DNA from: Octadecabacter sp. B2R22
GTDB lineage: Bacteria; Pseudomonadota; Alphaproteobacteria; Rhodobacterales; Rhodobacteraceae
Direction of reading: 5' to 3'
NCBI RefSeq assembly: GCF_018861045.1
Contig: NZ_JAHKQJ010000002.1
Span: 124,001 to 188,000, forward strand
DNA: 64,000 nucleotides
A model generated the notes under the pieces. It was not told the origin of the DNA, searched no databases, and was given only the letters and a program-made list of their open reading frames with translations. This document shows, in pieces, positions 1-64,000 of the stretch. Position 1 is the first letter of the stretch, and the number at the start of each line of letters is the position of its first letter. The position numbers were made by a program, and so were the translations under genes.

Positions 1-1
1 T

Positions 2-748
2 CTCTCGTCCAGCTATATCGCAGGGGATGTACCGGGTCTCAGGTTGTTTGACATTCCGTTCGCGTCTTTGGACCGTGCAGAGGCATTCGCCGTGTTAGAT
101 AACGTTCTAGAGACGTGGTTCCGGCATGAGGTCGAAGCGAATACCGGCCTTGTTATGCTTGGCATTTGGGACAATGGCGTACGGCACATGTCGACCGCCA
201 ATCGCCCTTTGCACAGCCCTGAAAACTGCCAAGGGTTGAAGCTGCGCACTCTTCCAAACGATGACCACCAGAACGTTTTCCGGTCTCTCGGGTTTGACCC
301 CAAAGTGATCGACGCCAAAGACCTTTCAGACGCTGTTGCAAACGGTGATGTTGACGCTCAAGAAAACCCCCTGACCAACACTTTGAACTTCGGCCTACAC
401 AAGACGTTGCCGACGATCACACTGACCGGTCATCTCATGGGAATTGCGCTGGTCCTGTTCAATCGCGAGGTGTTCCAATCTTGGCCGAAAGACATTCAGG
501 CCATCGTTGCCCAAGCCGTGGATGAAGCCAGCAAAGTGCAACGTTCCCTTGCCCTTCAAGAGGACGAGGCGTGTAAGCGTACGTTGAACGATCAGGGTGC
601 AGAGTTCATTGAGCTGACCGCCGATCAACGTGCATCTTGGCGGGCTGCAACCCAATCTGAAAGAACAAGAATTCAAGCTGAAATTGATCCGGACCTGCTT
701 GCTAAATTCAACGCAAGCGTGTGCCCGGCAGAAAGTGTGATAGCATGA
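2..748 (+). CDS. TRAP transporter solute-binding protein (DctP family), 5' truncated by window edge
   Basis: This is the C-terminal part of a periplasmic DctP-type binding protein of a TRAP transporter. The frame is open from base 2, so the gene begins upstream of the window; the first ATG-like codon inside is only an internal TTG. Family features are the GIWDNGVRHMST stretch (usual G-GFR/RH-TN), the following GLKLRTLPND segment that carries the ligand carboxylate-binding region, and the helical C-terminus. The substrate is probably a carboxylate, but the residues do not let me name it. The next genes encode a tripartite tricarboxylate (Tct) system rather than DctQ/DctM, so its membrane partners must lie upstream or elsewhere. 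Confidence 0.85.
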   Translation, partial: LSSSYIAGDVPGLRLFDIPFASLDRAEAFAVLDNVLETWFRHEVEANTGLVMLGIWDNGVRHMSTANRPLHSPENCQGLKLRTLPNDDHQNVFRSLGFDPKVIDAKDLSDAVANGDVDAQENPLTNTLNFGLHKTLPTITLTGHLMGIALVLFNREVFQSWPKDIQAIVAQAVDEASKVQRSLALQEDEACKRTLNDQGAEFIELTADQRASWRAATQSERTRIQAEIDPDLLAKFNASVCPAESVIA

Positions 749-827
749 TTTTCAATATCCAAAAAACAACCAATGCGACGCTGATGAACCACCTAAGGGT
801 CAGCCTCAAACCGACAGGGAGACCTTG

Positions 828-1343
828 ATGGAACGGAAAAGACTTCTCTTCACGCCGGAAATTCTGACGCTCAACGCGTTACTGCTCGCGTCGACCCTGT
901 CGCTGATCTTCATGAATTCCCTCGTCGCAGAACCAAAGGCACTGTTCGGCCGCTCCCTTACGGCTATCACACCTAGCCTGTTCCCAAGCATCGTCTTGGG
1001 GCTCATGGCAGTGATGTGCGTTGCGGCACTCTTGATGCTACGCAATCGCGTCACGTCCTTGGCGGCCGTGGGTATGAATCGGATGGAGTGGCTGCGTGCG
1101 GTGATCTTCTTTGGGATCATGCTTCTATACGGGTTCACTATGGAACCATTCGGTTTCCTGATATCGACGGCAATCGCCCTTACTTTGATCTCGTTGCAGA
1201 TGGGGTCACGCTCGCCGATCCAAATCATACTTGTGTCTTTGGCAGGCCCCGTCCTGCTGTATCTGGCGGCAACGCGTTTGCTGGCCGTGGCCCTGCCAGA
1301 ACTGAACACGATCGAACTCTTTTACGCGCGCTTACTGTCGTAG
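828..1343 (+). CDS. tctB: Tripartite tricarboxylate transporter small membrane subunit (TctB)
   Basis: A protein of 171 residues with four hydrophobic segments (about residues 10-30, 45-65, 80-100 and 115-155), matching the size and topology of TctB. It is the small inner-membrane subunit that works with TctA and the periplasmic TctC. ATG 828 is preferred over the preceding TTG because an AGGGAG Shine-Dalgarno sits about 8 bases upstream. The gene lies 36 bp before tctA and is the first of a tctB-tctA-tctC operon. Sequence alone does not identify the substrate (citrate, other carboxylates or sugar acids are all possible). Confidence 0.85.
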   Translation: MERKRLLFTPEILTLNALLLASTLSLIFMNSLVAEPKALFGRSLTAITPSLFPSIVLGLMAVMCVAALLMLRNRVTSLAAVGMNRMEWLRAVIFFGIMLLYGFTMEPFGFLISTAIALTLISLQMGSRSPIQIILVSLAGPVLLYLAATRLLAVALPELNTIELFYARLLS

Positions 1344-1379
1344 TCGCGCAGATGACAATGCAAACACCTAGAGGCACCC

Positions 1380-2864
1380 ATGTTTGATTTATTTACCGAA
1401 GGCTTCGCAATGGCGATGCGCTTCGACACCATGGCACTAATGAGTATTGGCCTGTTCGCGGGCATGCTTGTTGGATCATTGCCTGGTTTCACAACCCTTA
1501 TGGCAATGGCGATCCTCTTGCCGATTTCGTTCTTCCTTGAACCAATCGTAGGCATTCCATTCCTGTTGGGTATCTACAAAGGTGGTATCTTTGGGGGCAG
1601 TGTTCCCGCCATCCTGATCTCGATGCCGGGCACCGGCGCTGCGGTTGCAACTTCTCGTGATGGCTACAAGCTGACCCAACAGGGTAAGTCACGCAAAGCG
1701 CTTGATATCGCGCTGTTCTCATCCGTCTTCGGGGACACAGCGAGTGATATTTTCACCATCCTCATGATGTTCCCAATTGCCTTCTTGGTTATGCAATTCG
1801 GCCCACCAGAACTGTTCGCAGTTCTTCTCATGAGCTTGATCATCATCGCGGCCACATCGGGTGCTAATCCACTCAAAAGCCTAATCATGATGATGTTGGG
1901 TCTATGGCTGTCATTCATCGGAACGGACCCCCTTGGCGGTGTTGAAAGGTTCACGTTCGGCTTGTTTGAACTGAAATCAGGTATACCGTTGTTGCCAATG
2001 TTGATCGGTGTCTTTGCTTTGCCAGAAGTTGCCAATGTCATCATCCGTAATGAGAAAAGCCGGAAGCTTGCGGCCCTCGTCGGTGAACGTCTGACACGTG
2101 CAGAATTCACCCGGTGTTTGCCGACAATCTGTCGTTCTACGGTGATTGGTACAGGGATCGGCATCGTACCGGGTCTTGGCCAGATCGTAGCTGCGATGAT
2201 GGGCTACACGGCTGCCAAGAACGCATCCAAACACCCTGAAACTTTTGGTGAAGGTGAAATCGAAGGCGTTGCCGCAGCCGAGGCTGCCAACAATGCCGTG
2301 AACGGACCAACAATGGTACCGCTCCTGACGCTCGGCATCCCAGGGGACAACGTAACGGCTATTCTTTTGGGCGCGTTTGTTGCTCAGGGGTTGCGGCCCG
2401 GACCGCAGTTGTTCGAAGAGCAGGGCGCAACCGTGTTCGCCATTCTCATTGCTATGGTCATTGCGAACTTGTTGTTCCTCGTGATCGGTTATCTTTCGAT
2501 CCCGTTTTTCTCCAAGATTGTGACCATCAAGACATCCATCTTGATCCCGATGGTGATCATGTTCGCCTTTGCCGGCACATACGTGTTCCGTTCCGACCCA
2601 ACTGACCTTCTTATCCTTGTTGCTTTTGGGGTTTTCGGGATCGTCGCCAAGGCAGCCAAGTTCGATGTCATGCCGATGGTAATGGGCTTCATTCTTGGGC
2701 CATCGATGGAATACGCCTTCGGCCAGACCGCCGCCATGTCAAATGGGAACCCTCTTGGTTTCTTCCTGACAGATCGGTTCGGCGCACTGGGGGTTTTGAT
2801 CGCCGCACCAATCATTGGTTACCTACTGTGGAAACGTCTCTACGGTCGTTCAGCCAATACCTAA
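1380..2864 (+). CDS. tctA: Tripartite tricarboxylate transporter large permease (TctA)
   Basis: The 494-residue protein has the length and sequence hallmarks of TctA: the N-terminal GMLVGSLPGFTTLMAMAILL segment, the repeated glycine/proline-rich IVPGLGQIVAAMMGYTAAK loop, and the NNAVNGPTMVPLLTLGIPGD motif. About ten to twelve membrane segments are visible. It is the ion-coupled translocation subunit that receives substrate from TctC. It lies between tctB and tctC with short gaps, so the three are almost certainly one transcript. Confidence 0.92.
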   Translation: MFDLFTEGFAMAMRFDTMALMSIGLFAGMLVGSLPGFTTLMAMAILLPISFFLEPIVGIPFLLGIYKGGIFGGSVPAILISMPGTGAAVATSRDGYKLTQQGKSRKALDIALFSSVFGDTASDIFTILMMFPIAFLVMQFGPPELFAVLLMSLIIIAATSGANPLKSLIMMMLGLWLSFIGTDPLGGVERFTFGLFELKSGIPLLPMLIGVFALPEVANVIIRNEKSRKLAALVGERLTRAEFTRCLPTICRSTVIGTGIGIVPGLGQIVAAMMGYTAAKNASKHPETFGEGEIEGVAAAEAANNAVNGPTMVPLLTLGIPGDNVTAILLGAFVAQGLRPGPQLFEEQGATVFAILIAMVIANLLFLVIGYLSIPFFSKIVTIKTSILIPMVIMFAFAGTYVFRSDPTDLLILVAFGVFGIVAKAAKFDVMPMVMGFILGPSMEYAFGQTAAMSNGNPLGFFLTDRFGALGVLIAAPIIGYLLWKRLYGRSANT

Positions 2865-2925
2865 ACTCACCGGAACGGCGCAGGGAGGCGCCGTTCCACA
2901 AAACTCAACCAAAGGGAGAACTTCA

Positions 2926-3897
2926 ATGTTGAGAAACTTCGCAAAGAAATCAGTAGCCGTAGCGGCACTGGCAGGCGCGTCCGTCGTGGCAAGCATGTCA
3001 CCTGCACTGGCCGAGTATCCGGAAAAGCCAATTACGATGGTTATTCCGCTCGGCGCTGGCGGCTCGCATGACTTGAACGCGCGCGTCATCACATCGATCA
3101 TTCCAACGTACCTTGAACAGGCGATGATCGTTCGTTTGACACCAGGTGCTGGTGGTCAGAAAGGCACGCAAGAAGTCGCGAACGCTCCGGCTGACGGTTA
3201 TACGCTGCTGTTTACGCACAACTACATTGATCAGCTGCAGCAGCACGTTGAAAACCTGCCTTACGATCCACTTGAGGATTTCGTGACCGTTGCGCGCGTG
3301 AACTATGCGCCAATCGCAGTCACAGTTCGTGCGGATAGCCCATACCAGACATTCGAAGATCTGGTTGAAGCCTCCAAGGCGAATCCGGGTGGCATTCAAA
3401 TGGCACACTCTGGGAACTGGGGCGCATTGTTCGTACCGGCTGCGCAGATGATGCAGGCGCTCGATATGTCTTGGAACCTCGTTCCATACCAAGGTGGCGG
3501 GCCAGCTTTGCAGGCGCTGCTGAGTGGTGATGCGGATGTAACGATGGGCTTCCCATCCTCACTCGCTAGCCATCTGGATGCCGGCACTGTTCGCATCCTC
3601 GCAACGGCCGGTCCTGAGCGTATCTACGACGACGTTCCAACATTCGCCGAAGTTGGCGTTGAAGGCGACGTGGGCTTCATGCACCGTGTTGTTCTTGCTC
3701 CTGCTGGGACGCCTGATGACGTTCTTGAAATGCTGGGCGAGGCGTTCACAGCGCTTGGCGAAGACACCACATTTACACGCATGATGGGTCGCCTTGGCGA
3801 GAACATCGATATCATCGGTACGGATGAATACGATGCGATGCGTGCCGAACAAAGCGGTGCGTACGAAGTGCTGGTGCAGGAATTGACATCCCAGTAA
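2926..3897 (+). CDS. tctC: Tripartite tricarboxylate transporter substrate-binding protein (TctC/Bug family)
   Basis: A 323-residue periplasmic binding protein. ATG 2926 starts a clear Sec signal peptide (MLRNFAKKSVAVAALAG, cleavage near SPALA-EYPEKP) and has a GGGAG ribosome site; the longer open frame upstream overlaps tctA and lacks a signal. Bug-family features are the mature start YPEKPITMVIPLGAGGSHD, the KANPGGIQMAHSGN segment and the LVPYQGGGPALQALLSGDAD motif. Bug proteins bind carboxylates through main-chain and water contacts in the two conserved loops, so the ligand is not predictable. It is the last gene before a strong terminator. Confidence 0.9.
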   Translation: MLRNFAKKSVAVAALAGASVVASMSPALAEYPEKPITMVIPLGAGGSHDLNARVITSIIPTYLEQAMIVRLTPGAGGQKGTQEVANAPADGYTLLFTHNYIDQLQQHVENLPYDPLEDFVTVARVNYAPIAVTVRADSPYQTFEDLVEASKANPGGIQMAHSGNWGALFVPAAQMMQALDMSWNLVPYQGGGPALQALLSGDADVTMGFPSSLASHLDAGTVRILATAGPERIYDDVPTFAEVGVEGDVGFMHRVVLAPAGTPDDVLEMLGEAFTALGEDTTFTRMMGRLGENIDIIGTDEYDAMRAEQSGAYEVLVQELTSQ

Positions 3898-3937
3898 CCA
3901 AAATTCGCTGCAGCCTTTGCTGCGCTTAGAGTTGATT

Positions 3938-3971
3938 GCGCCGGACAGATTGTCCGGCGCTTTCTGCTTTT
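3938..3971 (+). terminator. Rho-independent terminator of the tct operon
   Basis: A perfect 10-bp inverted repeat (GCGCCGGACA, loop GAT, TGTCCGGCGC) at 3938-3960 is followed by TTTCTGCTTTT. It starts 40 bases after the tctC stop. The T-rich tail is on the plus side, so it serves tctC; it lies just before the stop of the convergent Ldh2-type gene. Confidence 0.85.
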
Positions 3972-5025
3972 AGGTCAACGGCTCGACGCTTAGTTCCACC
4001 GCCAGCTCGGACAGTTTTTCACGCAGCGGGGCGGGGATCGGTATCCCATTCTGCGAACGTTCCTGCGTAGTTCGGTCCAGACGTTCCCCCGGAAGGCGTA
4101 TTTCGTCGACACCAGGCAAATGGTCGGATGATTTCATTTGCCGCCAGACATCATCGATGTTTTTGCGAAACGCGGTCGGGTCGGCAAAGGCCGCGATGTC
4201 CAATGCCAGAATGACATGTCCCGTATTCGTGACGCTTGTGGCATCGGCGTTGAAATCAACGACATCTTTGCCGAACGCCGCACCGTTCAAGACCCCCGCA
4301 AGTATTCCGAAAATAAGAGACAGCCCATATCCTTTAGCCCCGCCAATCGGCAGCAAGAACCCCTCAGACGAACGCGTCGGATCCGTCAAGGGATTGCCGT
4401 CGCGATCGATCATCCAACCTTCTGGCATTTGCTCGCCTCTTTGGGCTGCGGTTTTAACCTTTCCGTAAGCCGCCACCGTGGTGGCCATGTCCAGAACAAT
4501 GGGCGGAAAATCCTGCGATGGAAGCGCAACAGCAATTGGGTTCGTCGACAGCAACATGTCTGTCCCACCCCATGGTGGCATGTGGTTTGCGCTGCCCACC
4601 GCCAAGTATAGCCCGATCATATTCTCACGCGCTGGCATCATCGCATAAAGCGACGCTGGACCCGCGTGATTAGAATGCCGCGCTCCAACCCAAGCCACGC
4701 CAGTTGTCCGCGCTTTTTCCATCGCCAACTCGGTGGCGTGTTGCATGACAAGGTGCCCAAGGCCATTGTCCCCGTCGATCAATGCCGTGGCGGGGCGATC
4801 TGATAAAACTTTGAAGTTGGGCGTCATATTCATGCCGCCAGAACGGATTCTTTTGATATACATAGGAAGGCGAAAGACGCCGTGTCCGTCCTGTCCCATC
4901 ACGTCGGCCTGAGCCATCAGGTGGGCGGCTTTTTCCGCGTCAGATTGCGGCATGCCGCAAGACATCAGGCAGCGCGCGATAAAGCTACGCAGGTCGGAAA
5001 AGGTTACTTTGGATGCATTGGGCAT
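3970..5025 (-). CDS. Malate/L-lactate dehydrogenase-family (Ldh2) NAD(P)-dependent oxidoreductase
   Basis: The 351-residue protein belongs to the Ldh2 family, whose members reduce 2-keto acids such as 2,3-diketo-L-gulonate, sulfopyruvate, ureidoglycolate or delta-1-piperideine-2-carboxylate. The diagnostic DVMGQDGHGVFRLP motif (catalytic His) lies near residues 42-55, and the ARHSNHAGPASLYAM segment and the GGAKGYGLSLIFGILAG motif follow. The start ATG 5025 has a GGAG site (AACTCGGAGTCTTT). It is divergent from the cupin gene with only 32 bp between start codons, and convergent with tctC. Its place beside transporter and sugar-acid genes suggests a role in the same catabolic route, but the exact substrate is unknown. 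Confidence 0.8.
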   Translation of the reverse strand: MPNASKVTFSDLRSFIARCLMSCGMPQSDAEKAAHLMAQADVMGQDGHGVFRLPMYIKRIRSGGMNMTPNFKVLSDRPATALIDGDNGLGHLVMQHATELAMEKARTTGVAWVGARHSNHAGPASLYAMMPARENMIGLYLAVGSANHMPPWGGTDMLLSTNPIAVALPSQDFPPIVLDMATTVAAYGKVKTAAQRGEQMPEGWMIDRDGNPLTDPTRSSEGFLLPIGGAKGYGLSLIFGILAGVLNGAAFGKDVVDFNADATSVTNTGHVILALDIAAFADPTAFRKNIDDVWRQMKSSDHLPGVDEIRLPGERLDRTTQERSQNGIPIPAPLREKLSELAVELSVEPLT

Positions 5026-5057
5026 AAAGACTCCGAGTTTAGGAAATGAGGGAAAAG

Positions 5058-5495
5058 ATGACAGCAGAGATCACTCAAACGGGAACTAAAACGACAGCTG
5101 GCGTCGTGGTGCGATACGATGACATCACCCCATTCGCGCGGGGGGATCTGGTCGAAACGCGATTGATGATCGGAAAGGCTGCCAGTGAAGGCGCGCCTTT
5201 TACGACCGGGACGACGATCTTTCCCGCCGGAAGCGCAGCTCCGCTGCACTCGCATAATTGTGCCGAGCAAGTCACCATTCTGTCGGGATCTGCGGAGGCA
5301 ATGATCGGCGGTGACGTTGTTCAGCTTGGCCCGATGGACACGAGCTTTGTGCCGGCAGATGTTCCGCATTACTTTCGAAACACCGGGACTGGGCCGCTGA
5401 CAATCTTGTGGATTTACGGCGCCCGCGAGGTAACCCGTACCTTTGTCGAGACTGGCGAAACGGTTGCGCATATGTCGCCTCGTGATCAGGTTTGA
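5058..5495 (+). CDS. Small cupin-domain protein
   Basis: A 145-residue single-domain cupin. Cupin motif 1 is visible as PLHSHNCAEQVTILSGSAEAMIGG (metal-type His-x-His and Glu) and motif 2 as PHYFRNTGTGPLTILWIYG. Such proteins act as isomerases, dioxygenases or binding proteins; no specific reaction can be assigned. I prefer ATG 5058, which has AGGG upstream at about 7 bases, over the in-frame ATG 5046. The gene shares a very short divergent promoter region with the Ldh2-type gene and lies just upstream of the GntR regulator. Confidence 0.75.
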   Translation: MTAEITQTGTKTTAGVVVRYDDITPFARGDLVETRLMIGKAASEGAPFTTGTTIFPAGSAAPLHSHNCAEQVTILSGSAEAMIGGDVVQLGPMDTSFVPADVPHYFRNTGTGPLTILWIYGAREVTRTFVETGETVAHMSPRDQV

Positions 5496-5524
5496 CAGTA
5501 ACCCATTTGCTGGTTTTCCAATGA

Positions 5525-5534
5525 TGGTTGACCA
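5525..5534. promoter_or_regulatory. Candidate GntR (FadR/UxuR-type) operator 1
   Basis: TGGTTGACCA is a perfect TGGT-N2-ACCA palindrome, the core seen in UxuR/ExuR-like operators. It lies between the cupin stop and the GntR regulator start. The same core recurs at 5645, 11004 and 11135. Confidence 0.55.
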
Positions 5535-5615
5535 AGCACAATACGGGTTGGCCTTTGGCCGCTGCCATCCCGAAAGTATAGCAACATAAGCCCTAGTAAA
5601 AAAGGGAATATCATG

Positions 5616-5646
5616 AAAGTTTGTGCCGAAATTCGGGGCAAACTTT
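5616..5646. promoter_or_regulatory. 31-bp imperfect palindrome upstream of the GntR gene
   Basis: Arms 5616-5630 and 5632-5646 match at 13 of 15 positions around a single central A (AAAGTTTGTGCCGAA and TTCGGGGCAAACTTT). It ends ten bases before the chosen start codon and abuts the TTGGTAAACCAA site. As RNA it could fold, but no T-run follows, so an operator role is likelier than a terminator. Confidence 0.45.
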
Positions 5647-5656
5647 GGTAAACCAA
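5645..5656. promoter_or_regulatory. Candidate GntR operator 2 (autoregulation)
   Basis: TTGGTAAACCAA has arms TTGGT and ACCAA around AA and its last base is the A of the GntR start codon. Binding here would block initiation, consistent with self-repression. Confidence 0.5.
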
Positions 5657-6342
5657 TGCAAGATAAGACTCTCGCAAGAATGCGCAGCTGGGTTTCGGGA
5701 TCTGGGCTAGCAAAAGGAGGCCGCCTTCCCTCGGAGCGGGCACTCTGTAGTGAACTTGGTGTAAGCCGCGCCGACCTGCGCAAAGCGCTCCTCGTTCTTG
5801 AGGCAGAAGGCATTTTGGATCGTCATGTGGGGCGGGGAACCTACCTATCAAAAACCGTGCGCCAGACCAGAAATGGCGCGGGTCTTGATCGCGCGATTGC
5901 TGAGTTGGCCGAAAGCACGGGACCGCTTGACGCGATGAATGCGCGACTGCTCCTCGAACCTGAAATTGCACAGCTCGCTGCGCTGCACGCAACGCCCTCG
6001 CAGTTACGTGAATTAAGCAGGTTATCTGCCTCTATGCGCGAGGCGACAAACTGGAAGGCCTACGAAAACCTCGATCGGGATTTCCACGAACTCATCGCCG
6101 CAGCATCGGGCAATACCCTGTTGGAAGCATTGCACAAAATGCTCAACGGGGTGCGTCTGATTGTTGTGTGGAGACGGCTCGATACGTCTGACCTTGGCCC
6201 TGATCCAAGCTATCATTCCTTTGGCGAACACGATGCAATTGTGACGGCGTTAGAAACGCGCGATGCCGCTGCGGCGGGGTCTGCAATGCGAGGGCATTTG
6301 GAAACCACGCGGGCAATGATGACCCATTCGGCCAATTCTTAA
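5656..6342 (+). CDS. GntR-family transcriptional regulator (FadR/FCD subfamily)
   Basis: A 228-residue regulator with an N-terminal winged helix (GGRLPSERALCSELGVSRAD, then LEAEGILDRHVGRGTYL, residues about 18-70) and an all-helical FCD ligand-binding domain (ARLLLEPEIAQLAA, then DRDFHELIAAASGNTLLEAL, with His residues that usually bind a metal and an organic acid). ATG 5656 is preferred to GTG 5623: the latter lies inside a 31-bp palindrome and gives an atypically long N-terminus. FCD regulators usually respond to sugar acids or other carboxylates. The four TGGT-N2-ACCA sites around this island suggest it controls the genes from 5.0 to 13.4 kb. Confidence 0.85.
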   Translation: MQDKTLARMRSWVSGSGLAKGGRLPSERALCSELGVSRADLRKALLVLEAEGILDRHVGRGTYLSKTVRQTRNGAGLDRAIAELAESTGPLDAMNARLLLEPEIAQLAALHATPSQLRELSRLSASMREATNWKAYENLDRDFHELIAAASGNTLLEALHKMLNGVRLIVVWRRLDTSDLGPDPSYHSFGEHDAIVTALETRDAAAAGSAMRGHLETTRAMMTHSANS

Positions 6343-6447
6343 CGAGACACTTCAGCAGAACTCATAGCGACCATCAGCAAAACTTGTTTGCTCCAAAAGG
6401 GGGGCATTCCTAGATTGATCAATAGTTTAAACATGATGGGAGTTAAG

Positions 6448-7533
6448 ATGCGACAGGTTGAAGTGGCCGTAATCGGTACAGGCTGGTGCGGTGGAATGCG
6501 CGCTGAATCTCTGGCAAAATCGGCTCTCGTGGATAAGCTCCATATTTGTGAAGTGCGCCCAGAGCGCCTGCAAGAAATGAAAGAGCTGACCAACCCTGCA
6601 TCTGCTACGGCTGACTATCAGGATATCGTGCGCAATCCGGCAATCGAAGTCGTGTATATCTCTACAACGCCCGAACCGACACATTACCCAATTGCCCGCG
6701 ATTGCCTGAAAGCCGGTAAGCACGTCTTGCTGGAAAAGCCGATTGCGATGGAATTGGCTGAGGCAGATGATTTGATCGCGATTGCCCGCGAAAAAGGTGT
6801 GAAATTCACAATCGGCTATTCGCAACGGTTCAATCCGAAGATTGCCTACGCCAAGAAAGCGATCGCTGAAGGTAAGCTGGGTAAGGTCGTGAACGTCATG
6901 GTGAGCCGTCATTTGTCGCGCAGCCTTGGATCGCGAATTGCGGGGCGGGTCAAGCTGTCACCAGCGGCTATGGAATCTACCCATGATCTGGATTTCGTCT
7001 ATTGGTTGCTGGATGCCAAACCGGTCAGGGTCTACTCGCAAGGGGCCTATGGTTTTATGGAAAAGCTTAACGGGTCCTATGATTGCATGTGGAACACCGT
7101 GAACATGGACAATGGCACTTTGGTTGTGGTCGGCGGGGGCTGGAATTTGCCACCTAGCTACCCGAATTACTGCGCGACTTGGATCGAAATCACAGGCACC
7201 GAAGGGTCGTTGATCCTTGATGACACATCACGGGACAACTGGCTTAACACCGTCGAAGGGGCGACCCAGTTCCCGATGTCGACCATGCCGGGTGAACATC
7301 TTGACCACATGTATGCAGGGCAGATGGGGCCGGAGACGCTGCATTTCCTTGAATCCGTTCTGTTGGACAACGAACCTGTAGTGTCGGCTGAACATGCGCG
7401 CATGGTTATGGAAAGCTATCTGGCTGCTGATATTTCGGCCAAGATTGGCGATCCTGTGGATCTTCCTCTTTCAAATCACTCGATGGCGATTCTGGCGGAC
7501 ATGATCGACGCCAATAAGCGCGAGGCAAGTTGA
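6448..7533 (+). CDS. Gfo/Idh/MocA-family NAD(P)-dependent oxidoreductase
   Basis: The 361-residue protein has an N-terminal Rossmann fold (VAVIGTGWCGGMRAESLA) and the family signature LKAGKHVLLEKPIAMELAEA with the catalytic EKP lysine near residue 95, then a substrate domain with the THDLDFVYWLLDAKP motif carrying the conserved Asp/His region. The family oxidises cyclic polyols and sugars such as inositol. ATG 6448 has a GGGAG site 5 bases upstream; longer starts lack one. Its stop overlaps the TTG start of the next dehydrogenase, so the two are translationally coupled. The substrate is probably a sugar or sugar acid in the GntR-controlled route. Confidence 0.85.
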   Translation: MRQVEVAVIGTGWCGGMRAESLAKSALVDKLHICEVRPERLQEMKELTNPASATADYQDIVRNPAIEVVYISTTPEPTHYPIARDCLKAGKHVLLEKPIAMELAEADDLIAIAREKGVKFTIGYSQRFNPKIAYAKKAIAEGKLGKVVNVMVSRHLSRSLGSRIAGRVKLSPAAMESTHDLDFVYWLLDAKPVRVYSQGAYGFMEKLNGSYDCMWNTVNMDNGTLVVVGGGWNLPPSYPNYCATWIEITGTEGSLILDDTSRDNWLNTVEGATQFPMSTMPGEHLDHMYAGQMGPETLHFLESVLLDNEPVVSAEHARMVMESYLAADISAKIGDPVDLPLSNHSMAILADMIDANKREAS

Positions 7534-8381
7534 CTTCGGTTGGCATATTTGGCCTCGGCCTGATTGGCAGTGCCCTCGGTCAGCGGCTCATTGAACAGGG
7601 GTATACCCCTTGTGGATTTGATCCGTCCGAGGAACGCCGCGCGAAACTCACGGAGATGGGGGGCGTGGCGTCCTCTGGACAAGATGTTTGGGCTTCGGAT
7701 GTTGTCTTTTCTTGCGTGTTCGACACCGATCAGCTTGCAGATCTGATTGATGCGGCTCCGTCTTGCGACAGTATCCTCGTCTCGCTCAGCACCTGTGATC
7801 CTGAACGCATGGAGGGTTTGGCGGGCGTCGCTGCAGCGAAGGGCATCACCTTAGTTGAATCGCCGATTTCGGGCACCAGCGGTGCGCTCGCCAAAGGCGA
7901 AGTCTTACTTTTGGTGGCGGGCGGGGATGGGGTCATGCCACAACTCGAACCGCTTCTGAACGCAGTATCTCAACAGTTCATTCACGTCGGAGACATCGGA
8001 AACGGTAACCGCGCAAAGCTCGCAATCAATCTGGTGCTTGGACTCAATCGCGCGGCCATGGCAGAAGGCATTGCCTACGCCGAAGCGATCGGCCTGAAGG
8101 GCGCGGATTTTCTGACATTGGCCCGCGCTTCTGCCGCGCATTCACGAGCGATGGATTCCAAAGGGGATCAAATGGTCCAGCGCGCGTTCGAGCCCCAAGG
8201 CCGCATCGTCCAGTCCGCCAAAGACTTTGCGTTGATCCAGCAAAGCGCCGCTGCCGCAGGGCAGGGGCTGCCGTTTGCCGCGACCTATTTAGCCATGATG
8301 CAAGACGCGCTCGACAACGGAGAGGGCGATCTGGACAATTCGGCTATCCTCTTGCCGATTGCACGCACCCCGCCTGCGTAA
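7530..8381 (+). CDS. 3-hydroxyisobutyrate/6-phosphogluconate dehydrogenase-family protein
   Basis: A 283-residue beta-hydroxyacid dehydrogenase. The Rossmann motif VGIFGLGLIGSALG is at the N-terminus, the substrate-binding VESPISGTSGALAKGEVLLLVAGG (family DAPVSGG) is near residue 110, and the catalytic lysine region NGNRAKLAINLVL is near residue 165. It begins at TTG 7530, overlapping the previous stop (TTGA), with GAGG upstream. Members act on hydroxyisobutyrate, tartronate semialdehyde, D-threonate-type acids and similar C3-C4 acids. It is the last plus-strand gene before a convergent operon. Confidence 0.82.
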   Translation: MTSVGIFGLGLIGSALGQRLIEQGYTPCGFDPSEERRAKLTEMGGVASSGQDVWASDVVFSCVFDTDQLADLIDAAPSCDSILVSLSTCDPERMEGLAGVAAAKGITLVESPISGTSGALAKGEVLLLVAGGDGVMPQLEPLLNAVSQQFIHVGDIGNGNRAKLAINLVLGLNRAAMAEGIAYAEAIGLKGADFLTLARASAAHSRAMDSKGDQMVQRAFEPQGRIVQSAKDFALIQQSAAAAGQGLPFAATYLAMMQDALDNGEGDLDNSAILLPIARTPPA

Positions 8382-8406
8382 CCTTAGTCCGTCGCGAGCG
8401 GTCGTT

Positions 8407-8862
8407 TTAGACCTTTAACCGAATGCTATCGGGCACATCCAAGGGCGCGTTCTCTCCGTCGATAAATTCGACGGTAGCAAAGATTAGCTCGGTATCGCCA
8501 ATGTTTTCAACGGAATGCACCATGTGATCACCCGCGCCATAGTTGAAATGCTTTGTCTCGCCTTGGTAGTGTTCAACATCGCGGATTTCGCCCGAGGAGA
8601 AATACCCTCGCGCCTCTCCTGCGACCAAAGCAGTCCAAAAATATCGGTTCACATGGCGATGAAACCTGCATCGTTTTCCTGGGGCAATCCGCAGATGCCA
8701 CACCCGCATGGTTTCCGTTTCGGAGACCAGTTGGGACCCGACGCACCCGTTATTAATATCCTGCTGCATTTCTTCATAGAGCCCGTCAGGCCAATGGGAA
8801 AAGGCCAATGGGTCTGGGTTGATGACCACATGATCGGGTCCGTGATGTGATGTCTGTGACAT
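8407..8862 (-). CDS. Cupin-domain protein
   Basis: A 151-residue cupin read on the minus strand. Motif 1 is CRFHRHVNRYFWTALVAGEA and motif 2 is HMVHSVENIGDTELIFATVE. An AGGAGAC ribosome site precedes ATG 8862. It is the third gene of a minus-strand operon (alcohol dehydrogenase, DHDPS-family aldolase, cupin) with about 20 bp to the aldolase. It is only distantly similar to the other cupin at 5.1 kb, so the two are unlikely to be recent duplicates. The reaction is unknown. Confidence 0.7.
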   Translation of the reverse strand: MSQTSHHGPDHVVINPDPLAFSHWPDGLYEEMQQDINNGCVGSQLVSETETMRVWHLRIAPGKRCRFHRHVNRYFWTALVAGEARGYFSSGEIRDVEHYQGETKHFNYGAGDHMVHSVENIGDTELIFATVEFIDGENAPLDVPDSIRLKV

Positions 8863-8883
8863 TTCAGGTCTCCTGTTATGATC

Positions 8884-9795
8884 TTAGCTGGAAGAAAGTG
8901 AAGCCAAGTCGGCCTTCAGATTTGCCTTTTGATCCGCCGTGAGCGGCAACAGCGGCGGCTGCATCTGCAACCAGCTGTCATCCCCACTGCGCCATGCCTC
9001 GGCGGTTTTCATGGCGGCCATCAATGGATATTTCCCAGCCACGGCCCTTGCCTTTCGAACGGCGTCCATCTTGGTGTCTCGTGCCGGACCTTCACTCGCT
9101 TGACGAGCGTCTTGGACCTTATTGGCAAAGATGTTGGTCGATCCCGAAATAATGCCAGCACTGCCGATCGAAAGCCCGTCCCATAAGAAAGCCTCGGACG
9201 AAGGATATACATCAAAGTCCTGATCAATCCCGCCCGTGGCGTCGATGAAAGCGCGAGATTGTTCGAAGTCACCGCTGCTGTCTTTCAGCCCAGCAATGAT
9301 CGGGCCGAATTCAGCACGCAGCTTTAGGACCAGATCAACAGACAATGGCACCTGAGACATTTGAGGGAAGTGATAAAGGTAGACGCGTAAATCGTCGCGG
9401 CCGACCAGTTCAATCAGCTTGGCATAGTACGCGAACAACCCCTCGTCAGAGGGAGACTTGTAGTAATAGGGCGGTAGCACAAGGGCGTTTGTATACCCTG
9501 CATCGCAGGCCGCACGGGTCAAAGCGACGGCATCCAGAAGGGATGGCGCGCCAGTGCCAAAGATAACGCGATCGGTTTCGATGTTGGCTTTTGCAAAAGC
9601 GGCGGGCAGGGCCAGACGGTCGGCCATTCCAACGGATGTACCTTCTCCGGTGGTGCCCGTGGGTGCGACACCGTCGCAACCGCCATCGGACAAAAGGTGT
9701 GTGCAGTAGTCGACTAGTTTTGCGTGATTGAGGCTGCCATCCGGTTGGAACGGAGAAACAGCGGCGGCATAAATGCCGCGTCTAGCTTTGGTCAT
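8884..9795 (-). CDS. Dihydrodipicolinate synthase/N-acetylneuraminate lyase-family aldolase
   Basis: The 303-residue protein has the DHDPS-family barrel: GVAPTGTTGEGTSVGMADRL (family G-x-x-GTTGE), the tyrosine region VYLYHFPQMSQVPLS, and the Schiff-base lysine in IIAGLKDSSGDFEQS near residue 165. Such enzymes cleave or dehydrate 2-keto acids by a lysine imine, for example 2-keto-3-deoxy sugar acids. ATG 9795 is chosen because the protein then begins MTKARRGIYAAAVSPF as in homologues; upstream frame overlaps the dehydrogenase gene. In this catabolic setting a keto-deoxy sugar-acid aldolase or dehydratase is likelier than lysine biosynthesis. Confidence 0.85.
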   Translation of the reverse strand: MTKARRGIYAAAVSPFQPDGSLNHAKLVDYCTHLLSDGGCDGVAPTGTTGEGTSVGMADRLALPAAFAKANIETDRVIFGTGAPSLLDAVALTRAACDAGYTNALVLPPYYYKSPSDEGLFAYYAKLIELVGRDDLRVYLYHFPQMSQVPLSVDLVLKLRAEFGPIIAGLKDSSGDFEQSRAFIDATGGIDQDFDVYPSSEAFLWDGLSIGSAGIISGSTNIFANKVQDARQASEGPARDTKMDAVRKARAVAGKYPLMAAMKTAEAWRSGDDSWLQMQPPLLPLTADQKANLKADLASLSSS

Positions 9796-9811
9796 TGTGG
9801 GGTCCTTGCGT

Positions 9812-10981
9812 TCATTTTGATTTTGCACCGCCAGTGACGCCCGGCTTGGTGGACACCACGACCTTGATCGCGTCATCAATCCGTTCGCGCGCATATTTCA
9901 GTGCCGTTGGCAGGTCTTCCAGCGGGAAGGTGTGGGTGTGAATAAGGCTGGCATCAAAGCGACCCGCAGCCATGAAGGCCATTGCGCGATGGGTGGCCGA
10001 TTTGCCTTCGCCGCGGATGCCGTAGAGGTAGATATTATTGACGGCCAATGCGCCCAGATTGAACGAAACTGCGGATTTCGGGAACGCTGCAAGGCAGATG
10101 CGCCCACCACGGTTTGTCATTTCGACGGCTTGGTTAACTGTGGCCTCGGTGCCGGCGCAATCAACGACATAGTCGGCCCCTTTTCCGGTCAATTCTTTGA
10201 CGCGGGCGACGACATCTTCGTTTCGGGCATCGATGACATGATCCGCACCAAGCTTGCTGCCAATCGCATTACGGCTTTCGCGCGTGCCGACAAGAACCAC
10301 AGGAGATGCACCAAGGGCCTTTGCGACGGCGACTGCCAGCAAGCCAATCGGCCCCGGCCCAATCACAACGACGCTTTCGCCCGCCACAAGCCCGCCCAGT
10401 TCCGTCAGGCCATACATTGACGTGCCTGCGGTCACCACAAGGGTGGCTTCCTCATCAGACATGTCGTCAGGGACACGTATCATCGTGTTGATATTGTTGA
10501 CCGCATATTCGGCAAACCCACCGTCGGTGGTGAACCCGTTCGCGCGGTGGCCTTTGTCATGGTCGCCATAGTTCAGACCGTAGTTGTGGCAGGAGGTATA
10601 CATGCCCATGCGGCAGCGTTTGCACTGCCCGCAACCTGCGTGAATCTCGACGGTCACGCGGTCGCCCACTTCGAATTCATCAACACCCGGCCCCAATGCG
10701 GCCACCGTGCCCATGTACTCGTGCCCTGGGGTGTAATTCTTGTTGAAGGGCGATCCGCCTTCGATCAACGCGGGCGTTCCATAGGAGATGATTTCAAGAT
10801 CGGTTGCACAGATGGCGACCGCATCAATCCGCACAAGAACCTCAGCTCGGTTCGGCTTGGGCGTTGGCTTTTCGATTAGTTTCAGCTCGTCAGGGTCGCC
10901 AAGGACCCAAGCCCGCATCGTCGATGGGACGTCATCCCCTAAGCCGTTCAATTCTTGCTGGTGTGTTGCCGCTGTGTTCAT
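9812..10981 (-). CDS. Zinc-dependent alcohol dehydrogenase (sorbitol/threonine dehydrogenase-like)
   Basis: A 389-residue medium-chain dehydrogenase. Zinc-site motifs are visible: AICATDLEI, TPGHEYMGTVAALGPGVDEF (GHE) and a structural zinc loop CGQCKRCRMGMYTSC; the nucleotide fold is VVIGPGPIGLLAVAVAKALG. ATG 10981 is preceded by GAGGAAAACGCA. It is the first gene of the minus-strand operon with the aldolase and cupin, facing the AhpD-like gene across a 426-bp region that holds two GntR-type operators. It probably oxidises a polyol or sugar alcohol in the same route; the exact substrate is not visible. Confidence 0.85.
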   Translation of the reverse strand: MNTAATHQQELNGLGDDVPSTMRAWVLGDPDELKLIEKPTPKPNRAEVLVRIDAVAICATDLEIISYGTPALIEGGSPFNKNYTPGHEYMGTVAALGPGVDEFEVGDRVTVEIHAGCGQCKRCRMGMYTSCHNYGLNYGDHDKGHRANGFTTDGGFAEYAVNNINTMIRVPDDMSDEEATLVVTAGTSMYGLTELGGLVAGESVVVIGPGPIGLLAVAVAKALGASPVVLVGTRESRNAIGSKLGADHVIDARNEDVVARVKELTGKGADYVVDCAGTEATVNQAVEMTNRGGRICLAAFPKSAVSFNLGALAVNNIYLYGIRGEGKSATHRAMAFMAAGRFDASLIHTHTFPLEDLPTALKYARERIDDAIKVVVSTKPGVTGGAKSK

Positions 10982-11003
10982 TGCGTTTTCCTCGCTAGAT
11001 TAA

Positions 11004-11013
11004 TGGTGGACCA
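11004..11013. promoter_or_regulatory. Candidate GntR operator 3
   Basis: TGGTGGACCA, a perfect TGGT-N2-ACCA palindrome 23 bases upstream of the zinc dehydrogenase start. A second half-like CATGGTCAACC follows at about 11021. Confidence 0.5.
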
Positions 11014-11134
11014 ATTTGAACATGGTCAACCGAATCTCTTCACCCGTTATCAACGGAATAAATTGCACTTTGCAATAAAAATAATGATGTTTTCGGTAGA
11101 GCGTGTGCGCTTTGCGTGCCTAAAGGGCAGTTAG

Positions 11135-11148
11135 ATTGGTTGACCAAT
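11135..11148. promoter_or_regulatory. Candidate GntR operator 4 (best match)
   Basis: ATTGGTTGACCAAT has perfect 6-bp arms around TG. It matches the ATTGGT-N2-ACCAAT core of UxuR/ExuR-type operators and is the longest of the four sites in the island. Confidence 0.6.
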
Positions 11149-11407
11149 AGGGTGATCCTGGTCATCAGGGAAACTGATGCAGGCCATTAGGAAGTATGTT
11201 TTCGTGGATTGATCCGCCCTCGCTACGGTTCTCTCGGGTTGAGAGGGTGGTTGGATCAACGGTTGAGCGGCCAATGCCTAAATCGACGTCACCATTGGCG
11301 ACAGCCGCGCATCACTTTCGAATATTACGATGGGCGCACGGACCGCGCGACGTGGTTGCACCAGATGGTGAACACCACAAAACAACGATGAAACTGGGAG
11401 ATCGACA

Positions 11408-12064
11408 ATGACACAGAGACTGACTGGCAAGAGCCACGAAGAAGCAACCGGAACCGCGAAATTGATTTTTGAGGCGTCCGACAGGTTTCTTGGTCGAACC
11501 GCAAACCTTCAGCGTATTCTGGCGACACATAGCCCGTATCTGGCCCGATGGTTTGGCGGTTTGGTTGCCTCTGTTCGCCAGCCTGACTTGGGGGCGACAA
11601 CCGATCCGCGCCTAAGAGGATTGGCCTGCATCAAGACGTCGATGGTCAATGCTTGCGAATATTGCACATCCCACACGTCGGTCTTCGGTCAGGGGCTTGG
11701 GATTTCGGAAGAAGAACTCGAAGCGATGATGGACGATGGTTACAAGACCAACCCGCTCTTTAATGACCGTGATCGCGCGGCGATCGCATGGTCCGAGGCG
11801 ATGACACAGAACACCGCCCAGCGCGACAAAGCGACATGGGAAAACATGAAGGCCAACTTTACCGACACGGAAATCGTCGAAATTTCGATGGCCTGCGCCT
11901 TGTTCAACATGATCAACCGCCTCAACGACAGCTTTTGGACGGATCTTGAATCGGTTGAGTACAATCAAAAGCAGTGGAACGCGGTGGATGGTCTCTCCAT
12001 TGAAGAAATCGAAGCCTATGCAGGCAGCTTTGCTTCGGTTGGTGCTGCGGAACGCGGCGTTTAA
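11408..12064 (+). CDS. AhpD-like/carboxymuconolactone decarboxylase-family protein
   Basis: A 218-residue helical protein. The MVNACEYCTSHTSVFG segment near residue 80 carries the CxxC-plus-His centre of AhpD-like peroxidases, and the surrounding helices fit the CMD fold. ATG 11408 has GGGAG about 9 bases upstream. Such proteins reduce peroxides or act as decarboxylases and often accompany catabolic dehydrogenases. It opens a plus-strand operon with the SDR and Dabb genes downstream of operators 3 and 4. Confidence 0.75.
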   Translation: MTQRLTGKSHEEATGTAKLIFEASDRFLGRTANLQRILATHSPYLARWFGGLVASVRQPDLGATTDPRLRGLACIKTSMVNACEYCTSHTSVFGQGLGISEEELEAMMDDGYKTNPLFNDRDRAAIAWSEAMTQNTAQRDKATWENMKANFTDTEIVEISMACALFNMINRLNDSFWTDLESVEYNQKQWNAVDGLSIEEIEAYAGSFASVGAAERGV

Positions 12065-12220
12065 CGGGCGTCTTACCTTAGTCGCTCTCTTTGCCGTGGT
12101 CTCTCGACAAGGCATTGAAATTCGCGTCATTGTCTCCCGAGTCCGGCCGTCCCACCTTCGTGTGGGGCGGTATGGATTGTGACGCCATTTTCAAAGATGC
12201 TCTTTCTGGGAGGGAACAAT

Positions 12221-12988
12221 ATGCAGTCTCAATTGAACGCCGCACCTACGGATTTAACAGGCAAAGTGTGCCTTGTCACAGGGGCCGCTGGCGGGATTGG
12301 CCTTAGTGCTGTTTTGCATTTTGCGGCTCTTGGGGCGACGGTCTACGCAACAGATATTGCTGATACGTTCGACGGGCCCGCCAGCTATCGACCATTCAAC
12401 CTGTTGGACGAAGCAGGCCTTTCGGAGTGCACGGATTGGATCTCCGAAATTAAGCCGGACGTGTTGTTCAACAACGCTGCCATCTTTGACATGGGGTCTG
12501 TTCTAGAGGCTGATCTTGCACAGTTTGATCGCCTGTTCGGCCTCAACGTGCGTGCGTTTTATGCCGTCCTTCAAGCAAGCGCCAAGTCTATGGTCGCCAA
12601 CAGTCAGACCGGTTCCATTATCAACCTAGCGTCCCAAGCAGGCCATCGCGGTGAGGCCTTGGTCGCCCATTACTGCGCCACCAAAGCCGCGGTCATCAGC
12701 TATACGCAATCGGCAGCACTCGCGCTTGCGCCCCATAAGGTGCGTGTAAATGCCATTAGTCCGGGGGTGATCGATACGCCGATGTGGAAAGATGTTGATG
12801 CGTTGTTTGCCAAGTTCGAAGGTAAAGAGATCGGTCAAAAGAAACGCGAAGTCGGTGAGGCCGTTCCTCTTGGGCATATGGGTGATCCTTCTGATGTTGC
12901 CCGCGCCGCAGTTTTCCTCGCTAGTGATCAGTCGTCCTATATGACGGCTCAAACCATCGGGATTGACGGCGGCAACGTGCTGAGGTGA
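12221..12988 (+). CDS. Short-chain dehydrogenase/reductase (polyol/sugar dehydrogenase-like)
   Basis: A 255-residue classical SDR. Cofactor motif VCLVTGAAGGIGLSA, NNAA at about residue 90, catalytic Ser in IINLASQAGH, and YCATK (Tyr-x-x-x-Lys) near residue 155 are all present, followed by RVNAISPGVIDTPMW, which resembles sorbitol/galactitol-type dehydrogenases. ATG 12221 has GGAGGG 8 bases upstream; the longer open frame starting at 12179 lacks one. It is separated from the AhpD-like gene by 156 bp that include a short GC hairpin, so it may have its own promoter. Confidence 0.85.
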   Translation: MQSQLNAAPTDLTGKVCLVTGAAGGIGLSAVLHFAALGATVYATDIADTFDGPASYRPFNLLDEAGLSECTDWISEIKPDVLFNNAAIFDMGSVLEADLAQFDRLFGLNVRAFYAVLQASAKSMVANSQTGSIINLASQAGHRGEALVAHYCATKAAVISYTQSAALALAPHKVRVNAISPGVIDTPMWKDVDALFAKFEGKEIGQKKREVGEAVPLGHMGDPSDVARAAVFLASDQSSYMTAQTIGIDGGNVLR

Positions 12989-13096
12989 TGAAACTCGGGC
13001 CGAGTCTGACCTTGGCTATTGCCCCCTTGAAACCGCGACAGGACTGAGACACATGTGGCATAGCTCTCGTTGTCCCATTTGGTAGGTGCCAATCCC

Positions 13097-13390
13097 GTGA
13101 CCCAAAGATCATTCATTCGCCATGTTGTGCTGTTCAGTGCAAAGGACCAAGCCGATGTAACCCGCATCCGTGACGGGTTGTCGATGCTGGCTGGCATTCC
13201 GCATTCGTCCCTGTTCGAAGTGGTTGAAAACAGCCGCGCGGATGCGCTGTCCGGCGAAATTGATGTCGTTGTCTATGCCGAGTTCAAAGACAGCGCCGCA
13301 TTGGCCGCCTATAAGGCCGACCCGATTTATCAGAAGGCGATTGAGGTCGTGCGCCCCTTGCGCGACATGCGGATCGCTGCTGACTTTTGA
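13097..13390 (+). CDS. Dabb (stress-responsive alpha/beta-barrel) domain protein
   Basis: A protein of about 97 residues with the Dabb pattern: FIRHVVLFSAKDQ at the start, VVYAEFKDSAALAAYKADPIY in the middle and a final short strand. Dabb proteins are small dimeric ferredoxin-like folds, some of which are isomerases or cyclases. The start is uncertain: GTG 13097 has an AGGTG upstream, TTG 13070 does not. Its TGA overlaps the proposed TTG start of pabB, suggesting coupling, though the two functions are not obviously linked. Confidence 0.6.
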   Translation: MTQRSFIRHVVLFSAKDQADVTRIRDGLSMLAGIPHSSLFEVVENSRADALSGEIDVVVYAEFKDSAALAAYKADPIYQKAIEVVRPLRDMRIAADF

Positions 13391-14514
13391 AGGTGGATAA
13401 TCCCAATCGCATCCTGTTTGATCGCGGTCCAACAGGAACAGGGGCTGCGTTCAGCGATCCTATCAAGATGATCAGGGCCGATACGCCTGATGACGTTGAT
13501 GCCGCATTTTCTGAGATGGCACAGGCGCAGGCGGATGGGAAATGGCTGGCTGGCTATCTGTCCTATGAATTTGGCTACCTGACCTCGTCCAAGTTACGGG
13601 ATCTTTTGCCCGAAGACCGCGCCCTGCCGCTGATCCACTTTGGCGTCTTTGATGGCCCCGCGCCGTTGCCCGAACAGGATCAAAGCCGCGCGGACCTGAC
13701 ACCAACGGCCCCGCATTGGGGGCGCTCCCGATATGCCAAGGCGTTTGGCGCGGTGCACGATTACATTGGTGCAGGTGACATCTATCAGGCCAACCTGACG
13801 TTCCCGTTGAGTTCACGGACCAACGGTTCACCGGACGCTCTTTATGCCGCATTGCAGCAGCGCCAACCCGTGCCTCATGGTGCGTTGGTGGCCTTTGACG
13901 AAACGGTTCTGCTGTCGCGTTCTCCGGAACTGTTCTTTTCGTTGTCCCGTGACGGGGCGTTGATGACGCGACCGATGAAAGGCACGGCACCACGCGGTGC
14001 GAGCACGCAAGACGACAATGCGCTGCGCGATGCTTTGCAAGCGTCGGTTAAGAACCGCGCCGAAAATCTGATGATCGTGGATTTGCTGCGCAACGACATG
14101 TCGCGCGTGTCCGAAGTCGGCAGTGTTAAAGTGCCCGATATATTCGTGATTGAGCGTTTCGCGACGTTGCACCAGATGACATCGACCATCACATCGCAAC
14201 TGCGCAAAGATGTTTCGCTCTATGATCTTTTCATGGCATTGTTTCCCTGTGGGTCCATCACTGGCGCGCCGAAGGTGCGGGCCATGCAGATCATTCGCGA
14301 ACTCGAAGACACCCCTCGTGAGGCTTATTGTGGTTCCATTGGGTGGATCGCGCCCGACGGCACAATGGAATTCAACGTCGCGATCCGCACGCTGATGTAT
14401 CAGCCTGATGGTTCTGTGCGTTTGAACGTCGGCGGCGGGGTGGTTTATGACAGCACCGCAGATGAGGAATACGAAGAAGCTTTGTTGAAGGCGCACTTTG
14501 CTGACCTGACCTAA
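13387..14514 (+). CDS. pabB: Aminodeoxychorismate synthase component I
   Basis: A 375-residue chorismate-utilising enzyme making 4-amino-4-deoxychorismate for folate. The active-site segment is TRPMKGTAPRGAS: lysine in the PxKGT position marks PabB, while anthranilate synthase has alanine there. LMIVDLLRNDMSRV and CGSITGAPKVRAMQII are further family signatures. It is shorter than E. coli PabB because the N-terminal part is reduced, as is common in Rhodobacterales. The start is uncertain between TTG 13387 and GTG 13393; neither has a good ribosome site. The gene converges with dnaE2, with stop codons overlapping by four bases. Confidence 0.85.
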   Translation: MKVDNPNRILFDRGPTGTGAAFSDPIKMIRADTPDDVDAAFSEMAQAQADGKWLAGYLSYEFGYLTSSKLRDLLPEDRALPLIHFGVFDGPAPLPEQDQSRADLTPTAPHWGRSRYAKAFGAVHDYIGAGDIYQANLTFPLSSRTNGSPDALYAALQQRQPVPHGALVAFDETVLLSRSPELFFSLSRDGALMTRPMKGTAPRGASTQDDNALRDALQASVKNRAENLMIVDLLRNDMSRVSEVGSVKVPDIFVIERFATLHQMTSTITSQLRKDVSLYDLFMALFPCGSITGAPKVRAMQIIRELEDTPREAYCGSIGWIAPDGTMEFNVAIRTLMYQPDGSVRLNVGGGVVYDSTADEEYEEALLKAHFADLT

Positions 14515-17500
14515 TGAAAATCCCGTGACTTCGGGATGATACGCGCGTTGCGCGGGTGTCCGCGTGGCCCTTGGGGCAGGGCCTGTTTCACTTCATCTGC
14601 TCGTGCAAGGGGCGTTGGCATCACCTCTCCTGAAAGGCGGTCCAACACATCGCTGCGATTTTCCAGATGGTGCGCGACGATGTGGATGACGTCTTCGCTG
14701 CGCTGCACGGTGCCGTGCACAGACAAAATCCGCGACCCCATGATCACCTTGCGATAAGCCTCCATCATCTTGGGCCACACGACGAGGTTGGCGACACCCG
14801 TTTCATCCTCAAGCGTGATGAAACACACACCTTTGGCGCTGCCCGGACGTTGGCGGATCAAGACGATGCCTGCCATTTTGATGCTTTGCCCGTTGCGTGC
14901 TGTGCGCAGCGATTTGGCATCTGTGTAGCCCTGCTTGCGCATGCTTTGGCGCAAGAATGCTATCGGGTGGGCCTTTAACGACAGCCGCGTCGTCTGGTAA
15001 TCCGACACGACCTGTTCGCAGATCGGCATCTGTGGCAGCTCAAACCTCTGTTCTTCGCCCTCATCCCTGTGCTCGGAAAACAACGGCAAATCCGGTGCAT
15101 CCCGTAGTGCCCGCGCATCCCACAGCGCTTGCCGGCGATCCAGAGTCATAGATCGAAACGCATCCGCCGCTGCCAATCGCCGCATCACCGCCGCGCCCAG
15201 CCCTGCACGAGACTTCAGGTCTTCCAAATCGGTGAATGGTTGCTGGCGTGCATCCATGACCCGCTGGGCCATGTCCTGACGCACCCCGTCCACCTGCCGC
15301 AACCCGAGCCGTACAGCGAACACCCCGCGCGCAACTGGTTCAAGCGTATTGTCCCAATCGCTGTAGTTCACATCCGCCGCCCGCACGATCCCGTCGTGTT
15401 CGCGTAAGTCCCTTACGATCTGGGCTGGGGCATAAAACCCGAGGGGTTGCGAGTTGAGCAAAGCGGCACAAAACACATCCGGATAGTGGCACTTGATCCA
15501 GCTGGAGACATAAACAAGATGCGCAAAACTCGCCGCGTGGCTTTCGGGAAACCCGTAGTCCCCGAACCCCTTGATCTGGTTGAAACAGCGGGTGGCGAAT
15601 TCGGGGTCATACCCTCGCTTGATCATCCGCCCGACCATCTTTTCCTCAAGCTCGCCGATGGTGCCGCGTGACCGGAATGTCGCCATGGCCTTGCGCAGTT
15701 GGTTGGCCTCTGCGGTGGAAAACTCGGCGGCGACCATCGCAACCTTCATGGCCTGTTCCTGAAAGATCGGCACACCTTTGGTGCGGCCCAGAACCTTGAG
15801 CAATTCATCTGGGTCATGGGGCGGGGCAGGGGCTGGGTAATCCTCGGGTTCTACCCCACTGCGGCGGCGCAAGTAGGGATGCACCATATCGCCCTGAATA
15901 GGACCGGGGCGTACAATAGCAACTTGGATCACGAGGTCGTAGAATTCACGCGGTTTCAGGCGGGGCAACATGTTCATCTGGGCGCGGCTTTCCACCTGAA
16001 ATACCCCCAGACTGTCGCCCTTACACAGCATGTCATAAACGGCATCATCATCTTGCGGCACGCTCGCCAGTGTGAAGGTCTTGCCGTAATGCGCGTCAAT
16101 CAAATCGAACGCCTTGCGGATGCAGGTCAGCATCCCCAGCGCTAGGATATCGACCTTTAGGATGCGCAATTCTTCAATGTCGTCTTTGTCCCATTCGATG
16201 AAACTGCGATCAGGCATTGCACCGTTTCCAATCGGCACTGTTTCAATCAGCGGGTTCTCGGTCAGGATAAAGCCCCCGACATGCTGGCCTAAATGACGGG
16301 GCATTCCGATCATTTGATCGGCCAGTTTGATCGTGCGCGCCATGAGCGGATCACTGAGATCAAGGCCCGCCTCAGTCGCTTCTTTTGCGCCCACTTCGCG
16401 CCCCCAAGACCCCCAAATGGTTTTGGAAAGTGCCGTGGTGACATCTTCGGACAGCCCCATGACCTTGCCGACCTCGCGCACCGCCATGCGTGGGCGATAA
16501 TGGATCACCGTGGCGCACAACGCGGCCCGCCCACGGCCGTATTTGGCATAGATGTGCTGGATTACTTCTTCGCGGCGTTCATGTTCGAAATCCACGTCGA
16601 TGTCGGGTGGTTCTTTGCGCTCTTCGGAAATAAATCTCTCAAACAGTAGATCGTTTTGGTCAGGGTCCACGGCGGTGATCCCCAATACATAACAGACCGC
16701 CGAATTGGCCGCCGACCCGCGCCCCTGACACAGGATCGCGGGTTTGCTTTCGTATCGTGCGAAATTCACGATCTGGTGGATGGTCAGGAAGTACTGCGGG
16801 ATGTCGAGCTTTTCGATCATCGCCAGTTCTTTGTTCAAGGCCGCCGTGACCTTTTCAGGCACGCCATTAGGGTAGCGCCAATCGGCACCTTTCCATGTCA
16901 GTTCGGTCAAGTAATCCTGCGGCGTGCGGCCCTCGGGTACGGTTTCGGTCGGGTATTCATAGGACAGCTCACGCAGGTCAAACTGGCAGGCATCCGCAAC
17001 GACGCGGGTGGCACGAATGGCATGGGGCCAACGTTCAAAGAGGGTTTTCATCTGGGTCGCGGATTTCAAATGCCGTTCTGCGTTTGCTTGCAGTAAGAAC
17101 CCTGCCTTCTGAATGGTGGTTTTGTGCAGGATACACGTCATCACGTCCTGCAACGGGCGTCGGTCTGGCGCGTGATAATGGACGTCATTCGTCGCGAGTA
17201 TCGATACCCCATGGGCTTTTGCCAAAGCATCCAGTCGATTGATCCGCGCCACGTCATCCCCGTGATAAAGATAGCTGGCCGCGATGTGTCTCAATGTCGG
17301 CAAAGCTCGTTTCAGACGGTCGAAATCGGCAATGAACGTGTCCAACTGCGTGGGGGGCAGGGCAATCAATTGCACCCCGTCGCTGTGGATCGCGAGGTCC
17401 TCAAGGGTGATGTCACACACGCCCTTGGCCTGCCATTCGCCATCCACCCCATGCATTTTGCCCTTAGAGAGAAGCGCGCATAGCCGTCCGTAGGCCGCGC

Positions 17501-17813
17501 GATTGCGGGGATAGGCGAGAAATTCTTCCCCTGTGACCAGCGCCAAACGACAGCCAATCACAGGCCGCATGCAGGCTTTCAAGGCTTCTGAATGCAACCG
17601 CACAACTCCCGCCATGGTGTTTAGGTCAGCACACCCAATGGCGTCGTATCCCAGCGTCCATGCCGCCGCGGCCAAATCGGCAGCGTCTGACGCCCCGCGT
17701 AGAAACGAAAAGCAGGTGCTGACGCCCAGCTCAACGAACTCGCTGCGGGCATTGGGGGTGAACGCCCCTTCGTCCAATGTGTGACGGGGGAAATGATTGT
17801 CGATCTCAGGCAT
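14511..17813 (-). CDS. dnaE2: Error-prone DNA polymerase DnaE2
   Basis: The 1100-residue protein is a C-family polymerase of the DnaE2 type, the polymerase of the ImuA-ImuB-DnaE2 mutasome for SOS mutagenesis. The PHP domain is N-terminal and degenerate (FVELGVSTCFSFLRGASDA, where replicative DnaE has HxH). The palm has PDIDVDFEHERREEVI with catalytic aspartates and RILKVDILALGMLT; a C-terminal OB fold (IKMAGIVLIRQRPGSAKGV) follows. It lacks the long C-terminal tail of DnaE1. It begins 9 bp after the imuB stop with GAAGGTG upstream, so the three genes form one LexA-controlled transcript. Confidence 0.93.
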   Translation of the reverse strand: MPEIDNHFPRHTLDEGAFTPNARSEFVELGVSTCFSFLRGASDAADLAAAAWTLGYDAIGCADLNTMAGVVRLHSEALKACMRPVIGCRLALVTGEEFLAYPRNRAAYGRLCALLSKGKMHGVDGEWQAKGVCDITLEDLAIHSDGVQLIALPPTQLDTFIADFDRLKRALPTLRHIAASYLYHGDDVARINRLDALAKAHGVSILATNDVHYHAPDRRPLQDVMTCILHKTTIQKAGFLLQANAERHLKSATQMKTLFERWPHAIRATRVVADACQFDLRELSYEYPTETVPEGRTPQDYLTELTWKGADWRYPNGVPEKVTAALNKELAMIEKLDIPQYFLTIHQIVNFARYESKPAILCQGRGSAANSAVCYVLGITAVDPDQNDLLFERFISEERKEPPDIDVDFEHERREEVIQHIYAKYGRGRAALCATVIHYRPRMAVREVGKVMGLSEDVTTALSKTIWGSWGREVGAKEATEAGLDLSDPLMARTIKLADQMIGMPRHLGQHVGGFILTENPLIETVPIGNGAMPDRSFIEWDKDDIEELRILKVDILALGMLTCIRKAFDLIDAHYGKTFTLASVPQDDDAVYDMLCKGDSLGVFQVESRAQMNMLPRLKPREFYDLVIQVAIVRPGPIQGDMVHPYLRRRSGVEPEDYPAPAPPHDPDELLKVLGRTKGVPIFQEQAMKVAMVAAEFSTAEANQLRKAMATFRSRGTIGELEEKMVGRMIKRGYDPEFATRCFNQIKGFGDYGFPESHAASFAHLVYVSSWIKCHYPDVFCAALLNSQPLGFYAPAQIVRDLREHDGIVRAADVNYSDWDNTLEPVARGVFAVRLGLRQVDGVRQDMAQRVMDARQQPFTDLEDLKSRAGLGAAVMRRLAAADAFRSMTLDRRQALWDARALRDAPDLPLFSEHRDEGEEQRFELPQMPICEQVVSDYQTTRLSLKAHPIAFLRQSMRKQGYTDAKSLRTARNGQSIKMAGIVLIRQRPGSAKGVCFITLEDETGVANLVVWPKMMEAYRKVIMGSRILSVHGTVQRSEDVIHIVAHHLENRSDVLDRLSGEVMPTPLARADEVKQALPQGPRGHPRNARIIPKSRDFH

Positions 17814-17822
17814 GGTGCACCT

Positions 17823-19367
17823 TCATGCGAAACACCCGTGCACGAACCAGCGCGGATCACCGCCGCGCCCGTCCTCATGCAGCCCTTCGCGATAGAGCCA
17901 AATGCGCCGCCCCGTCTGATCCTCAACCTTGAAGTAGTCGCGCAGCCGCGTGCCTGGGCGGTCTTTCCACCATTCGGGTGCAATCCGTTCCGGCCCTGCA
18001 TAACGCGCCACGCGGTAAGTTTGCCTGCGCCATATGAATTGTGCAGGCGGACCTTCTGGAACAGCATAAAGGACGCGCACTTCTTCGGGGTGATCAAACA
18101 GGCGGATCGGGCGTTCCTTTGGGCGTTCGATCACGGCGTGCGCGATCCCCGCAAGGGCCGCGATCCGATCCTCGCTGCGTTCGGGAATATGGCTTTCGCG
18201 CAAAACGGGGCGGCTGACGGCACGGGGCCCGAACTTGGCGCTTAACCGATCCACAAGGCGGCTTAGGTGCAGGGTATCATCTGACCCGCCATCAAGGTGG
18301 TTTTGCACCAGCTGCAAAGGTTCAACCCCGCCCGCCGCCAGCGTGATCAAATCAAACCCGAAACCTGGATTGATTTTTTCGACCTTGTCGCGAAACAACC
18401 CCAGCAGGTGGTTCGGGTCGCGGCTGCTTGCGGACGTCGCCACATCAACCCAGCTGACATCACCATCGGTTTTATAGACCACCAAGTGCAAACTACGGCA
18501 TCCTTGGCCGGTCTGTGCCAATTGTTCGCAAAGCTCCTCACACAGCGCAGGCAAATAGGATGTTGGATCAAGGATCGGTTCGGGCAATTGCGTTTGCACA
18601 TGAATGCGCGGTTTGGCGTCCACACTGGCGACGGGTTCCGCGATTTTTCCCAGTGCCTGATCCAGCCGCATCAAAGGGTTCGATGCAAGGGCTGCTTTCA
18701 CGAACCGCCGCGTCAGGGATAGGCGCGGCACATCCATCACAGCGCCAATGGTTTTTAGCCCAAGGCGACGCAGCAGCAGAACTGTTTCCCCTTCTAGTCG
18801 AAGTGCGGTGACAGGTAGTGCGCCCAATTTCCACGTCGCCTCATCCGGTCCGCAAACCGACCGCACCGGACCAAACCGCGCCAAGGCCCATGCCGCGCCC
18901 CATGTGGGCGCCACAGCCAACCGCGCCGTAAGCCCAAGCCGCGACAATTGTGTTTCCATCTCAACCAGCATCGCCGTTTCGCCACCCATCAAGTGGTCCG
19001 ACCCCGTCGTGTCCAAAATCAATCCGTCTTCGCCATCGCGCACAGACCACGGGCACCAACGACGCACCCAAAGCACCAGTCGATCAAGGGCGGCGCGATC
19101 CCCTGCAAGATCGGCGTATTCCACCTGCAATTCAGGGCAGATCGCGCGCATATCCACGACCCGCGCGCCTATGTTGATACCCATCAGGCGGGCGCTGCGA
19201 TTGGTGGCATGGATCACGGGGCCATGGTGCCCCTCACGCGCCAGCACAAGCGGCACATCATCCGGTGGCGCGTTGCCCTGCCTGTCCATCACCCGCTGCC
19301 ACCGATCCATCGCGAACTGCGGCAGGTTGATAGAGACGATCCGGCGCCCCGTTTTTGCCCCGCTCAT
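17823..19367 (-). CDS. imuB: ImuB, catalytically inactive Y-family polymerase-like protein
   Basis: A 514-residue Y-family-like protein. The N-terminal catalytic motif is replaced: RRIVSINLPQF stands where DinB has IHxDMDxF, and LDTTGSDHLMGGE stands where active enzymes have SxDE. Loss of these acidic residues is typical of ImuB, which serves as a clamp- and partner-binding hub for DnaE2. The C-terminal RRQTYRVARYAGPERIAPEWW region is characteristic of ImuB. Its start overlaps the imuA end by 110 bp. Confidence 0.9.
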   Translation of the reverse strand: MSGAKTGRRIVSINLPQFAMDRWQRVMDRQGNAPPDDVPLVLAREGHHGPVIHATNRSARLMGINIGARVVDMRAICPELQVEYADLAGDRAALDRLVLWVRRWCPWSVRDGEDGLILDTTGSDHLMGGETAMLVEMETQLSRLGLTARLAVAPTWGAAWALARFGPVRSVCGPDEATWKLGALPVTALRLEGETVLLLRRLGLKTIGAVMDVPRLSLTRRFVKAALASNPLMRLDQALGKIAEPVASVDAKPRIHVQTQLPEPILDPTSYLPALCEELCEQLAQTGQGCRSLHLVVYKTDGDVSWVDVATSASSRDPNHLLGLFRDKVEKINPGFGFDLITLAAGGVEPLQLVQNHLDGGSDDTLHLSRLVDRLSAKFGPRAVSRPVLRESHIPERSEDRIAALAGIAHAVIERPKERPIRLFDHPEEVRVLYAVPEGPPAQFIWRRQTYRVARYAGPERIAPEWWKDRPGTRLRDYFKVEDQTGRRIWLYREGLHEDGRGGDPRWFVHGCFA

Positions 19368-19959
19368 ATTCGGCCACCCATTTCCCCGGCTTCAATCGGC
19401 GCGAGCGGAACAGATCCAGCGACCAGCGCGGTGCACCCGAGGCTTGGGGGTCGTGTGGGTTGGGCGCAGAGGGCAGGGACGACACGCGCCATCGGTCCCG
19501 TGCTGCACTTAGGTTTTCGGCAGCGGCCCGCCGGATCAACCAGCAGGGCACCTTGGCGGCCTCTGATCGCATGGCCAATCGTTTGGTCGCGGTAAAGTCC
19601 AGGACAGGCGGATCGCCCCAGACTTCGCCGATGACGGCACCAAGGGCGCGGCAACGTAACCCGTCCTCCATCGCCCAAAGCACGTCTGCGGCACGGGACA
19701 GGTCGACCATGATGATCGAGTGACGGGCGCCCATCCCCGCCAGATAAGGCCGCCCGCTTTCGCGGCGGGTCAAACGGTCCTGCACCCAAAGGATGGGCGC
19801 GCTCGTTTGTGGAAGGCGTGCCAACATGTAGCCCACAGCCGCAGCATCCACCGCGTTTGTTGCAAAAACCTCGGATAAGGTCGCGACGTGGGGGGTGACC
19901 CGATCCGCTTGACCTGTCGGTTTTTCCTGAAGACGCAAAGATCGCATGCACGACACCAT
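19258..19959 (-). CDS. imuA: ImuA, RecA-like accessory protein of the SOS mutasome
   Basis: About 233 residues with weak RecA/SulA-like features (APILWVQDRLTRRESGRPYL, then HSIIMVDLSRAADVLWAMEDG, then the GKWVAEY C-terminus typical of ImuA). An in-frame ATG exists at 20001, but the promoter -10 and LexA box at 19969-19985 fall inside that version, so a start at 19959 or 19947 is likelier; I chose 19959. ImuA binds RecA and ImuB to guide DnaE2 to lesions. The end overlaps imuB by 110 bp in another frame. Confidence 0.8.
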   Translation of the reverse strand: MVSCMRSLRLQEKPTGQADRVTPHVATLSEVFATNAVDAAAVGYMLARLPQTSAPILWVQDRLTRRESGRPYLAGMGARHSIIMVDLSRAADVLWAMEDGLRCRALGAVIGEVWGDPPVLDFTATKRLAMRSEAAKVPCWLIRRAAAENLSAARDRWRVSSLPSAPNPHDPQASGAPRWSLDLFRSRRLKPGKWVAEYERGKNGAPDRLYQPAAVRDGSVAAGDGQAGQRATG

Positions 19960-19968
19960 TTCCCAAAT

Positions 19969-19983
19969 GTTCACACTTTGTTC
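19969..19983 (-). promoter_or_regulatory. LexA (SOS) box of imuA-imuB-dnaE2
   Basis: GTTCACACTTTGTTC is an exact GTTC-N7-GTTC, the alphaproteobacterial LexA consensus (on the gene strand GAAC-N7-GAAC). It overlaps the -10 hexamer of the promoter and lies just upstream of the proposed imuA start, so LexA would block transcription until DNA damage. Confidence 0.85.
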
Positions 19984-20008
19984 TACATTGAGTCGCATCA
20001 CAGGTCAA
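19980..20008 (-). promoter_or_regulatory. Sigma70-type promoter of the imu operon
   Basis: On the minus strand TTGACC (20008-20003) and TAGAAC (19985-19980) are separated by exactly 17 bases. The -10 shares four bases with the first half of the LexA box. Confidence 0.65.
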
Positions 20009-20162
20009 ACCGAGGATCACGGTGGCTGCATGGCACCTACCCATACGAGGACCTAATAAACCCTATACATTAAAGGCGCATCGCGTTAGGTGCGGCGCTT
20101 GTCGGGCCGATCGGGCTCCGACTCTTTTATTCCGAATACTCAAACAGACGTGGAACGGCCCT

Positions 20163-22310
20163 TTGAAACAGACCCTGGCAGATGCCCTAGAAGCACGCGG
20201 ATACGATACGCTGACCGCAGTGCAAGAGGCCGTGAGCGACCCCGAAACAAACGGCAAAGACATGTTGGTGTCTGCGCAAACTGGATCTGGCAAAACGCTG
20301 GGTTTCGGATTGGCGATTGCGCCACAGATATTGGGTGAGGGCGACAAATTCGCCCGTGCAGGTTCACCGCTTGCCCTGATCATCGCGCCGACGCGCGAAT
20401 TGGCACTGCAGGTAAAACGTGAGCTCGCGTGGTTGTTTGAAAAAGCTGGCGTTGTCATGGCGTCCACCGTGGGCGGTATGGACATGCGCGATGAACGCCG
20501 TGCATTGGATCGCGGTGCGCACATCGTTGTCTCGACACCGGGTCGTTTGCGTGACCACATCATGCGCGGGTCAATTGACCTGTCAGGCCTGAAAGCCGTC
20601 GTGCTGGATGAAGCTGATGAAATGCTCGACCTTGGGTTCCGTGATGACCTTGAATTCATCCTCGAGAACGCACCAGAGGATCGCCAGACATTGCTGTTCT
20701 CTGCGACCGTTCCGGCGGCGATTGCGAAACTTGCAAAGTCCTACCAGACCGACGCCCTGCGCATCGCCACAACAAACACGGCCAGCCAGCACGCGGACAT
20801 CGAATACCGTGCCTTGAACGTCGGCCCGCGCGATACTGAAAACGCGATTATCAACGTTCTGCGCTACTACGAAGCGCCAAATGCCATCGTGTTCTGTAAC
20901 ACCCGTGCCACCGTCAACCGCATGACGACACGCCTGTCCAATCGCGGGTTTAGCGTTGTTGCCCTGTCTGGCGAACTGACCCAATCCGAGCGCACCAACG
21001 CGCTGCAAGCCATGCGTGATGGCCGTGCGCGGGTTTGTGTGGCGACAGATGTTGCGGCACGCGGGATCGATTTGCCGAACCTTGAATTGGTGATCCATGC
21101 TGAACTTCCAACAGGGTCCGACACCTTGCTGCACCGCTCTGGCCGCACGGGCCGCGCTGGGCGCAAAGGGATTTCGACGCTGATCGTGCCACCATCCGTG
21201 CGCCGCAAGGCAGATCGTCTTTTGGGCTGGGCAAAGCTGACAGCAGAATGGGCCGACGCGCCCTCTGCCGACGATGTCACCGCCAAAGACGAAGAACGTA
21301 TGCTCGAGCAATTGGGCGACGCGGACCCGTTGGACGACAGCGAAACCGGCATCATCGGCAAGCTGACCGAAGCCTACACCGCTGAGCAGATCGCAACCGC
21401 CTATCTGCGCATGTATCGCGAACGCCACTCAGCACCAGAAGAACTGGCCGCACCGAACGAAGCGCCGAAACCACGTCAGGCCTTTGGGCCGAGCGTTTGG
21501 TTCTCGATTGCGGGTGGCAACAACGCCGGCGCAGAGCCGCGCGTCATCTTGCCTGTCGTCTGTAAGGCAGGCGATGTGTCCCGTGACGACATCGGTGCGA
21601 TCCGCATTCAGAAAGACGCGTCATTCGTTGAGATCCGCGAAAGTGCCGTTAAGGGTTTCTTGGCGGCCGTTGGGCCTGACATGACCCTTGAAAAGGGCAT
21701 GGTGATCGAGCGTTTAGCAGCGGCTCCGAAACTGGAACCACGCGGCCCACGCCCTGATAAGCCACGCTTTGACAAAGGCCGTTCTGATAAGCCGCGCGGT
21801 GATAAACCTCGTGGTGATAAGAACTGGGGCGACAAACCACGCGGAGAGAAAAGCTGGGGCGACAAGCCGAAATACGACAAGTCGGGTTCAAAGGATCGCA
21901 AACCGCGCCACGGGGATGGCCCCCGTGATGGGGCATCAAAATCAAAAGGTACAACAACACCTGTTGATTGGAACGACGCACCAGAACCACGCGCCAAAAA
22001 ACCAAAGCCGGACCACGCAAAGGGTGGCAAGCCAGCCTTCAAGAAGAAACCACACAGTGGCGATTCAAAACCCGCAAACGACGGCGCGGTAGAAGCATTC
22101 AAGCCACGTAAGGCGAATGCCAGTGATCCATCCAAGCGGATCGGACGTCCGGGGGCTGGCCTGAAAGGGCCAAAGCCACCAGCGGGCAAAGCCTCTAGCA
22201 AAAAGAACCGCGCCCGCGCTGCGGCGAAATCGACGGGCGGAAAACAGGGTGGCGCGGGTCGTCCGACCACCAAAAACAAAGGCCCCGGCGGCAAGTCTGG
22301 ACGCAGCTAA
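20163..22310 (+). CDS. DEAD-box ATP-dependent RNA helicase with DbpA-type RNA-binding domain
   Basis: About 715 residues. Helicase motifs in order: AQTGSGKT (I), PTRELALQV (Ia), TPGR (Ib), VLDEADEMLD (II), FSATVP (III), ARGIDLPNLELVIHAELP (V) and HRSGRTGRAGRKG (VI). A DbpA-like RNA-binding domain follows (VILPVVCKAGDVSRDDIGAI to MVIERL), then a long basic low-complexity tail with GDKPRGDK-type repeats. It probably unwinds rRNA during ribosome assembly or cold growth. The start is uncertain: homologous similarity begins at LKQTLADALEARG, so TTG 20163 is used, but an upstream ATG at 20022 is in frame. Confidence 0.88.
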   Translation: MKQTLADALEARGYDTLTAVQEAVSDPETNGKDMLVSAQTGSGKTLGFGLAIAPQILGEGDKFARAGSPLALIIAPTRELALQVKRELAWLFEKAGVVMASTVGGMDMRDERRALDRGAHIVVSTPGRLRDHIMRGSIDLSGLKAVVLDEADEMLDLGFRDDLEFILENAPEDRQTLLFSATVPAAIAKLAKSYQTDALRIATTNTASQHADIEYRALNVGPRDTENAIINVLRYYEAPNAIVFCNTRATVNRMTTRLSNRGFSVVALSGELTQSERTNALQAMRDGRARVCVATDVAARGIDLPNLELVIHAELPTGSDTLLHRSGRTGRAGRKGISTLIVPPSVRRKADRLLGWAKLTAEWADAPSADDVTAKDEERMLEQLGDADPLDDSETGIIGKLTEAYTAEQIATAYLRMYRERHSAPEELAAPNEAPKPRQAFGPSVWFSIAGGNNAGAEPRVILPVVCKAGDVSRDDIGAIRIQKDASFVEIRESAVKGFLAAVGPDMTLEKGMVIERLAAAPKLEPRGPRPDKPRFDKGRSDKPRGDKPRGDKNWGDKPRGEKSWGDKPKYDKSGSKDRKPRHGDGPRDGASKSKGTTTPVDWNDAPEPRAKKPKPDHAKGGKPAFKKKPHSGDSKPANDGAVEAFKPRKANASDPSKRIGRPGAGLKGPKPPAGKASSKKNRARAAAKSTGGKQGGAGRPTTKNKGPGGKSGRS

Positions 22311-22413
22311 GCGGACCTAAGACACGCCCGAATCCGGACATCGGGTTCGACGGCCTATCTGCTTTGCGCAAAATCCGCGCAAACTGCTAATTGATGCAGC
22401 ACGCGACTTTTTC

Positions 22414-22441
22414 AGCGCCTCTCCCTTAAGGGAGGGGCGCT
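22414..22441. repeat. GC-rich hairpin upstream of the taurine-type transporter
   Basis: Fourteen-base arms (left AGCGCCTCTCCCTT, right AAGGGAGGGGCGCT) match at 13 of 14 positions. It starts 104 bases after the helicase stop. No T-run follows on either strand, so it is not a standard terminator, although it may still stop or protect helicase mRNA. Confidence 0.55.
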
Positions 22442-22601
22442 AAATGTATCGCCAGAAAACTTTGGTAAGTAAGTCCAGTTTTCAGAAAGGATTTGACCAA
22501 TTGTCGATTCGATCTCTAGGCTGAGAGCGCTAAATCAAAGTTCCTGCACGACGGGACCTTCAAGAAGTTGCACAGCAACACATAACCAACAGGGGATCAC
22601 C

Positions 22602-23603
22602 ATGATCAAGAAAACAACAGGCGCCATCATCCTTGGCGCGGTGGCGGCATTGTCCGGCACGACAGCAATGGCTGACGGACATGCCATCACAGTCGGTTAC
22701 TTCCTCGAATGGCCAATGCCATTCCAATACGCGAAAGTTCAGGGCACCTACGAAGAAGCACTGGGTATGGAAATTAACTGGGTGTCTTTTGACACTGGTA
22801 CGGCGATGTCTGCTGCTATGGCATCCGGCGACGTTCAGTTGTCTGTCTCCCAAGGCGTTCCACCATTCGTAGTTGCTACATCTGCTGGCCAAGACCTCCA
22901 GATGCTCGACGTGGCCGTATCTTACGCGGATAACGACAACTGCGTTGTACGCTCTGACCTTGAAATCGACGGCTCCACTGCTGGCGATCTGGCCGGTTCC
23001 AAAGTTGCTGTTCCACTCGGTACGGCTGCACACTACGGCTTCCTGCGTCAGATGGATCACTTCGGCGTTGACGTTGCATCCCTCGAAGTTGTCGACATGG
23101 CTCCACCGGACGGCGCAGCTGCATTGGCACAAGGGTCTGTTGACATGATGTGCGGTTGGGGCGGGTCCCTTCGTCGCGCGCTCGAAAGTGGCAACACATT
23201 GATGACGGGCGCAGAAAAAACCGAGCTCGGCATTCTGGTGTTTGACGTAACATCCGGCCCAACAGGTTGGATCGCAGAGAACGGTGAAACTGTTTCCAAG
23301 TTCCTCGCCGTGACAGCTGAAGCCAACGCAATGTGGAATGCGGGCGACATGGCTGACGAAATGCTGCCAATCATCGCGCAAGACGCTGGTATGGATGTCG
23401 AAGCGACCGCTCAGACAATGGCGACATTCGTGTTCCCATCCGTCGAAGAGCAGCTTGGCGAAGCATGGCTCGGCGCTGCGGCTCCGGCATTCTTGTCCGG
23501 CGTTGCGAATGTCTTCGTAGATGCAGGCTCCATTGATGGCGCTCTGGAAAGCTATGACGGCGCAATCAACACAGCGCCACTTGCCGCTGCAAGCGACATG
23601 TAA
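22602..23603 (+). CDS. tauA: Taurine-type ABC transporter periplasmic binding protein
   Basis: A 333-residue binding protein with a signal peptide (MIKKTTGAIILGAVAALSG, cleavage near TAMA-DGH). The mature part (ITVGYFLEWPMPFQYAK, SGDVQLSVSQGVPPFVVATS, DNCVVRSDLEIDGSTAGDLAG, VDMMCGWGGSLRRALESGN) matches the TauA branch of the nitrate/sulfonate/taurine family. GGGGAT precedes the ATG. No taurine-degrading gene (tpa, xsc, tauD, tauXY) is in the window, so the taurine call rests on the protein and the tauB/tauC neighbours. Confidence 0.78.
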   Translation: MIKKTTGAIILGAVAALSGTTAMADGHAITVGYFLEWPMPFQYAKVQGTYEEALGMEINWVSFDTGTAMSAAMASGDVQLSVSQGVPPFVVATSAGQDLQMLDVAVSYADNDNCVVRSDLEIDGSTAGDLAGSKVAVPLGTAAHYGFLRQMDHFGVDVASLEVVDMAPPDGAAALAQGSVDMMCGWGGSLRRALESGNTLMTGAEKTELGILVFDVTSGPTGWIAENGETVSKFLAVTAEANAMWNAGDMADEMLPIIAQDAGMDVEATAQTMATFVFPSVEEQLGEAWLGAAAPAFLSGVANVFVDAGSIDGALESYDGAINTAPLAAASDM

Positions 23604-23610
23604 ACCTTTC

Positions 23611-23639
23611 GAAAGGGGCTGCGCCGTGTGGCCCCTTTC
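23611..23639 (+). terminator. Intercistronic stem-loop tauA-tauB
   Basis: A perfect 9-bp stem (GAAAGGGGC / GCCCCTTTC) with an 11-base loop, 7 bases after the tauA stop and without a long T-run. Such stem-loops behind binding-protein genes typically attenuate or stabilise mRNA so that the binding protein is made in excess over the membrane parts. Confidence 0.65.
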
Positions 23640-23693
23640 AACCTTGGTGTGACTGCAATCTTTTCCTATCCACTTTTATAGACGGGGGCCCCA

Positions 23694-24500
23694 ATGTCCG
23701 GATTGGCCATCGACAATATTTCTATGCGTTTCGATCTGCCAAACGGCAGTCATGTGCAGGCTCTCAAGGATGTTACGCTTGATATCAAGCAAGGCGAATT
23801 GATGAGCGTGCTTGGCCCGTCGGGCTGCGGCAAGACAACGCTGCTAAACATTGTAGCCGGCTTTCTTGCGCCCACGGGGGGCGAAACGAGGATCAATGAC
23901 CACGTCGTTGAAGGCCCGAACAAAGAACGCGGCATGGTGTTCCAGCAAGGTGCGCTGTTTGAATGGATGTCGGTTCGCGACAACGTCAGCTTTGGCCCGC
24001 GTATGGCAGGCAAAAAGAAAGCCGACTACATGGGCAATGTCGATCACCTGTTGGATGTGGTCGGCCTTCAAGATTTCAAAGAAAAGATGGTTTACGAGTT
24101 GTCCGGCGGGATGCAGCAGCGTGTGGCTTTGGCCCGCTGCCTTGCCAACGATCCAGACGTCATCTTGATGGATGAACCTCTCGGCGCGCTCGACGCGTTG
24201 ACCCGCGAAAAAATGCAGGGGCTGGTTCTGAAACTTTGGAAAGAGACCGGCAAGACCATCATCCTCATCACCCACTCGATCGACGAAGCCTTGCTTTTGG
24301 GCGAACGGGTTCTGGTCATGGCGCCACGCCCCGGCCGCATCCACAAAGAATACCGCCTGCCGTTTGCGGAAATGGGCGTTGATCAAGATCTGCGCGAAGT
24401 CAAAGAACACCCTGACTACGGCACCACCCGCGAAGAGATCTTGACGATGATCTGGGACATGGAAGAAGAAATCATGGGTCGAACAGAGGCGGAGGAATAA
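23694..24500 (+). CDS. tauB: Taurine-type ABC transporter ATP-binding protein
   Basis: A 268-residue ABC ATPase. Walker A is LGPSGCGKTTLLN near residue 40, Q-loop MVFQQGALFEWMSVRDN, signature LSGGMQQRVALARCLA, Walker B VILMDEPLGALD and the His switch in ILITHSIDEALLLG. Length and family match TauB/SsuB-type importers. The stop is two bases from the permease start, so they are co-translated. Confidence 0.85.
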   Translation: MSGLAIDNISMRFDLPNGSHVQALKDVTLDIKQGELMSVLGPSGCGKTTLLNIVAGFLAPTGGETRINDHVVEGPNKERGMVFQQGALFEWMSVRDNVSFGPRMAGKKKADYMGNVDHLLDVVGLQDFKEKMVYELSGGMQQRVALARCLANDPDVILMDEPLGALDALTREKMQGLVLKLWKETGKTIILITHSIDEALLLGERVLVMAPRPGRIHKEYRLPFAEMGVDQDLREVKEHPDYGTTREEILTMIWDMEEEIMGRTEAEE

Positions 24501-24502
24501 TC

Positions 24503-26047
24503 ATGGCTGGAACTGTAAACCTCGTCTGTACGCGCGAACGTCTCGGCGAGATGGTCACAGATTTGCGCGCCACTCCTGTTCCTGATGGGCAGGTCGTTGG
24601 CGAAAACTTCACTCCCGCTGATGGCTGTCACGTTGCGTCCGGTTGGGAGACGTTTTCATACCAGTTCGGCACGCTAGGGTCTGAACTGTGGACGGAAACG
24701 GTCAATGTCGTCCTGTCGTCGATCAGTGCGATTCCTTATATAGCGGGCTACATCCTCCTGATCGTGATGTTCATGTTCGTGTGGCGGGCGATTAAATCGT
24801 TCCTGACGCCGACACGGGATTATACGTCACTCAAGACAGTGACATTTGGCGATGAAAGCGCGGTGCGCTCTGAAACGGCAGCCTCAATCATATCAATCAT
24901 CCTGATCTTCGTGATCTGGGGGACGTTTACGGGATCGTCGCTATTGCCGTCATTCTTACACCTCCCTGGTCCGTTCACAGGTGAGGGGAGCTTTACCTAC
25001 ACCGTTGAAGACGCCGACGGGAACCGCGATGACGCCGAGGTCTTCGTGAATGTCTTGGCAGCGGGCACCGCTTCTGAAGAAACCCAAGTCGACGCAGGCG
25101 ACGGGTTCGCAAAGAACGACAGCGCCAGTGTCACGATCTATAGCAGCGAGATTGTCTCATGGGATCGCAACGACGACGTGAACCGTCGCGATGATGGCGC
25201 ACGGATTGTTGCGATCAACGGGCAAGAGTTCCAATTCGACCCGAATGCGCGTGATGACAACGGAAACCTGACTGACACGGCCCCGTCGTTCACGTTAGAT
25301 TTCGCACGCGTGGCGATCACGGATCGAGGTACAATCAACGTGTCCCCTGATCCCGGATGGCAGATGCAGCCGCTTTATTTGCCTGCACCAGAAGTCGTCT
25401 GGAGCCGTTTCATCGAGATCGCGAAATACGGCTATCAAAACGTCTATCTGACAGTGCACCTTGGGTTCTCGCTGTTCCGCGTGATTGTCGGCTTCTTGCT
25501 CGGCGCAGCGATCGGCATTCCGCTTGGCTACGCCATGGGCCTGTCTAACTGGTTCCGTGGCTGGTTTGACCCGATTGTTGAATTCATGCGCCCTGTGCCG
25601 CCATTGGCCCTGATCCCATTGGTGATCATCTGGTTCGGCATCGGTGAGGTCGGCAAGATCTTCCTGCTGTTCCTCGCGGCCCTGTGGATCATGGCGATTG
25701 CTGCACGGTCTGGCGTTTCGGGCGTTCGCATTACAAAGGTTCACGCTGCTTATTCGCTTGGGGCATCTCGCTGGCAAATCCTGCGCCACGTGATTATCCC
25801 GAACTCTCTGCCGGAAATCTTCACCGGTGCGCGGGTTGCGATGGGTGTGTGTTGGGGCACGGTTGTTGCCGCTGAACTGGTCGCCGCAGAAGAGGGGATC
25901 GGTAAGATGATCACCACGGCATCCAAGTTTCAGAACACGGATATTATCCTGCTTGGCGTAATTATCATCGGGATCGTTGGCTTTGGCATCGACATGCTGA
26001 TGCGCATGGCTGAACGCCGCCTTGTTCCGTGGAAGGGCAAAGCGTAA
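24503..26047 (+). CDS. tauC: Taurine-type ABC transporter permease with large N-terminal/periplasmic extension
   Basis: At 514 residues this permease is nearly twice the usual TauC (about 275). The C-terminal half (from about residue 310) is a standard importer permease with the EAA loop AAYSLGASRWQILRHVIIPN. The N-terminal half adds two membrane segments (about residues 75-97 and 130-150) and a hydrophilic region of about 120 residues with a beta-rich, cadherin/Ig-like look (FTYTVEDADGNRDDAEVFVN). The frame is continuous, so this is a genuine extension rather than an assembly error. A similar extension may be a lineage feature. The substrate is inferred from tauA/tauB. Confidence 0.8.
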   Translation: MAGTVNLVCTRERLGEMVTDLRATPVPDGQVVGENFTPADGCHVASGWETFSYQFGTLGSELWTETVNVVLSSISAIPYIAGYILLIVMFMFVWRAIKSFLTPTRDYTSLKTVTFGDESAVRSETAASIISIILIFVIWGTFTGSSLLPSFLHLPGPFTGEGSFTYTVEDADGNRDDAEVFVNVLAAGTASEETQVDAGDGFAKNDSASVTIYSSEIVSWDRNDDVNRRDDGARIVAINGQEFQFDPNARDDNGNLTDTAPSFTLDFARVAITDRGTINVSPDPGWQMQPLYLPAPEVVWSRFIEIAKYGYQNVYLTVHLGFSLFRVIVGFLLGAAIGIPLGYAMGLSNWFRGWFDPIVEFMRPVPPLALIPLVIIWFGIGEVGKIFLLFLAALWIMAIAARSGVSGVRITKVHAAYSLGASRWQILRHVIIPNSLPEIFTGARVAMGVCWGTVVAAELVAAEEGIGKMITTASKFQNTDIILLGVIIIGIVGFGIDMLMRMAERRLVPWKGKA

Positions 26048-26068
26048 CTTCGCTCTCTTAAGGACTGC

Positions 26069-26105
26069 AATAAGGGCCGGAGCATCGCTTCGGCCCTTAT
26101 TCTTT
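26069..26105 (+). terminator. Terminator behind the taurine-type operon
   Basis: A perfect 11-bp stem (AATAAGGGCCG / CGGCCCTTATT) with an 11-base loop, followed by CTTTG. It lies between the convergent tauC and VOC genes and can end transcripts from either side. Confidence 0.75.
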
Positions 26106-26120
26106 GCGTATCAGTCGCCC

Positions 26121-26483
26121 TTAATCGGACAGGCAGATTTTATTCTTGTCGAGGTCCCGCACGTAAGCTGAAAAACGAGGCCCCCGTTGGCCGGGTTCAC
26201 CTTCCGATGTGCCACCAAGTGCAATCGCCTTCTCGTAAACGCGTTTTACTTCATCGGCGGACCCGAGGCTGAACCCAACCATAGTGCCGTTGCCAACCGT
26301 TGCGGGTTGTTCGTCAAAGGGAAGGGCGGCAGCAAAGGCAAAATCATCGCCAAGCCAGTAGGTCATGCGGTCCGATGGGATCATCTTGTTCATGCCAAGC
26401 GTGTCAAACAACGCATCATAGAACGTGATGGTCGCATCCATATTGTTCGTGCCAACTACGAAATAGTTCATCTTCATCTTCAT
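26121..26483 (-). CDS. VOC (glyoxalase/bleomycin-resistance-like) superfamily protein
   Basis: A 120-residue protein: MNYFVVGTNNMDATITFYDALFDTLGM opens the first beta-alpha-beta unit, and RVYEKAIALGGTSEGEPGQR with FSAYVRDLDKNKICL ends the second. One VOC domain per chain is expected to dimerise. ATG 26483 has GAGAG upstream; MKMKMNY gives two further possible starts. Such proteins may be glyoxalases, dioxygenases or resistance proteins. It is divergent from the WYL regulator, which is its likely regulator. Confidence 0.75.
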   Translation of the reverse strand: MKMKMNYFVVGTNNMDATITFYDALFDTLGMNKMIPSDRMTYWLGDDFAFAAALPFDEQPATVGNGTMVGFSLGSADEVKRVYEKAIALGGTSEGEPGQRGPRFSAYVRDLDKNKICLSD

Positions 26484-26523
26484 ATCTCTCAAATGCCAGT
26501 GGAGTGTTTGGGCTGTCTATTTG

Positions 26524-26552
26524 ACAAATAAGACATTTTACGGCGTATTTGT
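26524..26552. promoter_or_regulatory. Inverted repeat in the VOC/WYL-regulator divergent promoter
   Basis: ACAAATA at 26524 and TATTTGT at 26546 form a perfect 7-bp inverted repeat with a 15-base spacer. A TTGACA at 26521 overlaps the left arm and could be the -35 of the regulator gene. This is a likely operator for the adjacent regulator. Confidence 0.45.
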
Positions 26553-26555
26553 TTG

Positions 26556-27290
26556 ATGGTGCGCACGAATTCAAATGGCAGGTTGCAGCGGCTAGATTCG
26601 CTTGCGGTTCAGCTCAAGCAACAAGAACATTGCACGGTCAAAGATCTTGCGATGCAGCACGGAGTGAGCGAGCGCACGATAACGCGCGACCTTGAGCTGA
26701 TGCGCGAACAAGGTTTGCCCATTGACGCGGACCGGGGCCGCGGCGGCGGCGTTCGACTTGATCGCAGATGGGGTGTGGGGCGCATGAACCTCAGCTATCC
26801 TGAAGCGGTTGATCTGCTTATCAGTATCGAAGTCGCAGAACAGATGAAGTCGCCGATGTTCTTGGCCAACCTCGGTTCTGTCAGACGTCATTTGATCGCG
26901 TCATTCTCGCCGGAAAAGCGGGGCAAGGTCGAACGCATGAAATCGCGTATCCTGATCGGTGACACGGCATCCACCTTCGTACAGACGAGCATGAACGCGC
27001 CGCCCGCGCGGGTCGTGCAGGCGGTTCACCAAGCCTTCATGGATCAGGGGACACTGGTGATTACCTACCAAAGAGAAGACACAGAAACCTCTGAACGCGA
27101 AATCGAACCCCATTACCTGTTGCTGAATTATCCGGTTTGGTACGTGGTCGCGATTGACCATCTGCGCGGTGCACCTCGTACGTTCCGGTGCGATCGCATC
27201 CTATCCGCAGCGGCAACAGGCAACACGTTTCACTTGTTGTCAAAGGACGCATTTAAGGCGTCGATCGACGGGAACAAACTTCGGGTTTGA
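26556..27290 (+). CDS. HTH/WYL-domain transcriptional regulator (YafY-like)
   Basis: A 244-residue regulator. The N-terminal HTH is RLQRLDSLAVQLKQQEHCTVKDLAMQHGV with SERTITRDLELMREQG as recognition helix, then a central linker, and a C-terminal WYL domain (PHYLLLNYPVWYVVAIDHLRGAPRTFRCDRI). WYL domains sense nucleic-acid or small-molecule ligands. ATG 26556 is preferred over TTG 26553. The gene is divergent from the VOC gene with a 72-bp intergenic space holding an inverted repeat. Confidence 0.82.
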   Translation: MVRTNSNGRLQRLDSLAVQLKQQEHCTVKDLAMQHGVSERTITRDLELMREQGLPIDADRGRGGGVRLDRRWGVGRMNLSYPEAVDLLISIEVAEQMKSPMFLANLGSVRRHLIASFSPEKRGKVERMKSRILIGDTASTFVQTSMNAPPARVVQAVHQAFMDQGTLVITYQREDTETSEREIEPHYLLLNYPVWYVVAIDHLRGAPRTFRCDRILSAAATGNTFHLLSKDAFKASIDGNKLRV

Positions 27291-27320
27291 TCGTTCTAGT
27301 TAATGCTTGGTTCAAACACG

Positions 27321-27351
27321 AAAAAGCCCGCCTACATTTCTGCAAGCGGGC
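27321..27351 (-). terminator. Terminator of the pyrimidine/ABC operon
   Basis: On the minus strand a GCCCGC / GCGGGC stem is followed directly by TTTTT. It starts 24 bases after the binding-protein stop and ends the long minus-strand operon that begins at 34393. Confidence 0.8.
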
Positions 27352-27374
27352 CAAATCATGTCGAACCGTTCAGC

Positions 27375-28358
27375 TTATTCGAATGCAGCGTCCGTGATCG
27401 CCGTCGTGTACGCACCTTCGGGTGCTGCTGAAATTACTGGATCAGACCCACCAGCCAACAGTGTTGCGACTGTGCGCTCATAGGCTTCGATGTCCAACGC
27501 GCCAGTTCCACCAGCGGTCAGCTTGGCAATCTCGCCCATCATACGGGCTTGTGCCTCTTCGGACTGTGCGCCTGTTTCATCATTTTCCATGATGATCGCA
27601 GCAGCCTCGTCGACGTTCTCCTCGGCGTAGCGCCAGCCAGCCATAGAGGCGCGCACAAAGCGAACCATTTTGTCGACGAATTCCGGATCCTCAAGATTGT
27701 CTTCTAGCGCGTAGATGCCGTCTTCCAACGTCGCGACGCCCTGATCTTCGTACTTGAACGTGATCAGCTCGTCCGGATCAACGCCTGCATCCAGAACCTG
27801 ACCGTATTCATTGTAGGTCATGGTAGAAATACAATCAGCCTGACGCTGCAATAGTGGATCAACGTTAAAGCCCTGCTTGAGAACCGTCACGCCGTCTTCG
27901 CCACCATCTGTCGGAATGCCAACTTGGCTCATCCAGCTGAGGAACGGGTATTCATTGCCGAAGAACCATACGCCGATTGTCTTGCCGCGGAAGTCCTCAA
28001 CGGACTCGATGCCGGTGTCTTTCCAGCATGTCAGCATCAGGCCAGACGATGTAAATGGCTGCGCGATGTTCACGACAGGCAGACCCCGTTCGCGAGCGGC
28101 CAAAGCGGATGGCATCCAGTTCAGCATGATGTCCGCGCCACCACCCGCAAGAACCTGAGGCGGAGCAATGTCAGGGCCGCCCGGAAGGATCGTAACGTTC
28201 AGGCCTTCTTCTTCATAGAACCCTTTGTCGAGAGCCACATAGTAGCCAGCGAATTGTGCTTGGGTGACCCATTGCAGCTGCAATGTTACGTCGTCGTCCG
28301 CCATGGCACTGGTGCCGATCAATGCAGCCAATGCTGCGGTTGTGAATGTCGTCTTCAT
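27375..28358 (-). CDS. NMT1/THI5-like ABC transporter substrate-binding protein (probable pyrimidine uptake)
   Basis: A 327-residue binding protein with a short signal peptide (MKTTFTTAALAALIGTSAMA). The mature protein opens VTLQLQWVTQAQFAGYYVALDKGFYEEEGL, the NMT1/ThiY-type start, and continues with GGGADIMLNWMPSALAAREKG-like and DFRGKTIGVWFFGNEYPF segments. A strong AGGAGGT lies before the ATG. It is the last gene of the operon with dihydropyrimidinase, so the ligand is probably a pyrimidine or a related base; thiamine-precursor binding is the main alternative for this fold. Confidence 0.75.
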   Translation of the reverse strand: MKTTFTTAALAALIGTSAMADDDVTLQLQWVTQAQFAGYYVALDKGFYEEEGLNVTILPGGPDIAPPQVLAGGGADIMLNWMPSALAARERGLPVVNIAQPFTSSGLMLTCWKDTGIESVEDFRGKTIGVWFFGNEYPFLSWMSQVGIPTDGGEDGVTVLKQGFNVDPLLQRQADCISTMTYNEYGQVLDAGVDPDELITFKYEDQGVATLEDGIYALEDNLEDPEFVDKMVRFVRASMAGWRYAEENVDEAAAIIMENDETGAQSEEAQARMMGEIAKLTAGGTGALDIEAYERTVATLLAGGSDPVISAAPEGAYTTAITDAAFE

Positions 28359-28386
28359 GTTGACCTCCTAAGTCAGTTTCATTCCG

Positions 28387-28402
28387 CTTCGGTTCGCCGA
28401 AG
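28387..28402 (-). terminator. Intercistronic stem-loop before the binding-protein gene
   Basis: A 6-bp perfect stem (CTTCGG / CCGAAG) with a tetraloop, directly after the permease stop. No T-run follows; it is a plausible mRNA stabiliser for the downstream binding-protein message. Confidence 0.45.
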
Positions 28403-28403
28403 T

Positions 28404-29246
28404 CTATCGTTGTGAAGGGTGCCAGAATGTCACCCGTTTTTCGAATAATGCCATGGCTCCATAGAACGCCGAGCCCGCAAGGGCAGCGACAACAATCTCG
28501 GCCCAGACCATATCAAGCGCAAGTTGGCCGACGGATGTTGAAATGCGAAACCCCATCCCAACCGTCGGAGAGCCGAAAAATTCAGCAACAATGGCGCCAA
28601 TCAAGGCAAGTGTGGTCGCGATCTTAAGTCCGTTGAAAATGAAGGGCAGGGCCGCAGGCAGGCGCAGTTTGAAGAGCGTTGGCCAATATCCCGCGCCGTA
28701 TGTTCGCATCAGATCACGTTGCATCGCGCTGGTATCCTTCAGGCCCGCGACCGTGTTCACCAAGATTGGAAAGAACACCATAACGCCAACGACAGCCGCC
28801 TTTGATTGCCAGTCACTGCCGAGCCATTTGACAAAGATCGGTGCGGTTCCAACGATTGGCAAAGCCGCCATAAACGCACCGACGGGCAAAATCCCCTTTG
28901 TCAGGAACGGGCTGCGATCCGCCAAAAGGGCGACCGCAAAGGCCGCGATCATGCCGATGGCATATCCCGTCATAGCGCCTTTCAGGATCGTTTGTTCAAA
29001 GTCGGCCCAAAGCAACGGAATCGATGCGGCAAACCGCTGCGCAATCGCGGACGGGGCGGGCAGTATGATTGGGCTAACGCCAAGCATCGTCACAAGAACC
29101 TGCCACATCGCAATGATAGTGACGCCGAAAATCACAGGAATGAGCAGGCTTATGGCACGCGTGTCAGATCGCGGCCCGTTGGCCAGCTTGGTATTGATCC
29201 ACCAACCAACTGCCCAGATCACCCCTGCTACTATAAACGCCATCAT
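28404..29246 (-). CDS. ABC transporter permease (SsuC/TauC-like), pyrimidine operon
   Basis: A 280-residue importer permease with about six membrane segments and an EAA-type loop (MRTYGAGYWPTLFKLRLPAALPFIF). Its ATG overlaps the preceding permease stop in ATGATGG, so translation is coupled. Two different permease genes in a row suggest a heterodimeric channel. Substrate inferred from operon context. Confidence 0.78.
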   Translation of the reverse strand: MMAFIVAGVIWAVGWWINTKLANGPRSDTRAISLLIPVIFGVTIIAMWQVLVTMLGVSPIILPAPSAIAQRFAASIPLLWADFEQTILKGAMTGYAIGMIAAFAVALLADRSPFLTKGILPVGAFMAALPIVGTAPIFVKWLGSDWQSKAAVVGVMVFFPILVNTVAGLKDTSAMQRDLMRTYGAGYWPTLFKLRLPAALPFIFNGLKIATTLALIGAIVAEFFGSPTVGMGFRISTSVGQLALDMVWAEIVVAALAGSAFYGAMALFEKRVTFWHPSQR

Positions 29247-30172
29247 GCTGCGGCCCCCATGCCCATGCGCGAAAGCGTGCGCCGTTCAATTAAGCTCAGG
29301 ATCGCAACCAGCAAGGCCGCGGTGATCGCCGCCGCAAACAGCGCCGCCCAAGTCACCACCGGTTGGCCGTATTGATCCCCCACAAGCATCCGTGCCCCGA
29401 ATCCAGCGCGCGCGCCTGTCGGTAGTTCACCCACAATTGCGCCGACCAGCGCTGCGGAAATCCCGATCTTGAGCGACGTAAACAGGTACGGCATCGACGC
29501 AGGTAAGCGCAGTTTCCAGAACCCTTGGTTTGCGTTCGCACTATAAGTCCGCAGCAGATCCAATTGCATCCCGTCTGGGGATCGCAACCCTTTGACCATG
29601 CCAACAACCACTGGAAAGAAGCTGAGGTAGGCAGAAATAATCGACTTGGGCAGCAACCCTTGGATGCCGATCGCGCCCAGCATGACAATCACCATCGGGG
29701 CCAGCGCGAGAATGGGAATAGTCTGTGATGTGATTGCCCAAGGCATCACCGACTTGTCCATCGTGCGGTTATACACAATGCCAACCGCCAGCAGCACACC
29801 CAATGTCGTGCCAATCACAAACCCTAGCAGAGTCGCCGAAAGCGTGACCCAAGCATGATACACCAATGACCGCCGCGACGTGGGGGCCTTGGTGAAAATG
29901 GTGTCATACATCTCATACGCGACCTGATGGGGCGACGGCAGGCGCGGGCGTTGTTGCACATAGGTGAGCGGGATGATCGCAGGATTCTTGAACACCAAGC
30001 CCAACCCCGAGATCTCTTGCCTCTCTCTTGGGGCTTCGGGCGTGATGACCATGTCATCGCGCTGGGCCTGATCCGCAGTTAGATGCGCATTCATCGGGAT
30101 CACCGCAAGCGTCCAAACCGCGAGGATGAACCCCACCACAGTCAGCGCCGGAAAGATGCCTTTGAAACTCAT
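29243..30172 (-). CDS. ABC transporter permease with N-terminal extension, pyrimidine operon
   Basis: A 309-residue permease. After a first membrane segment (residues 7-28) comes a periplasmic stretch of about 75 residues (NAHLTADQAQRDDMVITPEA onward), then the usual five segments. The EAA loop is RTYSANANQGFWKLRLPASM. It follows the ATPase gene by three bases and overlaps the next permease start by four. It probably pairs with that second permease. Confidence 0.78.
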   Translation of the reverse strand: MSFKGIFPALTVVGFILAVWTLAVIPMNAHLTADQAQRDDMVITPEAPRERQEISGLGLVFKNPAIIPLTYVQQRPRLPSPHQVAYEMYDTIFTKAPTSRRSLVYHAWVTLSATLLGFVIGTTLGVLLAVGIVYNRTMDKSVMPWAITSQTIPILALAPMVIVMLGAIGIQGLLPKSIISAYLSFFPVVVGMVKGLRSPDGMQLDLLRTYSANANQGFWKLRLPASMPYLFTSLKIGISAALVGAIVGELPTGARAGFGARMLVGDQYGQPVVTWAALFAAAITAALLVAILSLIERRTLSRMGMGAAA

Positions 30173-30175
30173 GAT

Positions 30176-30952
30176 CTAGCCATCCGAATGCCCCGCACGC
30201 AGCCCGTCGCGCACACGGTGTGCGATCTCGATAAATTCAGGGCTGTCACGAATGTCGAGCGGGCGTTCCTTTGGCAGCGGGCTGTCGATCACATCGCTGA
30301 TGCGACCCGGACGGGGCGACATAACGACGATCTTAGTGGACAGATACACGGCCTCGGGGATCGAATGGGTGACGAAACCAATCGTCTTTTCGGTACGGGC
30401 CCACAGTTGCAACAACTGTTCATTTAGATGGTCGCGCACGATCTCATCCAAAGCGCCAAATGGTTCATCCATCAGCAAAATATCGGCATCAAATGCTAAG
30501 GCCCGTGCGATACTGGCCCTTTGTTGCATCCCACCCGACAACTGCCATGGGAATTTCTTCTCAAAGCCTGCGAGGTCAACCAACTCGAGCACGCGGCTCA
30601 CACGGTCCGCCTGATCGGATTTGCTAAACCCCATAATCTCAAGCGGCAGGCGAATGTTGCCGCCAATCGTGCGCCACGGATAAAGCCCTGCGGCCTGAAA
30701 CACATAGCCATAAGCGCGTGCGCGGCGTGCTTCATCTGGCGTCATGCCGTTGACGGAGATTTCACCAGACGTAGGCGTTTCCAGCCCGGCGATGCAGCGC
30801 AAGAACGTGGTTTTACCGCACCCCGATGGCCCGATGAAAGAAACGAAATCGCCCTTATTTATCTCGAGGTTAACATCCTTAAGGGCATGGACAGGACCGT
30901 CGTTCGTCTCAAACGTCAGGTCGAGGTTGGTGGCGGAAATTACGGGGCTCAT
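30176..30952 (-). CDS. ABC transporter ATP-binding protein, pyrimidine operon
   Basis: A 258-residue ATPase of the nitrate/sulfonate/taurine class. Walker A FIGPSGCGKTTFLRC, signature LSGGMQQRASIARALA, Walker B ILLMDEPFGALDEI and His switch GFVTHSIPEAVYL are intact. ATG 30952 (MSPVISATNLDLTF) matches homologue starts; upstream frame lies in the previous gene, whose stop overlaps this start as ATGA. It energises the two permeases that follow. Confidence 0.85.
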   Translation of the reverse strand: MSPVISATNLDLTFETNDGPVHALKDVNLEINKGDFVSFIGPSGCGKTTFLRCIAGLETPTSGEISVNGMTPDEARRARAYGYVFQAAGLYPWRTIGGNIRLPLEIMGFSKSDQADRVSRVLELVDLAGFEKKFPWQLSGGMQQRASIARALAFDADILLMDEPFGALDEIVRDHLNEQLLQLWARTEKTIGFVTHSIPEAVYLSTKIVVMSPRPGRISDVIDSPLPKERPLDIRDSPEFIEIAHRVRDGLRAGHSDG

Positions 30953-31443
30953 GCTTGGTCTGCCTTTTTCCATCTCGCAACCATCTGTTCGGTAGCTGAA
31001 AACAAGGTCCCATTGCTGGAACGCAGTCGCTCGCCGCTTACGAAATTTTCCAGTCGGTCCCAATCGCGAAACATCGCCGTTTTCCAATAGCCGCTGGCCA
31101 CAGCTTCATCGATCGCATCATGATCAATCATACGAGCGAGTAAGCCGTAAACACTAAGGATGTAGCGCGCGCGGCCTTTGTCATCATCCCCGTAAGCATT
31201 GTAGTCTTGCTTGCACTGACCTGAGCCAAAAAAGTTCTGCCGTGCATTGCGGAATTGTTCGCCCTGCAAGGTGTCATGAACGACGAAAATAGACTCCCGA
31301 AGAAAACGGCGCTCGTCCTTATTTTGCCCTGCGGCTTGCAGCCGCATTTGGCGCCAAACGGCAAATGTGGTGGCAATAACTGCAAGAGCAGCGAGGATTG
31401 TGGCAACGTCGGCAGCTATATCAAGCCAAAGTAAGTCAGTCAT
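30949..31443 (-). CDS. Unrecognised membrane-anchored protein in the pyrimidine operon
   Basis: A 164-residue protein with one N-terminal membrane helix (LDIAADVATILAALAVIATT) followed by a cytoplasmic-looking domain (AVWRQMRLQAAGQNKDERRF to MVARWKKADQA). The soluble part has the charged, helical look of DUF4760-type proteins, but I am not sure of the family. It overlaps the ATPase start by four bases (ATGA) and follows dihydropyrimidinase by nine, so it is translated with this operon. No enzymatic motif is seen. Confidence 0.6.
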   Translation of the reverse strand: MTDLLWLDIAADVATILAALAVIATTFAVWRQMRLQAAGQNKDERRFLRESIFVVHDTLQGEQFRNARQNFFGSGQCKQDYNAYGDDDKGRARYILSVYGLLARMIDHDAIDEAVASGYWKTAMFRDWDRLENFVSGERLRSSNGTLFSATEQMVARWKKADQA

Positions 31444-31452
31444 GTTCAGGTT

Positions 31453-32907
31453 CTAGACCCCCGTCGCCGGAATGCCGGAACGCTGCACGGGGCGCGGTGC
31501 CGAGAGGTCTTTCCATTTGCTCAGCGCCTGATTGGTCATGCCATTGCCCTCACGTTTGACGAACTTTCCGTGGCCTTCTTGCGTGCGCACCTCTCCGTCA
31601 TGGATCGCGACATGGCCACGCGTCAACGTGAACCGCGGCAGGCCTTTGACGTGCTTGCCCTCAAACACGTTGTAATCAATAGCCGATTGCTGTGACCCTG
31701 CGGTGATCGTCTTCTCCTTGGCGGGGTCCCAAACAACGATATCCGCGTCCGCGCCCACCAGAATGGCACCTTTCTTGGGGTAGCAATTCAGGATTTTTGC
31801 GATGTTCGTCGACGTCACGGCAACAAATTCGTTCGGCGTCAGCCGTCCGGTTTCCACACCGTGGGTCCACAGCATCGGCATCCGATCTTCTAGCCCACCT
31901 GTGCCATTGGGGATCTTGGTGAAATCGCCGACACCGGACCGTTTCTGCTCAGTGGTAAAGGCGCAGTGGTCGGTTGCGACAACGCTAAGTGAGCCTGACT
32001 GAAGACCCGCCCACAGACTATCCTGATGCTTCTTGTTGCGGAACGGCGGAGACATGACGCGCCGTGCAGCGTGGTCCCAATCCTTGTTAAAATACTCGCT
32101 CTCGTCCAACGTCAGGTGCTGGATCAACGGCTCACCCCAAACGCGTTTGCCTTGCTGGCGCGCACGGCGGATCGCTTCGTGGGATTCCTCGCAAGAGGTA
32201 TGCACAACATACAAAGGCACACCCGCCATATCGGCGATCATGATCGCACGGTTGGTCGCTTCACCCTCAACCTGAGAGGGGCGCGAATAGGCGTGGGCTT
32301 CGGGGCCGTTGTTGCCTTCGGCCAACAGTTTGGCGGACAGTTCCGCCACCACATCACCGTTCTCGGCGTGAACCATCGCGATGCCGCCCAATTCGGACAG
32401 ACGGTTGAAGCTGCTGAACAGCTCATCATCGTTCACCATCAACGCGCCCTTGTAGGCGAGGAAGTGCTTGAACGTGTTGATGCCGCGATCCTCGATCACG
32501 GTTTTCATGTCCTCAAAGACTTGTTCGCCCCACCACGTTACGGCCATGTGAAAGCTGTAGTCACAGTTCGCGCGGGTCGATTTATTGTCCCAGCGTTTGA
32601 TCGCATCCAGCAGGCTTTCGCCTTGGTTCGGCAGGCAAAAATCGACAACCATCGTGGTGCCGCCAGCCAGCCCCGCTCGCGTGCCGGACTCGAAATCATC
32701 CGTCGAATAGGTCCCCATGAACGGCATTTCCAGATGCACATGCGGGTCGATCCCACCGGGCATCACAAAACACCCCGTCGCGTCCAGTTCTTCGTCGCCT
32801 TTTAGGTTTGGCCCGATCTCAACGATGGAGCCATTCTCGATCAGAACATCAGCCTTATAGGTTAGATCGTGCGTTACGATGGTGCCGTTCTTGATGACTT
32901 TAGTCAT
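31453..32907 (-). CDS. hydA: Dihydropyrimidinase
   Basis: A 484-residue cyclic amidohydrolase that opens dihydrouracil/dihydrothymine to N-carbamoyl beta-amino acids. Metal ligands and active-site segments are clear: GGIDPHVHLEMPFMG (HxH), FKHFLAYKGALM with the carboxylated lysine, VHAENGD, VVHTSCEES and the late Asp in VATDHCAFTTEQK. ATG 32907 (MTKVIKNGTIVT) has GAGGAA upstream and overlaps the preceding small membrane gene by eight bases. It is the second step of reductive pyrimidine degradation, here between PreTA and the amidohydrolase. Confidence 0.93.
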   Translation of the reverse strand: MTKVIKNGTIVTHDLTYKADVLIENGSIVEIGPNLKGDEELDATGCFVMPGGIDPHVHLEMPFMGTYSTDDFESGTRAGLAGGTTMVVDFCLPNQGESLLDAIKRWDNKSTRANCDYSFHMAVTWWGEQVFEDMKTVIEDRGINTFKHFLAYKGALMVNDDELFSSFNRLSELGGIAMVHAENGDVVAELSAKLLAEGNNGPEAHAYSRPSQVEGEATNRAIMIADMAGVPLYVVHTSCEESHEAIRRARQQGKRVWGEPLIQHLTLDESEYFNKDWDHAARRVMSPPFRNKKHQDSLWAGLQSGSLSVVATDHCAFTTEQKRSGVGDFTKIPNGTGGLEDRMPMLWTHGVETGRLTPNEFVAVTSTNIAKILNCYPKKGAILVGADADIVVWDPAKEKTITAGSQQSAIDYNVFEGKHVKGLPRFTLTRGHVAIHDGEVRTQEGHGKFVKREGNGMTNQALSKWKDLSAPRPVQRSGIPATGV

Positions 32908-33130
32908 GATCTGGATTCCTCGTTTGTATCTTTTGTGAAATGCGCCATGTGAGAGCCCCAAAGATGACCGCAAAAATTATTGGCGGCGCTAAATAGACTA
33001 GCCCGGCATATGGAGCATATGGGCCAGATTGTCTCGACAGATACATGCCGGCAAGCCACCCGACCGCAATCGCAGCGACAGTGACGGCTATCTGAAGGCC
33101 CCGTAGTTTGATGTTCCGCCTATTTGGCAC
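32900..33130 (-). CDS. Small two-helix membrane protein in the pyrimidine operon
   Basis: A 76-residue protein with two membrane helices (LQIAVTVAAIAVGWLAGMYL and YLAPPIIFAVIFGALTWRI) and a basic N-terminus. Its stop overlaps the hydA start by eight bases and its start lies 12 bases after the amidohydrolase stop, so it is firmly in the operon. I do not recognise the family. It could assist the ABC transporter or anchor an enzyme; this is speculation. Confidence 0.6.
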   Translation of the reverse strand: MPNRRNIKLRGLQIAVTVAAIAVGWLAGMYLSRQSGPYAPYAGLVYLAPPIIFAVIFGALTWRISQKIQTRNPDHD

Positions 33131-33142
33131 GACAGAGTCCGA

Positions 33143-34393
33143 TCATGTCACAATCTCCGCCGTCTCCAGCACCGCATGCATCAACACATCAGCGCCCGCA
33201 GTGGCCCATTCCTGTGAAATTTCTTCGGCTTCGTGGTGCGATAAACCGTCTACGCAAGGGCACATGATCATCGATGTCGGATACAAATCATTGATCCAGC
33301 AGGCATCGTGACCCGCGCCGGAAATGATATCCATGTGGGAATAACCGAGCCGTTCCGCAGCATCGCGCACGGCCTTAACACAGCTTTCATCAAAGGCGGG
33401 CGGGTCGAATTGCCCGACGATCTCGCATGAGAATTCCACGCCGATATCTTCGCACAGCTTTGGCGCACGGGCGTTGAATTCATCAACCATCGCGTTCAGC
33501 TTATCCAGCAGATGCGTGCGCATATCGACCGTGAACACCACCTTACCGGGGATCACGTTGCGCGAGTTCGGGTAGACGTCGATATGGCCGATCGCGCCGA
33601 CAGCGTTGGGCTGATTGGCCATCGCAATTTCATGAACCAGTTCCGTCACAAGCGCCAAACCGCGCCCTGCGTTTTTACGCATATGCATCGGGGTGGAACC
33701 GGTGTGGCTTTCTTTACCGGTCACGGTGCATTCGATCCACCGCAGCCCTTGGCCGTGGGTGACGACGCCGATGTCCTTGCCCTCGGCCTCCAAAATCGGC
33801 CCTTGCTCGATGTGCAATTCAAACATCGCGTGCATCTTGCGGTCCCCGACTTTTTCGGGGCCTTTCCAGCCAATGCGCTCCAGTTCATCACCAAACTTCT
33901 TACCCTGCGCGTCTTCGCGGTCGCGCGCCCATTCAAGGCCGTGCTTTCCAGCAAATACACCAGAGGCCAGCATCGCAGGGGCAAATCGTGTGCCTTCTTC
34001 GTTCGTCCAGTTTGTCACGACAATCGGGTGCTTTGTCTTGATGTCGAGGTCATTCATCGTGCGGATGATTTCGAGTCCGCCCAGCACGCCCAAAACCCCG
34101 TCATATTTACCGCCCGTGGGTTGCGTATCCAAATGCGAACCGACGTAGACGGGCAGGGCATCGGGGTCTGTGCCTTCGCGCCGCGCAAACATGTTGCCGA
34201 TTTCATCGACACCCATTGTCATGCCAGCGGCTTCACACCAATTTTGAAAAAGATGGCGACCTTCGCTATCCTCATCCGTTAAGGTCTGGCGGTTGTTGCC
34301 ACCGGCCACACCTGGGCCGATTTTGGCCATCTCCATAAGGCTGTCCCAAAGGCGCGCCCCATCAATGCGAAGATTTTCTCCTGCGGCTGGCAT
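33143..34393 (-). CDS. Zn-dependent N-carbamoyl amino acid amidohydrolase (beta-ureidopropionase/AmaB family)
   Basis: A 416-residue M20/allantoate-type amidohydrolase. Metal-binding segments: VGSHLDTQPTGGKYDGVLG (His and Asp), TNWTNEEGTRFAPAML (Glu) and FELHIEQGPILEAEG (His); a final His in SGAGHDACWINDLYPTSM. The start has GGGAG at a good distance. In this operon it most likely hydrolyses N-carbamoyl-beta-alanine or N-carbamoyl-beta-aminoisobutyrate, the third step of the reductive pathway; allantoate amidohydrolase is the main alternative. It is the first gene behind the RutR-type operator. Confidence 0.87.
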   Translation of the reverse strand: MPAAGENLRIDGARLWDSLMEMAKIGPGVAGGNNRQTLTDEDSEGRHLFQNWCEAAGMTMGVDEIGNMFARREGTDPDALPVYVGSHLDTQPTGGKYDGVLGVLGGLEIIRTMNDLDIKTKHPIVVTNWTNEEGTRFAPAMLASGVFAGKHGLEWARDREDAQGKKFGDELERIGWKGPEKVGDRKMHAMFELHIEQGPILEAEGKDIGVVTHGQGLRWIECTVTGKESHTGSTPMHMRKNAGRGLALVTELVHEIAMANQPNAVGAIGHIDVYPNSRNVIPGKVVFTVDMRTHLLDKLNAMVDEFNARAPKLCEDIGVEFSCEIVGQFDPPAFDESCVKAVRDAAERLGYSHMDIISGAGHDACWINDLYPTSMIMCPCVDGLSHHEAEEISQEWATAGADVLMHAVLETAEIVT

Positions 34394-34422
34394 ATTGATC
34401 TCCCAATACTGGCTGGCAATAA

Positions 34423-34440
34423 TTTGACCAACTGGTCAAA
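34423..34440. promoter_or_regulatory. RutR-type operator between amidohydrolase operon and rutR
   Basis: TTTGACCAACTGGTCAAA is a perfect palindrome with 8-bp arms around AC, an exact match to the RutR consensus TTGACCA-N2-TGGTCAA. It lies 30 bases from the amidohydrolase start and 120 from the regulator start, so it can control both. Confidence 0.85.
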
Positions 34441-34559
34441 GGCAGGCTACCAGAGGGCCCTACCTAGTCAAGGAATTTGCTTACTTTATAAGCCGACAGT
34501 CGCTAAACAGGGTTGGTATTGATTAGTTTTTGCGCCCTATCGTCTGAAAAGCAGCCCCC

Positions 34560-35162
34560 ATGAACAAACCTGACACGCGTATTCAAAAAAAGAACCAAGC
34601 AGCGATTCTAGATGCGGGTCTTTTGGTCTTTTCTCAGTTCGGGTTTCGCGGCTCTACGCTGGATCAGGTCGCAGACGAGGCTGGCCTCTCAAAACCCAAT
34701 TTATTGTACTATTTCCGCTCCAAAGAGGCGATCTACACGTCCCTTCTGGCCAAGCTTCTTGAAAACTGGCTTGAGCCACTTCGAGAACTCGATCCGCAAG
34801 GGGATCCCGTTGATGAACTGATGGCTTATGCGAAACGTAAATTGGATATGTCCCAGCATTTTCCGCGTGAAAGCCGCTTGTTTGCAAATGAGATCATCCA
34901 AGGCGCGCCGCGCATCGGGGATGTGTTGCGTGGAGAGTTGCGCGAACTGGTTGATGAAATCGCCGTGGTGATCAACGGTTGGGCGGCCGAAGGTCGGATC
35001 AAAGCGGTCGACCCCTATCACCTTATCTTTTCGATATGGGCGCTGACCCAGCATTACGCTGATTTCGATGTTCAGGTGCGGGCCATTCTCGGGGACGTGG
35101 ACCCGTTTGATGGCGCTGAAAAGCACTTGGAAGCGATGTTGCACGGGTTGCTGACACCGTAA
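34560..35162 (+). CDS. rutR: TetR-family regulator of pyrimidine catabolism (RutR-like)
   Basis: A 200-residue TetR regulator. The N-terminal HTH (AAILDAGLLVFSQFGFRGST, then LDQVADEAGLSKPNLLYYF) is followed by a C-terminal ligand domain with the RutR-type SRLFANEIIQGAPRIGDVL segment and HLIFSIWALTQHYADF. RutR binds uracil or thymine, which releases it from DNA. The exact RutR palindrome upstream and the neighbouring pyrimidine genes support the name. No ribosome site is obvious. Confidence 0.88.
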   Translation: MNKPDTRIQKKNQAAILDAGLLVFSQFGFRGSTLDQVADEAGLSKPNLLYYFRSKEAIYTSLLAKLLENWLEPLRELDPQGDPVDELMAYAKRKLDMSQHFPRESRLFANEIIQGAPRIGDVLRGELRELVDEIAVVINGWAAEGRIKAVDPYHLIFSIWALTQHYADFDVQVRAILGDVDPFDGAEKHLEAMLHGLLTP

Positions 35163-35183
35163 CTCAAGAAAAAAAACCAGACA

Positions 35184-35215
35184 AAAAACTGGCCGACACG
35201 TTCATGTGCCGGCCA
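35184..35215 (-). terminator. Terminator of preT-preA
   Basis: On the minus strand TGGCCGGCAC / GTGTCGGCCA (9 of 10 pairs, 6-base loop) is followed by GTTTTTT. It lies 22 bases after the preA stop, in the gap between the convergent preA and rutR. Confidence 0.8.
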
Positions 35216-35236
35216 AGTCTCAGGGAGAAATCGGGT

Positions 35237-36541
35237 TTATTCTGCCGCTGTTGCTGACGGGTTGTTTGGGTGCGTTGTCCAGTTGGCGTAGTCTTTTTCG
35301 ACGACTTTACCTGTGCGCGGATCGATCGTGCCGGGCTCCAACTCAACCATCGTGATGCAGTTCTCGACAGGGCAAACATCGACGCAAAGATTACAGGCCA
35401 CACATTCCTCATCGATCACGGTAAATGTGCGGTCCTCGGACATTGAAATCGCTTGGTGGGACGTGTCTTCGCAGGCGGCGTAACAGCGACCACAGGAAAT
35501 ACAGTCATCCTGATTGATCTGCGCCTTGGCGATAAAGTTAAGGTTCAGGTACTGCCAATCGGTCGTGTTTGGCACGGCCGCACCCATGAAATCCTGAATG
35601 CTTGTGTGGCCCTTTTCATCCATCCATTGGGACAGACCAGAAATCATTTCTTGAACGATCTTGAAGCCGTAGGTCATCGCCGCCGTGCAAACCTGCACGT
35701 TGCCGCAGCCCAGCGTGATGTATTCCGCCGCATCGCGCCACGTCGTGACACCGCCAATGCCGGAAATCGGCAGGCCAGCGGTTTCAGGATTGCGTGCAAT
35801 CTCGGATACCATCGACATCGCGATTGGTTTTACAGCAGGGCCGCAATAGCCGCCGTGGGTGCCTTTGCCATCAATGCTCGGTTCAGGTGACATAGTATCG
35901 AGGTTCACAGACGTGATCGAGTTGATCGTGTTGATCAGGCTGACCGCATCCGCGCCGCCGCGCATCGCCGCCGCAGCGGGCTGGCGAATGTCTGTGATGT
36001 TGGGGGTCAGTTTCACGATCACGGGCTTGGAATAATACTGTTTGCACCAGCGCGTGACCATTTCAATGTATTCGGGCACTTGGCCCACGGCGCTGCCCAT
36101 GCCGCGTTCTGCCATACCGTGCGGGCAGCCAAAGTTCAGCTCGATCCCGTCGGCGCCTGTGTCCTCGACCAGCGGTAGAATGGCCTTCCACGCCTCTTCT
36201 TCACACGGGACCATGATCGATACGATTATGGCGCGATCGGGGTAATCCGCCTTCACGCGCTTGATCTCTTCAAGGTTGGTGTACAGGTCGCGATCGGTGA
36301 TCAATTCGATGTTGTTGATGCCGAGAACACGGCGATCTGCGCCGTAAATCACGCCGTAGCGCGGCCCGTTGACGTTGACCACAGGAGGGCCTTCGCCCCC
36401 CAGCGTTTTCCATACAACTCCGCCCCATCCAGCCTCGAATGCGCGGCGCACGTTGTATTCCTTGTCCGTTGGCGGCGCAGAGGCCAGCCAAAACGGGTTC
36501 GGGGATTTGATCCCAAGAAAATCTGTCGTCAGGTCAGCCAT
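35237..36541 (-). CDS. preA: NAD-dependent dihydropyrimidine dehydrogenase, subunit PreA
   Basis: A 434-residue flavin subunit. The dihydroorotate-dehydrogenase-like barrel carries PNPFWLASAPPT, GIELNFGCPHGMAERGMG with the catalytic Cys, VIVKLTPNITDI and GIGGVTTWRDAAEYI; a C-terminal ferredoxin-like part has two CxxCxxC clusters (CISCGRCYAAC, CVACNLCVDVCPVENC). ATG 36541 has GGGGGA at a good distance and begins one base after the preT stop; the ATG at 36550 would overlap preT. With PreT it reduces uracil or thymine with NADH, the first step of the pathway. Confidence 0.93.
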   Translation of the reverse strand: MADLTTDFLGIKSPNPFWLASAPPTDKEYNVRRAFEAGWGGVVWKTLGGEGPPVVNVNGPRYGVIYGADRRVLGINNIELITDRDLYTNLEEIKRVKADYPDRAIIVSIMVPCEEEAWKAILPLVEDTGADGIELNFGCPHGMAERGMGSAVGQVPEYIEMVTRWCKQYYSKPVIVKLTPNITDIRQPAAAAMRGGADAVSLINTINSITSVNLDTMSPEPSIDGKGTHGGYCGPAVKPIAMSMVSEIARNPETAGLPISGIGGVTTWRDAAEYITLGCGNVQVCTAAMTYGFKIVQEMISGLSQWMDEKGHTSIQDFMGAAVPNTTDWQYLNLNFIAKAQINQDDCISCGRCYAACEDTSHQAISMSEDRTFTVIDEECVACNLCVDVCPVENCITMVELEPGTIDPRTGKVVEKDYANWTTHPNNPSATAAE

Positions 36542-36542
36542 T

Positions 36543-37883
36543 TTATGCATCCCCCATCAAAGTGCTGTGAATATCCATCGCTGCGTCGCGCCCTTCGGCC
36601 ACCGCCGTCACCGTAAGGTCATCGCCCCCCGCAGCACAGTCGCCACCCGCCCAGATACCAGCGCGGCTTGTTCGACCTGCACCTGTCACGGCAATCTTGC
36701 GGCCCTCAACTTTCAGCCCTGCATCCGTGTCCAATGTTTGGCCAATGGCGCGGAACACTTGGTCAGCGGGAAGGCGCCTCATTTCGCCAGTACCTATTAG
36801 TTTGCCGTCCTCGACCTTGGTGTATTCGAGTTCAATTTCGGTGGAACCGCTGGCACCACGGATCGCTTTGGGCTGGAGGTTGAACAACAGCTTCACCCCT
36901 TTGGATGTGGCGAGGTCTTGTTCATACGTACTCGCGCTCATGCCGTCGCGACCGCGTCGATAGGCGATCGTTACGTTTTCGGCGCCAAGGAGTTTGGCCT
37001 GCACCGCAGCATCAACAGCAGTCATACCGCCCCCGATCACAACGACATTGCGACCGATATGCAGATCCGTCAGGTCGTTCGTCTGGCGCAACTCTTCGAT
37101 GAAATCGACAGCATCGCTTACCACGTGGCCTTGTTCGCTTTGGATCGTAAGGCCAAGCGCGTTCACGCCGCCAAGGCCAATCGCCAAGAATACAGCTGCA
37201 AAACACCCAACCAGATCATCAATCTTCAGATCATCGCCCAAGGCCATGTTTGTCTTAATTTCGATCCCGCCGATGGACATAAGCCAGTCAACTTCACGCG
37301 CAGCAAAGTCATCCGTCGATTTATAGGCGGCGATACCGTATTCGTTAAGTCCGCCCGCTTTGGGGTTTGCGTCATAGACGGTGACATCATGCCCCAACAT
37401 TGCAAGGCGGTGCGCACAGGACAGTCCAGCAGGACCCGCGCCAACAACAGCGATCTTTTTGCCGCTCGATTCTGCACGGGTGAACGGCATTACGCCCTGT
37501 TCCATCACGCGGTCTGTTGCGAAACGTTGCAAACGGCCAATCTCAACGGGTTTACCTTCGGCCAATTCGCGAACGCAGGCTTGCTCGCACAGATCCTCGG
37601 TAGGGCAAACGCGGGCACACATGCCGCCCAGAATGTTCTGGTCAAAGATGGTTTTAGCAGCTGCTTCGGGTGTTCCAGTCGCAATCTGGCGAATGAACAT
37701 CGGGATATCGATATCCGTCGGGCAGGCTGTAATGCAGGGGGCATCATGGCAGAAGTAACAGCGATCTGCAGCCACTGAGGCCTCATGCGCATCAAGGGGC
37801 GCGTGCAGATCACCGAAGTTTTCGGCCAGTTCATCAGCGCCAAGGCGCGATGCCGCAATTCCGGTTGTGTAAGGCGAATTCAT
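36543..37883 (-). CDS. preT: NAD-dependent dihydropyrimidine dehydrogenase, subunit PreT
   Basis: A 446-residue electron-transfer subunit of the glutamate-synthase-small type. An N-terminal Fe-S region (CYFCHDAPCITACPTDIDIP; MCARVCPTEDLCEQAC) is followed by FAD (VVGAGPAGLSCAHRLA) and NAD (VVIGGGMTAVDAAVQ) Rossmann motifs and the C-terminal GIWAGGDCAAGGDDLTVTA. It passes electrons from NADH to PreA. The upstream region has an AT-rich stretch (TTTATTTTTTTATC) but no RutR palindrome that I can find. Confidence 0.92.
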   Translation of the reverse strand: MNSPYTTGIAASRLGADELAENFGDLHAPLDAHEASVAADRCYFCHDAPCITACPTDIDIPMFIRQIATGTPEAAAKTIFDQNILGGMCARVCPTEDLCEQACVRELAEGKPVEIGRLQRFATDRVMEQGVMPFTRAESSGKKIAVVGAGPAGLSCAHRLAMLGHDVTVYDANPKAGGLNEYGIAAYKSTDDFAAREVDWLMSIGGIEIKTNMALGDDLKIDDLVGCFAAVFLAIGLGGVNALGLTIQSEQGHVVSDAVDFIEELRQTNDLTDLHIGRNVVVIGGGMTAVDAAVQAKLLGAENVTIAYRRGRDGMSASTYEQDLATSKGVKLLFNLQPKAIRGASGSTEIELEYTKVEDGKLIGTGEMRRLPADQVFRAIGQTLDTDAGLKVEGRKIAVTGAGRTSRAGIWAGGDCAAGGDDLTVTAVAEGRDAAMDIHSTLMGDA

Positions 37884-38048
37884 AGCAACTCCGTACGTCG
37901 ATCACAGGTTGAGCATGGCACAGTTTATTTTTTTATCAAACGGTAAAATTTTTGAAACGCGCAGTCTTTTGTTTATCCAGAGGTTTTGATGGACGCGAAG
38001 GCACGAGTGCCTAAGATGACATCACAATTAAAACATCAGGAGCCGCCA

Positions 38049-38333
38049 ATGCCCGCCTACGCGATCGTCCAAGTGGACGTAAAAGATGCAGATCAATACG
38101 CCAAATATGCCGAACTTGCGGGGCCAGCGGTCGCCAAATACGGTGGTGAGTTTCTGGCCCGCGGTGGTGAAGTAGAGGTGCTTGAGGGCACGACTCGCGC
38201 TCGCTGTGTCATCATCCGTTTTGCCGACATGGAAACAGCTAAGACGTTTTACCACGGTCCCGAATATCAAAAGGCCCTGTCCTACGGGCTGCCCGCATCC
38301 GAACGCGACTACAAAATCGTCGAGGGTGTCTGA
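38049..38333 (+). CDS. DUF1330-family protein
   Basis: A 94-residue protein of the dimeric ferredoxin-like class ([21 protein letters not shown], then [17 protein letters not shown], then [14 protein letters not shown]). ATG 38049 has AGGAG at the right distance. Its last base A is shared with the mtnA start codon, so the two are coupled. The function of DUF1330 is not known; its place before mtnA could be incidental. Confidence 0.8.
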
Positions 38334-39427
38334 TGAAAGTGAACGGCACGCCCTATCGCTCGCTTTGGTGGGATGGGGACAAGGGTGAGTTGCAAATCAT
38401 CGACCAACGCTGGCTGCCCCACGACTTTCGTGTGCAGTCGGTCACGACGATGCAGGACTTCGTTGATGCAATCGTGCAGATGCGCGTGCGCGGCGCGCCG
38501 TTGATTGGGGCGACGGCGGCCTATGGCATGGCGCTGGCGATGAAGCTGGACTCGAGTGATGATCATATGGACGACGCTTGGGACGTGCTTCACGCAACGC
38601 GCCCCACAGCGATCAACTTGCGCTGGGCGCTAAACCGATGCCGCGCCGCACTTGCCCCTTTACCAGAGGTGGATCGCGCTGCCGTTGCCTTGTCGCTCGC
38701 ACATGAGATCGCGGATGAGGACGTCGAGATTAACCGCAACATCGGGTTGAACGGCCTAAAGCTGATCAAAGACATCGCCGCCAAGAAACCCGCAGGCGAA
38801 CCTGTCCGTATTCTCACCCATTGCAATGCGGGCTGGATCGCCACCGTAGATTGGGGAACTGCGACAAGCCCAATGTATCACGCTAATGACGCGGGCATCC
38901 CGCTGCATATCTGGGTCGATGAAACCCGTCCGCGAAATCAGGGCGCTTTGACATCTTGGGAACTGGGCAGCCATGGCATCCCACATACCTACATCACGGA
39001 CAATGCAGGTGGGCATTTGATGCAGCACGGGCAGGTGGACCTTGTGATTACCGGAACCGACCGCACCACGCGGGCAGGGGACGTGTGCAACAAGATTGGA
39101 ACCTACCTCAAGGCGCTGGCCGCTCATGACAATGGGGTTCCGTTCTACGTCGCCTTGCCGTCCCCAACGATTGACTGGACTGTGTCCGATGGTGTGGCTG
39201 ACATCCCCATTGAGGATCGCGGATCGCGAGAGATCACGCACATCATGGGGCGCGACGACGCCGGTGAAATCAGTGAGGTGCAAGTCACGCCAGATGGAAC
39301 CACCGGTGGGAACCCTGCGTTTGATGTCACGCCTGCGCGACTTGTTACAGGGCTCATCACCGAACGCGGCATTGCGCCTGCGTCGGAAGACGGGCTGACG
39401 TCCATGTTCCCAGAACTCGCGGGATAG
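38333..39427 (+). CDS. mtnA: S-methyl-5-thioribose-1-phosphate isomerase
   Basis: A 364-residue MtnA/eIF2B-alpha-type isomerase converting methylthioribose-1-phosphate (or 5-deoxyribose-1-phosphate) to the ribulose form. Catalytic segments are [18 protein letters not shown] with the active Cys and [20 protein letters not shown] with the active Asp; [16 protein letters not shown] binds phosphate. Four bases after its stop begins a class II aldolase, the pair known from the DHAP shunt. No nucleosidase or phosphorylase (mtnP, mtnN) is in the window, so that step must be elsewhere. Confidence 0.92.
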
Positions 39428-39430
39428 ATC

Positions 39431-40072
39431 ATGCAAGACAGCACCGCGCTTCGCCAATCTATCATCGACGGCTGCCTTTGGATGCAAAGCAGCGGCCTGA
39501 ATCAAGGCACGTCGGGCAACATCTCTGTGCGGGTGGGTGATGGAATGCTGATCACCCCGAGCGCCGTCCCTTATGCGGACATGACGCCAGATATGATCTG
39601 CAAGCTGCCTCTGGATGGTGATCCAGCTCCGGATCAAAACCCGTCGACCGAATGGCAATTCCACCAAGCCGCCCTAAATTCCCGCCCAGATTCCAACGCC
39701 GTCGTTCACGCCCATCCAGCCCACGCCACGGCGGTTGCCATCCAGCGGCGCGCCATTCCGCCCGTTCACTATATGATCGCGGCCTTTGGCGGGGCCGATG
39801 TCCCTTGCACAGCCTATGCGCGTTTTGGCACCGCTGATTTGTCCAATATGGTCGCGAAGGCCGTTCAGTCCCGTGACGGATGCCTGATGGCAAATCACGG
39901 CGCATTGACGCTTGGTGCCACGTTGGATAAGGCGCTGTGGCGGATGCAGGAACTCGAAACTCTTGCTCAAGTGCTCTTGCTTTCCGAACAGAACGGCACG
40001 CCCGTCTTGCTTACCGAAGAGGAAATCGAAGACACGCTGAAGGCATTCTCGGGCTACGGTCTGAAGGCCTAG
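39431..40072 (+). CDS. ald2: Class II aldolase of the DHAP shunt (Ald2-like, fuculose-phosphate aldolase family)
   Basis: A 213-residue zinc aldolase. NQGTSGNISVRVG binds substrate phosphate, the catalytic Glu sits in PSTEWQFHQA, and zinc His residues are in AVVHAHPAHATAVA and in LMANHGALTLG. With MtnA it would split 5-methylthioribulose-1-phosphate or 5-deoxyribulose-1-phosphate to DHAP and an aldehyde, as in Rhodospirillum rubrum. The usual MtnB/MtnC/MtnD dehydratase route is not encoded here. A role on another sugar phosphate is the alternative. Confidence 0.8.
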   Translation: MQDSTALRQSIIDGCLWMQSSGLNQGTSGNISVRVGDGMLITPSAVPYADMTPDMICKLPLDGDPAPDQNPSTEWQFHQAALNSRPDSNAVVHAHPAHATAVAIQRRAIPPVHYMIAAFGGADVPCTAYARFGTADLSNMVAKAVQSRDGCLMANHGALTLGATLDKALWRMQELETLAQVLLLSEQNGTPVLLTEEEIEDTLKAFSGYGLKA

Positions 40073-40102
40073 GGCGGGTTGGTTGGATCGTTTGACAAAA
40101 AA

Positions 40103-40131
40103 TTGACCGTTTCTGATCCGAATTGTTGATA
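40103..40131 (+). promoter_or_regulatory. Promoter of the mrp operon
   Basis: TTGACC (40103) and TTGATA (40126) are separated by 17 bases. It starts 30 bases after the aldolase stop and predicts a leader of roughly 70 bases before the mrpA GTG. Confidence 0.5.
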
Positions 40132-40157
40132 AACTCTTCGGTTTCGCTTGAGGATCG

Positions 40158-40191
40158 CCGTAAACTGACCCAAAAAGGTCAGACTTTACGG
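40158..40191 (+). promoter_or_regulatory. Leader hairpin of the mrp operon
   Basis: CCGTAAACTGACC pairs with GGTCAG plus TTTACGG across a 6-base A-rich loop, giving 13 pairs with a 2-base bulge. It sits in the predicted 5' leader, 20 bases before the GTG start. It lacks a T-run, so it is a leader structure rather than a terminator. Its role is unknown. Confidence 0.55.
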
Positions 40192-40211
40192 TCCCCAGAT
40201 CAGGAGCTCAC

Positions 40212-43094
40212 GTGTCTCTATTCCTAATCGTCGCTTTGCCATTCCTTGGTGCATTATTACCGGGTGTGATGAACTCAGCCGGCCGTCAAGCCGTGGGCGG
40301 AGTGACGTTCACTGTGACGCTGGCCGCTTTCGTCGGACTATTGACAAACCTCCCTGCCGTTTTGGCTGGGGAACTCGTGCAGACAGGGTTCAATTGGTTC
40401 CCCGAACTCGGGCTGAATGTCACACTGATGTTGGACGGGCTTGGGTTCTTCTTTGCGCTTTTGATCCTCGGCATCGGCCTTTTGATCATCGCCTACGCCC
40501 GGTTCTATCTGGCCCGTGAAGACAATATGGGTGAGTTTTTCACCTATTTACTGCTGTTCCAAGGCGCGATGGTCGGCATTGTGTTGTCCGATAACATCCT
40601 GCTTTTGTTGATCTTCTGGGAACTTACGTCGCTGTCGTCTTTCTTGCTGATCGGCTATTGGAAACACCTAGAGGCAGGCCGCCAAGGCGCGCGCATGGCG
40701 TTGACAGTGACGGGTATGGGTGGCCTTGCAATGATCGGTGGTATGCTGATCTTGGGCAATATCGTCGGGTCCTATGACCTAAGCGTTATTCTACAGAACC
40801 GCGATTTGATCCAAGCGGATCCAATGTATGTGCCCGCTTTGCTGTTGATTCTAATCGGGGCTTTCACCAAGTCGGCACAATTCCCGTTCCATTTTTGGCT
40901 GCCCCACGCGATGGCCGCTCCGACACCTGTGTCGGCCTATCTGCACTCCGCCACGATGGTCAAAGCGGGTATTTTCCTGATGGCGCGGACTTGGCCGGTG
41001 CTGTCTGGTTCGCCCGAATGGTTCTATATCGTGACCACGGTGGGTCTAATCACGATGATCCTTGGCGCCGTTATTGCGCTGTTCAAACACGACCTGAAAG
41101 CGCTTCTTGCGTTTTCAACCGTGTCCCACCTTGGCCTGATTACGATGTTGCTGGGCACTGGCACCGCGTTCGGTGCGTTCGCCGCGATGTTCCATATCCT
41201 GAACCACGCGACGTTTAAGGCCGCGCTGTTCATGTCCGCTGGCATCATCGACCACGAGACCAAAACCCGTGACATCCGTATCCTTGGCGGCTTGCGTCAC
41301 TTGATGCCGATCACGTTCATCATAGCGACACTTGCGGCCCTGTCTATGGCGGGCATCCCGTTCCTGAACGGCTTCTTGTCCAAGGAAATGATGCTCGAAG
41401 AGATGGAGCACACTTACCTGTTCGGTCCCGAATGGCTTGTGCCTGCTTTGGCAACTTTTGGATCGCTGTTTTCCGCGGCGTATTGTTTCCGCCTGATCGG
41501 CCACACTTTCCTCGGTAAGAAACGTGACCCCGAAAGCTACCCGGCCAAACCCCATGATCCCGGTGCAGGCCTGTGGTTGCCACCTGCGATCCTTGTGGTG
41601 CTGGTTGTGGTTATTGGTGTGGCTCCTTTCTTGGTCGAAGACTTCGTGAAAATCGTGACCGCTGCCGTTTTGGGCAGCACGGCAGAAGTCCCAGACGCGC
41701 ACATCAAAATCTGGCACGGTTTTGTCACGCCGCTTTATATGTCGATCGTCGCGGTTGTCGGTGGCTTGATCGTGTTGTCGATGTTCAAGCCACTTTCACG
41801 CCTGTGGGAAGCCACGCCACGCCCAGAAGCGAAAGCAATCTTTGATGAAATCATCGCGGCCTTCGTGATGTACGCCAAGGCAATCATCCATCCGCTGCAC
41901 AACGGCGCCTTTACCCGCTACGCGATGATCTTTGGCGTCGCCGTCGTTGCAGCTGGTTATCACGCGTGGACGACAGGTGTGTTGGGCGATGTTACGCGCA
42001 ACGTTCAGCCTGTGGGTTGGGCTGAAATCGCGGGCTGGATCATGCTTGTGGCGGCAACGGTCGGCTTGGCTGCGATGCACCACAACCGCCTTCTGGCTTT
42101 GATCCTGATCGGGATTGTCGGGCTGATGGTGTCGATCGCTTTCATTCTGCTTAGCGCGCCTGATTTGGCGATGACACAGATCACGGTTGAGGTGGTTACG
42201 ATCATTTTGCTTTTGCTGGCGCTCAACTTTTTGCCCAACCATACGCCGGTCGAGTCTTCGCTCCTGCGTCGCGCTCGTGATGTCGTTGTTGCAGGGGCGG
42301 CTGGCCTCGCGACGATGGCGCTGACCTATCACTATCTGCTGCGCGATGCTGTTGCCTCACCCATTTCCGAATTCCACCTTGCCAATTCGTATAAAGGCGG
42401 CGGCGGGACCAATGTGGTCAACGTGATCTTGGTTGATTTCCGTGGCTTTGATACCTTCGGTGAAATTATCGTTCTCGGGATTGCGGCGCTGTTGATCTAT
42501 GCCCTGACAGAGGCGTTGTTGAACGGCCCTGTGCGTGCACGTCTATTGAACCGCAAACCCGACAAACCGTTGTCGGGGACGCAACACCCGATGATGATGG
42601 TTATTCTGACGCGGGTTATCTTCCCAATTGTTTTGTTGGTTGGTTTCTACATCTTCTTGCGTGGTCACAACGAACCGGGCGGTGGGTTCATCGCGGGTCT
42701 GATCGTGTCGATTGGCGTGTTAATGCAATACATGGCAAGCGGGTTTGGCTGGGCCTCGGATCGGGTGCGCTGGCCGTATCACGGTGTAATCGGGGCAGGG
42801 GTGCTAGTGGCTGGCCTAACGGGTATCGGCGCATGGTTCTTTGGTAAGCCATTCTTGACGTCTGATTTCACCTACGTCCGCATCCCGCCGTTTGAAAAAT
42901 TCGAATTGGCCACGGCTGCGCTGTTTGATCTTGGCGTGTTCCTTGCTGTTCTGGGGGCAGTGATGTTGTCGCTCGAAAGCTTCTCGCGCCTCGCGCGGCG
43001 GGCACATGTAAGAGACAGCGACGAGCCGATGGATGTCGATCCCTCAAAGCCGATCGTAACCGATCTTGAACCTTCAGCTCAGGAGGGCGTGTAA
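40212..43094 (+). CDS. mrpA: Mrp Na+(K+)/H+ antiporter fused subunit A/B
   Basis: A 960-residue membrane protein. The N-terminal 700 residues are NuoL/MrpA-like (LLIFWELTSLSSFLLIGYWK, SAQFPFHFWLPHAMAAPTPV, KHDLKALLAFSTVSHLGLI, HATFKAALFMSAGIIDH). From about residue 790 an MrpB domain follows (VIFPIVLLVGFYIFLRGHNE, PGGGFIAGLIVSIGVLMQYM). The fusion explains the absence of a separate mrpB gene. Start is GTG 40212 with AGGAG upstream. The complex exports Na+ or K+ in exchange for protons and supports alkaline or salt tolerance, as expected in a marine bacterium. Confidence 0.93.
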   Translation: MSLFLIVALPFLGALLPGVMNSAGRQAVGGVTFTVTLAAFVGLLTNLPAVLAGELVQTGFNWFPELGLNVTLMLDGLGFFFALLILGIGLLIIAYARFYLAREDNMGEFFTYLLLFQGAMVGIVLSDNILLLLIFWELTSLSSFLLIGYWKHLEAGRQGARMALTVTGMGGLAMIGGMLILGNIVGSYDLSVILQNRDLIQADPMYVPALLLILIGAFTKSAQFPFHFWLPHAMAAPTPVSAYLHSATMVKAGIFLMARTWPVLSGSPEWFYIVTTVGLITMILGAVIALFKHDLKALLAFSTVSHLGLITMLLGTGTAFGAFAAMFHILNHATFKAALFMSAGIIDHETKTRDIRILGGLRHLMPITFIIATLAALSMAGIPFLNGFLSKEMMLEEMEHTYLFGPEWLVPALATFGSLFSAAYCFRLIGHTFLGKKRDPESYPAKPHDPGAGLWLPPAILVVLVVVIGVAPFLVEDFVKIVTAAVLGSTAEVPDAHIKIWHGFVTPLYMSIVAVVGGLIVLSMFKPLSRLWEATPRPEAKAIFDEIIAAFVMYAKAIIHPLHNGAFTRYAMIFGVAVVAAGYHAWTTGVLGDVTRNVQPVGWAEIAGWIMLVAATVGLAAMHHNRLLALILIGIVGLMVSIAFILLSAPDLAMTQITVEVVTIILLLLALNFLPNHTPVESSLLRRARDVVVAGAAGLATMALTYHYLLRDAVASPISEFHLANSYKGGGGTNVVNVILVDFRGFDTFGEIIVLGIAALLIYALTEALLNGPVRARLLNRKPDKPLSGTQHPMMMVILTRVIFPIVLLVGFYIFLRGHNEPGGGFIAGLIVSIGVLMQYMASGFGWASDRVRWPYHGVIGAGVLVAGLTGIGAWFFGKPFLTSDFTYVRIPPFEKFELATAALFDLGVFLAVLGAVMLSLESFSRLARRAHVRDSDEPMDVDPSKPIVTDLEPSAQEGV

Positions 43095-43095
43095 C

Positions 43096-43443
43096 ATGGA
43101 AGTCCTTGTTGCCTCAGCTGTGGGGATACTGACCGCCGCTGGCATGTATTTGGTCATGCGATTGCGGACCTTCCCCGTCATCATGGGTATTTCACTGCTA
43201 ACCTATGCCGTGAACGTCTTTTTGTTTGCGTCTGGTCGTTTGACTGTCGGATCAGCGCCGATCTTGCGCGATGGTGTTGACGTCTACGCCGATCCAGTGC
43301 CGCAAGCTCTTGTGCTGACGGCCATCGTGATTTCATTCGGGATGACTGCTGTTGTTGTGATGATTTCCTTGGGCGCTTATCTGGGAACCAACGATGATGG
43401 GGTAGATGACCCCCCCGAGACAGATCAGGAGGGCGAAGCATGA
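43096..43443 (+). CDS. mrpC: Mrp antiporter subunit C (NuoK-like)
   Basis: A 115-residue protein with three membrane helices, like NuoK (MEVLVASAVGILTAAGMYLV, FPVIMGISLLTYAVNVFLF, VPQALVLTAIVISFGMTAVV). ATG 43096 is two bases after the mrpA stop with AGGAGGG upstream; the in-frame extension into mrpA is not needed. Confidence 0.9.
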   Translation: MEVLVASAVGILTAAGMYLVMRLRTFPVIMGISLLTYAVNVFLFASGRLTVGSAPILRDGVDVYADPVPQALVLTAIVISFGMTAVVVMISLGAYLGTNDDGVDDPPETDQEGEA

Positions 43444-44987
43444 CCCATTGGATCATTGCCCCTGTTGTTCTTCCGGCCATGTTGGCGCCGTTTATCGTGC
43501 TGGCTGCACGCTATCATATCGGCATCCAGCGGGTGTTTTCACTGGCCGGTGTCGTGGCGCTGATTGCCATCGCGGCCTCTCTGTTTGTGACCGTGTCTGA
43601 TGGCACGATCCTGCTGTATCAGCTGGGTGATTGGGCTGCCCCCTTTGGCATTGTGCTGGTCGGGGATCGCCTGTCGGTCCTTATGGTCCTGCTCACGGCT
43701 GTCTTGGCTCTCTTTGTGTTGCTTTATGCGATTGGGTCCGGTTGGGATGATCGCGGCTGGCATTTCCATGCGCTGTTCCAGTTCCAACTGATGGGGATCA
43801 TGGGGGCCTTTTTGACGGGCGATTTGTTTAACCTGTTTGTGTTCTTTGAGGTGATGCTGATCGCGTCTTACGGCCTGATGATCCATGCAGGTGGCAATGA
43901 TCGCCTGCGCGCAGGTGTTCAATACGTTCTTTATAACCTGTTGGCGTCGACGCTTTTCTTGTTCGCGCTCGGGTCGCTCTATGCCGAGACGGGCACGCTC
44001 AACATGGCGGACCTTGCGGTGCGGGCTGATATGATCGGCGCAGACGCGACGGTCGGTATTCGCGTTGCGGCTGTGTTGCTGTTGTTGGTTTTCGCCGTCA
44101 AAGCGGCGCTTGTGCCGCTGCACTTCTGGCTGCCGTCCAGCTACGCAGAAGCACCAGGCCCCGTGGCTGCGCTGTTCGCGATCATGACCAAGGTCGGCGC
44201 TTATGCGATGATCCGCGTCTACACATTGATCTTCCCACCGGACTTAGAAACGACCGCAGGGCTTTATGATGTTTGGTTGCTTCCGGCAGCACTTATTACT
44301 GTTGCGTTGGGCATGATCGGCATTCTGGCCGCCAAAAAACTGGACCGTCTGGTTGCCTTTGCCGTAATCGGGTCCATGGGGATGGTGATGGTCGCTATCT
44401 CCTTGACGACTCCCGAAGGCATTGCCGCCGCCTTGTATTACATCGTGCATTCGACACTGGCGGGCGCGGCCCTGTTCCTGATTGTCGACCTCGTGAAATC
44501 CAACCGCGCATCCCTGACCCTAACCGCGCTCCCACCTGTTGCAGGTGCTGCGCTGACCTCTGCGCTGTTCTTTGCGGCGGCGATTGCGATGACAGGTCTG
44601 CCGCCGCTGTCTGGTTTCTTGGGTAAGCTCTTGATCCTTGATGCCGCGCGAGACCACACAATGAACGTGACCATCTGGGCTGTTATCCTTTGTTCCAGTC
44701 TGATCGGTATTGTCGGATTTTCCCGCGCGGGCAGTGTTGTGTTCTGGAAAGCCAAAAGCGTTGCTGTGGACGAGCAGGCCGAGCCGACGACATCTTCAAA
44801 CCCATTGGCCTATGCGGCTGTTGGCGGATTGCTGGCGCTTCTCGTGGCCCATTCAGTACTGGGTGGCTATGCGCAGTCCTTCATGACAGCCACCGCAGCT
44901 CAACTGTTCGAACCCGAACCCTACATCTCGATCGTACTTGAGACCGAGGGCAAGCTCAGCGCGCCTGACGCGTCGGAGGACCACTGA
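43440..44987 (+). CDS. mrpD: Mrp antiporter subunit D (NuoN/M-like)
   Basis: A 515-residue protein with about 14 membrane segments. Proton-channel residues are visible in LFVFFEVMLIASYGLMIHAG (Glu), VFAVKAALVPLHFWLPSSYA (Lys, His) and AAKKLDRLVAFAVIGSMG. It begins inside the mrpC stop (ATGA overlap), so it is translated with it. It provides, with MrpA, the antiport channels. Confidence 0.93.
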   Translation: MTHWIIAPVVLPAMLAPFIVLAARYHIGIQRVFSLAGVVALIAIAASLFVTVSDGTILLYQLGDWAAPFGIVLVGDRLSVLMVLLTAVLALFVLLYAIGSGWDDRGWHFHALFQFQLMGIMGAFLTGDLFNLFVFFEVMLIASYGLMIHAGGNDRLRAGVQYVLYNLLASTLFLFALGSLYAETGTLNMADLAVRADMIGADATVGIRVAAVLLLLVFAVKAALVPLHFWLPSSYAEAPGPVAALFAIMTKVGAYAMIRVYTLIFPPDLETTAGLYDVWLLPAALITVALGMIGILAAKKLDRLVAFAVIGSMGMVMVAISLTTPEGIAAALYYIVHSTLAGAALFLIVDLVKSNRASLTLTALPPVAGAALTSALFFAAAIAMTGLPPLSGFLGKLLILDAARDHTMNVTIWAVILCSSLIGIVGFSRAGSVVFWKAKSVAVDEQAEPTTSSNPLAYAAVGGLLALLVAHSVLGGYAQSFMTATAAQLFEPEPYISIVLETEGKLSAPDASEDH

Positions 44988-44988
44988 C

Positions 44989-45492
44989 ATGATCCGCTCC
45001 GTATTCAATTGGTTGTTTCCGCACCCGCTGATGACTTTGCTTTTGGCAGTGGTTTGGCTGATCCTGCAAAACGACTTCAGCTACGGCATGGCTGTGTTTG
45101 GGCTGATCCTTGGCATTATCATCCCTCGGGGGTTTGCTGCTTGGTGGCCTGATCGACCGCGTCGTTTCCACATGGGGCGGATGATCCCGTATGTGCTTTT
45201 GGTGTTGTGGGACATCATGGTGGCCAACGTCCAAGTGGCTTGGATCGTTCTGACGCGGCGCAACCGTAACCTTCGGCCTGCCTGGATCGTTGTCCCGTTG
45301 GACTTGCGCCAACCCGAAGCGATTACGGTTTTAGCGGGGACAATTACTTTGACCCCCGGGACCGTCTCTGCCGACATTTCCAATACCGGCCACTATCTGC
45401 TGGTGCACGCTCTGGATGCGCCTGATCCTGATGCTGTTCGCGATGACATCAAGTCACGCTACGAAGCCCGACTAAAGGAGATTTTTGTATGA
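44989..45492 (+). CDS. mrpE: Mrp antiporter subunit E
   Basis: A 167-residue protein with two or three N-terminal membrane helices (FPHPLMTLLLAVVWLILQND, GMAVFGLILGIIIPRGFAAW) and a C-terminal soluble domain with the MrpE pattern TLTPGTVSADISNTGHYLLV. ATG 44989 is one base after the mrpD stop. Confidence 0.9.
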   Translation: MIRSVFNWLFPHPLMTLLLAVVWLILQNDFSYGMAVFGLILGIIIPRGFAAWWPDRPRRFHMGRMIPYVLLVLWDIMVANVQVAWIVLTRRNRNLRPAWIVVPLDLRQPEAITVLAGTITLTPGTVSADISNTGHYLLVHALDAPDPDAVRDDIKSRYEARLKEIFV

Positions 45493-45776
45493 TGCCTGCT
45501 GCTGAATTTCTGAGCTGGGCGATGACATTGGCCTTTGCGGCTGTCGCTCTTTCGCAATTGCTTGCGCTTGTTCGCTTGGTGATTGGGCCAAATACGGGGG
45601 ACCGTATTCTTGCCCTTGATACGATGGTGGTGAATGCGATTGGCCTAATCGTCCTTGTGGGCATGTTCCAAGGGACGCGCCTGTATTTCGAAGCCGCCCT
45701 AATTATCGCAATGCTTGGATTTGTATCAACCGTGGCCTATGCGCGGTTTGTGCTAAGGGGGGATATCATCGAATGA
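45489..45776 (+). CDS. mrpF: Mrp antiporter subunit F
   Basis: A 95-residue membrane protein with three helices and the MrpF pattern LVRLVIGPNTGDRILALDTM. It overlaps mrpE and mrpG by four bases each (ATGA), showing strict co-translation. Confidence 0.9.
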   Translation: MMPAAEFLSWAMTLAFAAVALSQLLALVRLVIGPNTGDRILALDTMVVNAIGLIVLVGMFQGTRLYFEAALIIAMLGFVSTVAYARFVLRGDIIE

Positions 45777-46150
45777 CCATGCAAGTTATTGGAACCTACG
45801 CCGTCGCCTTCTGCCTGTTGATCGGGGCCTTCTTCATGTTGGTCGGCGCGATCGGCCTTGTAAAACTTCCCGATTCCATGACCCGCCTTCACGCGCCAAC
45901 CAAAGTTGGCACGATGGGGATTGGCGCTTTGCTCTTGGCCTCCATTACGAACTCATGGGTGTTCCACGACGGTTCGGTGCATGAGTTGTTGATCATGGCC
46001 TTTCTCTTTGTGACCGCGCCGATCTCGGCCAACTTTATGAGCAAAGTGAACATTCACCGCAAGACCTGCACGCCCCCGCCCAAAGCCCCCGAGGCCGAAG
46101 TCTGGTCGACGCTTGTGAAACGCGATGAGAATGGCGACCTGATCCAATAG
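45773..46150 (+). CDS. mrpG: Mrp antiporter subunit G
   Basis: A 125-residue protein with three membrane helices and the MrpG signature GAIGLVKLPDSMTRLHAPTK followed by VGTMGIGALLLASI. It ends the mrp operon. No clear terminator follows within the 120 bases before the next gene. Confidence 0.9.
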   Translation: MTMQVIGTYAVAFCLLIGAFFMLVGAIGLVKLPDSMTRLHAPTKVGTMGIGALLLASITNSWVFHDGSVHELLIMAFLFVTAPISANFMSKVNIHRKTCTPPPKAPEAEVWSTLVKRDENGDLIQ

Positions 46151-46273
46151 AATGCGCGAGCATCACGGCCCGACCATCCAAACGATCAAACGTTTTTGTG
46201 CAATTTGCATGCTGACCCATTGCACCTTCCGCCAAGACTCGTAGCTTGGCCGCACTCATTCAAGGACGCGCAC

Positions 46274-47110
46274 ATGACCTATACGCCCCCGAAAGTCTGG
46301 ACTTGGGATTCTGAGAATGGCGGGCAATTCGCCAGCACCAACCGCCCAACGGCGGGCCCAACCCACGACAAGGACCTGCCAAGCGGCAAACACCCCCTGC
46401 AATTGCATTCCATGGCCACGCCGAACGGCGTTAAAGTCACCGTGATGTTGGAAGAGCTGTTGGCCAAAGGCTACGCTGCGGATTACGATGCTTGGTTCAT
46501 CGACATCGGTGAAGGCGATCAATTCTCCAGCGGGTTTGTGGATCTCAATCCGAATTCAAAAATTCCAGCACTGTTCGATAAATCCACGGGCGTTCGTGTG
46601 TTCGAAAGCGGTGCGATCCTGCTGTATCTGGCCGAGAAGTTTCGGGCGTTCCTGCCGCGTGACATTGAAGGCCGCACAGAAACCCTGAACTGGCTGTTTT
46701 GGCTTCAGGGTTCGGCGCCTTATCTGGGTGGCGGTTTTGGGCATTTCTACAAATATGCGCCGGAAAAGTTCGAATACCCGATCAACCGTTTTGCGATGGA
46801 AGCAAAGCGTCAACTCGATGTGCTGGATCAACAGCTCGAAGAGAACCGTTACATCGCGGGGAATGAATATACGATTGCCGATATGGCAACGGCCCCATGG
46901 TACGGTTCGTTAGTCAAAGGCACCGTCTATGACGCGGCCGAATTTTTGGACGTGGAAAGCTATGAAAACGTGACCCGTTGGGCGGATGATGTGATGTCTC
47001 GACCTGCTTATGAGCGGGGCCGTATGGTCAACCGTGCGTGGGGCGAAGACAGCGAACAACTCCGTGAACGCCACGACGCCAGCGATTTTGACGCTGTGCC
47101 AAAGGGCTAA
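46274..47110 (+). CDS. yghU: YghU-type glutathione S-transferase/disulfide reductase
   Basis: A 278-residue Nu-class glutathione transferase. The N-terminal extension before the thioredoxin fold (TYTPPKVWTWDSENGGQFAS) and the LHSMATPNGVKVTVMLEELL segment, plus SKIPALFDKSTGVRVFESGAI for glutathione binding, identify YghU. YghU proteins reduce disulfides using two glutathiones. ATG 46274 lies in the usual N-terminal position; the longer frame upstream lacks support. A T-rich terminator follows. Confidence 0.88.
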   Translation: MTYTPPKVWTWDSENGGQFASTNRPTAGPTHDKDLPSGKHPLQLHSMATPNGVKVTVMLEELLAKGYAADYDAWFIDIGEGDQFSSGFVDLNPNSKIPALFDKSTGVRVFESGAILLYLAEKFRAFLPRDIEGRTETLNWLFWLQGSAPYLGGGFGHFYKYAPEKFEYPINRFAMEAKRQLDVLDQQLEENRYIAGNEYTIADMATAPWYGSLVKGTVYDAAEFLDVESYENVTRWADDVMSRPAYERGRMVNRAWGEDSEQLRERHDASDFDAVPKG

Positions 47111-47120
47111 TACTTAAATG

Positions 47121-47153
47121 TTGGCGGCGCGATAATCCGCGCCACCAATTTTT
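47121..47153 (+). terminator. Terminator of yghU
   Basis: TTGGCGGCGCG pairs with CGCGCCACCAA (10 of 11), 6-base loop, followed by TTTTTA. It lies 10 bases after the yghU stop, between it and the convergent znuA. Confidence 0.8.
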
Positions 47154-47180
47154 ATCCCAATCCTTACTGGATCGATGTCC

Positions 47181-48131
47181 TTACATGCACTCCGCGAGAG
47201 CAGCGGACAGATCCAAGATAAGCTGCGGATACATCGCAGGGCCTGCGTCCAAGTGGGACCCGAGTGGATCAAGAACACCCGTTTCTGCTTCGGCGCCGTT
47301 TAGGACCGTTGCAATAAGGTCCGGGTTGAATTGTGGTTCAGCAAAAACGCAATCGATGCCTTCGTCAGCGATGCGGGCCTGAATTTCCGCGATACGTGCA
47401 GGGCTTGGGTCAGACGCGTCACTGATGGAAATCGCGCCTGCCGCTGGGAAATCAAAATCGTTCTCAAAGTACTGATAGGCATCGTGGAACACGACGAAGT
47501 TGCCGCCACGCACAGGCTCTAGTGTGGCGTTCGCTTCGGCCATCGCCGCCTCGATTTCACCGCGACCTGCCGCTGCGTTTGCGAAATAAGCACCAGCGTT
47601 TTCTGGATCAGCAGCGGAAATTTCACCAGCAATCACGTTCATCCAAGTCATTGCGTTTTGTGGGGACAACCAAGAATGCGGATCGTGCTTGCCATGGTCA
47701 TCATGGTCATCCTCGTCGTGATCATCATGATCGTCGTCGTGGCCTTCTTCGTCTCCGTGAACGTGCTTTTCGAACAATGCGTCGCTACGGGTTTCCAGTT
47801 CAATGGTGCCGTTAGCTTCCATCAACTCGGTTGACGCAGCATCTGGGGCCAACGCTTCGATCGCTTCGCCCAACCATGGCGACAAATCAGCACTGACCCA
47901 AAACACCAAGTCCGCGTCTTGCAATGACTGGGCTTCGGATGGGCGCAGGCTGTATTCATGCGGGCTAGCACCCTGTTGCATAATCAGGGCAGGCGTCCCA
48001 ACGCCCTCCATGACGCGCGCCACAAGGGAGTGCACAGGAGCGATATCGACGGCAACATTAGGAACGTCCGCAAGGACCGAACCAGCCATCAAAGAGGCGG
48101 TGACTGAGAGGGAAAGAAGCTTTCTGGACAT
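47181..48131 (-). CDS. znuA: Zinc ABC transporter substrate-binding protein
   Basis: A 316-residue periplasmic zinc-binding protein. A signal peptide (MSRKLLSLSVTASLMAGSVLA) precedes the metal site, whose His residues lie in DIAPVHSLVARVM, GASPHEYSLRPS and FVVFHDAYQYFEND; a long His/Asp-rich loop (HVHGDEEGHDDDHDDHDEDD) is inserted near residue 130 as in zinc-specific members. ATG 48131 has GGAG six bases upstream, better than ATG 48143. It is divergent from zur-znuC-znuB across a short region with two Zur-like boxes. Confidence 0.93.
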   Translation of the reverse strand: MSRKLLSLSVTASLMAGSVLADVPNVAVDIAPVHSLVARVMEGVGTPALIMQQGASPHEYSLRPSEAQSLQDADLVFWVSADLSPWLGEAIEALAPDAASTELMEANGTIELETRSDALFEKHVHGDEEGHDDDHDDHDEDDHDDHGKHDPHSWLSPQNAMTWMNVIAGEISAADPENAGAYFANAAAGRGEIEAAMAEANATLEPVRGGNFVVFHDAYQYFENDFDFPAAGAISISDASDPSPARIAEIQARIADEGIDCVFAEPQFNPDLIATVLNGAEAETGVLDPLGSHLDAGPAMYPQLILDLSAALAECM

Positions 48132-48145
48132 TGGATACTCCATGT

Positions 48146-48159
48146 GATTTTATAACATT
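48146..48159. promoter_or_regulatory. Zur-like box 1 (znuA side)
   Basis: GATTTTATAACATT matches the symmetric AATGTTATAACATT at 12 of 14 positions. It lies 15 bases upstream of the znuA start. The reference is the shared symmetric form of the two boxes here, similar to known alphaproteobacterial Zur sites. Confidence 0.6.
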
Positions 48160-48176
48160 AACGATCGATTAGACGA

Positions 48177-48190
48177 AATGTAATAACATG
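48177..48190. promoter_or_regulatory. Zur-like box 2 (overlaps the zur start codon)
   Basis: AATGTAATAACATG matches the same symmetric AATGTTATAACATT at 12 of 14 positions. It ends on the G of the zur ATG, so bound Zur would block both transcription and its own translation start region. The zur-znuC-znuB message is then probably leaderless or nearly so. Confidence 0.6.
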
Positions 48191-48703
48191 ACAAGTGCTC
48201 CGAGCAACAATGATGCTGGCGACGATCCTGTTGGGTTCGCTCACCACGACCACGGCGCCTGCGTAAGTGATACGCTTGCGGCCGCTGAAAAGCGGTGCGC
48301 GGCTGAGGGGCTTCGCTTTACGCCCGTGCGCCGCAAGGTCTTGGAAATCCTGCTGCAAGAACATCGCGCACTTGGGGCTTATGCCATTTTGGAACAGTTG
48401 CGCGAAGACGGATACGGTTCTCAGCCGCCCGTTGCCTACCGCGCACTGGATTTTCTGGTGGCAAATGGACTGGCCCATAAAATTGAACGGCTGAACTCCT
48501 TTATTGCCTGCGCTCATCCCAGCCACGCCCACTCGCCGGCCTTCATGATCTGCCGTTTGTGCGACGCAGTTGCAGAAGCCGAATCGACGTCGGCACGTGG
48601 TGGGTTAGGCGAGGCGGCCCGCGCGACCGGTTTCAAGATTGAACGCACCGTCATCGAGGCCGAAGGCGTTTGTCCATCTTGTGTCGAGAAGGCCGACGCA
48701 TGA
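48188..48703 (+). CDS. zur: Zinc uptake regulator Zur (Fur family)
   Basis: A 171-residue Fur-family repressor. The winged helix is RFTPVRRKVLEILLQEHRAL to PVAYRALDFLVANGLAH; metal-binding Cys are in CRLCD and CPSCVEK, with FIACAHPSHAHSP between. A short N-terminal His stretch (HHDHGACV) may add a zinc site. Zinc-bound Zur represses znuABC. Its stop overlaps the znuC ATG (ATGA). No Shine-Dalgarno is seen, consistent with the start inside box 2. Confidence 0.92.
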   Translation: MTSAPSNNDAGDDPVGFAHHDHGACVSDTLAAAEKRCAAEGLRFTPVRRKVLEILLQEHRALGAYAILEQLREDGYGSQPPVAYRALDFLVANGLAHKIERLNSFIACAHPSHAHSPAFMICRLCDAVAEAESTSARGGLGEAARATGFKIERTVIEAEGVCPSCVEKADA

Positions 48704-49491
48704 GCCTAGTAGACGTAGAAGGCCTTAGCGTCCGCTACGGCGCACGTACGGTGTTGTCGAACGTGTCTCTTCGTATTGAGCCGGGTGAGATCGTCACTAT
48801 TGTCGGCCCGAACGGGTCTGGGAAAACCAGCATGCTGCGGGCGATTATCGGTGCAGTAAAACCTTACCGTGGCCGTGTTACCCAAGGGCGCGATGTCACA
48901 ATCGGATACGTGCCACAAAAGCTGCATATCGACGAGACGCTGCCGATCACCGTTTCGCGGTTCCTCAAGTTGCCGAGCGGCGCTGCGGCACTCGATATTG
49001 AACACGCGCTCGCGCAAGCCGGCGTGCCTGATCTGGTCAACGCGCAGCTTTCGCAACTCTCGGGCGGTCAGTTTCAGCGCGTCTTGTTGGCGCGCGCCTT
49101 AATCAAGAAGCCGGACCTGTTGTTGCTCGACGAAGCCACGCAAGGGTTGGATCAACGCGGTTCGGCGTCGTTTTACCAACAGATCGAATCCGTGCGTCAG
49201 GAGACAGGATGCGCAGTTCTTATGATCAGCCACGAACTCCACGTCGTGATGAGCGCCTCGGATCGCGTTATCTGTCTCAATGGTCATGTGTGTTGTGAAG
49301 GCACGCCAGCTGTTGTCGCATCCGCGCCCGAATACCGCGCCTTGTTTGGAACAGGGACGGGGGGTGCTTTGGCGCTTTATCGTCACGAACATGATCACGG
49401 CCATGACCACGGACATGACCACGATCACACTCATGGCCAAACACATGACCACGGCGACCATAACCATGACTGTTCGGAGGGTTCAGACTAG
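48700..49491 (+). CDS. znuC: Zinc ABC transporter ATP-binding protein with His-rich tail
   Basis: A 263-residue ATPase. Walker A IVGPNGSGKTSMLRA, signature LSGGQFQRVLLARAL, Walker B LLLLDEATQGLD and His switch LMISHELHVVM are intact. A C-terminal tail of about 35 residues alternates His and Asp (HEHDHGHDHGHDHDHTHG and similar), a likely zinc-binding or sensing tail that is unusual for an ATPase. ATG 48700 matches the homologue start MSLVDVEGL and overlaps the zur stop. Confidence 0.92.
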   Translation: MSLVDVEGLSVRYGARTVLSNVSLRIEPGEIVTIVGPNGSGKTSMLRAIIGAVKPYRGRVTQGRDVTIGYVPQKLHIDETLPITVSRFLKLPSGAAALDIEHALAQAGVPDLVNAQLSQLSGGQFQRVLLARALIKKPDLLLLDEATQGLDQRGSASFYQQIESVRQETGCAVLMISHELHVVMSASDRVICLNGHVCCEGTPAVVASAPEYRALFGTGTGGALALYRHEHDHGHDHGHDHDHTHGQTHDHGDHNHDCSEGSD

Positions 49492-50279
49492 TGCTTGATG
49501 ATTTCATGGTACGCGCGGCCCTGGCTGGGGCTGGTGTCGCGATTGCGGCTGCTCCGTTGGGGTGTTTCGTGGTCTGGCGCCGTATGGCCTACTTTGGCGA
49601 CGCGACCGCACATGCGGCTATCTTGGGCGTTGCAATGTCGCTAGCTTTTTCAATGTCGATCTTTATCGGGTCTATGACTGTGGCTCTTATGATGGCCCTG
49701 ACTGTCAGCGTGTTGTCAGGGCGTGGCTACGCGATGGACACATTGCTGGGCGTCTTGGCGCACTCGGCGCTTGCATTTGGACTTGTCGCGGTGTCGTTCA
49801 TCACTGGCGTGCGGATTGACCTGATGGCCTATCTGTTTGGCGATATCCTTGCGGTGACCCGTGGGGATTTGGCGGTGATCTGGGGCGGCGCGGCTATTGT
49901 TGTTGCATTGATTGGCTGGCGCTGGTCGGCCTTACTGACAGCGACCCTGAACGAAGACCTTGCCTATGCCAGCGGCATCAACCCCAAACGCGAACAATTG
50001 GTGCTGACGTTCGCGCTGGCCATCACGGTGGCTGTTGCGATTAAGGTCGTAGGGGTTTTGCTGATCGCAGCCATGCTGATCATTCCCGCCGCTGCGGGCC
50101 GACCTTTGTCGCGAACACCAGAAGGAATGGCCATTGCGGCGGGTGCAATCGGCATCTTTTCTGTCATCGCGGGGCTGCGGGCCGCCTATGAGTTTGACAC
50201 CCCTGCGGGGCCTTCCATCGTCTGTGTGGCTGCGTTGACCTTCTTGCTGACCAGCGTTTTCCGAAACGTCAGGGCCTAG
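49491..50279 (+). CDS. znuB: Zinc ABC transporter permease
   Basis: A 262-residue permease with about eight membrane helices of the ZnuB/ABC-3 family (GCFVVWRRMAYFGDATAHAA, DLMAYLFGDILAVTRGDL, EDLAYASGINPKREQLVLT, AMLIIPAAAGRPLSRTPEGM). It starts at GTG 49491, sharing one base with the znuC TAG stop. It forms the zinc importer with ZnuA and ZnuC. Confidence 0.92.
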   Translation: MLDDFMVRAALAGAGVAIAAAPLGCFVVWRRMAYFGDATAHAAILGVAMSLAFSMSIFIGSMTVALMMALTVSVLSGRGYAMDTLLGVLAHSALAFGLVAVSFITGVRIDLMAYLFGDILAVTRGDLAVIWGGAAIVVALIGWRWSALLTATLNEDLAYASGINPKREQLVLTFALAITVAVAIKVVGVLLIAAMLIIPAAAGRPLSRTPEGMAIAAGAIGIFSVIAGLRAAYEFDTPAGPSIVCVAALTFLLTSVFRNVRA

Positions 50280-50412
50280 AGAGGCCGGGCTTTTCGGGAT
50301 AACCTAACTCGCGGAACTCGCGCATTCTTCCAGCCTCTCGTAAAGCCGGTTACCGACAGCATGAACCGCGCATTCCGCGGACAGTGGGTTTCAACAGTGT
50401 CAAAGGGGTGGT

Positions 50413-50488
50413 TGGTGGAGCATAGCGGGATCGAACCGCTGACCTCCTGCATGCCATGCAGGCGCTCTCCCAGCTGAGCTAATGCCCC
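50413..50488 (-). tRNA. tRNA-Ala (anticodon GGC)
   Basis: Read on the minus strand: acceptor GGGGCAT pairs with ATGCTCC including one G-U, D-arm TAGCTCAGCTGGGAGAGC, anticodon stem CCTGC / GCAGG around loop ATGGCAT (anticodon GGC), T-arm with GGTTCGATCCC, and encoded CCA. The fold is complete and of normal length (76 bases). Confidence 0.95.
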
Positions 50489-50544
50489 TTACCAAAGGGT
50501 GTTACGACCAATCGAAGGCTGTTGGCGGCAGCGGTCGTAACGGG

Positions 50545-50612
50545 TGCAGCTAACGCTGCATCTTTCGTTTTTGCTGCTTACGCAACATTTCTCGTTTTGC
50601 TGCTTACGCAGC
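50545..50612. repeat. Short array of related hairpins with GCTGC-type arms
   Basis: Three related units: TGCAGCTAACGCTGCA (50545-50560), then TCGTTTTTGCTGCTTACGCA (50565-50584), then TCGTTTTGCTGCTTACGCA (50592-50610) continuing to GC. The last two are direct repeats differing by one T. They lie between tRNA-Ala and the FYDLN gene. No gene is present in these 170 bases. Confidence 0.6.
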
Positions 50613-50617
50613 GGGGC

Positions 50618-50644
50618 GGGCGAGATCAAGAGGGATTCTCGCCC
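50618..50644 (-). repeat. Hairpin 16 bases behind the FYDLN gene
   Basis: GGGCGAGA / TCTCGCCC, an 8-bp perfect stem with an 11-base loop. It has no T-run on the minus strand but its place fits transcript end or processing of the FYDLN message. Confidence 0.45.
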
Positions 50645-50659
50645 TGAAAACCCGAAATC

Positions 50660-50986
50660 TTAGGAATCGTCGTCCGGTGCTGCAACGTCGGCGATTTCGT
50701 CGAGCGACACATCTGCGTCGTCATCGTCGTCATCCAAAACGTCATCGCCGAGATCCGCATCCGCGTCATCATCGTCGTCAAGCACGAGATCGTCTTCCTC
50801 AGCCTCTTCAGCTTTGGCTTTGTTCTGTGCATCAGCGGCGTCCGCTTGCATGGTGCGGGTCTTGCCGGTCTCAACCACAACTTCTTCGCCCGTGTACGGG
50901 CTGATGATTGGGGAGGCGTTCAAGTCATAGAACCGCTTTCCGGTGGTTGGGCAGAGGCGCTTTGTGCCCCACTCTTCCTTTGGCAT
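50660..50986 (-). CDS. TIGR02300-family (FYDLN acid domain) protein
   Basis: A 108-residue protein whose N-terminal half has the conserved WGTKRLCPTTGKRFYDLNASP motif (with one Cys of a possible zinc site) and PIISPYTGEEVV, and whose C-terminal half is a long acidic low-complexity tail (DDLVLDDDDDADADLGDD). TIGR02300 proteins occur mainly in alphaproteobacteria; the function is unknown. It is upstream of tRNA-Ala on the same strand, separated by hairpins. Confidence 0.9.
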   Translation of the reverse strand: MPKEEWGTKRLCPTTGKRFYDLNASPIISPYTGEEVVVETGKTRTMQADAADAQNKAKAEEAEEDDLVLDDDDDADADLGDDVLDDDDDDADVSLDEIADVAAPDDDS

Positions 50987-51011
50987 CTGTTCATCCTTCT
51001 AAACTGTCAGC

Positions 51012-51024
51012 AGTGAGTCTCACT
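51012..51024. promoter_or_regulatory. Palindrome between FYDLN and metallopeptidase genes
   Basis: AGTGAGTCTCACT has perfect 6-bp arms around T; AGC and GCT flank it with one extra base. It lies in the divergent promoter region 26 bases from the FYDLN start. Regulator unknown. Confidence 0.35.
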
Positions 51025-51101
51025 TGCTGGATCGGGGTCAATTGCCATACCCCCTAAGGCGTGTCAAAGACAATTGGTGTAGCATTGCGCGAAAGGCACA
51101 C

Positions 51102-51791
51102 ATGAGTGTTCTAATCCTTGATGGCAACCCCCCAGTTGAAGTGGTTTTGCGCCGTTCTGCGCGGGCACGTCGGTTATCGCTGCGTATTTCGCGGCTGGAT
51201 GGCCGAGCGACGCTCACTTTGCCTAATCGAGTGCCCGAAAGAGAAGGCATGGCATTCCTGCGCGAACGCGAAGACTGGCTGCGTAAACATCTGGATGCGA
51301 TCGAGCCAGAACAGCTTATCCAGATCGGCGGGACTGTTCCTTATCTTGGGCAAGAGCTGCCTTTGATCGCAGGAGATGTGAAACGCGCCAAACTGTCAGA
51401 TGGCGCATTGATGCTACCAGATTCGCCGGAAATGGCGGGCAAACGTGTGGCTGCCTTTATGAAACTTCGCGCGCGGGATGCTTTGGCCGACGCGTCGGAT
51501 CGATACGCCGCCGCTTTGGGCAGGCCTTATGGGCGTATATCCTTGCGGGACACACGGTCCCGGTGGGGATCATGTTCGTCGGCTGGTGATCTCATGTATT
51601 CGTGGCGGCTGATTATGGCGCCCCCACAGGTGTTGGACTACGTCGCAGCCCATGAGGTCGCACATCTTCAACACATGGATCACTCGGATCGGTTCTGGGG
51701 GGTCGTTGATCGCCTCTTTCCCGATCACAAAGCTTGCCGCGCTTGGTTGCGTCGCCACGGTGGGGCACTTCATCGCGTTCGTTTTGATTGA
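51102..51791 (+). CDS. YgjP-like (SprT/M48-related) zinc metallopeptidase
   Basis: A 229-residue protein of the UTP-pyrophosphatase/YgjP metallopeptidase-like family. The gluzincin motif HEVAHLQHMDHSDRFW sits near residue 185, after RDTRSRWGSCSSAGDLMYSW, which is the family signature. The N-terminal half is RRSARARRLSLRISRLDGRA. No membrane segment or signal peptide is present, so it is cytoplasmic. ATG 51102 matches the homologue start. The physiological substrate of this family is unclear. Confidence 0.82.
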   Translation: MSVLILDGNPPVEVVLRRSARARRLSLRISRLDGRATLTLPNRVPEREGMAFLREREDWLRKHLDAIEPEQLIQIGGTVPYLGQELPLIAGDVKRAKLSDGALMLPDSPEMAGKRVAAFMKLRARDALADASDRYAAALGRPYGRISLRDTRSRWGSCSSAGDLMYSWRLIMAPPQVLDYVAAHEVAHLQHMDHSDRFWGVVDRLFPDHKACRAWLRRHGGALHRVRFD

Positions 51792-51801
51792 CCTTGCGTG
51801 G

Positions 51802-51817
51802 ATTTGTGATCACAAAT
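51802..51817. promoter_or_regulatory. 16-bp perfect palindrome at the GntR gene start (operator)
   Basis: ATTTGTGATCACAAAT is a perfect palindrome that ends 5 bases before the ATG of the GntR regulator, where the ribosome site would be. It has the TTGT-N4-ACAA pattern of GntR/FCD operators and suggests self-repression. Confidence 0.6.
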
Positions 51818-51822
51818 GAACC

Positions 51823-52473
51823 ATGTTGATCCAGTCCAAATCATCTGGCCCCACAGGGGCCGCTCATGACCACGTCTATCGTACGCTCCGCAGTCGCATT
51901 TTGCATGGGGAAATCCATCCAGGCCATGCGCTGACGCTGCGTGGTATCGGTAAGGAATTCGGGGTCTCCATGACACCAGCTCGCGAAGCCGTCCGCCGAT
52001 TGGTCGCCGAAGGCGCGTTGTCCTTGTCGTCATCGGGACGCGTGGCGACGCCAGAACTGTCCAACGAAAGAATAGAAGAGCTCGCCGCGATCCGTGCGTT
52101 GCTCGAGCCGGAATTGGCAGCGCGGGCCTTGCCGCGTGCACATATGGCGCTGATCGAACGCCTTGAGGAAATCAACGACCGGATCGCTCCGGTTATCGCC
52201 CGCCAAGACGCCTCTGCGTATATCCGTCGCAATCTAGAATTTCATCGCACGCTTTATCTGCGGGCCCAAGCACCTGCGATGCTAGCACTGGCCGAGACGG
52301 TTTGGCTGCAACTTGGCCCAACAATGTCAAAGCTTTACGGGCGGCTGAAACGCACAGAAACACCACGGAATCATAAGTTAATCTTGGCAGCCCTCAAAGC
52401 AGGCGATGAAGCGAGCCTCAAGCTCGCCGTACGTTCGGACGCTACCCAAGGATTGCGGATGCTAAAAGTTTAG
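51823..52473 (+). CDS. GntR-family transcriptional regulator (FCD-type)
   Basis: A 216-residue GntR regulator. The winged helix is RTLRSRILHGEIHPGHALTL, then GVSMTPAREAVRRLVAEGAL; the FCD domain carries RALLEPELAARALPR and RRNLEFHRTLYLRAQ (metal-type His). ATG 51823 is chosen because the open frame begins there and the perfect palindrome just upstream serves as operator. No catabolic gene is adjacent, so its targets are not visible here. It converges with the TerB gene within 6 bases. Confidence 0.82.
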   Translation: MLIQSKSSGPTGAAHDHVYRTLRSRILHGEIHPGHALTLRGIGKEFGVSMTPAREAVRRLVAEGALSLSSSGRVATPELSNERIEELAAIRALLEPELAARALPRAHMALIERLEEINDRIAPVIARQDASAYIRRNLEFHRTLYLRAQAPAMLALAETVWLQLGPTMSKLYGRLKRTETPRNHKLILAALKAGDEASLKLAVRSDATQGLRMLKV

Positions 52474-52479
52474 GGCTGT

Positions 52480-53055
52480 TTATGTCGGCTGAACGGTCTG
52501 CAAGTGTGCAGAGATACGGGCCATTGCGCTGCGGAACTGATCTGCCCCAATACGCATCCGCTGCGCCAATTCGGACACAACGGCATACTCATTCGCATGG
52601 ATTTCGCCATCCGCGACAGCAATGTTTAAAGCGGCTTCCAGCACGATTTCACGATCCTTTTTCGACAGGTCTTGGCCGACTTGCTCTAGATCGGCGGCTG
52701 ATGGATTTAGCCGCTGCAACATCTCCATGACCTGGTCAGGGCCATATGACGTTCCGGTCAAACGTGTCAGTATCTGGGCGATTTGACGGACTTCGGCGTC
52801 GTCGATGCGGCCGTCGGCAATCGCAACCTGTGACATGGCCACAAGGGAATGGATCGCCAAGGCATCGGGGGCTTTCTCGGCACGTCCGCCAATCAGTTTC
52901 TTTAGTACGATCACGCAGATCAAAAGGCCCAAGACCCCTGCGATCAACCAGATGTTGCTCTGGATGGCGGGAACAATACCGTTTGCGGCCCAACTTGGTG
53001 CAGCAATACCGCAAAGACTAACCGTCAGGGCAATCGTAGGAATTGTTTTTTGCAT
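52480..53055 (-). CDS. TerB-domain membrane protein
   Basis: A 191-residue protein with an N-terminal signal-like helix (MQKTIPTIALTVSLCGIAAP), a second membrane helix (NIWLIAGVLGLLICVIVLKK) and two TerB-like repeats (AMSQVAIADGRIDDAEVRQI and AALNIAVADGEIHANEYAVV). The DGRIDDAE / DGEIHANE pattern is the TerB metal-binding motif. ATG 53055 has AAAGG eight bases upstream. Function is unknown; tellurite resistance is not implied without other ter genes. Confidence 0.75.
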   Translation of the reverse strand: MQKTIPTIALTVSLCGIAAPSWAANGIVPAIQSNIWLIAGVLGLLICVIVLKKLIGGRAEKAPDALAIHSLVAMSQVAIADGRIDDAEVRQIAQILTRLTGTSYGPDQVMEMLQRLNPSAADLEQVGQDLSKKDREIVLEAALNIAVADGEIHANEYAVVSELAQRMRIGADQFRSAMARISAHLQTVQPT

Positions 53056-53129
53056 TCGAAACACCTTTTACGTGACTTGGAGTCTAAGTTGTCCGCAAGT
53101 TTAGGCAAGTATAAGGCATAGAATTGGCA

Positions 53130-53158
53130 ACGGGCGGGCCATTTCTGGCACCGCCCGT
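53130..53158 (-). terminator. Hairpin behind lpdA
   Basis: ACGGGCGG / CCGCCCGT, an 8-bp stem extended by GCC/GGC with a bulge, 27 bases after the lpdA stop. A T-run follows only on the plus side, so it is an imperfect terminator for the minus-strand suc operon. Confidence 0.4.
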
Positions 53159-53185
53159 CGTTTTAGTTAACCAAAGGTTAAGATT

Positions 53186-54574
53186 TTAGGCGTGAATTGC
53201 GCCGTCACCACAGGCGAGTGCCGCTTCGCGCACAGCCTCTGAATAGGTCGGGTGAGCGTGGCATGTGCGGGCCAAATCTTCTGCCGCAGCGCCAAATTCC
53301 ATCGCAACGCAGATTTCGTGGATCAGATCACCGGCCATCGGACCAATGATATGAGCACCCAAAATACGATCAGTCGCTTTGTCGGCAAGGATCTTAACGA
53401 ACCCGTCACCCGCAAAGTTGGCCTTGGCGCGGCCATTGCCCATAAAGCTGAACTTACCAACCTTATAGTCGCGTCCTGCTTCTTTCAGCGCTTCTTCGGT
53501 TGCGCCCACATTGGCGACCTCAGGGTGCGTGTAGATCACACCTGGGATTACATCGTAGTTCACATGCGGCTGCTGGCCAGCAAGACCTTCGGCACAGGCC
53601 ATGCCTTCGTCTTCGGCTTTATGGGCAAGCATCGGCCCTGCGATGCAGTCACCGATCGCATAAATACCGTCCACGTTGGTCTTGTAGTTGCCATCCGTCT
53701 TGATTTGGCCGCGCTCGGACATCTCAACACCCAAAGCATCCAGACCCAAACCGTCCACATAAGGACGGCGACCGGTTGCAACCAGAACCGTATCGGCATC
53801 AATTGTTGCCTCGCTGTCGTCCTTGCGCAGTTTGTAGGTCACTGTGGCTTTGTTGTTCTTGGTTTCAACACCTTGAACAGCGGCCCCCATGACAAATGTC
53901 ATTCCCTGTTTGCCTAGCATCTTCTGGAACTGACGCTGGATTTCGCTGTCCATGCCGGGTGTGACCGAGTCGAGGAATTCGATGACCGTCACCTCAGCAC
54001 CAAGGCGGCTATAGACTGAGCCAAGCTCCAGCCCGATCACGCCCGCGCCGATGACGACCAGTTTCTTAGGAATTTTGCCAAGCTCAAGCGCACCGGTTGA
54101 AGACACAACAGTCCGTTCGTCAATCTCCACACCCGGGAGAGATGACACCTCAGAACCAGACGCGATGATGATTTTCTTGGCACCGTGCACGTCGTCGCCG
54201 ACCTTTACTTTGCCAGCTTCAGGAATTGATCCCCAGCCTTTCAGCCAATCGACCTTGTTCTTTTTCATCAAGAACTCAACGCCCTTGGTGTTCTGGCCGA
54301 TTACGTCGTCCTTATAGGCTTGCATCTGCTTCCAATCGACAGACTGGGTTTTACCCTTCAGGCCCATGGTCGCGAAATTATGCTCGGCTTCGTGCAACAT
54401 ATGTGTGGCATGCAGCAGCGCCTTGGACGGAATGCAGCCAACGTTCAGGCAGGTCCCGCCCAGCGTCTCGCGCCCTTCAACGATGGCCGTTTTCAGGCCC
54501 AATTGCGCGCAGCGGATCGCGCAGACATAGCCGCCGGGGCCGGAGCCGATGATGATGACGTCATAGTTTGCCAT
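53186..54574 (-). CDS. lpdA: Dihydrolipoyl dehydrogenase (E3)
   Basis: A 462-residue flavoprotein. FAD motif [18 protein letters not shown], redox pair [19 protein letters not shown] motif [20 protein letters not shown], and the C-terminal active base [15 protein letters not shown] are intact. It reoxidises the lipoyl groups of 2-oxoglutarate dehydrogenase. It is the last gene of the suc operon, about 2 kb behind sucB with four small genes between. Confidence 0.93.
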
Positions 54575-54637
54575 TTTGTGTATTCCTTCAGTTTTCCGGA
54601 TAAATCATATGCTGGTCCGGTTTGGGTCTGGGATGGC

Positions 54638-54988
54638 TCAGCTCTGGGGGACTTTGCTGAACCGAGTGTATTGGCCGCGGCGCCACAGGTAAATCAGGAG
54701 GCCGAGGATAACGATTGGCATGCCAAGGAAGATAAACGCGCCGCCTTGAGCGCCGTAAAGCGCCCGCATGAGGGGGGCAATTGCGTCAAAGAGGAAGGCA
54801 AACCAGATAAGCACAACAAGGGCTGTGCGGGCGATGTGCGCGCCAAGAAGGCTCGCCCACCACGGGATGTAGCGCCAATGGGGCGGGTGAGAGTCACCAA
54901 AGACGTTGAGCGTGGTGATGACCAACCCCCAAGCAAAGACGACGGCAAGAACCCAATAGATGAGTGTACTGGCGCGGGTTCTGGTCAT
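54638..54988 (-). CDS. Small membrane protein of unknown function
   Basis: A 116-residue protein with three membrane helices (TLIYWVLAVVFAWGLVITTL, RTALVVLIWFAFLFDAI, AFIFLGMPIVILGLLIYLW). ATG 54988 overlaps the MAPEG gene stop (ATGA). The family is not recognised. It lies in the suc operon and is probably co-expressed with it. Confidence 0.6.
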   Translation of the reverse strand: MTRTRASTLIYWVLAVVFAWGLVITTLNVFGDSHPPHWRYIPWWASLLGAHIARTALVVLIWFAFLFDAIAPLMRALYGAQGGAFIFLGMPIVILGLLIYLWRRGQYTRFSKVPQS

Positions 54989-55380
54989 AGCAGCGCCGCG
55001 AGGATCATGAGCACAGTCGCGAGGAACCCGACGAACCAGACGAGCGAGCGCCAAGGCCGCAGGTCAAAGGCATATGCGGGAACATAAGCCACACGCGCGA
55101 TCACGTAGATGTAGGCGCAGGTGGCTGTAAACTTGCTTGTTTGGCCCGACAGAGTGACGACAACCACGGCGAGGCTGAACAGGATCAACCCTTCGAAGTG
55201 GTTGGACATGGCGCGTTGCAGCCGCCCGCCAAGATCAGACAGCGGTCGCGATGGGGCACGGTCGCGCGCGGACATGGCGTAGCCGGAACCCACGTCCAAA
55301 TTTGCGCGCACGGAATAGAGCAAGAACTGTATCGCTTGAAGCACGCCAGCGAGGGCGAGTGCGGTGAGTTCGGGGGTCAT
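54985..55380 (-). CDS. MAPEG-family membrane protein
   Basis: A 131-residue protein with four membrane helices and the MAPEG pattern (RLQRAMSNHFEGLILFSLAV, then AYIYVIARVAYVPAYAF). MAPEG proteins are glutathione- or eicosanoid-related, but bacterial members are mostly uncharacterised. It overlaps the upstream hydrolase stop by four bases (ATGA) and the downstream gene by four. Confidence 0.8.
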   Translation of the reverse strand: MTPELTALALAGVLQAIQFLLYSVRANLDVGSGYAMSARDRAPSRPLSDLGGRLQRAMSNHFEGLILFSLAVVVVTLSGQTSKFTATCAYIYVIARVAYVPAYAFDLRPWRSLVWFVGFLATVLMILAALL

Positions 55381-56204
55381 GATAGCGTTCCCCCGACCGG
55401 ATCAAGAATTGCACTGATGAGTCGGTCTTCTTTTTTCAGCCGCCGTGCGACAGCGTGGCTGGCCGCGTCCTCGCAAAACAATGTGACACCCGCCACATCC
55501 GCAATGCGTTGAGCGTGATAGGTATCCAGCTTGTTCTTGCCGCCGTAATAGACATGCGCCGCGCTCGGCGTTTTTTGATCGTCCAACAGATCAACCAGAT
55601 CATTGTCGGACGGGTTGAAGCTATAGTCGAACTTGGCATTGGCGGCGCTTCGGTAATAATCAAAGACAGGGCGGTCTACGTAGGTTTGCGGCCCGAAGGC
55701 GCAAATCTTGTCGGCGCCCAGTTGATTGCCGAAATAAAGCGCGGCATGACCACCTGCCGAGTTTCCGGTGAAAATCCACGGTCGCGGTAGGTGCGAGAAA
55801 TTTTCTTCGATGAACGCAACCGTGCTGGCCCGATCTGTCGTCGTGCCAAGCAACCCGCCTTGATACCACGCCTGCAAGAAGTCTTTGAAGTAGATGACGT
55901 TGAACGGCTGGCTTTGGATTTGGCCAAAGAATTCTTTCACGGGCATGGCGAACCCCTCGGCCATGCCACCAAAAGCAAACACAGTGCCTTGTGCATCATC
56001 GCGGATGCTCGCCTCGCACGGCGCATATTGCGCGTTCTCATCAGCGACGTCGAGGATTGGACCAACCTGCCCAATCAACGCAATTTGAATGTCCAGCCGC
56101 AGCTTATGCTGGTCGCGCAAAAGAACCTCGCTCGGCTTCTCGTTCTCGAGGCGCTGGGCAATCTTGCGTTTGTAGATCGTGTCGATGCGTTGCTTAGTGG
56201 GCAT
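55377..56204 (-). CDS. Alpha/beta-hydrolase-like protein
   Basis: A 275-residue protein with a nucleophile elbow GNSAGGHAALYFGNQLG near residue 150 and a C-terminal HAQRIADVAGVTLFCED to ASHAVARRL segment that may supply the catalytic His. ATG 56204 has GGAG eight bases upstream. No signal peptide. It lies in the suc operon between a small membrane gene and MAPEG; its substrate is unknown. Confidence 0.65.
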   Translation of the reverse strand: MPTKQRIDTIYKRKIAQRLENEKPSEVLLRDQHKLRLDIQIALIGQVGPILDVADENAQYAPCEASIRDDAQGTVFAFGGMAEGFAMPVKEFFGQIQSQPFNVIYFKDFLQAWYQGGLLGTTTDRASTVAFIEENFSHLPRPWIFTGNSAGGHAALYFGNQLGADKICAFGPQTYVDRPVFDYYRSAANAKFDYSFNPSDNDLVDLLDDQKTPSAAHVYYGGKNKLDTYHAQRIADVAGVTLFCEDAASHAVARRLKKEDRLISAILDPVGGTLS

Positions 56205-56262
56205 GGTTAGTGCTCCACCTGATTGCCTGCGAGGGCGAGGATGGTGGGGTTGGGGGGCATAA

Positions 56263-56619
56263 TCAACGGCCACCTTTCTGGAGGTCGCGGCGCATGTAGG
56301 CCTTTATGGATTGTGTGGACTTTATCCTTTCGGGCGATCCAGCTTCTGTATCTGCCCATCGCTCAAATTCAGATTTGAGCTGACTTGATGCCACAAGTTC
56401 AGCTCTGAGTAACCAATGGCCGACGTCATGTCGGTTGGCTATGTTCACTCCTTCGATATCTTGGTCTCGCCATGCTTCGAGGAGGCCAATGTATGCCTCT
56501 TTCCGTTCGGCGAAAATGACTCGAGCCCGTTCGGCACGTTCAGAAAAGTAGATTTGGACAGCGACAGAGATAAGGGAACCCAGTCCAAAAGCCGTGATGA
56601 GTGGCAAAACGCTTTCCAT
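56263..56619 (-). CDS. Unrecognised single-helix membrane protein
   Basis: A 118-residue protein with an N-terminal membrane helix (VLPLITAFGLGSLISVAVQI) and a charged, helical cytoplasmic part (YFSERAERARVIFAERKEAY onward). ATG 56619 is used; an in-frame TTG lies nine bases upstream. I do not recognise the family. It is the first gene behind sucB and its structured element. Confidence 0.55.
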   Translation of the reverse strand: MESVLPLITAFGLGSLISVAVQIYFSERAERARVIFAERKEAYIGLLEAWRDQDIEGVNIANRHDVGHWLLRAELVASSQLKSEFERWADTEAGSPERIKSTQSIKAYMRRDLQKGGR

Positions 56620-56645
56620 GGCGATCAATCAGCCTGTGCTTGCAG

Positions 56646-56708
56646 GGGCAGTCCCCGACCCTCCCCACGGGAGGGGGCTTCACCCCCACCCTGGGTCGCG
56701 GGCTGCCC
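56646..56708 (-). repeat. Structured element behind sucB
   Basis: An outer stem pairs GGGCAGTCCCCGACCC with GGGTCGCGGGCTGCCC (14 of 16). Inside are two shorter stems (CTCCC / GGGAG and GGGGG / CCCCC), giving a branched, cloverleaf-like fold of 63 bases. It lies 17 bases after the sucB stop and has no T-run. It looks like a REP-type intergenic palindrome or mRNA stabiliser. Confidence 0.55.
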
Positions 56709-56725
56709 TATGTTGCGTGCAGACA

Positions 56726-58207
56726 TTAGAGATCCATCAACAAACGACGCGGATCTTCCAGCGCCTCTTTAACCCGAACAAGGAACGTCACAGCGCCTTT
56801 GCCGTCGACGATGCGGTGATCGTAGGACAGGGCCAGATACATCATTGGACGGATCACAACCTGACCGTTGATCGCCATTGGGCGGTCTTGGATTTTGTGC
56901 ATGCCAAGGATGCCGGACTGTGGCGGGTTCAGGATCGGGGAGGACATCAGGGAGCCGTAGACACCACCGTTAGAGATGGTGAACGTGCCGCCCTGCATTT
57001 CTGCCATGGACAGTTTGCCGTCACGTGCCTTGGCACCCATTTCGGCAATCGCCTTTTCGATACCCGCAAAAGACATCTGGTCGGTGTCGCGCAGAACTGG
57101 AACGACCAGACCTGTTGGCGTACCCGCCGCGATGCCCATGTTGACGTAGTTTTTGTAAACTACGTCTGTGCCATCAATCTCGGCGTTCACTTCAGGCACT
57201 TCGTTCAGAGCGTGGATACAAGCCTTGGTGAAGAAGGACATAAAGCCGAGCTTTACGCCGTGTTTCTTCAGGAACAGGTCTTTGTATTCGTTACGCAGGG
57301 CCATGACCTCGGTCATGTCGACCTCGTTGTAGGTGGTCAGCATGGCGGCTGTGTTTTGGCTGTCTTTCAGACGGCGCGCGATGGTCTGGCGCAGACGTGT
57401 CATCTTCACACGTTCTTCGCGGGATGCCTGATCAGCTGGGACAGGCGCGCGCGGTGCAGTGGCTGGTGCGGGCGCAGGGGCTGCCATCGCCTTGAGCACG
57501 TCTTCTTTCATGACACGGCCATCTTTGCCTGTGCCAGCAACGCCGGACAGGTTGTTTTCTGCCATCAGTTTCTTGGCGCTTGGCGCGTCTTCGACGTCTT
57601 TGCCAGTGGACGCTGCCGCAGGGGCTGCAGCCGCCGCGGGTGCAGCAGATGGAGCCGCAGAGGCATCGGTGGACATGATCGCCAGTTTGCCGCCAGCCTC
57701 AACTGTGTCGCCTTCTTGCGCCAACAGTTCAGTCATCACACCAGCCGCAGGGGCAGGCACTTCGACGGAGACTTTGTCGGTCTCAAGTTCACACAGCATT
57801 TCGTCGGCGGCAAAGGCTTCGCCGGTTTTCTTGAACCATGTGGAAACGGTTGCTTCTGTCACGGATTCGCCAAGGGTTGGCACCATGATGTCCATGGTCT
57901 CGCCGCCAGCTGCAGCTGGTGCAGCGGCCGCAGGAGCTGCTTTTGCCGCTGGGGCAGGTGCCGCAGCTTCGCCGCCGGCACTGATCTGCGCGAGCAGGGC
58001 GTCAACGCCGACAGTGTCGCCTTCGTTGGCAACGATTTCGGACAATGTGCCAGCCGCAGGTGCGGGCACTTCGACGGTTACCTTATCGGTTTCCAACTCA
58101 CACAGCATTTCATCCTGTGCGACTGTATCGCCTGGTTTCTTGAACCATGTGGCAACGGTTGCTTCTGTGACGCTTTCGCCAAGAGTGGGGACGCGGACTT
58201 CGGTCAT
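56726..58207 (-). CDS. sucB: 2-oxoglutarate dehydrogenase E2, dihydrolipoyl succinyltransferase with two lipoyl domains
   Basis: A 493-residue E2. Two lipoyl domains carry ETDKVTVEV (Lys 42) and ETDKVSVEV (Lys 145), joined by Ala/Pro-rich linkers; then an E3-binding domain ([20 protein letters not shown]) and a catalytic domain ending [18 protein letters not shown] (HxxxD). E. coli SucB has one lipoyl domain, so the second copy makes this protein about 90 residues longer. It begins one base inside the sucA stop (TAATG). Confidence 0.95.
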
Positions 58208-61164
58208 TATTTCGATCCTTTAACAGTGAGCGCATCATCAACGAGTGCGGCTTGTTGTGCTTTGTGCTGGCTGGCAAGACCTGTAGCAGGCGATGCAGAA
58301 GCGGCGCGGCCTGCGTAAATAGGCCGTGTGTTTTTGGCTTTGATACGGGTGAGGACCCATTCGATATTTGGTTCCATAAAGGACCAAGCACCTTGGTTTT
58401 TGGGTTCTTCCTGACACCAGACCATTTCAGCGTTCTTGAACCGCTCGAGCTCTTGAACGGCAGACTGGGCTGGGAATGGGTAGAACTGTTCAAAACGCAT
58501 GATGTAGACGTCATCAAGACCTCGTTCGTCGCGTTCTTCCAGTAGATCATAGTAGACCTTACCCGAACACATCACGACGCGTTTGATCTTTTTGTCCGCA
58601 ACCAATTTGGTGTCTGAGTTCCCGTGCTGGGCATCATCCCACAAGACACGGTGGAAGCTTGAGCCATCTTGGAACTCTTCCGCTTTGGATACGGCCATCT
58701 TGTGACGCAGCAAAGACTTTGGCGTCATCATGATCAGCGGCTTGCGGTAGCTGCGGTGCAGCTGGCGGCGCAGAATGTGGAAGTAGTTCGCAGGTGTAGT
58801 ACAGTTCGCCACGATCCAGTTGTCCCCGCCACACATTGTCAGGAACCGTTCCAGACGTGCGCTGGAATGCTCGGGCCCTTGGCCTTCATAGCCGTGCGGT
58901 AACAGGCAAACGAGGCCCGACATCCGCAGCCATTTGGATTCACCGGAACTGATGAATTGGTCAAACATGATCTGGGCACCGTTGGCGAAATCGCCAAACT
59001 GGGCTTCCCACAATGTCAGCGCGTTTGGTTCGGCCAAAGAGTAGCCGTATTCAAACCCAAGCACCGCGTATTCCGACAACATCGAGTCGATTACTTCGTA
59101 CTCTGCCTGACCTTTGCGGATGTTGTTCAGCGGGTAGTAGCGCTCTTCGGTGTCCTGATTGATCAAGCCAGAGTGACGCTGGGAGAACGTCCCGCGTGTA
59201 CAGTCCTGACCGGACAGGCGGACAGGGTAGCCCTCTGTTTGCAACGAACCAAAGGCCAAAGCCTCACCCGTTGCCCAGTCAAACCCTTCGCCAGTTTCGA
59301 ACATCTTGGCTTTGGCGCCAAGAATACGACCCACAGTCTTGTGGATCGGGAACCCTTCGGGCGCCGTGGACAATGCACGACCAATTTCGTCGAAGGTGTC
59401 CTTCTTTATGCCGGTTTTACCGCGCTGGTAGTTGTCTTTCTGGCTGTCCAGATGCGACCACTTCCCGTCGAGCCAGTCGGCTTTGTTGGGCTTGTAGTCA
59501 ATGCCAGCTTCAAACTCGGCGCCCAGATGTTTCTGGAAGTTTTCCTTCATGTCCTCAATTTCGCCCTCAGGCATAAGGCCGTCTTTGACGAGACGTTCAG
59601 TGTAAAGGGTCAGCGTCGTCTTCTGCTGTTTGATCTTCTTATACATGACCGGGTTGGTGAACATCGGCTCATCGCCTTCGTTGTGACCAAAGCGGCGGTA
59701 GCAGATGATATCCAGCACCACGTCTTTGTGGAACTTTTGGCGGAATTCAGTCGCAACGCGCGCGGCGTGAACCACGGCCTCTGGGTCGTCACCGTTCACG
59801 TGGAAAATCGGCGCTTCAACCATCAATGCAATATCGGTCGGGTAAGGTGAGCTGCGCGAGAAGTGCGGCGCAGTCGTAAAGCCGATCTGGTTGTTCACAA
59901 CGATATGCATGGTGCCGCCTGTGCGGTGACCACGCAGACCCGACAGGCCAAAGCCCTCGGCGACAACGCCTTGGCCGGCAAAGGCCGCATCACCGTGCAG
60001 CAGGATGGCGAGGGACTGTGTCCGATCCACATCGTTTGTCTGGTCTTGCTTGGCGCGGACCTTACCCAAAACAACGGGGTTCACAGCCTCAAGGTGGGAG
60101 GGGTTCGCTGTTAGGGATAGGTGAACGGAATTGCCGTCGAATTCACGGTCGCTGGATGCGCCGAGGTGATATTTCACATCGCCGGACCCATCAACATCTT
60201 CAGGTTTGAACGACCCACCTTGGAATTCGTTAAAGATCGCGCGGTATGGCTTCTTCATCACGTTCGCAAGAACGCTCAAACGACCACGGTGCGGCATGCC
60301 GACAACGATGTCTTTCAAGCCCAACTGGCCGCCACGCTTAATGATCTGCTCCATAGCGGGGATCAGGCTTTCGCCACCATCAAGGCCGAACCGCTTGGTG
60401 CCCATGTACTTGACGTGCAGGTATTTCTCGAACCCTTCGGCCTGAACGAGGCTGTTCAGGATGGCCTTACGACCGTTCTGGGTAAACGCGATTTCCTTGC
60501 CATATCCTTCGATACGCTCTTTCAGCCAGCCCGCTTCTTCGGGGTTGGAGATGTGCATATATTGCAGCGCAAACGTGCCGCAATACGTGCGGCGCACGAT
60601 TGCGATAATCTCGTTCATCGTTGCAACTTCAAGGCCGAGCACATTGTCGATAAAGATCGGGCGATCCATGTCTTCGGGCTTAAAGCCGTAAGACGCGGGG
60701 TCCAGTTCAGGATGCGGTGTCTGATCGCGCATACCCAGCGGGTCGAGGTCCGCAACCAAGTGGCCGCGAATACGATAAGCGCGGATGATCATCAACGCGC
60801 GAACCGAGTCCAGAACAGCGTGGCGCACTTGCTCTTCACTGATGTTCACGCCTTTGGACGCTGCCTTGTCTTTGATCTTTTTGCCAGCCGCCTCAGGCTC
60901 GGCGGCCCATTGGCCATCCAAAGCCGCCGTCAGATCGTCATTCGGGATCGGAGGCCAATCACCACGACCCCAAGACGGGCCAGCGGCTTCTGCCTTGGCG
61001 TCGGAAGGTGCATCACCCAAAGACTTGAAGAACTCTTGCCAGCTTTCGTCAACCGCGTTGGGGTTGTCCGCGTAACGGGCATAAAGCTGCTCAATATATT
61101 CCGCATTGTGCCCCTGCATAAACGAGGAGGCGTGGAAGATGTCGTTGGGGGATTGATCAGTCAT
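58207..61164 (-). CDS. sucA: 2-oxoglutarate dehydrogenase E1
   Basis: A 985-residue thiamine-diphosphate enzyme. The N-terminal [20 protein letters not shown] segment is followed by [40 protein letters not shown] and the C-terminal [18 protein letters not shown]; diphosphate-binding [18 protein letters not shown] is intact. It decarboxylates 2-oxoglutarate and feeds the E2 lipoyl groups. ATG 61164 overlaps the DUF805 stop and has GAGGTCC upstream. Confidence 0.95.
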
Positions 61165-61754
61165 GAAGGGACCTCGTTGGGATTGGGGCCGAAACGGTTG
61201 GCTCCGGGGATTGGTGCGCGGCAGGTAGAAATGAGGACGGACAGGCCAGCGGCGAGTGCTAGGAGCCCTAAAATAAGTATAGGTGCGATAGACTGTGGGA
61301 CCAAAACGGTGATGGGATCGCCGGTTTGCGGGTTCGCCCCGACAGCGACTGCTTCACTGGTAAGGAACCAGATTGCGCCCATCGCCATAAGAAGACCATA
61401 GGGAACCAACGTCCACCAACCTGATCGGTTGCGGTCATGGAGGCGGCGCCAAGTCACAGCAGTGAATGGAAGCAGAGTAATCAAGGAGAAGGCGTTGCCG
61501 AGCCACCCACCGGTGTAAGATACGTTGCGATAAGCTGTTGTGGTTTGAGTGCCGTCGGAAGCAATGCTGAATTTAAGTCCTTCGTCGATTGAAGGCCCGA
61601 AAATTAATGAATTGATAACCAGCAGGACAATGTGCACGAGCAAGAGAAACAAAACGAATTTCCAGAATTCTTGCCGACCCGCCCTTCCAGAGAAGGTTAC
61701 GAATTTTTGAAAGCAAATTGTTACGGCGTCTTTGAGTGTCACGTTCAATACCAT
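61161..61754 (-). CDS. DUF805-family membrane protein in the suc operon
   Basis: A 197-residue protein with the DUF805 pattern: FSGRAGRQEFWKFVLFLLLV near the start and AVTWRRLHDRNRSGWWTLVP in the middle, with about four membrane helices. It overlaps the sucA start by four bases (ATGA), so it is co-translated with the 2-oxoglutarate dehydrogenase. DUF805 has no established function. Confidence 0.85.
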   Translation of the reverse strand: MVLNVTLKDAVTICFQKFVTFSGRAGRQEFWKFVLFLLLVHIVLLVINSLIFGPSIDEGLKFSIASDGTQTTTAYRNVSYTGGWLGNAFSLITLLPFTAVTWRRLHDRNRSGWWTLVPYGLLMAMGAIWFLTSEAVAVGANPQTGDPITVLVPQSIAPILILGLLALAAGLSVLISTCRAPIPGANRFGPNPNEVPS

Positions 61755-61767
61755 TTAAGAAGGTGCA

Positions 61768-61789
61768 GGGCAGGTCGCGAAACCTGCCC
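61768..61789 (-). terminator. Intercistronic hairpin sucD-DUF805
   Basis: GGGCAGGT / ACCTGCCC, an 8-bp perfect stem with a 6-base loop, 9 bases after the sucD stop and without a T-run. It can attenuate or stabilise the sucCD part of the message. Confidence 0.5.
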
Positions 61790-61798
61790 CAATGTAAT

Positions 61799-62680
61799 TT
61801 AGCCGATCGCCTTGAGCACAGCTTCGCCCAGAGTCGCAGGGCTGTCTGCAACCACGATGCCAGCGGATTTCATCGCTTCGATCTTGGATTCAGCGTCGCC
61901 TTTACCACCAGCAACAATCGCGCCAGCGTGGCCCATGCGGCGGCCCGGAGGCGCCGTGCGGCCAGCGATGAAACCAGCGACTGGCTTCCAGCGGCCTTTC
62001 TTCTTCTGCTCGGCGAGGAATTCAGCAGCTTCTTCTTCTGCGGAACCACCAATTTCACCGATCATGATCATGGACTGTGTTTCGTCGTCGTCCAAGAACA
62101 TGTCCAAAACGTCGATGTGCTCAGTGCCCTTAATAGGGTCGCCGCCAATACCAACAGCCGTGGACTGGCCGAGGCCTGCGTCTGATGTCTGCTTCACGGC
62201 TTCGTATGTCAGTGTACCGGAACGGGACACAACGCCAACGGACCCACGTTTGTGGATGTGGCCCGGCATGATGCCGATTTTGCAAGCGTCTGGTGTGATA
62301 ACACCCGGGCAGTTTGGCCCGACAAGACGGGAGGCAGAGCCTTCCAAAGCGCGCTTAACTTTCATCATGTCCAGCACTGGGATGCCTTCGGTGATACAAA
62401 TGATCAGTTCCATTTCAGCATCAATCGCTTCGAGGATCGAGTCAGCCGCGAAGGGCGGAGGCACATAGATCACAGAAGCATTCGCTTCGGTGACGTGCTT
62501 GGCTTCGTGCACGGAGTTGAAGATCGGCAGGTCAAGGTGCGTTTGACCGCCCTTACCAGGTGTTACGCCGCCAACCATTTTGGTGCCGTACGCGATTGCC
62601 TGTTCAGAGTGGAAAGTACCCTGCGAACCTGTAAGGCCCTGACAGATGACTTTGGTGTTTTCGTCGATGAGAATTGCCAT
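61799..62680 (-). CDS. sucD: Succinyl-CoA synthetase alpha subunit
   Basis: A 293-residue protein. The CoA-binding Rossmann motif [38 protein letters not shown] and the phosphorylated His in [15 protein letters not shown] identify SucD. ATG 62680 has AAGGAG eight bases upstream. With SucC it converts succinyl-CoA to succinate with NTP formation. Confidence 0.95.
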
Positions 62681-62704
62681 GGTGTTGGCTCCTTGAAATT
62701 CGGG

Positions 62705-62720
62705 GGCGGCCGCAGCCGCC
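62705..62720 (-). repeat. Small hairpin in the sucC-sucD gap
   Basis: GGCGGC / GCCGCC, a 6-bp stem with a 4-base loop in the 48 bases between the two genes. It overlaps no coding sequence and may affect relative expression. Confidence 0.35.
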
Positions 62721-62728
62721 GAAATGGG

Positions 62729-63922
62729 TTAACCTTTGACGGCTTTCACAATCTTTTCAGCACCGTCGCTAAGGTCGTCAGCTGCGATCACGTCAACGTC
62801 TGAGTTGTTGATGATAGCCTTACCTTCTTCGACGTTTGTGCCTTCGAGACGCACAACCAGCGGAACCTGAAGACCAACTTCTTTCACCGCAGAAACAACG
62901 CCCTCAGCGATTACATCACAGCGCATGATACCGCCGAAGATGTTCACAAGGATGCCTTTGACGTTCGGGTCAGACGTGATGATCTTAAACGCTTCTGTGA
63001 CTTTCTCTTTGGTCGCACCGCCACCAACGTCGAGGAAGTTTGCAGGTTCAGCACCGTAAAGTTTGATGATGTCCATTGTGGCCATCGCCAGACCAGCACC
63101 GTTCACCATGCAGCCGATTTCACCGTCAAGCGCGATGTAGTTCAGGTCGAACTTGGACGCCGCGAGCTCTTTGGGGTCTTCTTCTGTTTCGTCACGCAGG
63201 GCCGCAATGTCAGCGTGGCGGTAAACCGCGTTGCCGTCGAATGCGACTTTCGCGTCGAGAACCTTGAGGCTGCCTTCGTCAGTGATGATCAGCGGGTTGA
63301 TTTCCAGCATTTCCATGTCTTTTTCGGTAAACGCTTTGTAAAGCTGACCCATCAGCTGAACGCACTGCTTAACCTGTGCGCCCTTAAGGCCCAAAGCGAA
63401 TGCAACGCGACGCCCGTGGTAGGCTTGGTAGCCAGTCGCAGGATCAACTGTGAAGTTCAGGATTTTCTCAGGGGTGTTCTCAGCCACTTCTTCGATGTCC
63501 ATGCCGCCTTCGGTGGAGACAACGAAACCGATGCGGGATGTCTGACGATCAACCAGCAGGGCGAGGTACATTTCTGTTTCAATGCCGGAACCGTCTTCGA
63601 TGTAGACGCGGTTCACTTGCTTGCCGACTGGGCCAGTCTGGTGCGTGACCAACGTGCGGCCCAACATCTTCTTGGCTTCTTCTGCCGCTTCGGCGACAGA
63701 TTTTGTCAGACGCACACCGCCAGCATCGCCAGCGTCTGCTTCTTTGAATTTACCTTTGCCGCGACCACCTGCGTGGATCTGCGCCTTAACAACCCACAAT
63801 GGGCCGTCCATTTCGCCTGCGGCGGTTTTTGCATCTTCTGCCTTCAGGACGGCGCGGCCGTCGCTGACTGGTGCACCGTATGATGCCAATAGCGCCTTGG
63901 CCTGATATTCGTGAATGTTCAT
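62729..63922 (-). CDS. sucC: Succinyl-CoA synthetase beta subunit
   Basis: A 397-residue ATP-grasp subunit. It begins [37 protein letters not shown] binds nucleotide, and [20 protein letters not shown] and [18 protein letters not shown] follow. ATG 63922 has AAGGAC upstream; the longer frame to 63958 lacks homologue support. It is the first gene of the suc operon. An inverted repeat CTATGA / TCATAG lies at 63939-63960 in the leader. Confidence 0.95.
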
Positions 63923-64000
63923 GGAAGCCGTCCTTCGTCTATGAATTAGCGTTCTCATAGCTATAGACAGGTTAATCGCAGGTTCAGAACGGATTTTTTC

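Follow-up and report, generated by a model that had tools for sequence, protein, structure and literature searches.

The four TGGT-N2-ACCA palindromes of the catabolic island analysed here most likely belong to a FadR-subfamily GntR protein which represses itself plus a local regulon, as judged from comparative sequence analysis. This GntR-run regulon, located in a window of 64 kb from Octadecabacter sp. B2R22, is probably a module of a larger Rhodobacteraceae pathway for a carboxylated, probably cyclic compound. The sites, their conservation together with the regulator and the linkage of the genes are directly visible in the genomes compared. The regulator is of a known kind, and the pathway under its control is uncharacterised.

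Predicted operators and genes of the island

A search of the window sequence confirms all four palindromes that the original prediction had placed at 5525, 5645, 11004 and 11135. Predicted operator O1 (TGGTTGACCA, 5525-5534) lies 131 bp 5' of the gntR start, and O2 is present as TTGGTAAACCAA at 5645-5656, its part TGGTAAACCA (5646-5655) abutting the gntR start codon at 5656. O3 (TGGTGGACCA, 11004-11013) is situated upstream of ZnADH-DHDPS-cup2, and O4 (ATTGGTTGACCAAT, 11135-11148, core at 11137-11146) between the ZnADH and CMD operons. They are the sole copies of the motif in the window (0.85 expected), and 1 of 100 shuffled windows held at least four. With a weight matrix, O2, O3 and O4 score 17.8-23.5, O4 being the top-scoring site, and O1 scores 8.4, below the best background match (11.9) between 14.6 and 64 kb of the window. 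An additional weak site at 11018 is absent from G008, a near-identical relative of the genome under study (G000), and was set aside. The earlier statement that the sites mark the starts of three transcription units holds loosely: sites do occur near gntR and ZnADH/CMD, but O1 and O2 precede one and the same gene, the site at 11137 is about 270 bp ahead of the CMD gene, and neither cup1 nor Ldh2 has a site to itself. Near the four sites no sigma-70-like promoters were recognised, counts being at shuffle level, and the leader at 11150-11407 gave no Rfam match and a fold z of -0.72.

On the plus strand, the window opens with the 3' part (2-748) of a gene for a DctP-family protein (Pfam DctP) without signal peptide, which begins roughly 205 bases before the window (L047:11795-12748); four of six homologs start at or a few residues from the first strand, and in the other two the called ORF is longer by about 25 residues. 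It is followed by the small (TctB, 825-1343) and large (TctA, 1380-2864) membrane subunits of a tripartite tricarboxylate transporter and by a TctC-type solute-binding protein (2815-3897, true start probably near 2926), named by eye, without Pfam scan, from gene order and, for TctB and TctC, from homologs, those of TctB in orthologous loci. TctA is 80-99% identical in L046, L097, L099, L196 and L197. The Ldh_2 family dehydrogenase Ldh2 (3970-5025, minus strand; PF02615, 387 bits) is similar, below threshold, to L-sulfolactate and ureidoglycolate dehydrogenases. On the plus strand follow cup1 (5046-5495; small Cupin_2 protein, PF07883), gntR (5656-6342; open reading frame open from 5623), a Gfo/Idh/MocA oxidoreductase (6448-7533; Pfam, IolG-like) and a beta-hydroxyacid dehydrogenase of the HIBADH/tartronate semialdehyde reductase superfamily (7530-8381; Pfam, NCBIfam equivalogs under cut-off). 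The minus strand encodes the 151-aa cupin cup2 (8407-8862), a marker of the wider gene set, a DHDPS-family aldolase/lyase (8884-9795; PF00701, 125 bits) and the zinc-dependent alcohol/polyol-type dehydrogenase ZnADH (9812-10981; Pfam and NCBIfam, Tdh/IolM-like below threshold). Divergently from these, the plus strand carries CMD (11408-12064; AhpD/carboxymuconolactone-decarboxylase-like, PF02627), an SDR oxidoreductase (12221-12988; L-iditol 2-dehydrogenase-like, 293 of 338 bits) and a Dabb (stress-responsive A/B barrel) protein (13070-13390; PF07876). Ten island proteins were scanned, and none reached an equivalog cut-off among the matches listed.

Conservation of the sites with the regulator

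The decisive evidence for the predicted local regulon is comparative. Ten loci whose GntR is orthologous (at least 50% identity) were found, and all of them have sites within 220 bp upstream of gntR; three of these loci (G287, G319 and G225) were fetched after the pattern had been set, and G287 was examined because a site had already been seen 14.6 kb away. Seven other orthologous loci have a site in a position comparable to that of O1, at -124 to -156 from gntR, and in 6/10 loci one operator runs directly into the gntR start codon (ACCAATG). ZnADH, 83-97% identical in eight orthologous loci, has an upstream site in eight of the nine loci that hold it, a single site counting for both flanking genes in divergent layouts; in L198 the site is about 230 bp away, beyond the 220-bp cut, and the contig of L197 ends before any ZnADH. 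ZnADH and DHDPS would be the most constant targets of GntR across loci. Between G000 and G008, which are not independent, the palindrome cores are identical, O1 and O3 differ in the N2 spacer only and the flanks around O4 have diverged; since the O1-O2 stretch is 95% identical, core conservation is weak evidence there. A scan of genome contigs gave the Octadecabacter algicola locus as sole match.

The control comprised 33 loci that belong to the wider gene set but carry no regulator gene in the stretch examined. None of 350 gene upstreams contained a site, those shorter than 150 bp being left out, and the total was 7 sites in 588 kb versus 7.5 expected. A first set of 36 loci (8 sites, 8.1 expected) had included L153, L157 and L160, which were dropped since the regulator is encoded elsewhere in those genomes; the site thereby removed at L153:15497 occupies a promoter position ahead of a CMD-TctCBA operon and speaks in favour of the model. 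L156 was kept out of both sets, being next to the regulator locus of G164; its single site, which recurs at L200:4688, precedes a TctC gene. The regulator was searched for in 18 genomes in one search and in 148 in another, so that whole-genome searches cover only a minority of the control genomes.

It is hardly credible that the palindromes arose by chance, as copies of a short and common motif, and play no regulatory role. In its favour, the 10-mer is not enriched across the genome, with 46 sites versus 55 for the reversed-pattern control, O1 is weak and no promoter was recognised. The original prediction had held that a random rate elsewhere in the genome would count against it, and literally that rate is what is found; a random genome-wide rate of the 10-mer does not, however, refute a purely local regulon. 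Four of 46 randomly placed sites fall within 5.6 kb with a simulated p of 0.00256, and the other 42 sites comprise 41 inside ORFs and one intergenic, as called by a greedy ORF caller which may have made some site-bearing ORFs spuriously and also lays spurious ORFs across the gntR upstream region. Against chance stand the sites kept at matching positions in all ten orthologous loci, their lack in control upstreams, and O3, changed between G000 and G008 in its spacer alone. It is more conceivable, though still improbable, that the sites, while real, serve a different FadR-subfamily paralog which shares the motif, or serve several regulators at once. GntRs of a sister clade, 37-40% identical, have TTGGT-N2-ACCAA at -47 to -54 of their own genes, these being 10 of the 34 more distant GntR homologs tested, a finding that also counts in favour of the main reading; and in G208 a 42% identical paralog has its own perfect site just upstream. 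However, the second-best GntR match in G000, among the matches listed, has E 3.7e-15 and 33% identity, the only other intergenic site in G000 precedes a response-regulator gene, and the sites follow the island GntR ortholog across genera. As originally proposed, a single FCD-type GntR encoded inside the island very probably reads all four sites.

In G000, the weight matrix gave no credible degenerate sites before TctABC, AEC, OsmC or LLM (a luciferase-like monooxygenase), and none at the TctABC operon, Ldh2 or the LLM block, so that the regulon seems smaller than the pathway. A LysR gene might control TctABC, Ldh2 and the LLM block, which is a guess.

The regulator and its proposed mode of action

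The gntR product consists of a GntR winged helix-turn-helix (PF00392) followed by an FCD domain (PF07729), both above gathering score, and residues D140, H144, H192 and H214 of the latter are invariant in an alignment of eight homologs. An Asp plus three His form the typical metal/carboxylate-binding set of FCD domains. Domain order, an operator near its own gene and the Asp/His3 set all agree with membership in the FadR subfamily. The narrower assignment to the UxuR/ExuR type does not hold, as the protein is far under both NCBIfam equivalog cut-offs (UxuR NF007588, 76.7 versus 442 bits; ExuR NF008571, 77.6 versus 396 bits). The N2 spacer, taken originally as a mark of that type, is not specific either: according to PMC4494728, the FadR-subfamily consensus is a TKGT/ACMA palindrome, N2 spacing occurs in GntR, HpxS, HypR, MdcY, PrpR and UxuR among others, and the usual spacing of ExuR is N3.

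In the mechanism that we infer, from GntR binding and repression to inducer and chemistry, a GntR (5656-6342) dimer would bind ATTGGT-N2-ACCAAT-like palindromes. In the absence of inducer, it would occupy all four sites: O2 at the gntR start codon, O1 some 130 bp upstream of it, and both O3 and O4 between the divergent ZnADH and CMD genes. Three units would thereby be repressed, namely gntR together with Gfo/Idh-HIBADH, and the operons ZnADH-DHDPS-cup2 and CMD-SDR-Dabb. By analogy with the family, a carboxylate intermediate at the Asp/His3 metal site of the FCD domain would release it. TctABC would import the carboxylated, probably cyclic compound and the dehydrogenases would oxidise it; in many genomes LLM, together with its reductase and a PcaD-like hydrolase, would open the ring, and the DHDPS-family enzyme would then cleave an oxo-acid product.

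Wider gene set, substrate and known systems

Around ZnADH/DHDPS a mosaic gene set is found, with the TctABC transporter and often LLM, flavin reductase and the PcaD-like hydrolase; here LLM and its adjoining flavin reductase gene lie upstream of the window (L047:3803-5868). Among 394 genomes, cup2 and LLM occur together in 22 versus 2.4 expected, and LLM is present in 7/7 genomes with a GntR ortholog, three of which were chosen out of the LLM list in the first place. LLM lacks a cup2 match in 10/32 genomes and cup2 an LLM match in 8/30, cup2 is absent from three of ten GntR loci, and many cup2/LLM loci are without this GntR, ZnADH and DHDPS. Given this partial co-occurrence of cup2, LLM and GntR, the pathway reading joins genes that are only partly linked. 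A beta-diketone dioxygenase like Dke1 was a candidate identity for cup2; it was dropped, as it was not among the PDB matches listed. In other genomes, cup2 lies beside 2,6-dihydroxypyridine-hydroxylase-like FAD monooxygenases and molybdenum hydroxylases. Plasmid records of named relatives offered gene contexts and no characterised pathway, and among the papers listed by literature searches none deals with the gene cluster.

A sugar acid or polyol had been proposed as substrate; the family similarities behind this are all sub-threshold and single out neither, and a cyclic carboxylate whose ring a flavin monooxygenase opens fits the wider conserved neighbourhood no less well. A UxuR/ExuR-type regulon for a sugar acid or polyol seems an unlikely identity for the island, despite dehydrogenases from sugar/polyol superfamilies and the N2 spacing that PMC4494728 gives for UxuR. 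Apart from the unreached UxuR and ExuR cut-offs, the families found in the island include no sugar kinase, isomerase or aldonate dehydratase, no sugar-acid-specific family is at cut-off among the matches listed, and linkage with flavin monooxygenase and reductase is recurrent. We also give little probability to a cyclitol-type ring degraded via a cyclic diketone with an IolM-like ZnADH and host-dependent cleaving enzymes. In its favour, the Gfo/Idh protein is nearest to IolG, and ZnADH scores for IolM close behind Tdh. On Phaeobacter plasmid pS26_248, a ZnADH with 73% identity is accompanied by a TPP enzyme for which IolD is the best family (166.5 of 715 bits); on a Thermus plasmid, one with 58% identity is found near a gene of the creatininase family, to which IolN belongs. 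Yet every match is far under its family cut-off, ZnADH has 211.5 bits to L-threonine 3-dehydrogenase (TIGR00692, cut-off 458.35) versus 205.7 to IolM, and the Thermus gene scores higher with two other creatininase models than with IolN.

TctABC, LLM, flavin reductase and PcaD-like hydrolase suggest oxygen-dependent opening of a cyclic carboxylate. Joined into one scheme, which is possible if doubtful, an undescribed mosaic Rhodobacteraceae pathway would use two-component LLM to open a carboxylated, possibly nitrogen-containing ring, with the GntR island as one module, cup2 as shared enzyme, a cytosolic DctP-fold protein taking part, and gntR autoregulated by an operator overlapping the point where translation of its probably leaderless mRNA begins. 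Regulator, operator and targets form a testable unit kept across genera of one family, and inducer screening on the FCD protein offers an entry point to an uncharacterised catabolic gene set. If the LLM-linked pathway is real, an as yet unknown source of carbon or nitrogen may be common to about 1 in 18 sampled family genomes (22/394, counting those with both markers).

The cup2 protein has no Pfam family at E<=0.001, and its structure model (pLDDT 94.7) has the AzcA cupin (PDB 9u8n/9u8o) as best structural and profile match in the PDB, with 26% identity over about 97 columns, cup2 being shorter. The linked LLM shares family and adjoining flavin reductase gene with 3,6-diketocamphane 1,6-monooxygenase (PDB 4uwm), but matches it at only 92 bits by sequence and lies outside the reported island without a GntR site. 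The IolG/IolM inositol route pairs Gfo/Idh with a Zn-dehydrogenase, as does the island; the latter, however, scores 134.6 of 355 bits for inositol 2-dehydrogenase (TIGR04380) and 205.7 of 450 for scyllo-inosose 3-dehydrogenase (NF041097), has a DHDPS aldolase plus TctABC and shows no inositol-specific family above cut-off. With the FadR-subfamily N2 regulators UxuR, GntR, HpxS, HypR, MdcY and PrpR, as described in PMC4494728, the island regulator shares GntR and FCD domains, a TKGT/ACMA palindrome with 2-nt spacer, local operons and double sites in divergons. In contrast to them, it reaches no curated equivalog, is predicted to control a different gene set and, in six of ten genomes, has an operator immediately next to the start codon of its own gene.

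Putative operator palindromes at gntR loci

The four TGGT-N2-ACCA palindromes around which the original prediction drew a catabolic regulon (5058..13390) lie exactly where it placed them, at 5525-5534, 5646-5655, 11004-11013 and 11137-11146, and no other copy exists in the window. A genome-wide search, proposed with that prediction, gave a mixed answer: the 10-mer is found 46 times in the source genome (G000, 3.3 Mb) versus 55 times for the reversed control, a count that shows no genome-wide enrichment of the bare core, but the clustering of the sites is unusual, four sites within 5.6 kb being reached in 0.26% of simulations with 46 random sites. According to a greedy ORF caller, by which a few ORFs are possibly miscalled, 41 of the remaining 42 sites are inside ORFs and one is intergenic. 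This sole other intergenic copy (G000:C7:584637) is situated directly 5' of a response-regulator gene, the start of which resembles that of CtrA.

Seven loci with orthologs of gntR (5656-6342, plus strand; 50-100% identity) contain 23 sites versus 1.8 expected at the genome rate. Three additional orthologs (G287, G319, and G225) were located and then fetched as a test set, G287 because a site had already been seen 14.6 kb away in locus L153, its gntR region being unseen before; sites occur at gntR in 3/3. Altogether, a site is found at most 220 bp from gntR in 10/10 orthologous loci, among which those of G000 and its close relative Octadecabacter algicola D2-3 (G008) are too alike to count as independent. 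A site also precedes the zinc dehydrogenase gene in eight of the nine loci holding it, and in the ninth, L198, one lies ~230 bp away; where the layout is divergent, a single site counts for both neighbors. In contrast, 33 control loci drawn from the wider gene set contain 7 sites versus 7.5 expected, and none of 350 control upstream regions of recurrent genes has one; in these controls the regulator is absent from the fetched stretch, no genome known to carry it at 50% identity was used, and only a minority of the genomes were searched whole for it. The comparison of 10/10 loci with 0/350 control upstream regions supports the predicted regulation.

The regulator and its start codon

The gntR product (228 amino acids) consists of GntR and FCD domains according to Pfam. 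Its proposed UxuR/ExuR-type identity was not borne out, as no NCBIfam equivalog cut-off was met and the scores for NanR (91.6 bits), LldR (89), ExuR (77.6), and UxuR (76.7) fall far short. Eight homologs all retain Asp140, His144, His192, and His214, and the best PDB matches of a structure model based on seven sequences (mean pLDDT 87.9) are GntR-family regulators of the FadR type, with TM-scores near 0.5. TTGGT-N2-ACCAA, with at most one mismatch, is encountered upstream of 16 of 41 GntR homologs tested, i.e., 6/7 close orthologs and 10/34 more distant ones, in the latter ten always at -47 to -54. As distant homologs share it, the motif is a property of the regulator clade and not of this pathway.

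In 8/10 gntR upstream regions, a site is located at -124 to -156, the weak-scoring one at 5525 among them. The most surprising detail is a second site directly on the gntR start, where a perfect 10-mer runs into the ATG (ACCAATG) in G000, G008, G319, G208, and G287, and also in G225 if the start is reassigned by eye to the ATG beside the site. In G012 the palindrome in this position is likewise perfect, but it runs into AAG, with an in-frame ATG located upstream of it. By eye, the start-codon site has one mismatch in G164 and two in G003, and it is absent at gntR of G285. Since no Shine-Dalgarno-like stretch was seen by eye close before the six gntR starts, it is reasonable to infer that the gntR message is leaderless and that the operator covers the promoter -10 region. 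A 12-codon ORF (5613-5651), with its ATG at 5613 and a GGGA stretch before it, ends with a TAA inside the second palindrome, four bases 5' of the gntR ATG, and is possibly an upstream ORF of gntR.

Island genes and possible substrate

Pfam assigns Ldh_2, Cupin_2, GntR/FCD, Gfo/Idh/MocA, HIBADH-type, DHDPS, zinc dehydrogenase, carboxymuconolactone-decarboxylase-like (CMD), SDR, and Dabb families to the island; the second cupin (cup2) has no family at E 0.001. Among the matches listed for ten island proteins, Dabb being outside the scan, no NCBIfam equivalog cut-off is reached. The zinc dehydrogenase and the DHDPS-family aldolase are the most constant partners (9/10 GntR loci; in the tenth, L197, the sequence stops short of them). 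cup2 occurs in 7/10 and, used as query, was not found in L196-L198. Transporter genes (TctABC or TRAP) are variable, as are those for Ldh2, the first cupin, Gfo/Idh, HIBADH, quinone-reductase-like, and GST proteins. The island pathway is a recurrent gene set to which no characterised route could be assigned from the family libraries and literature consulted. A 73% identical zinc dehydrogenase of Phaeobacter piscinae pS26_248 (L145) is encoded in another operon, next to TctABC and to genes for xanthine-dehydrogenase-like, IolD-like TPP, aldehyde dehydrogenase, and IlvD/Edd proteins.

Upstream of the window, G000 encodes on both strands AEC, OsmC, Gfo/Idh, PcaD-like hydrolase, LysR, BKACE, flavin reductase, and luciferase-like monooxygenase (LLM) proteins. 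The flavin reductase (391.8 bits) passes the cut-off (340) for the p-hydroxyphenylacetate-hydroxylase reductase, and the best solved relative of the LLM is 3,6-diketocamphane monooxygenase (92 bits). Among 394 family genomes, cup2 is present in 30, the LLM in 32, and both in 22 versus 2.4 expected; by coordinates, they lie on one contig within 20 kb in 17 of these 22. All seven GntR-ortholog genomes of this sample possess the LLM, three of them having been picked from the LLM list. In a second locus type, cup2 occurs with molybdenum hydroxylase subunits and a FAD monooxygenase, for which 2,6-dihydroxypyridine hydroxylase is the sole PDB match at the applied cut-off. Both neighborhoods hint at a cyclic, perhaps N-heterocyclic, carboxylate rather than a plain sugar acid. 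Most usefully, inducer screening of the GntR protein could reveal the substrate.

Beside TctBAC lies a gene (L047:11795-12748, with its 3' part at window 2-748) for a protein of the DctP fold (TRAP binding-protein) that has no evident signal peptide. In five homologs (36-90% identical), the N-terminus likewise falls at or close to the first strand or carries a short extension of unrelated sequence, suggesting a cytosolic role.

Possible targets beyond gntR

A glutathione-transferase-like gene takes the place of CMD-SDR-Dabb behind the second operator in G003 and G285. Sites are also situated before a CMD-TctCBA operon (G003 and G287) and, in G164, before DctP-TctBAC and another TctC gene. On a G285 contig other than that of the GntR island, two perfect TTGGTCAACCAA sites 131 bp apart (L199:9702 and 9833) precede a 270-amino-acid ORF with a signal-like N-terminus (by eye), possibly a trans target. 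The leader between the fourth palindrome and CMD (11150-11407) is long, well conserved between G000 and G008 and contains a perfect CATCAG/CTGATG hairpin; it has no Rfam match and folds no better than shuffles.

Control by one GntR protein through local sites, well supported by these comparisons, would be a known kind of regulation. In the FadR subfamily, each of two sites within a divergon may act on the operon closer to it (PMC4494728), and the sites at 11004 and 11137 fit this rule.
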